Assembly: GCA_030637775.1 (NCBI GenBank)
Contig: DAOWFY010000128.1
Coordinates: forward strand, 1 to 17,520
DNA from: DAOVGU01 sp030637775 [NCBI: bacterium]
GTDB lineage: Bacteria > Ratteibacteria > UBA8468
Direction: 5' to 3'
Length of the DNA stretch: 17,520 nt
Shown: one piece after another, positions 1 to 17,520 of the stretch
Position numbering within the stretch: the stretch's first letter is position 1
Layout: every line of letters starts with the position of its first letter
Notes under the pieces: generated by a model
Seen by the model: the letters and a program-made list of their open reading frames with translations, nothing else
What the model was told of the DNA's origin: nothing
Databases searched by the model: none
Made by a program: the position numbers and the translations under genes

Positions 1-302
1 AGTATTATTATAAACATCAGGCTAATAAATTAAATGTTGAAAATGGAGTCGAAATGAAGGTGTCTCAATTCTTACCCATGTATTGAACCTGCGCAATTGA
101 GAACCTTCTGGTTGCTGGCAGATCTATCTCTGCCACACGCGAAGCACAAGCCTCTATCAGAATCATGCCTTGTTGTGTGGTTATGGGGCAAGCAGCAGGA
201 ACTGCAGCAGCACTCTGTTTGAAGGAAGAGATATCTCCGAGAGATTTAGATATTTCTTTACTGCAAAAACAATTGAAGAAACAAGGAGCATATTTAATAT
301 GA
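1..302 (+). pseudogene. FAD-dependent oxidoreductase, degraded C-terminal fragment
   Basis: In the frame ending with the TGA at 300-302 the sequence encodes IENLLVAGRSISATREAQAS followed by IRIMPCCVVMGQAAGTAAAL. This is the C-terminal FAD-binding signature of the FAD-dependent oxidoreductase (FAD_oxidored) family, whose members typically continue with an SPRDLD-like helix and finish on a KQGAYL-like tail, as here. The frame is broken by a TGA at 84-86. Just upstream the expected IPYxC-like segment is found in a different frame (YPCIEPAQ, 73-96) and rejoins the main frame if one A is restored in the CAATT around 95-98. Further upstream the frames carry more stops (31-33 and 55-57 in the YPCIEPAQ frame). 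The start lies outside the window. I read it as a decayed gene. A sequencing error explains the frameshift less well because there are several lesions. Confidence 0.72.
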
Positions 303-366
303 AAAAGAGGAGTCTGAGGAGAGATTTTGGCAATACGTTAACTTTTGAAAGGAACTCACCACGTAA

Positions 367-1380
367 ATGGATACAAAGAAAAGAATTAAAATCGGGATGA
401 TTGGTATGGGGGCTAATGGTGAAGCGCATCTACGTAATTTTATTAAGCACCCTTATGCTGAGGTTGTGGCTATATGTGAAACCAATAAGAAAAGGCTGAA
501 GGAAATATCCGAAAAGTATAACATTGCCCGGACATTCACGGATATGAGCATTATCAACCAGAAGGATATTGACGCTATCACCATTCACACTCCGGAGAAT
601 TTACATCGGGCGCCGTTTGTAACTGCATTAAGAGCTAGTAAAAATATTTTTATGGAAAAGCCAATGACTGATTCTGAAGAAGATTTGCGAACAATGGTGG
701 CAGAAGCAAGAAAATCTGACGGTAAGGTTCTGGTCGGTTTTATCTTGCGCTTTGACCCACTTTTCCGCGAGGTAAAAACGCTTGTCGATGATGGCAAACT
801 GGGCAAGATATTTTATATGGAAGCTGACTACATCCATAACCTTATTGAAGAGTATGATTTAAGCCCCTACCGTTCCCACACGGCAACAAACTGGCAGGAA
901 TTTATGCATGCGATGCCTAATGATGGGGTTCATGCCATTGATCTCCTTCGTTTTATTACAGACGATGAGCCGATAAAGGTAATGTCCTATGCTAACCGAA
1001 TTTCCTTGCCAGATGCCAAGTATGAGGCGACTGTTGTTTCAATCTTTAAATTTGCTTCTGGGTGTATTGGTAAAGTGACGGTGCTATATGCCCCGGTTGG
1101 ACCACGGCCTACGGCTTTCAACCTTTCGCTCTACGGGACTGAAGGAACTGTTGTGCGCGATCAAGTATGCCTTGAACGGTGTGGCAAATTTGAAAAATTT
1201 AAAGAGAAGTATCAGGAAGGTCATCCATTCAAACCTGAAGACAACCACTTTATAGAGTGTCTGGTTAAAGGAAAAAAAATGCTTACTGATACCGTTGATG
1301 GTGCGAAAAGCGAGATTGCTGGTATTTATGCTGATAAGGCAATTCGGGAGGGAAAACCTGTAAAGATCCCACAAGTGTAA
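367..1380 (+). CDS. Gfo/Idh/MocA family dehydrogenase (copy 1)
   Basis: NAD(P)-dependent sugar or cyclitol dehydrogenase, 337 aa, the usual family length and probably cytosolic. Residues 8-20 (IGMIGMGANGEAH) form the Rossmann dinucleotide-binding loop. EKPM at 97-100 is the family's conserved Lys-Pro motif. GFILRFDPLF at 124-133 and the DGVHAIDLLRF segment at 186-196, with the expected catalytic His189, form the C-terminal substrate domain. The usual GGG before that His is replaced by PND, unlike the second copy at 7529-8542, which is also 337 aa and clearly paralogous (both have DYIHNL and a GHPxxPExNHFI segment). The chosen ATG puts the Rossmann motif at the expected distance. An AAAGGA at 348-353 precedes it at a somewhat long spacing. 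Substrate cannot be told from sequence. The neighbours suggest a decorated sugar. Confidence 0.93.
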   Translation: MDTKKRIKIGMIGMGANGEAHLRNFIKHPYAEVVAICETNKKRLKEISEKYNIARTFTDMSIINQKDIDAITIHTPENLHRAPFVTALRASKNIFMEKPMTDSEEDLRTMVAEARKSDGKVLVGFILRFDPLFREVKTLVDDGKLGKIFYMEADYIHNLIEEYDLSPYRSHTATNWQEFMHAMPNDGVHAIDLLRFITDDEPIKVMSYANRISLPDAKYEATVVSIFKFASGCIGKVTVLYAPVGPRPTAFNLSLYGTEGTVVRDQVCLERCGKFEKFKEKYQEGHPFKPEDNHFIECLVKGKKMLTDTVDGAKSEIAGIYADKAIREGKPVKIPQV

Positions 1381-1410
1381 GAACAGAATATGCCAAAATG
1401 GGGAGATATA

Positions 1411-1683
1411 ATGATAAAAAAAGATAATCTTAAAACAATAAAGAAAGGGAACGTTCCCTTAATTTGCATGGATATAAATCCGAATGATTCAGGGTTGGAA
1501 TGTGTGTTTAGAAATAAACTGGGGAATGGTATTACCTTCCATCAATTTTTTACTGCAATCACTCCTTCTGGTAAACCCGGAGGCTATTTTGGATGTAGAG
1601 GACCTCAAACAAAAATAATTGACAGGTGGAAGGGACTTACCGTTATCCCAAAAGAGCCGTTGCCGAAATTAAAAATTCCTTGA
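1411..1683 (+). CDS. Hypothetical protein, 90 aa
   Basis: I do not recognise this family. The preferred start is the ATG at 1411 because GGGGAG at 1400-1405 lies 5 nt upstream. An in-frame ATG at 1390 would add seven residues but has no ribosome-binding site. The protein (MIKKDNLKTIKKGNVPLICM...) is slightly basic, has no membrane segment and no signal peptide. Its centre is rich in Gly and aromatic residues (FHQFFTAITPSGKPGGYFGC), with Cys in CMD, ECVF and GCRG contexts. It begins about 30 nt after the first dehydrogenase and probably shares its transcript. It may be a small stand-alone protein or the surviving piece of a longer gene. The smooth frame and good ribosome-binding site favour a real product, but no function can be assigned. 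Confidence 0.5.
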   Translation: MIKKDNLKTIKKGNVPLICMDINPNDSGLECVFRNKLGNGITFHQFFTAITPSGKPGGYFGCRGPQTKIIDRWKGLTVIPKEPLPKLKIP

Positions 1684-1702
1684 TTTTACAGGGATTTTAG
1701 CC

Positions 1703-1718
1703 TTGTAAATTTTTACAA
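1703..1718. promoter_or_regulatory. Palindrome with repeated TTTTACA half-sites, possible operator
   Basis: TTGTAAA (1703-1709) and TTTACAA (1712-1718) form a perfect inverted repeat separated by TT. The half-site TTTTACA occurs three times in 56 bp (1684-1690, 1711-1717, 1733-1739). It lies in the 190-bp gap between the orphan gene and the esterase, where a regulator site would fit. A TTGACA at 1758-1763 has no convincing -10 box 16-18 nt downstream. The region is very AT-rich, so chance is a serious alternative. Confidence 0.22.
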
Positions 1719-1873
1719 ATTCAAAGTGAACTTTTTACAAAGTTAAATTTCTGTTCTTTGACAATTAGAAGCGGAAAACTGCACCACTATTAGCAAGAGA
1801 GCAAAAACATCTTTTTTAAACCTCCTTTTTATGATAACCTAGAAAAGGCGATTTTGTAATCAGGAGAAAAATT

Positions 1874-2938
1874 ATGAACAGAGATATGAAAGAAGGTTTA
1901 ATCCAAAGAAGGATTGATGACAGACAGAGATTGCAAAGAAGAGAGACAGAGGATTTCTTGAGGAGCGAAATTGAGAAGTATCCGGAGAGGCAAAAGAAAA
2001 TATGGAGAAGGGATTACTCTTCCGCAGAGAATTATTTATCTTCAGTAGAACCTAATAGAAAAAGATGGCTGGAGACAGTAGGGGACTTCTCTAAAGGAGC
2101 ATCAGAGGATTTTGCGGTAGAGGAAGAACCTTTTTTAGAAGATAAAAAGGTGATTGCCAAACGGGTTTCCATAAAACTCTTTAGTCAACTTAAAGGTAGA
2201 GCAATTTTGGGTCTACCTAAAAGTAGGAACAACCTTTTTCCTCTTATTATCTGCCAGCATGGCCATACCTCTTCTCCCGATGGGGATGTATTCGGGCTTA
2301 TTGATAAAGCAAATTATTATGATGCTTATGGTTATAAACTGGTGAAAGAAGGTTTTGCTGTTTTAGCCCCGCTTAATATTACGATGACCGAACCAATGGC
2401 AAGGTTCAACAGAATGGCTTTGCTTTTGGGAAAGAGTCTCTTTGGTCTGGAAATCTTTAAAATAAGAAGATTTATTGATTATCTCTCTACTCTTAAAGAG
2501 ATTGATAAGAATAGAATCGGGATGTGGGGCCTAAGTAAAGGGGGAACCTATACGCTCTTTACCTTGCCTGTGGAGAAAAGAATAAAGGTGGGAATTATCT
2601 CGGCTTTCTTCAACCATAGAATCAAAAAGATGGCAATTGAAGACCCAAGGTATTCCTGTTATCTTGCCACCGATGAAGAGCATATGTTTCTTCCTAACTG
2701 GTTAAAAGAATTTACCGATTCTGATCTTGTTTCTTTAATCTGTCCCAGACCTTTAATGATTCAGACCGGGAAAGCGGATGGGGTCTCCTGGTGGCCATTT
2801 GTTCTTGAAGAATTCAAAAATTCTAGAGAACATTATAAAAAATTAAAGATAGAGGATAGAATCAAGATGTGTTTGCATAATAATGGACATGAGATTCGCT
2901 TTGAAGAAGGGTTAAAATTTTTAAAATGCTGGCTTTAG
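1874..2938 (+). CDS. Alpha/beta hydrolase, acyl-esterase-like
   Basis: A 354-aa serine hydrolase, probably an esterase or deacetylase acting on an acylated carbohydrate. The HGH at residues 129-131 (IICQHGHTSSP) is the oxyanion-hole strand. The nucleophile elbow is GLSKG at 219-223 with Ser221. The acid is likely Asp302 in TGKADG, and the base His339 in NNGHE, so the triad is complete and in the order of the dienelactone hydrolase/acetyl-xylan-esterase clan. The first 80 residues are highly charged and helical, an extension often seen in these esterases. There is no signal peptide, so it should act in the cytosol on an imported substrate. AGGAG at 1862-1866 lies 7 nt before the ATG. The next gene begins 6 nt after its stop, suggesting one transcript. 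Confidence 0.88.
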   Translation: MNRDMKEGLIQRRIDDRQRLQRRETEDFLRSEIEKYPERQKKIWRRDYSSAENYLSSVEPNRKRWLETVGDFSKGASEDFAVEEEPFLEDKKVIAKRVSIKLFSQLKGRAILGLPKSRNNLFPLIICQHGHTSSPDGDVFGLIDKANYYDAYGYKLVKEGFAVLAPLNITMTEPMARFNRMALLLGKSLFGLEIFKIRRFIDYLSTLKEIDKNRIGMWGLSKGGTYTLFTLPVEKRIKVGIISAFFNHRIKKMAIEDPRYSCYLATDEEHMFLPNWLKEFTDSDLVSLICPRPLMIQTGKADGVSWWPFVLEEFKNSREHYKKLKIEDRIKMCLHNNGHEIRFEEGLKFLKCWL

Positions 2939-2944
2939 AAAAAG

Positions 2945-4075
2945 ATGAAGGATGAAAAATCAGAGATTAAGAAACTCCTAAACGAACATCTGAGAGAGAT
3001 AAGGAAGAGAAACCTTGTCTGTGAGCAGTTTCAGGAGGCAGATAGAATACCTATAAATATCAGCGAATATGGTAGCTACTGGGCAGATATGCAAGGAGTA
3101 GATATAAGGGATTATTATACCAATCCTGAACTAAATATAGAAGTGCAGACAAAAGGACAGGAATGGAGACTAAAGGAGCTAAAGGATGACCGAGCAAACT
3201 ATGGAATAGGGATGGATACAGGTATTGTTGGCGAGGCTCTTGTTTTTGACTGTCCTGTTGAGTACCCTCAAGGTACTAATCCAAGAATAGTTCATATTCT
3301 GGAAAAGGAAGAAGACTTAGATAGACTTGAGATTATACCTCCACAAAATAATAAGAGAATCTTAGAATATGAGAGAAAACACCAGAAATTCTTAAGGTTG
3401 ATTAAAAAGATAGACCCTCCTTTCCCTTATCCTGAAAAAGGGCATTTTTCTTTGCAGATTCATCCGCCTCTTTCCTGTGCCTGCGCTTTAATGGACCCCA
3501 CCAAGATATACCTTTATCTGTATACTGACCCGGCGCTTATAAAACGTTTCCTTAAGAAGATGTTTGATACCTTTTGTCTTTATAAGGACTATTTTGATAG
3601 GAGACGGAAAGTTCCATCTAAATCGTTAGGATTAGCCGATGATAACTCTTGCCAAATTTCTGCCCCGATGTATCAGGAATTTGTCCTTTCTTTGAATAAA
3701 GCACTTTATGAACGTTACGGAAAGGAATATCAATATCTCCATGCCGATGGACCTAATGACCATCTTTTCCCCGTAATTGCAAAAGAATTAAATCTCAACA
3801 AGATGGACATTGGTGGGTGGAGTAGATTAGAGCCGGCTGTAAAATATTTAAAAGGTAAAACCGTCATTCATGGAGGTATGAATAATAAGGATTTATACAA
3901 GGGTCTTACCAAGGAGGCCGAAGGGAAGGTACTGAAGGCAATAAAACTCGCTGCCCCTGGTGGAGGATATGAGTTTGCCATCGGCGGGGAAACCTATCCT
4001 GGTGTTTCCCCTGAGACCTTAATCAAACTGGTAAAATATGTAAAGGAAATCGGCCGCTATCCAATTAAGGTTTGA
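2945..4075 (+). CDS. URO-D superfamily protein lacking zinc-ligand cysteines
   Basis: A 376-aa TIM-barrel protein of the uroporphyrinogen decarboxylase/MtaA-CmuA superfamily. Supporting segments are LADDNSCQISAPMYQEFVL at about 230-248 (the usual 'DD...SPxMYxEF' segment), YLHADGPNDH at 264-273, a HGGMNN strand at 309-314 and the C-terminal GGGYEF...GVSPE at 339-356. In corrinoid methyltransferases zinc is bound by His-x-Cys plus a later Cys in the GGGY region. Here the first motif reads His266-Ala-Asp268 and the later position is Gly-Gly (348-349), so the classical ligands are absent. It is not HemE, lacking its usual N-terminal signatures. Gene order (6 nt behind an esterase, upstream of a transporter) suggests a role in metabolising an imported compound. 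A methyltransferase, lyase or decarboxylase role remains open. Confidence 0.8.
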   Translation: MKDEKSEIKKLLNEHLREIRKRNLVCEQFQEADRIPINISEYGSYWADMQGVDIRDYYTNPELNIEVQTKGQEWRLKELKDDRANYGIGMDTGIVGEALVFDCPVEYPQGTNPRIVHILEKEEDLDRLEIIPPQNNKRILEYERKHQKFLRLIKKIDPPFPYPEKGHFSLQIHPPLSCACALMDPTKIYLYLYTDPALIKRFLKKMFDTFCLYKDYFDRRRKVPSKSLGLADDNSCQISAPMYQEFVLSLNKALYERYGKEYQYLHADGPNDHLFPVIAKELNLNKMDIGGWSRLEPAVKYLKGKTVIHGGMNNKDLYKGLTKEAEGKVLKAIKLAAPGGGYEFAIGGETYPGVSPETLIKLVKYVKEIGRYPIKV

Positions 4076-4233
4076 CTAATTATAAAAAAGGAAAGATTAG
4101 AAATGACTAAATTCTGTGCACTCATATTCGCATACAGGACAGATTGTATACCTCTCAATGCAAAACATTCATGCAACTTATATATTATAACTTATGGTTG
4201 TTAAGATACTGAAAAATAGTAGTGAGGTATGAG

Positions 4234-6178
4234 ATGGATTTAGTTAAAGAGAAGAGTTCTGGATTCACTCTGAGGGCATTTATCACCGGTGGTATTCTTT
4301 GCTTTCTTGTTGCTATTGCCTGCCAATATTCGGTTAACATTGTTCATGGCTCCTATCTTGCCATTGACCATATGCCCGCCGGAGGAATATTTATCTTCTT
4401 TCTCTTTACCTTACTTATCAATACAATTCTGCGAAGATTAGGAATTGGTTTTTCCTCTGCAGAACAACTGCTTATCTATACCATGCTTATCGTTTGCTCC
4501 TCGGTGGTAACAATGGGCTTTGGCAGTCAGATTCTCCCGATGCTTGCTGCCCCCTTCTATTATGCCACTCCTGAGAATAGATGGGCACAAATTCTTCAGC
4601 CCCATATCAAACCCTGGTTAGTTCCTCAGGGAGCAGAGAATATCAGGTGTTTCTTTGAAGGTCTACCCAAAGGAGCATCCATCCCCTGGGCAGCCTGGAT
4701 TAAACCCTTATCTGCCTGGCTTCCATTTATTTTAGCTCTCTATTTTGTGATGATCTGTATGATGGTGATTCTTCGTAAACAATGGGTGGAAAGGGAAAGG
4801 TTAATCTTTCCTCTAACAAGACTTCCGATGGAGATTGTCAAAGAGGAAGAGAAGAGTAAACCTTCTGCTCTTGCTCCCTTTTATCGAAATAAAATTATGT
4901 GGCTCGGTTTTGGGATTCCCTTTGTTATTGGCAGTATCAATGCTTTACACCATTACTTTCACTTTGTTCCTCCAATAAAGTTAGTTCAGTCTATCCCTAT
5001 CTTCCGACATACAACAGGTATCCAGTTTCGCCTCAGTTTTCCGGTAATGGGACTTGTCTATCTAGTTAACCTTGACGTTGCTCTTTCCCTCTGGTTCTTT
5101 AATCTCTTATCCACTACTGTCAGCGGTATCTTCAATATTACCGGAGTAAGTAGCGCCGAGAATTTAGGATATGGTGTTCCTGCTGGCCCTATCTTTGTTC
5201 ACTTACAAACAGGTGCTTTTGTAATCCTTGTTTTATTTGGCCTCTGGGTGGCAAGAGCTCATTTAAGAGATGTCTTTAGAAAAGCATTTAAGAAAGATGA
5301 AAGAATAGATGATTCAACTGAAATGCTTTCTTATCGGACCGCGGTAATCGGCCTTATTCTGACTATTCTTTTTATGACCGGTTGGCTTGGTGCTTCTGGC
5401 GTTTCTTTCTGGATTTCCCTTCTCTTTCTCTTCGGTGCTCTTTTCTTCTTCCTGGGTTTAACCAGAATCGTTGCTGAGGGTGGTATCCCCACTCTAAGAG
5501 CACCCACCACCTCTTCGGCAGCCATTATTTCTGGCATTGGCTCTTCTCATATTGGAGCAGAAGGTTTAGCGGGTTTAGGCTTTACCTATCTCTATGCTGC
5601 AGATACAAGAACCTTTGTTATGTCTCCGGCAGCCCACGGCTTAAAGATGGCCGAGGAGATGGGAAAGAAAAAAAGGCTACTCTTTTGGGGGATGCTTTTG
5701 GCCCTCATTATTGGTATCTTTACTTCTCTTTGGATGGTTATTCGGCTTTCTTATCTTCATGGAGGAATAAATCTTAACTCCTGGTATTTTGGCGGGGGAG
5801 CAATGAGGCCCTGGGAATATGCGATGGATAAGATCCTTCATCCCGAAGGTCCCAATGGTCTTGGCTGGCTCTGCAAAGGAATTGGAGCGGCAATAATGTT
5901 TTGGTCTTATGTTTATGAGAAATAGATTCCTCTGGTGGCCCTTGCATCCCTTAGGTTTCACTATCGGTGCTGGCCGATGGATTAGCCACCTTTGGTTCTC
6001 CATCTTTCTTGCCTGGCTCTTAAAAAGCATGATTTTGCGCTATGGAGGACCAAAACTATATAGGAATACCATTCCCTTCTTCTTAGGTCTGATTTTAGGT
6101 CAATATGCCTGTGCCGGAACCTGGTTTATCATTGATTACTTTACTAAAATGACCGAAAATATGGTCTTCTGGATTTAA
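4234..6178 (+). CDS. DUF6785/DUF6784-type polytopic membrane protein, frameshifted
   Basis: A multi-spanning inner-membrane protein of the kind annotated as DUF6785 (N-terminal) plus DUF6784 (C-terminal), probably a transporter related in layout to oligopeptide-type permeases. The substrate is unknown. Frame 1 runs to a stop at 5923-5925 and holds about 12 hydrophobic segments, beginning near residue 15, with a conserved-looking VERERLIFPLTRLPMEIVKEE loop. The C-terminal part continues in another frame (MFMRNRFLWWPLHPLGFTIG, to TAA at 6176-6178). Removing one T from the T4 run at 5899-5902 fuses the two as IMFGLMFMRNRFLWWPLHP and gives about 647 aa, which fits a complete protein. GTG at 4222 opens the frame, but ATG at 4234 is preferred because GAGG (4224-4227) sits 6 nt before it. 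Its place between two URO-D-like genes suggests uptake of their substrate. Confidence 0.82.
5899..5902 (+). other. Frameshift site, T4 homopolymer in membrane-protein gene
   Basis: At the run of four T (ATG-TTTT-GGTC) the reading frame of the membrane protein moves by one base. With three T the codons read M-F-G-L-M-F-M-R-N-R-F, joining the two halves of the gene without losing any conserved residue. With four T translation stops 8 codons after the run, at the TAG at 5923-5925. Either the population carries a one-base insertion, the base is an assembly error, or the ribosome or polymerase slips here. Confidence 0.7.
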
Positions 6179-6492
6179 AATGAAAGGTTCTTCTCTTAGT
6201 TCCTATATCTCGCGTAAGAAAAACTTAAGAAAAGTCTTTCAATCAAATTAAATCATGCATGTAATGGAGAATCTTGTCCATAACAGGGAGATCTGAACGA
6301 AATTAGAAAACTCATATGTTTAATTAATTTTATTTTCTGTACTTTATTTTTAGAGCAAATTTTAGTTCGTTTTGTCTTGATACTCAAAAACGAAATAATG
6401 CAGTATAATAAAACCGGTAAAAGGGCGATTTACAGGTTAAAAAATGTAGGATGTCAATGTAGGACAATATAATTAAGATATAAAAGTGGGCT
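6179..6492 (+). promoter_or_regulatory. Non-coding gap with candidate promoter and inverted repeat
   Basis: This 314-bp gap has no credible gene. A perfect TATAAT lies at 6404-6409. The best -35 candidate is TTGATA at 6377-6382, but the spacing is 21 nt, longer than usual. An 8-bp perfect inverted repeat, TTCGTTTT (6366-6373) and AAAACGAA (6387-6394), brackets that -35 candidate with a 13-nt loop, the geometry of an operator. Nearer the gene AATGTAGGA occurs twice within 22 bp (about 6442-6464). The 83 nt from the -10 box to the ATG at 6493 would form a leader. The region is AT-rich, so these are weak calls. No terminator for the upstream gene is visible. Confidence 0.3.
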
Positions 6493-7527
6493 ATGGCTTA
6501 TAAAGGAGTTTTAGGGGATGTGAAAAGAGCAGTTGCTTTAAAGATTCCTGAAAGGATATCAGTATTTGCTCTAAGTCAAGAATTTGATGTGAAGTGGTAT
6601 GGGAAATTTAGTTATGAAGAGACTATTTTGAATGCTGATAAATTAGCCGAAACTCATATAAAAGCAATTGAAGAATTTGATTATGATTGGGCCTGGCTGC
6701 AGGTGGATGACTGTATTGAATTTGAGGTGTTAGGGGTAGGAACTAAAGGCAAAGGTAATATTTTAAGAGCAACGTGTGATTATTTACCAGCGAATAAAGA
6801 AACTCTATTGAAGTTAAAGATACCTGACCCTCATAAAGATGGCAGAATGCCAATTTTATTGGAGGTAATCTCCAAGATAAAAAGACACTTTAATGATAAA
6901 ATCCTTGTTTGTGGAAGAGTGGCTGCTCCCTTTTCCTCTACTGCCCTTCTTTATGGTTTGCAAGAGACAATGATGCTTATTTTTTCTGACTCAACATTAT
7001 TAAAGGAGACCAACGAATTCTTTGCGGAGCTACAGAAAGAATGGGGAAAGGCTCAATTTGAAGCCGGTGCTGATGCTATTTGGCTGGGAGACTGCATTGC
7101 TTCAGGTCATCTTTTGTCACTGAAACAATATAGCGAATTTGCCTTTGAGCCATGTCGAAGGCTGGTTCAGGAATATAAAAAGATAGGACTTTTGACCTTT
7201 TTACACAATAGCGAAGAATCTCCTTCTCATATTTTAAAACATACCGAATTAGGAGTAGATGCAATGAATGTTGGGCCAGGAATAGATATTGCTAAAGCCA
7301 AGGAGATAGTCAAGGGAAAAACCTGCTTGATGGGTAACTTAGACCCAATTAATATTTTGCAGAATGGAACTCCTGAAAAGGTTAAGGAAGAAATTATTAG
7401 AATTATAGAAAGCACAAAAAAAGAAGGAGGCTATCTTTTTAATACTGGTGAATGTCTTCCCAGGGAGACTCCGGAGGAAAATATAAGAGCAATGGTGGAA
7501 GGAGTGAGAGAATACGGAAAATATTAA
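6493..7527 (+). CDS. URO-D superfamily, methyltransferase-like protein
   Basis: A 344-aa URO-D/MtaA/CmuA-like TIM barrel. Visible landmarks are EAGADAIWLGDCIAS at 190-204 (family 'GADxIxxGDD' strand), LTFLHNSEESP at 234-244, the LMGNLDP strand at 279-285 and FNTGECLPRETPEEN at 316-330. The late Cys321 lies where the zinc Cys of corrinoid methyltransferases is expected. His238 is also in place, but the intervening Cys of His-x-Cys is Ser240. So two of the three classical ligands remain, against none or one in the other URO-D-like protein at 2945-4075. The stop is followed one base later by the next dehydrogenase ATG, so the two are translationally coupled. Ribosome-binding site is poor (AGTGGG close to the ATG). 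The likely role is conversion of an imported methylated or carboxylated compound. No corrinoid protein is seen in the window. Confidence 0.82.
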   Translation: MAYKGVLGDVKRAVALKIPERISVFALSQEFDVKWYGKFSYEETILNADKLAETHIKAIEEFDYDWAWLQVDDCIEFEVLGVGTKGKGNILRATCDYLPANKETLLKLKIPDPHKDGRMPILLEVISKIKRHFNDKILVCGRVAAPFSSTALLYGLQETMMLIFSDSTLLKETNEFFAELQKEWGKAQFEAGADAIWLGDCIASGHLLSLKQYSEFAFEPCRRLVQEYKKIGLLTFLHNSEESPSHILKHTELGVDAMNVGPGIDIAKAKEIVKGKTCLMGNLDPINILQNGTPEKVKEEIIRIIESTKKEGGYLFNTGECLPRETPEENIRAMVEGVREYGKY

Positions 7528-7528
7528 G

Positions 7529-8542
7529 ATGAAAAGAAAATTTGGGGTAGGGATAATCGGTCTGGGTGGTAATGGAGAGGCCCATTTAAGGGCATATCAA
7601 TCCAATCCTTTTGTAGAAGTGAGAGCTGTTTGTGATTTTTCCCAAGAAAAAGTAGAAAAAATAAAGAAGAAATATGGCATAAAATATGGCTACACCGATT
7701 ACCAAATTTTAAAACGAGATGATATTCAAATTATCTCTGTTAATACTCCTGACTCTCTTCACGCCGAGCCATTTATCAAATCTTTAGAAGCCGGCAAACA
7801 TACCTTTGTGGAAAAACCAATGGCAGATAATATTTCAGGTTTAAAGGAGATGGTAAAAACTACAGAGAAGAACCCTCAACTTAAAACTCTGGTCGGACAT
7901 ATCCTAAGATTTAACCCTTTATTTATAGAGATAAAGAGAATTATTGAAAAAGGAATCTTGGGAAAAATCTTCTATTTAGAGGGTGACTATATCCATAACC
8001 TCAAAGGCCAGGCAGATAAGGAAAGATATGACCCAAAGATAAAGATGAACTGGTATTTGGAGAAGGAACTCCCGATGGTTGGAGGAGGCTGTCATCCTTT
8101 GGACGTTTTACGCTGGTTTGCCCAGGATGAACCAATAGAGGTACAAGCCTATAGTAACCGTATTAGCTTCCCGGAGATGAAGAATGATAGTTCAGTCGTG
8201 GCGATATTTAAGTTTAAAAATGGGGCGATTGCTAAAGTAACCGCTCTATATGAACCAATTAGCCCCTATGCGTTTGCAAACAATATTACTGTCTATGGAA
8301 CCAAAGGTACAATCTTAAGGGATACAATCTGCTTAAATGAAAAGGAAGGCTTTAAGAAAATTCCTGCGAAATATCATCCAGGACACCCTTATGAACCAGA
8401 GGTAAATCACTTCATTGACTGCATTCTGAAGGATAAAAAATCTTTAATAGATGCTAAAGAGGGAGCGAGAAGTGCTGCTGTAGTAATTACGGTGAGTAAA
8501 GCCTTAAAAGAGAAAAGGTCCATTCCAATTCCTGAATTTTAG
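7529..8542 (+). CDS. Gfo/Idh/MocA family dehydrogenase (copy 2)
   Basis: A 337-aa NAD(P)-dependent oxidoreductase paralogous to copy 1 at 367-1380 (same length, colinear throughout, by eye between 40 and 50 percent identical). The Rossmann loop is GIIGLGGNGEAH at 8-19. EKPM is at 95-98, LVGHILRFNPLF at 121-132 and the canonical GGGCHPLDVLRW at 185-196 with catalytic His189, so all expected active-site elements are intact. The ATG is one base after the stop of the URO-D-like gene and has no good ribosome-binding site of its own, indicating translational coupling. The gene pair URO-D-like plus dehydrogenase may act in sequence on one substrate. Substrate unknown, with a sugar, cyclitol or sugar acid most likely. 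Confidence 0.94.
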   Translation: MKRKFGVGIIGLGGNGEAHLRAYQSNPFVEVRAVCDFSQEKVEKIKKKYGIKYGYTDYQILKRDDIQIISVNTPDSLHAEPFIKSLEAGKHTFVEKPMADNISGLKEMVKTTEKNPQLKTLVGHILRFNPLFIEIKRIIEKGILGKIFYLEGDYIHNLKGQADKERYDPKIKMNWYLEKELPMVGGGCHPLDVLRWFAQDEPIEVQAYSNRISFPEMKNDSSVVAIFKFKNGAIAKVTALYEPISPYAFANNITVYGTKGTILRDTICLNEKEGFKKIPAKYHPGHPYEPEVNHFIDCILKDKKSLIDAKEGARSAAVVITVSKALKEKRSIPIPEF

Positions 8543-8564
8543 AAAGGAGAATGTACTATAAAAT

Positions 8565-9986
8565 ATGGAGATTACTTTACTTATGATTCTGGATAGTTCC
8601 GATAAGGAAGATTATAGAGTTTCTAAAGGTACGGTTTCTCCTTTTCTTAAACATTTTGGCCTTCCTTATCAGGAGATTGATTTAGCGAAAGAAGAAATAA
8701 CAGATTTTAATGTAAGCGGAATTTTAATTGCCCAGGAAGGAATAGGCAAAAGAATGGACCAACGAATAAAAGAATCTCTTTATCAAGCAGTTAAGCAAGG
8801 AACAGGATTAATTAACCTTGATTATCGGGTAGATTCATGGAAAGAGCTATTGAAGCCTTTACAGATAGAAGAGATAGAGAAAGAGGACAGAACCTCTCTT
8901 ATCCGAATGGGAGAGGCCCATTATATTAACGAGTTACACCCCCACCTAAATCCCTCCCCCACGAGTGGGGAGGGAAGAAGGGAGGGGGGAACGGAAAAGG
9001 AATTACTCCAACCCTTAAAATTTCTCAAGGTAAAGGTTAAAAAAGAACCTCTTTTATTGGCTGAGGATGACTCACCCTTACTTCTTTGTTCCTCCTCTTT
9101 GAAATTAGTGCAGTTTCTTATTTCTCCAAAATTATGGCAGACAGAATATTTTGGTCACTGTGCTGGTTTAGATGACATTCTTTTCCGCTCCATTATCTGG
9201 GCAGTGAAAAAGCCTTTTGTGGCAAAAATGATACCACCATTTGTTACATCAAGAATAGATGATGCCAATGGCAGCGCCAATATCTTTGGCAAGAAAAAGG
9301 ATTCCGCCAATAAAAACTTCAACTATGTAGATATACTTAATAAGTATGGTTATATCCCCAATATCGGACTTTACATTGACGATATTACTGAGGAAGATGG
9401 AAAAATAATTAAGGAAAAATATGATAAGCATTTGGCTAACTTCTCTCCCCATGCCTTCAGTGACCCTAAGAATATCAATGAATTTCCTGTTTATATGCAT
9501 CATGATGGAGAAGAGTTTTCTCCAGAAGAACTAAAGGAGAATTTTGCCCGGGTCGATAAAAAGTTTGGACATTGGGAAATTAAACAGGCAAAAACGGTTA
9601 ATGTCCATTTTGGCGAGATTGGAGTAAAATCCTTACCATTTTTAAAGGAGCGAGGAATAAAGTTTACGATGCAACCCGGTGTCCCCTTTGGCTATAACTG
9701 GGCAGGGGCAGTCGAAGATAAGCACCCCGAATGGAATCCAAAACCCTATGGCAGTCATGGCTTTAATTATGATGAGATCGCTGAATATATTTATAACCAC
9801 AGCCAATCAGAGCTAAAAGAGGTGAAAATAGAGGGAAACAAAATCTTCTGTCGGCTGAGCGGAAAAAGCGCTATTTCTCTTAAACTTTCTATCTTCGAGG
9901 AAGAAAAAGGTAAAATCGTCCGAAGGTTTCACAATCTTTCTCCTTTTTCCGGGGAGTCTATGGTTACATTTTCTTTTAAAAAATGA
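8565..9986 (+). CDS. Amidotransferase-like plus deacetylase-like protein with repeat insert
   Basis: A 473-aa protein, apparently cytosolic. Residues 1-100 (MEITLLMILDSSDKEDYRV..., SGILIAQEGIG) resemble the alpha/beta flavodoxin-like fold of ThuA/GATase1-like domains. Residues 220-380 resemble a polysaccharide-deacetylase-like barrel: TSRIDDANG at 228-236 would be the metal-binding Asp-Asp strand, FSPHAFSD (293-300) and YMHHDGEE (310-317) carry candidate His ligands, and VNVHFGEIG (346-354) may be a later strand. I infer a carbohydrate-active hydrolase but not a specific reaction. Residues about 125-146 (HPHLNPSPTSGEG...) are a translated palindromic repeat between the two parts. GGAG at 8546-8549 is 15 nt before the ATG, a long spacing. 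No earlier in-frame ATG exists because of a TAA at 8559-8561. The gene ends 2 nt from the stop of the opposing DUF2283 gene. Confidence 0.75.
   Translation: MEITLLMILDSSDKEDYRVSKGTVSPFLKHFGLPYQEIDLAKEEITDFNVSGILIAQEGIGKRMDQRIKESLYQAVKQGTGLINLDYRVDSWKELLKPLQIEEIEKEDRTSLIRMGEAHYINELHPHLNPSPTSGEGRREGGTEKELLQPLKFLKVKVKKEPLLLAEDDSPLLLCSSSLKLVQFLISPKLWQTEYFGHCAGLDDILFRSIIWAVKKPFVAKMIPPFVTSRIDDANGSANIFGKKKDSANKNFNYVDILNKYGYIPNIGLYIDDITEEDGKIIKEKYDKHLANFSPHAFSDPKNINEFPVYMHHDGEEFSPEELKENFARVDKKFGHWEIKQAKTVNVHFGEIGVKSLPFLKERGIKFTMQPGVPFGYNWAGAVEDKHPEWNPKPYGSHGFNYDEIAEYIYNHSQSELKEVKIEGNKIFCRLSGKSAISLKLSIFEEEKGKIVRRFHNLSPFSGESMVTFSFKK
8937..8999 (+). repeat. In-frame GC-rich palindromic repeat inside a CDS
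   Basis: CCCTCCCCCAC (8952-8962) and GTGGGGAGGG (8965-8974) form a near-perfect hairpin with one bulged C, flanked by ACCCCCACCTAAAT on the left and a GGGAGGGGGG run on the right. The composition is abruptly different from the AT-rich gene around it. In the reading frame it gives HPHLNPSPTSGEGRREGG, a type of peptide I recall recurring in unrelated bacterial proteins wherever such repeats enter genes. It falls between two domains, which would let it be tolerated. A weaker relative may be the CTCCCCT hairpin at 14403-14424. Confidence 0.75.
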
Positions 9987-9988
9987 AT

Positions 9989-10201
9989 TCAATGAGCGAA
10001 ACCTATTTCTTCCAGAACAACTTTCTTAAATGTTTCTTTATTTCCCAAACGTTTAGCAGCATTCAGAATTTCAATTCCGGCAAGTCTCCCTTCCGCATCA
10101 TAATCAGCAGCAATCCCTTCATCAAGATGTTTTGTCGTTACTGTAGTCTCCTCAAATCTTATATAAAGAGCATCTACTTCCGGGTCATAAGTAATTTTCA
10201 T
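9989..10201 (-). CDS. DUF2283 family small protein
   Basis: A 70-aa protein beginning MKITYDPEVDALYIRF and continuing with EGIAADYDAEGRLAGIEIL, the complete DUF2283 pattern of a short beta-rich protein. No catalytic residue is known for the family. It is the second gene of a minus-strand pair, 12 nt behind the DUF4258 gene, with AAGGAGAG in that gap as a strong ribosome-binding site. Pairs of DUF4258 and DUF2283 genes are common in bacteria and are often suspected to be toxin-antitoxin-like modules; that role is inference here. Its stop codon lies 2 nt from the stop of the converging deacetylase-like gene, leaving no room for a terminator. Confidence 0.9.
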   Translation of the reverse strand: MKITYDPEVDALYIRFEETTVTTKHLDEGIAADYDAEGRLAGIEILNAAKRLGNKETFKKVVLEEIGFAH

Positions 10202-10213
10202 CGTCTCTCCTTT

Positions 10214-10468
10214 TCAAGCATAGTAAACATAAACCGTTACTACCACAATTTCACTCTCTTCTTCTATAAAAATTGGTCGCACCTGTTTAATTTTATAAAA
10301 TTTCTTATTCCATGTACTATTAAAAGAAAAATCCTTTCTGGCTTCAAGCCTATCCAATTCTGCTGGAGTCCAATTACTTGTTTGAATAGTTTCAACAATT
10401 TCCTCTTCCGTAGTTCCTCTATAGTTAAGTTGCTCTTTAGCATGTTTAGTGATTCGGATTGGTTTCAT
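10214..10468 (-). CDS. DUF4258 family small protein
   Basis: An 84-aa protein starting MKPIRITKHAKEQLNYRG, the N-terminal 'HAxxRMxxRGI' style helix of the DUF4258 family, followed by TEEEIVETIQ and a C-terminal beta hairpin (IVVVTVYVY). The fold resembles small RelE/BrnT-like nucleases in layout, so it would be the toxin-like partner if the pair is a toxin-antitoxin module, but no catalytic set can be confirmed from the sequence. It is the first gene of the minus-strand pair. A promoter-like sequence ends only about 12 nt before the ATG and no ribosome-binding site precedes it, so it may be made from a nearly leaderless mRNA. Confidence 0.85.
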   Translation of the reverse strand: MKPIRITKHAKEQLNYRGTTEEEIVETIQTSNWTPAELDRLEARKDFSFNSTWNKKFYKIKQVRPIFIEEESEIVVVTVYVYYA

Positions 10469-10479
10469 TTACCAGAAGT

Positions 10480-10508
10480 ATTGTATTCTAAAAAGAAGAT
10501 AAAAGCAA
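10480..10508 (-). promoter_or_regulatory. Promoter for DUF4258-DUF2283, probably leaderless
   Basis: Read on the minus strand, TTGCTT (10508-10503) is separated by 17 nt from TACAAT (10485-10480). The -10 box matches TATAAT in five of six positions and the -35 box matches TTGACA in four. Transcription would begin near 10473, about 4-5 nt before the ATG at 10468, which agrees with the missing ribosome-binding site. Confidence 0.45.
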
Positions 10509-10579
10509 ATTATTTAGATTTGGCACTCTCAAAAATAAAAGATAAGCCCTGTGGGAAACATCTCCTGATGTTGATACAA

Positions 10580-10628
10580 TGTAGTGGTCGAGTTTACTCG
10601 ACATAGCAGAGCAAGCTCTGCCACTACA
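10580..10628. repeat. 49-bp three-way-junction palindromic repeat
   Basis: Outer arms TGTAGTGG (10580-10587) and CCACTACA (10621-10628) are perfect complements. Between them lie two perfect hairpins: TCGAGT-TT-ACTCGA (10588-10601) and CAGAGC-AA-GCTCTG (10607-10620), separated by CATAG. The element would fold as a three-way junction in DNA or RNA. It sits between the minus-strand DUF4258 gene and the aminotransferase gene. The regular design suggests a dispersed palindromic element of the REP or MITE type, and I recall similar sequences in metagenomic genomes, though I cannot confirm copies here. Confidence 0.85.
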
Positions 10629-10644
10629 GAGGAAAATCAATAAT

Positions 10645-10672
10645 CAGTCCCGTTAATACGAATACGAGACTG
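10645..10672. promoter_or_regulatory. Inverted repeat upstream of aminotransferase, possible operator
   Basis: CAGTCcCGT (10645-10653) and ACGaGACTG (10664-10672) are inverted repeats with one mismatched position and a 10-bp spacer, 31 bp upstream of the aminotransferase start. Position and size fit a dimeric repressor site. No clear promoter hexamers accompany it. AAAGGAG at 10690-10696 is the ribosome-binding site of the next gene. Confidence 0.3.
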
Positions 10673-10703
10673 GAGACCTTTCCCACATCAAAGGAGCGAA
10701 ATT

Positions 10704-12023
10704 ATGGAAGAGAAAAAGAAGGCAGGTTCGGATTTCCGCTATAGCACCGGAGAGGCAAAAGTTCCCTGGGCCGCAGTCGGGGAGAATGTGAAGACAGATG
10801 ACATCTCAGAAATTATTAAATTTCTTATTCCTGCCGGGAAGGAGGCAACCGGTTACGATGAGCAACTTCTCAGAGTAAAGGAGGAGATCGAAAAACTGCG
10901 GGAGAAAGGCGAATATGCCACCAAATTGTCCTTAGGGGGTAAGGTTAAGGAATTGGAAGAGGAGGCGAAGAAATTTCTCAATGTTAAGTATGCCTGTTTT
11001 GTCACCAATGCCACCGCGGGATTTGAGATTGGCCTTAAGTTTTCCGGTCTGAGGTCAGGGGATGAGGTAATTGCTCCCGCGATTACATTCCTTTCCACCA
11101 TTGCCTATCCCTTAGAGATAGGGGCAAAGGTGGTACTGGCCGATATTGACCCCAGAACGATTAATATCGACCCAGAAGATGTGGCGAGGAAAATTACCAA
11201 AAGGACCAGGGTAATTATGCCGGTCTATATCGGAGGATATCCACCCGAGATGGATTCCATTATGAAATTAGCCAGAGAAAATGACATTATGGTGGTTGAG
11301 GATGCCGCCCATGCCTTTAGCGGAACTTATAAAGGAAAAGCAAGCGGTACAATTGGAGACTTCGGCTCTTATAGTTTCCATGAGGTGAAGAATGTCAACT
11401 CATTGGGTGAAGGCGGGATAGTGGTAACCAACACCGATTTTGGCGAAGATTTTCCTAAGAGCCGCTTCGGTGGTTTTGATATTGGACATCCCATTGAGAA
11501 ATGGCTCTATGATGTGGTGGCCTTAAAGGGAAGAGGGGACCATTACACGGCGGCGGGAAATCATTCTTCTACCGAGATTCAGGCGGTGGTTTTGCTTAGC
11601 CAGCTAAAAAGGATAAAGGAGATTATTGAGGTTAGAAGGAAAAATGCCGAATACTTAAACCGCAGATTTGAAGGAGTGGAGGGAGTTATCTCTCCTCCTT
11701 TGGATACCGATGAAATAAAGAGCACTCACCATCTCTATCTCTTTCAGGTAGACCCGGATAAACTTCAAGGAGATATTCAGGATTTCAAGAAAAAACTGAC
11801 CGAGAAAGGGGTAGTGCAAATTCCTCACTTTGCTCCTTTGTATCGTTTCTCTTATATGAAGCAACTTGGTTATGACACCGAAGCAATTAAGAAGACCTGC
11901 CCCAATGCCGAGGAGGCCTTCCTGCATCGGTTTACCCATTTGCCGCTTTATCCTCTTACCGATGAACAACTAAAATATATGGCGGATAGTGTGGTTGAAT
12001 TGGTAAAGGAGCTACAAAGATAA
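10704..12023 (+). CDS. DegT/DnrJ/EryC1/StrS family aminotransferase
   Basis: A 439-aa PLP-dependent enzyme that exchanges a keto and an amino group on a sugar or cyclitol. TNATAGFEIGL (101-111) is the phosphate-binding turn, PAITFLST (125-132) carries the aromatic that stacks on PLP, VVEDAAHAFSG (197-207) has the Asp that binds the pyridine nitrogen (D200), and SFHEVKN (224-230) gives the Schiff-base Lys229. The C-terminal NAEYLNRRF and HFAPLYR segments are family-typical. The N-terminal 80 residues extend beyond the usual start, yet AAAGGAG 7 nt before this ATG supports it. The downstream Gfo/Idh dehydrogenase begins 16 nt after the stop, a dehydrogenase-aminotransferase pairing like that of amino-sugar pathways. 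A short relic of a second such gene lies at 13110-13172. Confidence 0.95.
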   Translation: MEEKKKAGSDFRYSTGEAKVPWAAVGENVKTDDISEIIKFLIPAGKEATGYDEQLLRVKEEIEKLREKGEYATKLSLGGKVKELEEEAKKFLNVKYACFVTNATAGFEIGLKFSGLRSGDEVIAPAITFLSTIAYPLEIGAKVVLADIDPRTINIDPEDVARKITKRTRVIMPVYIGGYPPEMDSIMKLARENDIMVVEDAAHAFSGTYKGKASGTIGDFGSYSFHEVKNVNSLGEGGIVVTNTDFGEDFPKSRFGGFDIGHPIEKWLYDVVALKGRGDHYTAAGNHSSTEIQAVVLLSQLKRIKEIIEVRRKNAEYLNRRFEGVEGVISPPLDTDEIKSTHHLYLFQVDPDKLQGDIQDFKKKLTEKGVVQIPHFAPLYRFSYMKQLGYDTEAIKKTCPNAEEAFLHRFTHLPLYPLTDEQLKYMADSVVELVKELQR

Positions 12024-12039
12024 AAAAAAGAGAGAAGAT

Positions 12040-13086
12040 ATGGTGATTAATTGGGGAGTGATTGGAGCTGGGGGAATTGCCAAAAGAAGAACGATTCCAG
12101 AAGGAATTGTCCCGGCGAAAAATAGTAAACTTGTAGCGGTAATGGATACGAATAGAAAAGCAGCAAAAGAAGTAGCAGAAAAATATCGGGTGAAAGCCTA
12201 TTTCAAAGAAAAAGATTTAATCAAAGATGCAAATGTTGATGCAGTCTATATTGCCACTCCAGTCTATCTACATAGCAGACAGGCTATCATGGCATTAGAG
12301 GCGGGCAAACAGGTCCTCTGTGAAAAGGCAATGGCATTAACAATTAAGGATTGCGAGATGATGATTAAAACGGCAGAAAAATATAAGAAAAAATTAGGTA
12401 TTGACTATTTTATGAGATTTCATGCATATCACCAGAGGTTCAAGGAGATGGTAAAGAATGGGGATTTGGGAAAAATAGTCTTTGCCCGAGGTCAACTTTC
12501 CTGCTGGTATCCTAAAATGGAAGGAGCCTGGAGGCAAATTCCAAAATTAGGAGGGGGAGGTTCTTTGATTGATATGAGCAATCATTGTTTAGATACCTTA
12601 GAATGGATTCTTAACTCCAAGATAAAGGAGGTAAGTTGCTTTACTGGAAGTTTAGTGCAAGATTATGCGGTAGAGGATAGTGCTCTCCTGGCGGCAAGGT
12701 TTGAAAATGGTGCTTTAGGAATGGTGGATACCTTCTTTGCTATTCCGGATGTCTCCTCCAAGAATCGTTTGGAGATTTATGGTAGTCGGGGAAGCATCCT
12801 TGCGGAAGGAACTATCGGTCAGTTGCCTACTGGGGAGGCAATAGCCTACCTGGAAAAAGAGACCACAGGTTATGAGGCAGAGCAAAAAAGAGGAGAGCCT
12901 AAAAAGGAAAAGGAGATAAAACCTCCTTTAGTAAATGGCTACAGAGCAGAGATAGAGGCATTTACAGAGGCAATAGAAAAGGATACTGAACCACCAATTT
13001 CTGGCGAAGATGGCCTCTGGAGCCAGAAAGTAATTCTGGCAGCATATGAATCGGCAAAAACAGGAAGAAAAATAAAGGTAAAATAA
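12040..13086 (+). CDS. Gfo/Idh/MocA family dehydrogenase (copy 3, divergent)
   Basis: A 348-aa NAD(P)-dependent oxidoreductase of a different subgroup from the other two. GVIGAGGIAKR at 6-16 is the Rossmann loop. The conserved EKP motif reads EKA (95-97, CEKAMALT), so the Lys is kept and the Pro lost. The barrel part includes GIDYFMRFHAYHQRF (120-134) and GGGGSLIDMSNHCLDTLEW (171-189), where Asp178 and His182 take the usual catalytic positions. The start follows a weak AGAGAG-type ribosome-binding site 16 nt after the aminotransferase stop, so it is probably co-transcribed and may make or use the keto sugar handled by that enzyme. Followed by a repeat fragment and an aminotransferase remnant. 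Confidence 0.93.
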   Translation: MVINWGVIGAGGIAKRRTIPEGIVPAKNSKLVAVMDTNRKAAKEVAEKYRVKAYFKEKDLIKDANVDAVYIATPVYLHSRQAIMALEAGKQVLCEKAMALTIKDCEMMIKTAEKYKKKLGIDYFMRFHAYHQRFKEMVKNGDLGKIVFARGQLSCWYPKMEGAWRQIPKLGGGGSLIDMSNHCLDTLEWILNSKIKEVSCFTGSLVQDYAVEDSALLAARFENGALGMVDTFFAIPDVSSKNRLEIYGSRGSILAEGTIGQLPTGEAIAYLEKETTGYEAEQKRGEPKKEKEIKPPLVNGYRAEIEAFTEAIEKDTEPPISGEDGLWSQKVILAAYESAKTGRKIKVK

Positions 13087-13087
13087 A

Positions 13088-13109
13088 TTAGCCACGAATG
13101 CACACAAAT
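13088..13109. repeat. Fragment resembling a dispersed GCCACGAATGCACAC repeat
   Basis: TTAGCCACGAATGCACACAA lies directly between the stop of the third dehydrogenase and the aminotransferase remnant. Sequences with this core recur as dispersed repeats in many uncultivated bacterial genomes as I remember them. Its position at the junction suggests it marks the breakpoint of a deletion. No second copy is present in the window. Confidence 0.35.
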
Positions 13110-13172
13110 TATGAGCAACTAAAATATATGGCCGATGCTGTAGTTGAATCTGTAGAGGAGACGAGGGGATGA
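13110..13172 (+). pseudogene. 3' end remnant of a DegT-type aminotransferase gene
   Basis: In frame with the TGA at 13170-13172 the DNA reads YEQLKYMADAVVESVEETRG. The intact aminotransferase ends DEQLKYMADSVVELVKELQR (11961-12020). Over the 16 codons from EQL to the KE/EE pair 40 of 48 bases match, including a run of 15 identical bases. The rest of the gene is missing and is replaced upstream by a repeat-like fragment, so this is the leftover of a paralogous gene removed by deletion or recombination. Its stop overlaps the ATG of alanine dehydrogenase as ATGA, showing that the lost aminotransferase was translationally coupled to that gene. Confidence 0.85.
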
Positions 13173-14293
13173 TCATTGGAGTGCCAAAAGAGATCAAGGA
13201 GGATGAGTATCGGGTAAGTCTTTTGCCCTCCACAGCAAAGAAGCTTAGAGAAAGAGGGCATCAGGTTCTAATAGAGAAAAATGCCGGAGTCGGCAGTGGC
13301 ATCAAGGATGAAGAATACCTGAAGTCCGGAGCGGAAATCTCAGATAGCGGAGCGGAAATCTTCAAAAGAGCGGAATTGGTTGTTAAGGTGAAGGAACCAC
13401 AGGAAAAGGAATGCCCTCTTCTTCAGGAAGGACAGATCCTTTTTACCTTTTTTCATTTTGCCTCCTCGCGCAGATTAACTGAGGCAATGATTAAAAGCAA
13501 GATTATTGCTCTTGCCTATGAGATGGTGCAAAAGGATGATGGTTCTTTGCCTCTGCTGGCTCCGATGAGTGAGATTGCCGGGAAACTTGCCCCCCAGGAG
13601 GGAGCAAAATATCTGGAAAATCCATCAGGCGGAAAGGGTGTTCTTTTGGGAGGGGTTGCCGGCGTTGCGCCCGGGAAGGTGCTCATTATTGGAGGAGGAG
13701 CGGTGGGAGAAAATGCTGCTATAGTTGCTGCGGGAATGGGGGCAGATGTGATTCTCCTGGATATCAACCTTGACCGGTTGCGTCATCTAAAAGAGATTCT
13801 GCCGGCTAATGTTAAACTCATTTATTCCAACCAGGCCACGATAGAAAAGTATTTAAGGAAAGCCGATTTAGTGATTGGTGCGGTGCTTATTCCCGGGGCG
13901 AAAGCCCCGCAACTGATTAGCCGAGAGATGCTGAAGTTAATGGAGCCAGGAACGGTGCTGGTGGATGTCTCAATTGACCAGGGAGGCTGCTTTGAGACCT
14001 CAAAACCAACCACTCATAAAGAGCCTACCTATGCGGTTGACGGTATCATTCATTACTGCGTAGCCAATATTCCCGGCTCGGTAGCCAGAACCTCCACCTT
14101 TGCTCTTGCTAATGCTACAGCCCCTTATCTTCTTCTCTTAGCCGAAAAAGGGGCCAAGGTAATCCAGGAAAATACTGCTCTTCGTAAGGGCCTTTCCCTC
14201 TTTAAAGGAAAGGTCACTTCCGAGAAATTAGCCAAAACATTCAATCTAAAATATACTCCCCTGGAAAAGATTTTTAATCCTGAATTTCAATAG
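13169..14293 (+). CDS. ald: Alanine dehydrogenase
   Basis: A 374-aa NAD-dependent L-alanine dehydrogenase (L-alanine plus water to pyruvate plus ammonia, reversible), normally a soluble hexamer. MIIGVPKEIKEDEYRVSLLP is the classic N-terminus with substrate-binding Arg15. Lys75 in KVKEP and His96 in FFHFASS are the substrate-binding and catalytic residues at their usual numbers. IIGGGAVGENAA at 173-184 is the NAD loop, Asp270 in VSIDQGG is the catalytic acid, and HYCVANIPGSVARTST at 295-310 is fully conserved. Tested against lysine-2-oxoglutarate or transhydrogenase relatives, length and residues fit Ald. GAGGAG at about 13155-13160 serves as ribosome-binding site. Here it could regenerate the amino donor or remove ammonia for the neighbouring aminotransferase. 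Confidence 0.97.
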   Translation: MIIGVPKEIKEDEYRVSLLPSTAKKLRERGHQVLIEKNAGVGSGIKDEEYLKSGAEISDSGAEIFKRAELVVKVKEPQEKECPLLQEGQILFTFFHFASSRRLTEAMIKSKIIALAYEMVQKDDGSLPLLAPMSEIAGKLAPQEGAKYLENPSGGKGVLLGGVAGVAPGKVLIIGGGAVGENAAIVAAGMGADVILLDINLDRLRHLKEILPANVKLIYSNQATIEKYLRKADLVIGAVLIPGAKAPQLISREMLKLMEPGTVLVDVSIDQGGCFETSKPTTHKEPTYAVDGIIHYCVANIPGSVARTSTFALANATAPYLLLLAEKGAKVIQENTALRKGLSLFKGKVTSEKLAKTFNLKYTPLEKIFNPEFQ

Positions 14294-14379
14294 AGCCATC
14301 TCCTTTTCTCTCTACACAGCATTTTCGTGAAAGTGCGGCGTGCAAAAGATGAGATACATAGGTAACACCCCGTCCTTTA

Positions 14380-14424
14380 AATCTTTTAAGATTAAATGAA
14401 CGTCTCCCCTCTTATAGGGGGAGA
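14380..14424. repeat. Two hairpins between converging genes
   Basis: AATCTT-TT-AAGATT at 14380-14393 is a perfect 14-bp palindrome. TCTCCCCT (14403-14410) pairs with AGGGGGAGA (14416-14424) with one bulged G. They lie in the 162-bp gap between alanine dehydrogenase and the oppositely oriented isomerase gene. Neither is followed by a T-run on either strand, so a rho-independent terminator is not supported. The second has the look of the dispersed CTCCCC/GGGGGAG repeats and may be related to the repeat at 8937-8999. Confidence 0.5.
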
Positions 14425-14455
14425 TTGCGAGAGGGCGCTTCTTTCCTCCCTTTCC

Positions 14456-15571
14456 TTAAAGCAAGTACTTCTTTACTACTTCGATGGCGAGGGAAGCATC
14501 ACCTGTGGCCTGGGCCTTTTCCAGTTTATCCCGGTGAGCATAGATTTGCAAGGCTTTTTTCATCACATTGGCAAAGAGTTCCCGGGATAATGACATCGCT
14601 TTTACCGGCTCAAGCCGATAGGTGAACTGGTCCTCGCCAAACCAACCAGAGTAACCGGTATCGATGGCTGCATAGCAGAAGTCGGCTAACTTCCAATTAT
14701 CGCCTGTCCCCGCAATTCTATCCTCATCATTAGAGTGGGTTTTGGCATTATTGATATGAAAGTTGACTACCGGCACCCCAAACCTCCGCACCGCATAAAG
14801 GGTAAAGGCAGGCTCCACCGCATACATCTGTTCATGACCATAGTCTATGGCCACACCCATATTATTCCCTCCACATTCCTCATTAACCATTTTTGCAACA
14901 AGGGCGGCACAATGGGTGGTAGGAATAATGATATTGCCTTCCCTTGGTTCATGCAGTTTTGCCTCAATGCCAAACTTAAGCCCGGCGCTTATTGCTCTTT
15001 TGTTAATGGTAACGCAGCCTTCAATAAATCGCTCAAGAATCTTTCCGTAATTCACCTGGAAATTATAGTCCCAGCCATCGGAACCCGGCCACAGTGCCAC
15101 CGAAGAACAGCCAACCTCCTTGGCAGTCTCTATTCCCTGCAATGCTATTGAGAGAGCATCCTTACGAATTGTCTTGTTGCTGTTGGTGATTCCGCCCAGT
15201 TTCCATTTAGGATGGGTGAAGAGATTGGTATTCATATTGGTAGGAATAAGTTTGTATTGCGAAAGAGCATCCTTTACTGCAGAGATTTTGCGGGGATCCT
15301 TCTTAAAATCTTCGTCAATGAAAAGCGCTTCGTGAAACTCAATCCCTTTGATACCGGCCTTTGCTACACGCTCAATCTGAGCAACAATTCCTGAATCAAG
15401 CTCTAAATTGTATCCCGTGGTGGCAAAGCGGTCCAAAAAGTCTCCGGCGCACCAGTGACCGGCAGCAAAATGGATGTCAAACTCGGCAAAGAATTGATCA
15501 ACCCTTTCCCCTTCTAAATAATCTTTGTAAAGGGTTTCTAATTTACCCAGATTTTCTTGATTAACCTTCAT
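14456..15571 (-). CDS. Xylose-isomerase-family sugar isomerase
   Basis: A 371-aa TIM barrel that aligns with short (class I) xylose isomerases over most of its length: GIEFHEALF with catalytic-type His80, NTNLFTHPKWKLGG (114-127), ALWPGSDGW (159-167) matching the active-site Trp strand, IEAKLHEPREGNI (202-214) with metal Glu203 and Lys205, IDYGHEQM (242-249) with His246, and SNDEDR (280-285) with Asp282 and Asp284. Two metal-ligand positions differ: the Glu of the GHEQM strand is Asp243, and the Asp of the FHID strand is Asn274. That suggests a changed substrate or metal use, so I do not call it xylA. AGGAG at 15584-15580 is 8 nt before the ATG. It converges with alanine dehydrogenase and lies downstream of rnpB. 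Confidence 0.85.
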   Translation of the reverse strand: MKVNQENLGKLETLYKDYLEGERVDQFFAEFDIHFAAGHWCAGDFLDRFATTGYNLELDSGIVAQIERVAKAGIKGIEFHEALFIDEDFKKDPRKISAVKDALSQYKLIPTNMNTNLFTHPKWKLGGITNSNKTIRKDALSIALQGIETAKEVGCSSVALWPGSDGWDYNFQVNYGKILERFIEGCVTINKRAISAGLKFGIEAKLHEPREGNIIIPTTHCAALVAKMVNEECGGNNMGVAIDYGHEQMYAVEPAFTLYAVRRFGVPVVNFHINNAKTHSNDEDRIAGTGDNWKLADFCYAAIDTGYSGWFGEDQFTYRLEPVKAMSLSRELFANVMKKALQIYAHRDKLEKAQATGDASLAIEVVKKYLL

Positions 15572-15666
15572 ATGTCTTTCTCCTTTCCTTTTTTCACCAA
15601 GGCGAGGAAAGTTTCTGTAGCGGCCTTGTTAGTGACTCGCGCCCCTCTGTGTCTCCCCACTAATCA

Positions 15667-15768
15667 TGAGAGATGACTGGGGTTTGTAAGCGAGTTGGCG
15701 GTTATGCCGCAGGTATGAAATACCGAGGAATAAGAAAGCCCGAGCGAACAAACTTTAGTCATTTCTTA
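15667..15768 (+). ncRNA. Candidate structured RNA or hairpin repeat, unassigned
   Basis: Bases 15667-15687 pair with 15748-15768 as an uninterrupted 21-bp helix when read as plus-strand RNA: 16 Watson-Crick and 5 G-U pairs. All five imperfect pairs are G opposite T on this strand and would be A-C mismatches on the other. Inside are GCGG-TTATG-CCGC (15698-15710) and GGTAT-GAA-ATACC (15712-15724). It lies in the 208-bp gap between the isomerase start and the 3' end of rnpB. No promoter or terminator is evident. A decaying palindromic mobile repeat is the main alternative. Confidence 0.35.
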
Positions 15769-15809
15769 CCGAGCCTTCCTAAAGTAGGCGATAAGCCGGG
15801 TTCTGTTTA

Positions 15810-15836
15810 TCCGCCTACGCTAAAAGCTTCGGCGGA
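15810..15836. repeat. TCCGCC...GGCGGA palindrome inside rnpB
   Basis: TCCGCC (15810-15815) and GGCGGA (15831-15836) flank an inner GCT-AAA-AGC hairpin. On the RNase P RNA strand it falls between ATGACCGTCC (P2 3' strand) and ACAGAACCCGGC (P4 3' strand), where other bacterial RNAs have only a few bases. I recall close relatives of this palindrome (with a GAAGCTTTAGC centre) as dispersed repeats in many uncultivated bacteria. It would add a hairpin to junction J2/4. Confidence 0.8.
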
Positions 15837-16018
15837 CAGGGACGGTCATTTCTCTGGGATGCCCATTGCTGGGCACCTCAAGCAGCCTACCCGAGAGATA
15901 TAGTTGCGGGTCAATCTCTCTTCTTGGCCTTGCTCCGGATGGGGTTTACATAGCCTTTTCAGTTACCTGAAAAAGCGGTGAGCCCTTACCTCACCATTTC
16001 ACCCTTACCCCAAAATTA

Positions 16019-16076
16019 GGGACACATCCCATTTTTTGTCTATCCACACAAAAAATAAAAAAATGGGATGTGTCCC
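16019..16076. repeat. 19-bp perfect inverted repeat at the P12 tip of rnpB
   Basis: GGGACACATCCCATTTTTT (16019-16037) and its exact complement (16058-16076) are separated by 20 nt. In the RNA this stem stacks beyond CCCCAAAA/TTTTGGGG (16085-16092 with 16008-16015), the base of helix P12. The GGGACACATCCC core is the kind of terminal sequence seen in repeats mobilised by single-strand (Y1-type) transposases, but no transposase is in the window, so that link is inference. Confidence 0.88.
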
Positions 16077-16220
16077 CTTTTTGTTTTTGGGGTGGTATCT
16101 TTTCTGTGGCACTTTCCTTCCCTTCGCAGGGAGCCGTAATTAGCGGCCATCCTTCCCGCGGGAGCCCGGACTTTCCTCCCTCCTATGTTCTTCGAAAACT
16201 TCGGAGGGCGACCATTTCGC

Positions 16221-16616
16221 CTACTTCAGGGCGGCGTTGGCTAAACGATCTGCTTCCTTATTCTCCGAATGACTAATCTGAAGAATCTCTATCTTTTTAA
16301 AACTCCTCTTTAGATGTTGTCCTAAAAGGAAAAACTGGGAAAGTAAATTATCCTTAATCCGATAGAGTCCATTCATTTGCTTAACAATAAGTTCGCTATC
16401 ACTGTAAAGAGAGACCTTATGCGCTTTTAGAATCAGAGCCTCTTGCAGTCCATAGATAAGAGCAAGATATTCAGCAACGTTGTTGGTGGCGATTCCAATA
16501 TATTTACCTACTCTTTTGATAGAAGCGCCTTTCTGATTATAGATTGCTATTCCGATACCTGCTCTCCCAGGATTGCCTTTTGCCGCCCCATCAACATAAA
16601 GTGTGAGTTCCTTCAT
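16221..16616 (-). CDS. rnhA: Ribonuclease HI family protein
   Basis: A 131-aa RNase H domain that cuts RNA in RNA-DNA hybrids. YVDGAAKGNPG at 7-17 carries the first catalytic Asp9, NNVAEYLAL at 45-53 gives Glu49, YSDSELIVKQMNG at 71-83 gives Asp73, and His116 with Asp123 (NKEADRLANAA) complete the active site. The basic handle of E. coli RNase HI is short or absent, as in the archaeal/Bacillus YpdQ-like branch. The ATG overlaps the stop of the upstream zinc-ribbon gene as ATGA, so translation is coupled. Its TAG stop (16223-16221) lies inside the 5' strand of the RNase P RNA P1 helix, so the two genes share sequence and probably a transcript. Confidence 0.95.
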   Translation of the reverse strand: MKELTLYVDGAAKGNPGRAGIGIAIYNQKGASIKRVGKYIGIATNNVAEYLALIYGLQEALILKAHKVSLYSDSELIVKQMNGLYRIKDNLLSQFFLLGQHLKRSFKKIEILQISHSENKEADRLANAALK

Positions 16617-17326
16617 TTCTCTGATAGATAAAGAATTCTGCTACAGTTCTCACAAAGAACAAATTCCTTCCCTTTCCTTACATTCTCCACCACAGAGGAG
16701 GGCAGTTTCATAAAGCAACCCGAGCAGGTCTCTCCCTTAATCTCAGCAATGGCCAGATTATTCTTCTTCGACCCTCCGATCTTCTCATAAAGAGAGAGGT
16801 CTGCGTTGTTGACATTGGCCGATAGTAATTTTCTTTTATCCTCTTGTTCCTTTAATTGGGATTTTAAGGTTTCTATCTCTGCGGCTACCTTCTCCTCCTC
16901 CTCAGCCAGTCTTTCATTCTCTTCCTTGAGCAGAGATAGCTCCTTTTTCTCTTGCTGGTGAAGAGCATCCTGCCCATCCATCATCTCTAAAATTCTGCTC
17001 TCTCTCTGAGAATTTGTCTCCTTTAATTCTTTAATCTGCTGAAGAAGAGTACTGTATTCCTTATTTGTCTTAGCCTCATTCAACTGGAGTTGAAATTTCT
17101 GCAGATCCTCCTCCTTTTCCCGCAACTCAAGTTCCAATTTCCTTCTGGCTAACTCCGCTGCTTGAATCTCCTTCTTTCTTTCTTCCAGCCCTTTGCTTTC
17201 CTTTTCTATTTTTTCCCTTGATTGTTTAACTCCTAAAGGAAGACTATCGATCCTGTTTTTGAGAGCAAGAATCTTAAGGTCATAGGACTGCAATTCTTTC
17301 AAAAGAGCGATCTGCTCTGCCACCAT
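16613..17326 (-). CDS. Coiled-coil protein with C4 zinc ribbon (zf-RING_7)
   Basis: A 237-aa protein. Residues about 1-170 are an almost unbroken charged heptad coiled coil (LLKELQSYDLKILALKNRID..., KEENERLAEEEEKVAAEIET). The C-terminus holds CSGC at 201-204 and CENC at 225-228, the four zinc ligands of the zf-RING_7 domain, with the family's typical IKGETCSGCFMKLP and FVLCENCSRILY wording. Such proteins are widespread in bacteria, often beside RNase HI or Nif3-like genes, and are thought to bind nucleic acid or act as adaptors. The exact role is unknown. It overlaps the RNase HI ATG by 4 nt. The start has only a weak GGA-type ribosome-binding site. Confidence 0.92.
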   Translation of the reverse strand: MVAEQIALLKELQSYDLKILALKNRIDSLPLGVKQSREKIEKESKGLEERKKEIQAAELARRKLELELREKEEDLQKFQLQLNEAKTNKEYSTLLQQIKELKETNSQRESRILEMMDGQDALHQQEKKELSLLKEENERLAEEEEKVAAEIETLKSQLKEQEDKRKLLSANVNNADLSLYEKIGGSKKNNLAIAEIKGETCSGCFMKLPSSVVENVRKGKEFVLCENCSRILYLSEK

Positions 17327-17456
17327 TTCTTAGAATTCCGCTACTATACTATGTACTTGCTTTAGTAGGGAATTGCGATACTAATCTATATGCTTACTTC
17401 AGTAACAATATGCGGAGAGGCTAACTTCCTTGACATTTCTCACAGCAAATATGCGT

Positions 17457-17477
17457 ACCCCTGATTAAATCAGGGGT
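17457..17477. repeat. 21-bp palindrome at the window's right end
   Basis: ACCCCTGATT (17457-17466) and AATCAGGGGT (17468-17477) are perfect complements around a single A. The rest of the 194-bp stretch from 17327 to the window end shows no gene. No T-run follows on either strand, so a terminator is unlikely. It may be a dispersed repeat or a regulator site about 130 nt upstream of the zinc-ribbon gene. Confidence 0.5.
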
Positions 17478-17520
17478 CAGGTTAAGCTTATAGCAACTAT
17501 AACATAATTTCCTCTAATGG

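What the first reader, a model, noticed from the sequence alone, without database searches (positions are those of the whole stretch)
15798..15848. Second, unrelated palindrome inserted in the conserved J2/4 region of RNase P RNA
The catalytic core joins the P2 3' strand (ATGACCGTCC) to the P4 3' strand (ACAGAACCCGGC) through a very short linker in other bacteria. Here a 27-bp TCCGCC...GGCGGA hairpin lies between them while both conserved blocks are intact. Insertion this near the active site is unexpected. The RNA may tolerate it as a coaxial hairpin, or it may be cut out, giving a two-piece ribozyme.
Basis: partly seen in the sequence, partly recalled or inferred. Interest (0 to 1): 0.72.

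Follow-up and report, generated by a model that had tools for sequence, protein, structure and literature searches.

The report
Dispersed palindrome forms RNase P helix
The extra hairpin in this bacterium's RNase P RNA sits where many bacteria carry an ordinary optional helix (P19), but its letters are those of a small palindrome scattered through unrelated bacterial genomes, so a mobile-looking repeat appears to have become part of an essential ribozyme.

Summary
The hairpin is real (15810-15836, minus strand) and lies in the only RNase P RNA gene found in the assembly, a class A gene with an intact core. Its position is not anomalous: it occupies the site of the known optional helix P19. Outside the phylum, 11 of 22 readable rnpB genes have a hairpin there; in its own phylum 26 of 29 lack one.

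What is unusual is the sequence. Its 24 fixed bases, including an unpaired internal loop, recur exactly in 93 stretches across many phyla (about 0.01 expected, hand calculation). A covariance model built from dispersed copies, none from rnpB, searched 63 rnpB loci with flanks: all 11 places found lie inside rnpB, most strongly P12 of G004, P19 here, P3 of G008 and P19 of the distant G369. The rnpB copy is the better of two matches found in this genome. In relative G002, P12 is the only copy found of a second dispersed palindrome.

Best reading: a REP-like palindrome inserted at the P19 site and was kept as a helix stacking on P2. The two-piece ribozyme idea has no support. How it moved is unknown. 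Known precedent: repeats inside cyanobacterial rnpB.

The parts
15777..16227 (-). rnpB, bacterial RNase P RNA class A (RF00010), complete
   Evidence: 275.9 bits, E 1.5e-89, model 1-367; only match in the assembly
15810..15836 (-). palindrome forming helix P19; copy of a cross-phylum dispersed palindrome
15808..15838 (-). whole predicted P19 helix, including two outer pairs
   Evidence: fold
15840..15849 (-). conserved block holding the P2 3' strand (ATGACCGTCC), intact
15795..15806 (-). conserved block holding the P4 3' strand (ACAGAACCCGGC), intact
16178..16208 (-). P3 hairpin, possible diverged member of the same palindrome (stem changed on both sides, internal loop similar)
   Evidence: model R2 21.2 bits, E 0.0021 in the window alone, 0.02 in the 63-locus search; marginal
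16019..16076 (.). other dispersed inverted repeat (GGGACACATCCCATTTTTT arms) inserted in the P12 loop
   Evidence: arms found at 12 places in the genome, this one included

Best explanation
The hairpin is helix P19 of an otherwise normal class A RNase P RNA, and it arose by insertion of a small dispersed REP-like palindrome (RNA strand CYTG-TCCGCC-GAA-GC...GC-GTA-GGCGGA) into the short P2-P4 linker. Shown: position, predicted fold, exact sequence sharing with dispersed copies in many phyla, absence at the same site in a same-genus relative and in most of the phylum, and strong model matches in P12, P3 and P19 of three other rnpB genes. Inferred: the hairpin stacks on P2, so the ribozyme tolerates or uses it; copies are kept only in variable peripheral helices and mostly in the orientation whose purine-rich internal loop makes the steadier RNA rod; and the rnpB copy persisted while most other copies in this genome were lost. 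The agent that moved it is unknown.
For: Exact 24-base pattern with a 0-5 nt gap: 93 stretches in a collection of 84,980 species genomes (chance about 0.01 by hand calculation), including the unpaired TAC/TTC positions. 31 of 97 dispersed copies continue with CAAG or CAGG; the window copy continues with CAGG. Model R2, trained on 35 dispersed 26-mers, none from rnpB: G004 P12 43.3 bits, window P19 39.4, G008 P3 34.8, G369 P19 27.8; 11 of 11 places (13 rows) inside rnpB, 8 of 8 in the 54 loci chosen by RF00010 alone, where rnpB is 14.2% of the bases. G008 P3 reads as the palindrome with a second palindrome nested in its loop. G001 (same genus, 295 of 327 core columns identical) has the empty site; G002 (same family, 283 of 327) has a hairpin at the same site with changed letters and pairing kept. 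The 8 best places all carry the GAA..GUA sense or a close variant on the RNA strand, against 10 of 27 dispersed copies lying between codirectional ORFs. RNA energy favours that strand in 8 of 10 rnpB hairpins tested and in the consensus.
Against: Only one other match was found in this genome (C62, 31.8 bits), and there only 150 of 494 candidates were scored, so the element is not a high-copy repeat here as far as seen. None of 30 fetched Y1_Tnp loci (of 39 listed) has a TCCGCC...GGCGGA palindrome in the fetched flanks, about 1.5 kb each way where the contig allowed. No target-site duplication or exact boundary could be shown. The P3 matches in G000, G001 and G004 are weak alone (E 0.02, 0.095, 0.14). 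The 8 best places are not 8 independent events. If intergenic space rather than the whole genome is the reference, the hits in G004 and G008 are only modest enrichment (roughly 0.3 expected if a tenth of each genome is intergenic; hand estimate). Three weak places (L231, L044, L239) run in the other sense. G001 P3 and G002 P12 fold better on the other strand. Palindrome-bearing G006 and G015 have no match in their rnpB.
Confidence: 0.8

Rival explanations
1. Ordinary P19 helix inherited vertically; its likeness to the dispersed palindrome is chance or convergence on a stable RNA hairpin.
For: P19 is common outside the phylum (11 of 22 readable) and GC-rich hairpins recur: of 10 genomes in 386 with a CCGCC..GGCGG P19, 8 have generic hairpins with no further likeness by eye.
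Against: 24 of 24 fixed bases, including unpaired internal-loop positions, agree with dispersed copies in many phyla; the flank CAGG also agrees with common tails; the same-genus relative has an empty site.
Confidence: 0.13
2. The hairpin is excised or cut, giving a two-piece RNase P RNA.
For: None found; the 19-bp arms of the P12 insert nearby could be a double-strand RNase substrate (inference only).
Against: Short 8+3 bp helix at the known P19 site (PMC12974513 passages); full-length RF00010 fit. No RNA data were available, so this was not tested directly.
Confidence: 0.03
3. This rnpB is a decaying pseudogene collecting insertions.
For: Two palindromes in one gene.
Against: Only rnpB found in the assembly; conserved blocks intact and both inserts in variable helices. 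The assembly is 83.5% complete, so a second copy is not strictly excluded.
Confidence: 0.03

Closest known systems
Helix P19 of bacterial RNase P RNA
   Same: Same place between P2 3' and P4 3', variable hairpin, sporadic presence (PMC12974513 passages)
   Different: Here the sequence is that of a dispersed palindrome, in a phylum where 26 of 29 genes lack P19
REP elements (GTAG and CGTC super-families, PMC3733652: abstract and sections 5, 6, 11, 15)
   Same: 20-40 bp palindromes, dispersed, in many phyla, some inside genes
   Different: No GTAG or CGTC end tag among the common flanks (CAAG, CGAG, CAGG); two matches in this genome; no Y1 transposase found beside a TCCGCC palindrome. The published consensus figures were not available to compare
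STRR repeats within rnpB of heterocyst-forming cyanobacteria (Vioque 1997; only its title seen, in the reference list of PMC2858038)
   Same: Repeats inside an RNase P RNA gene
   Different: Short tandem repeats rather than a palindrome, per the title; different phylum

Membership tests
RNase P RNA class A (RF00010) | Full-length match above the curated score with conserved core | tested here: met
   275.9 bits against 100; model 1-367
Helix P19 | Hairpin between P2 3' strand and P4 3' strand | tested here: met
Helix P19 | Pairing conserved by compensatory change across relatives | tested here: inconclusive
   Only one probably homologous hairpin (G002); two stem pairs changed on one side and still pair (U-A to U-G, C-G to U-G); no two-sided change in the outer stem
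Cross-phylum TCCGCC palindrome | Core TCCGCC-TAC-GCT...AGC-TTC-GGCGGA | tested here: met
REP element | Dispersed high copy number in the host genome | tested here: not met
   2 matches in this genome at E<=0.1, with 150 of 494 candidates scored; 74 in G008, 33 in G004, 42 in G369
REP element | GTAG or CGTC end tag | tested here: not met
   12 commonest 4-nt flanks of 97 copies hold neither: tails CAAG 22, CGAG 16, CAGG 9; heads CCCT 11, AGCT 8
REP element | Cognate RAYT transposase flanked by the repeat | tested here: not met
   Y1_Tnp in 23 of 35 genomes of the phylum; 0 of 30 fetched loci (39 listed) carry a TCCGCC...GGCGGA palindrome
Two-piece RNase P RNA | RNA cut into two stable pieces | not testable with these tools
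   needs transcript data

The most novel reading that the evidence does not exclude
In this phylum the peripheral helices of RNase P RNA (P3, P12, P19 and perhaps P9) are repeatedly rebuilt from dispersed palindromes, filtered for orientation by the RNA structure they make, and the essential gene then preserves palindromes that have largely vanished from the rest of the genome. This would give a concrete molecular source for the expansion segments of an ancient ribozyme.
Probability: 0.4. Interest if true: 0.72.

Novelty: new variant of a known kind. Interest (0 to 1): 0.55.

Why it matters
The accretion model of RNase P RNA (PMC12974513, passages seen) has the molecule grow by stepwise added segments; where such segments come from is a natural open question. 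Here an identifiable, widely dispersed DNA palindrome is found as a helix in the catalytic domain of the ribozyme, with an empty site in a same-genus relative and strong related matches at P3, P12 and P19 elsewhere. That makes the origin, tolerance and selection of such helices directly testable.

Tried and rejected
Considered and rejected: intron or excised spacer (nothing points to it, no RNA data); pseudogene (only copy found, intact core); relation to the P12 palindrome (different sequence). Link to RAYT transposases: the genome has 2 Y1_Tnp matches, but none of the 30 fetched loci of the phylum carries a TCCGCC...GGCGGA palindrome. Paper searches for the palindrome letters, for REP/RAYT with Parcubacteria, for palindromic repeats with the candidate phyla radiation, and for palindromic elements with RNase P RNA listed no title that describes this element or such an insertion in rnpB; I saw listings only, and only open-licence papers are held. 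The organism could not be named. One genome of the same class, G008, has two contigs whose lengths and match positions equal those of records of JAHJUB01, deposited as Candidatus Omnitrophota.

Rows dropped before counts: six loci lacked an anchor (L070, L051, L210, L211, L213, L217); relaxed anchors settled L070, L210 and L213, all short linkers, leaving 3 of 25 genes outside the phylum unread. Six of 35 genomes of the phylum had no RF00010 match and could not be counted. G035 (partial match below the cut-off) was left out. In one search at least five distinct listed copies (uneven ends or near-duplicates) were left out of the 35. L230-L239 had been chosen by a CCGCC..GGCGG pattern, so their hits (L234, L231, L239) are not unbiased; that they lie in RF00010 genes was checked. 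Of the 11 places the three weakest (L231, L044, L239) match little more than the outer stem and run in the other sense. G000 and G369 were chosen knowing their rnpB hairpins.

Full report
Observation. The palindrome at 15810-15836 is real and single in the window. Read on the minus strand it lies inside a complete class A RNase P RNA, 16227-15777, 275.9 bits, the only one found in the 1.40 Mb, 83.5% complete assembly. The local fold is an 8-bp stem, a 3x3 internal loop and a 3-bp stem, z -4.0. The conserved blocks on both sides are intact.

Position. The Rfam model leaves the stretch between P2 3' and P4 3' unpaired, but this is the site of helix P19. A 2026 study (PMC12974513; passages seen) calls P19 variable in length, extending the stacking of pseudoknot P2, and sporadically lost. 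I measured the linker in 54 rnpB genes. In the phylum, 26 of 29 have a few nucleotides and 3 a hairpin (window, G002, G019). Outside it, 11 of 22 readable genes have a hairpin and 11 do not, with 3 unread; two of the 11 hairpins are very small. So a hairpin here is unremarkable in bacteria at large and rare in this phylum.

Sequence. A pattern of its 24 fixed bases with a 0-5 nt gap was found in 93 stretches of a collection of 84,980 species genomes; record titles name Patescibacteria groups, Omnitrophota, Bradyrhizobium and other Proteobacteria, Bacteroidetes, Ignavibacteriales and others. By hand calculation about 0.01 would be expected by chance. The commonest form, TCCGCCTACGCTAAAGCTTCGGCGGA, is 52 of the 98 rows (97 dispersed copies plus the window's). 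The unpaired TAC and TTC positions are part of the pattern, so pairing alone does not explain the match. 31 of 97 dispersed copies continue with CAAG (22) or CAGG (9); the window copy continues with CAGG. In 386 genomes (the phylum plus others of the domain), 9 carry a copy within 2 mismatches of the 26-mer, and the backward control gave none.

Model test. I built a covariance model (R2) from 35 distinct dispersed 26-mers, none from an rnpB gene. On 63 rnpB loci with flanks (166,754 bases) it gave 13 rows at E up to 5, which are 11 places, all inside rnpB. Among the 54 loci chosen by RF00010 alone, 8 of 8 places fall in the 14.2% of bases that are rnpB. The strongest are P12 of G004 (43.3 bits), P19 of the window (39.4), P3 of G008 (34.8) and P19 of G369 (27.8), a genome outside the phylum with 42 matches. 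In G008 the P3 arm reads as the palindrome with a second palindrome nested in its loop. P12 of G019 (E 0.014, with a 44-nt loop) and P3 of the window, G001 and G004 (E 0.02, 0.095, 0.14) are only suggestive. A structured, GC-rich gene will attract weak hairpin matches, so only the four strong ones carry weight. rnpB of palindrome-bearing G006 and G015 gave no match.

Second and third palindromes. G002's P12 is TCCGCCACTAAATCAATGGCGGA, one mismatch from a different dispersed palindrome found in 6 of 35 genomes of the phylum, at several places in G000, G001 and G003; in G002 the rnpB copy is the only one found at up to 3 mismatches. The window's P12 carries a third repeat, the GGGACACATCCCATTTTTT inverted repeat, whose arms are found at 12 places in the genome, this one included. 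So three relatives have three different P12 tips, two of them dispersed palindromes.

Filled and empty sites. G001 (same genus; 295 of 327 shared core columns identical to the window) reads ATGACCATT-TAAACAG where the window reads ATGACCGTCCCTG-palindrome-TAAACAG. G002 (same family; 283 of 327) has ATGACCATCCCTG, a hairpin with changed letters, then TAAACA. The shared site and CCCTG prefix favour one insertion in the family with loss in G001, but two insertions are not excluded.

Orientation. In the 8 best places the RNA strand carries the GAA..GUA sense or a close variant (letters). Of 27 dispersed copies lying between codirectional ORFs, 10 have that sense on the gene strand and 17 the other; inside ORFs it is 14 against 17. 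The 8 places are perhaps 5-6 events, and 3 weak places run the other way, so this is a hint, not proof. RNA folding favours the strand used in 8 of 10 rnpB hairpins tested, by 0.7 to 7.0 kcal/mol, and disfavours it in G001 P3 and G002 P12. That a 5'-GNA/5'-GNA loop forms sheared pairs is recalled knowledge, not tested here.

What it is and how it probably works. A REP-like palindrome entered the P2-P4 linker and now serves as P19, extending the P2 stack. Retention is limited to variable peripheral helices. In this genome the rnpB copy is the better of two matches found, with 150 of 494 first-look candidates scored, as expected if genome-wide copies decay but the one inside an essential RNA is kept. 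Movement is unexplained: Y1 transposases are found in 23 of 35 genomes of the phylum, but none of 30 fetched loci has a TCCGCC...GGCGGA palindrome nearby.

Comparison with the known. P19 is known. REPs are known, with GTAG or CGTC tags, in many phyla and sometimes in genes (PMC3733652: abstract and sections 5, 6, 11 and 15). Repeats inside cyanobacterial rnpB are known from the title of Vioque 1997 (reference list of PMC2858038). I found no report of this palindrome or of a palindrome serving as P19 in the listings, which cover only open-licence papers. I rate it a new variant of a known kind.

One search was added to confirm that the pattern-chosen loci hold RF00010 genes covering the hits. 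The energy count was corrected to 8 of 10 rnpB hairpins plus the consensus.

Noticed in passing
window 16019-16076: Inverted repeat GGGACACATCCCATTTTTT with 20-nt spacer in the P12 loop of rnpB; arms found at 12 places in the genome including this one, 10 of them as pairs.
   Followed up: partly
L056 (G002:C169) rnpB: TCCGCC...GGCGGA stems in both P12 and P9 of the same gene; the P12 one is the only copy found there of a palindrome that is dispersed in three relatives.
   Followed up: partly
L068 (G008:C212) rnpB P3: Two palindromes of the same family nested one inside the other in the P3 hairpin.
   Followed up: partly
L072, L090, L100, L123, L163: In five genomes the dispersed palindrome follows what looks like the 3' part of a tRNA gene, so that its TCCGCC overlaps the expected tRNA end (tRNA identity judged by eye).
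   Followed up: no
L170 (G001:C145:6808-6833): Copy with TCCTCC...GGAGGA arms: changed on both sides with pairing kept, on the same contig as rnpB.
   Followed up: no
L224, L225 (G003): Second palindrome family sits inside a longer repeat of the form GTCATTGCGAGT...CGTGGCAATC.
   Followed up: no
window 16221-16616 (-): A 131-aa ORF that looks like RNase HI (by eye) runs 7 nt into the 5' end of rnpB as the model places it.
   Followed up: no
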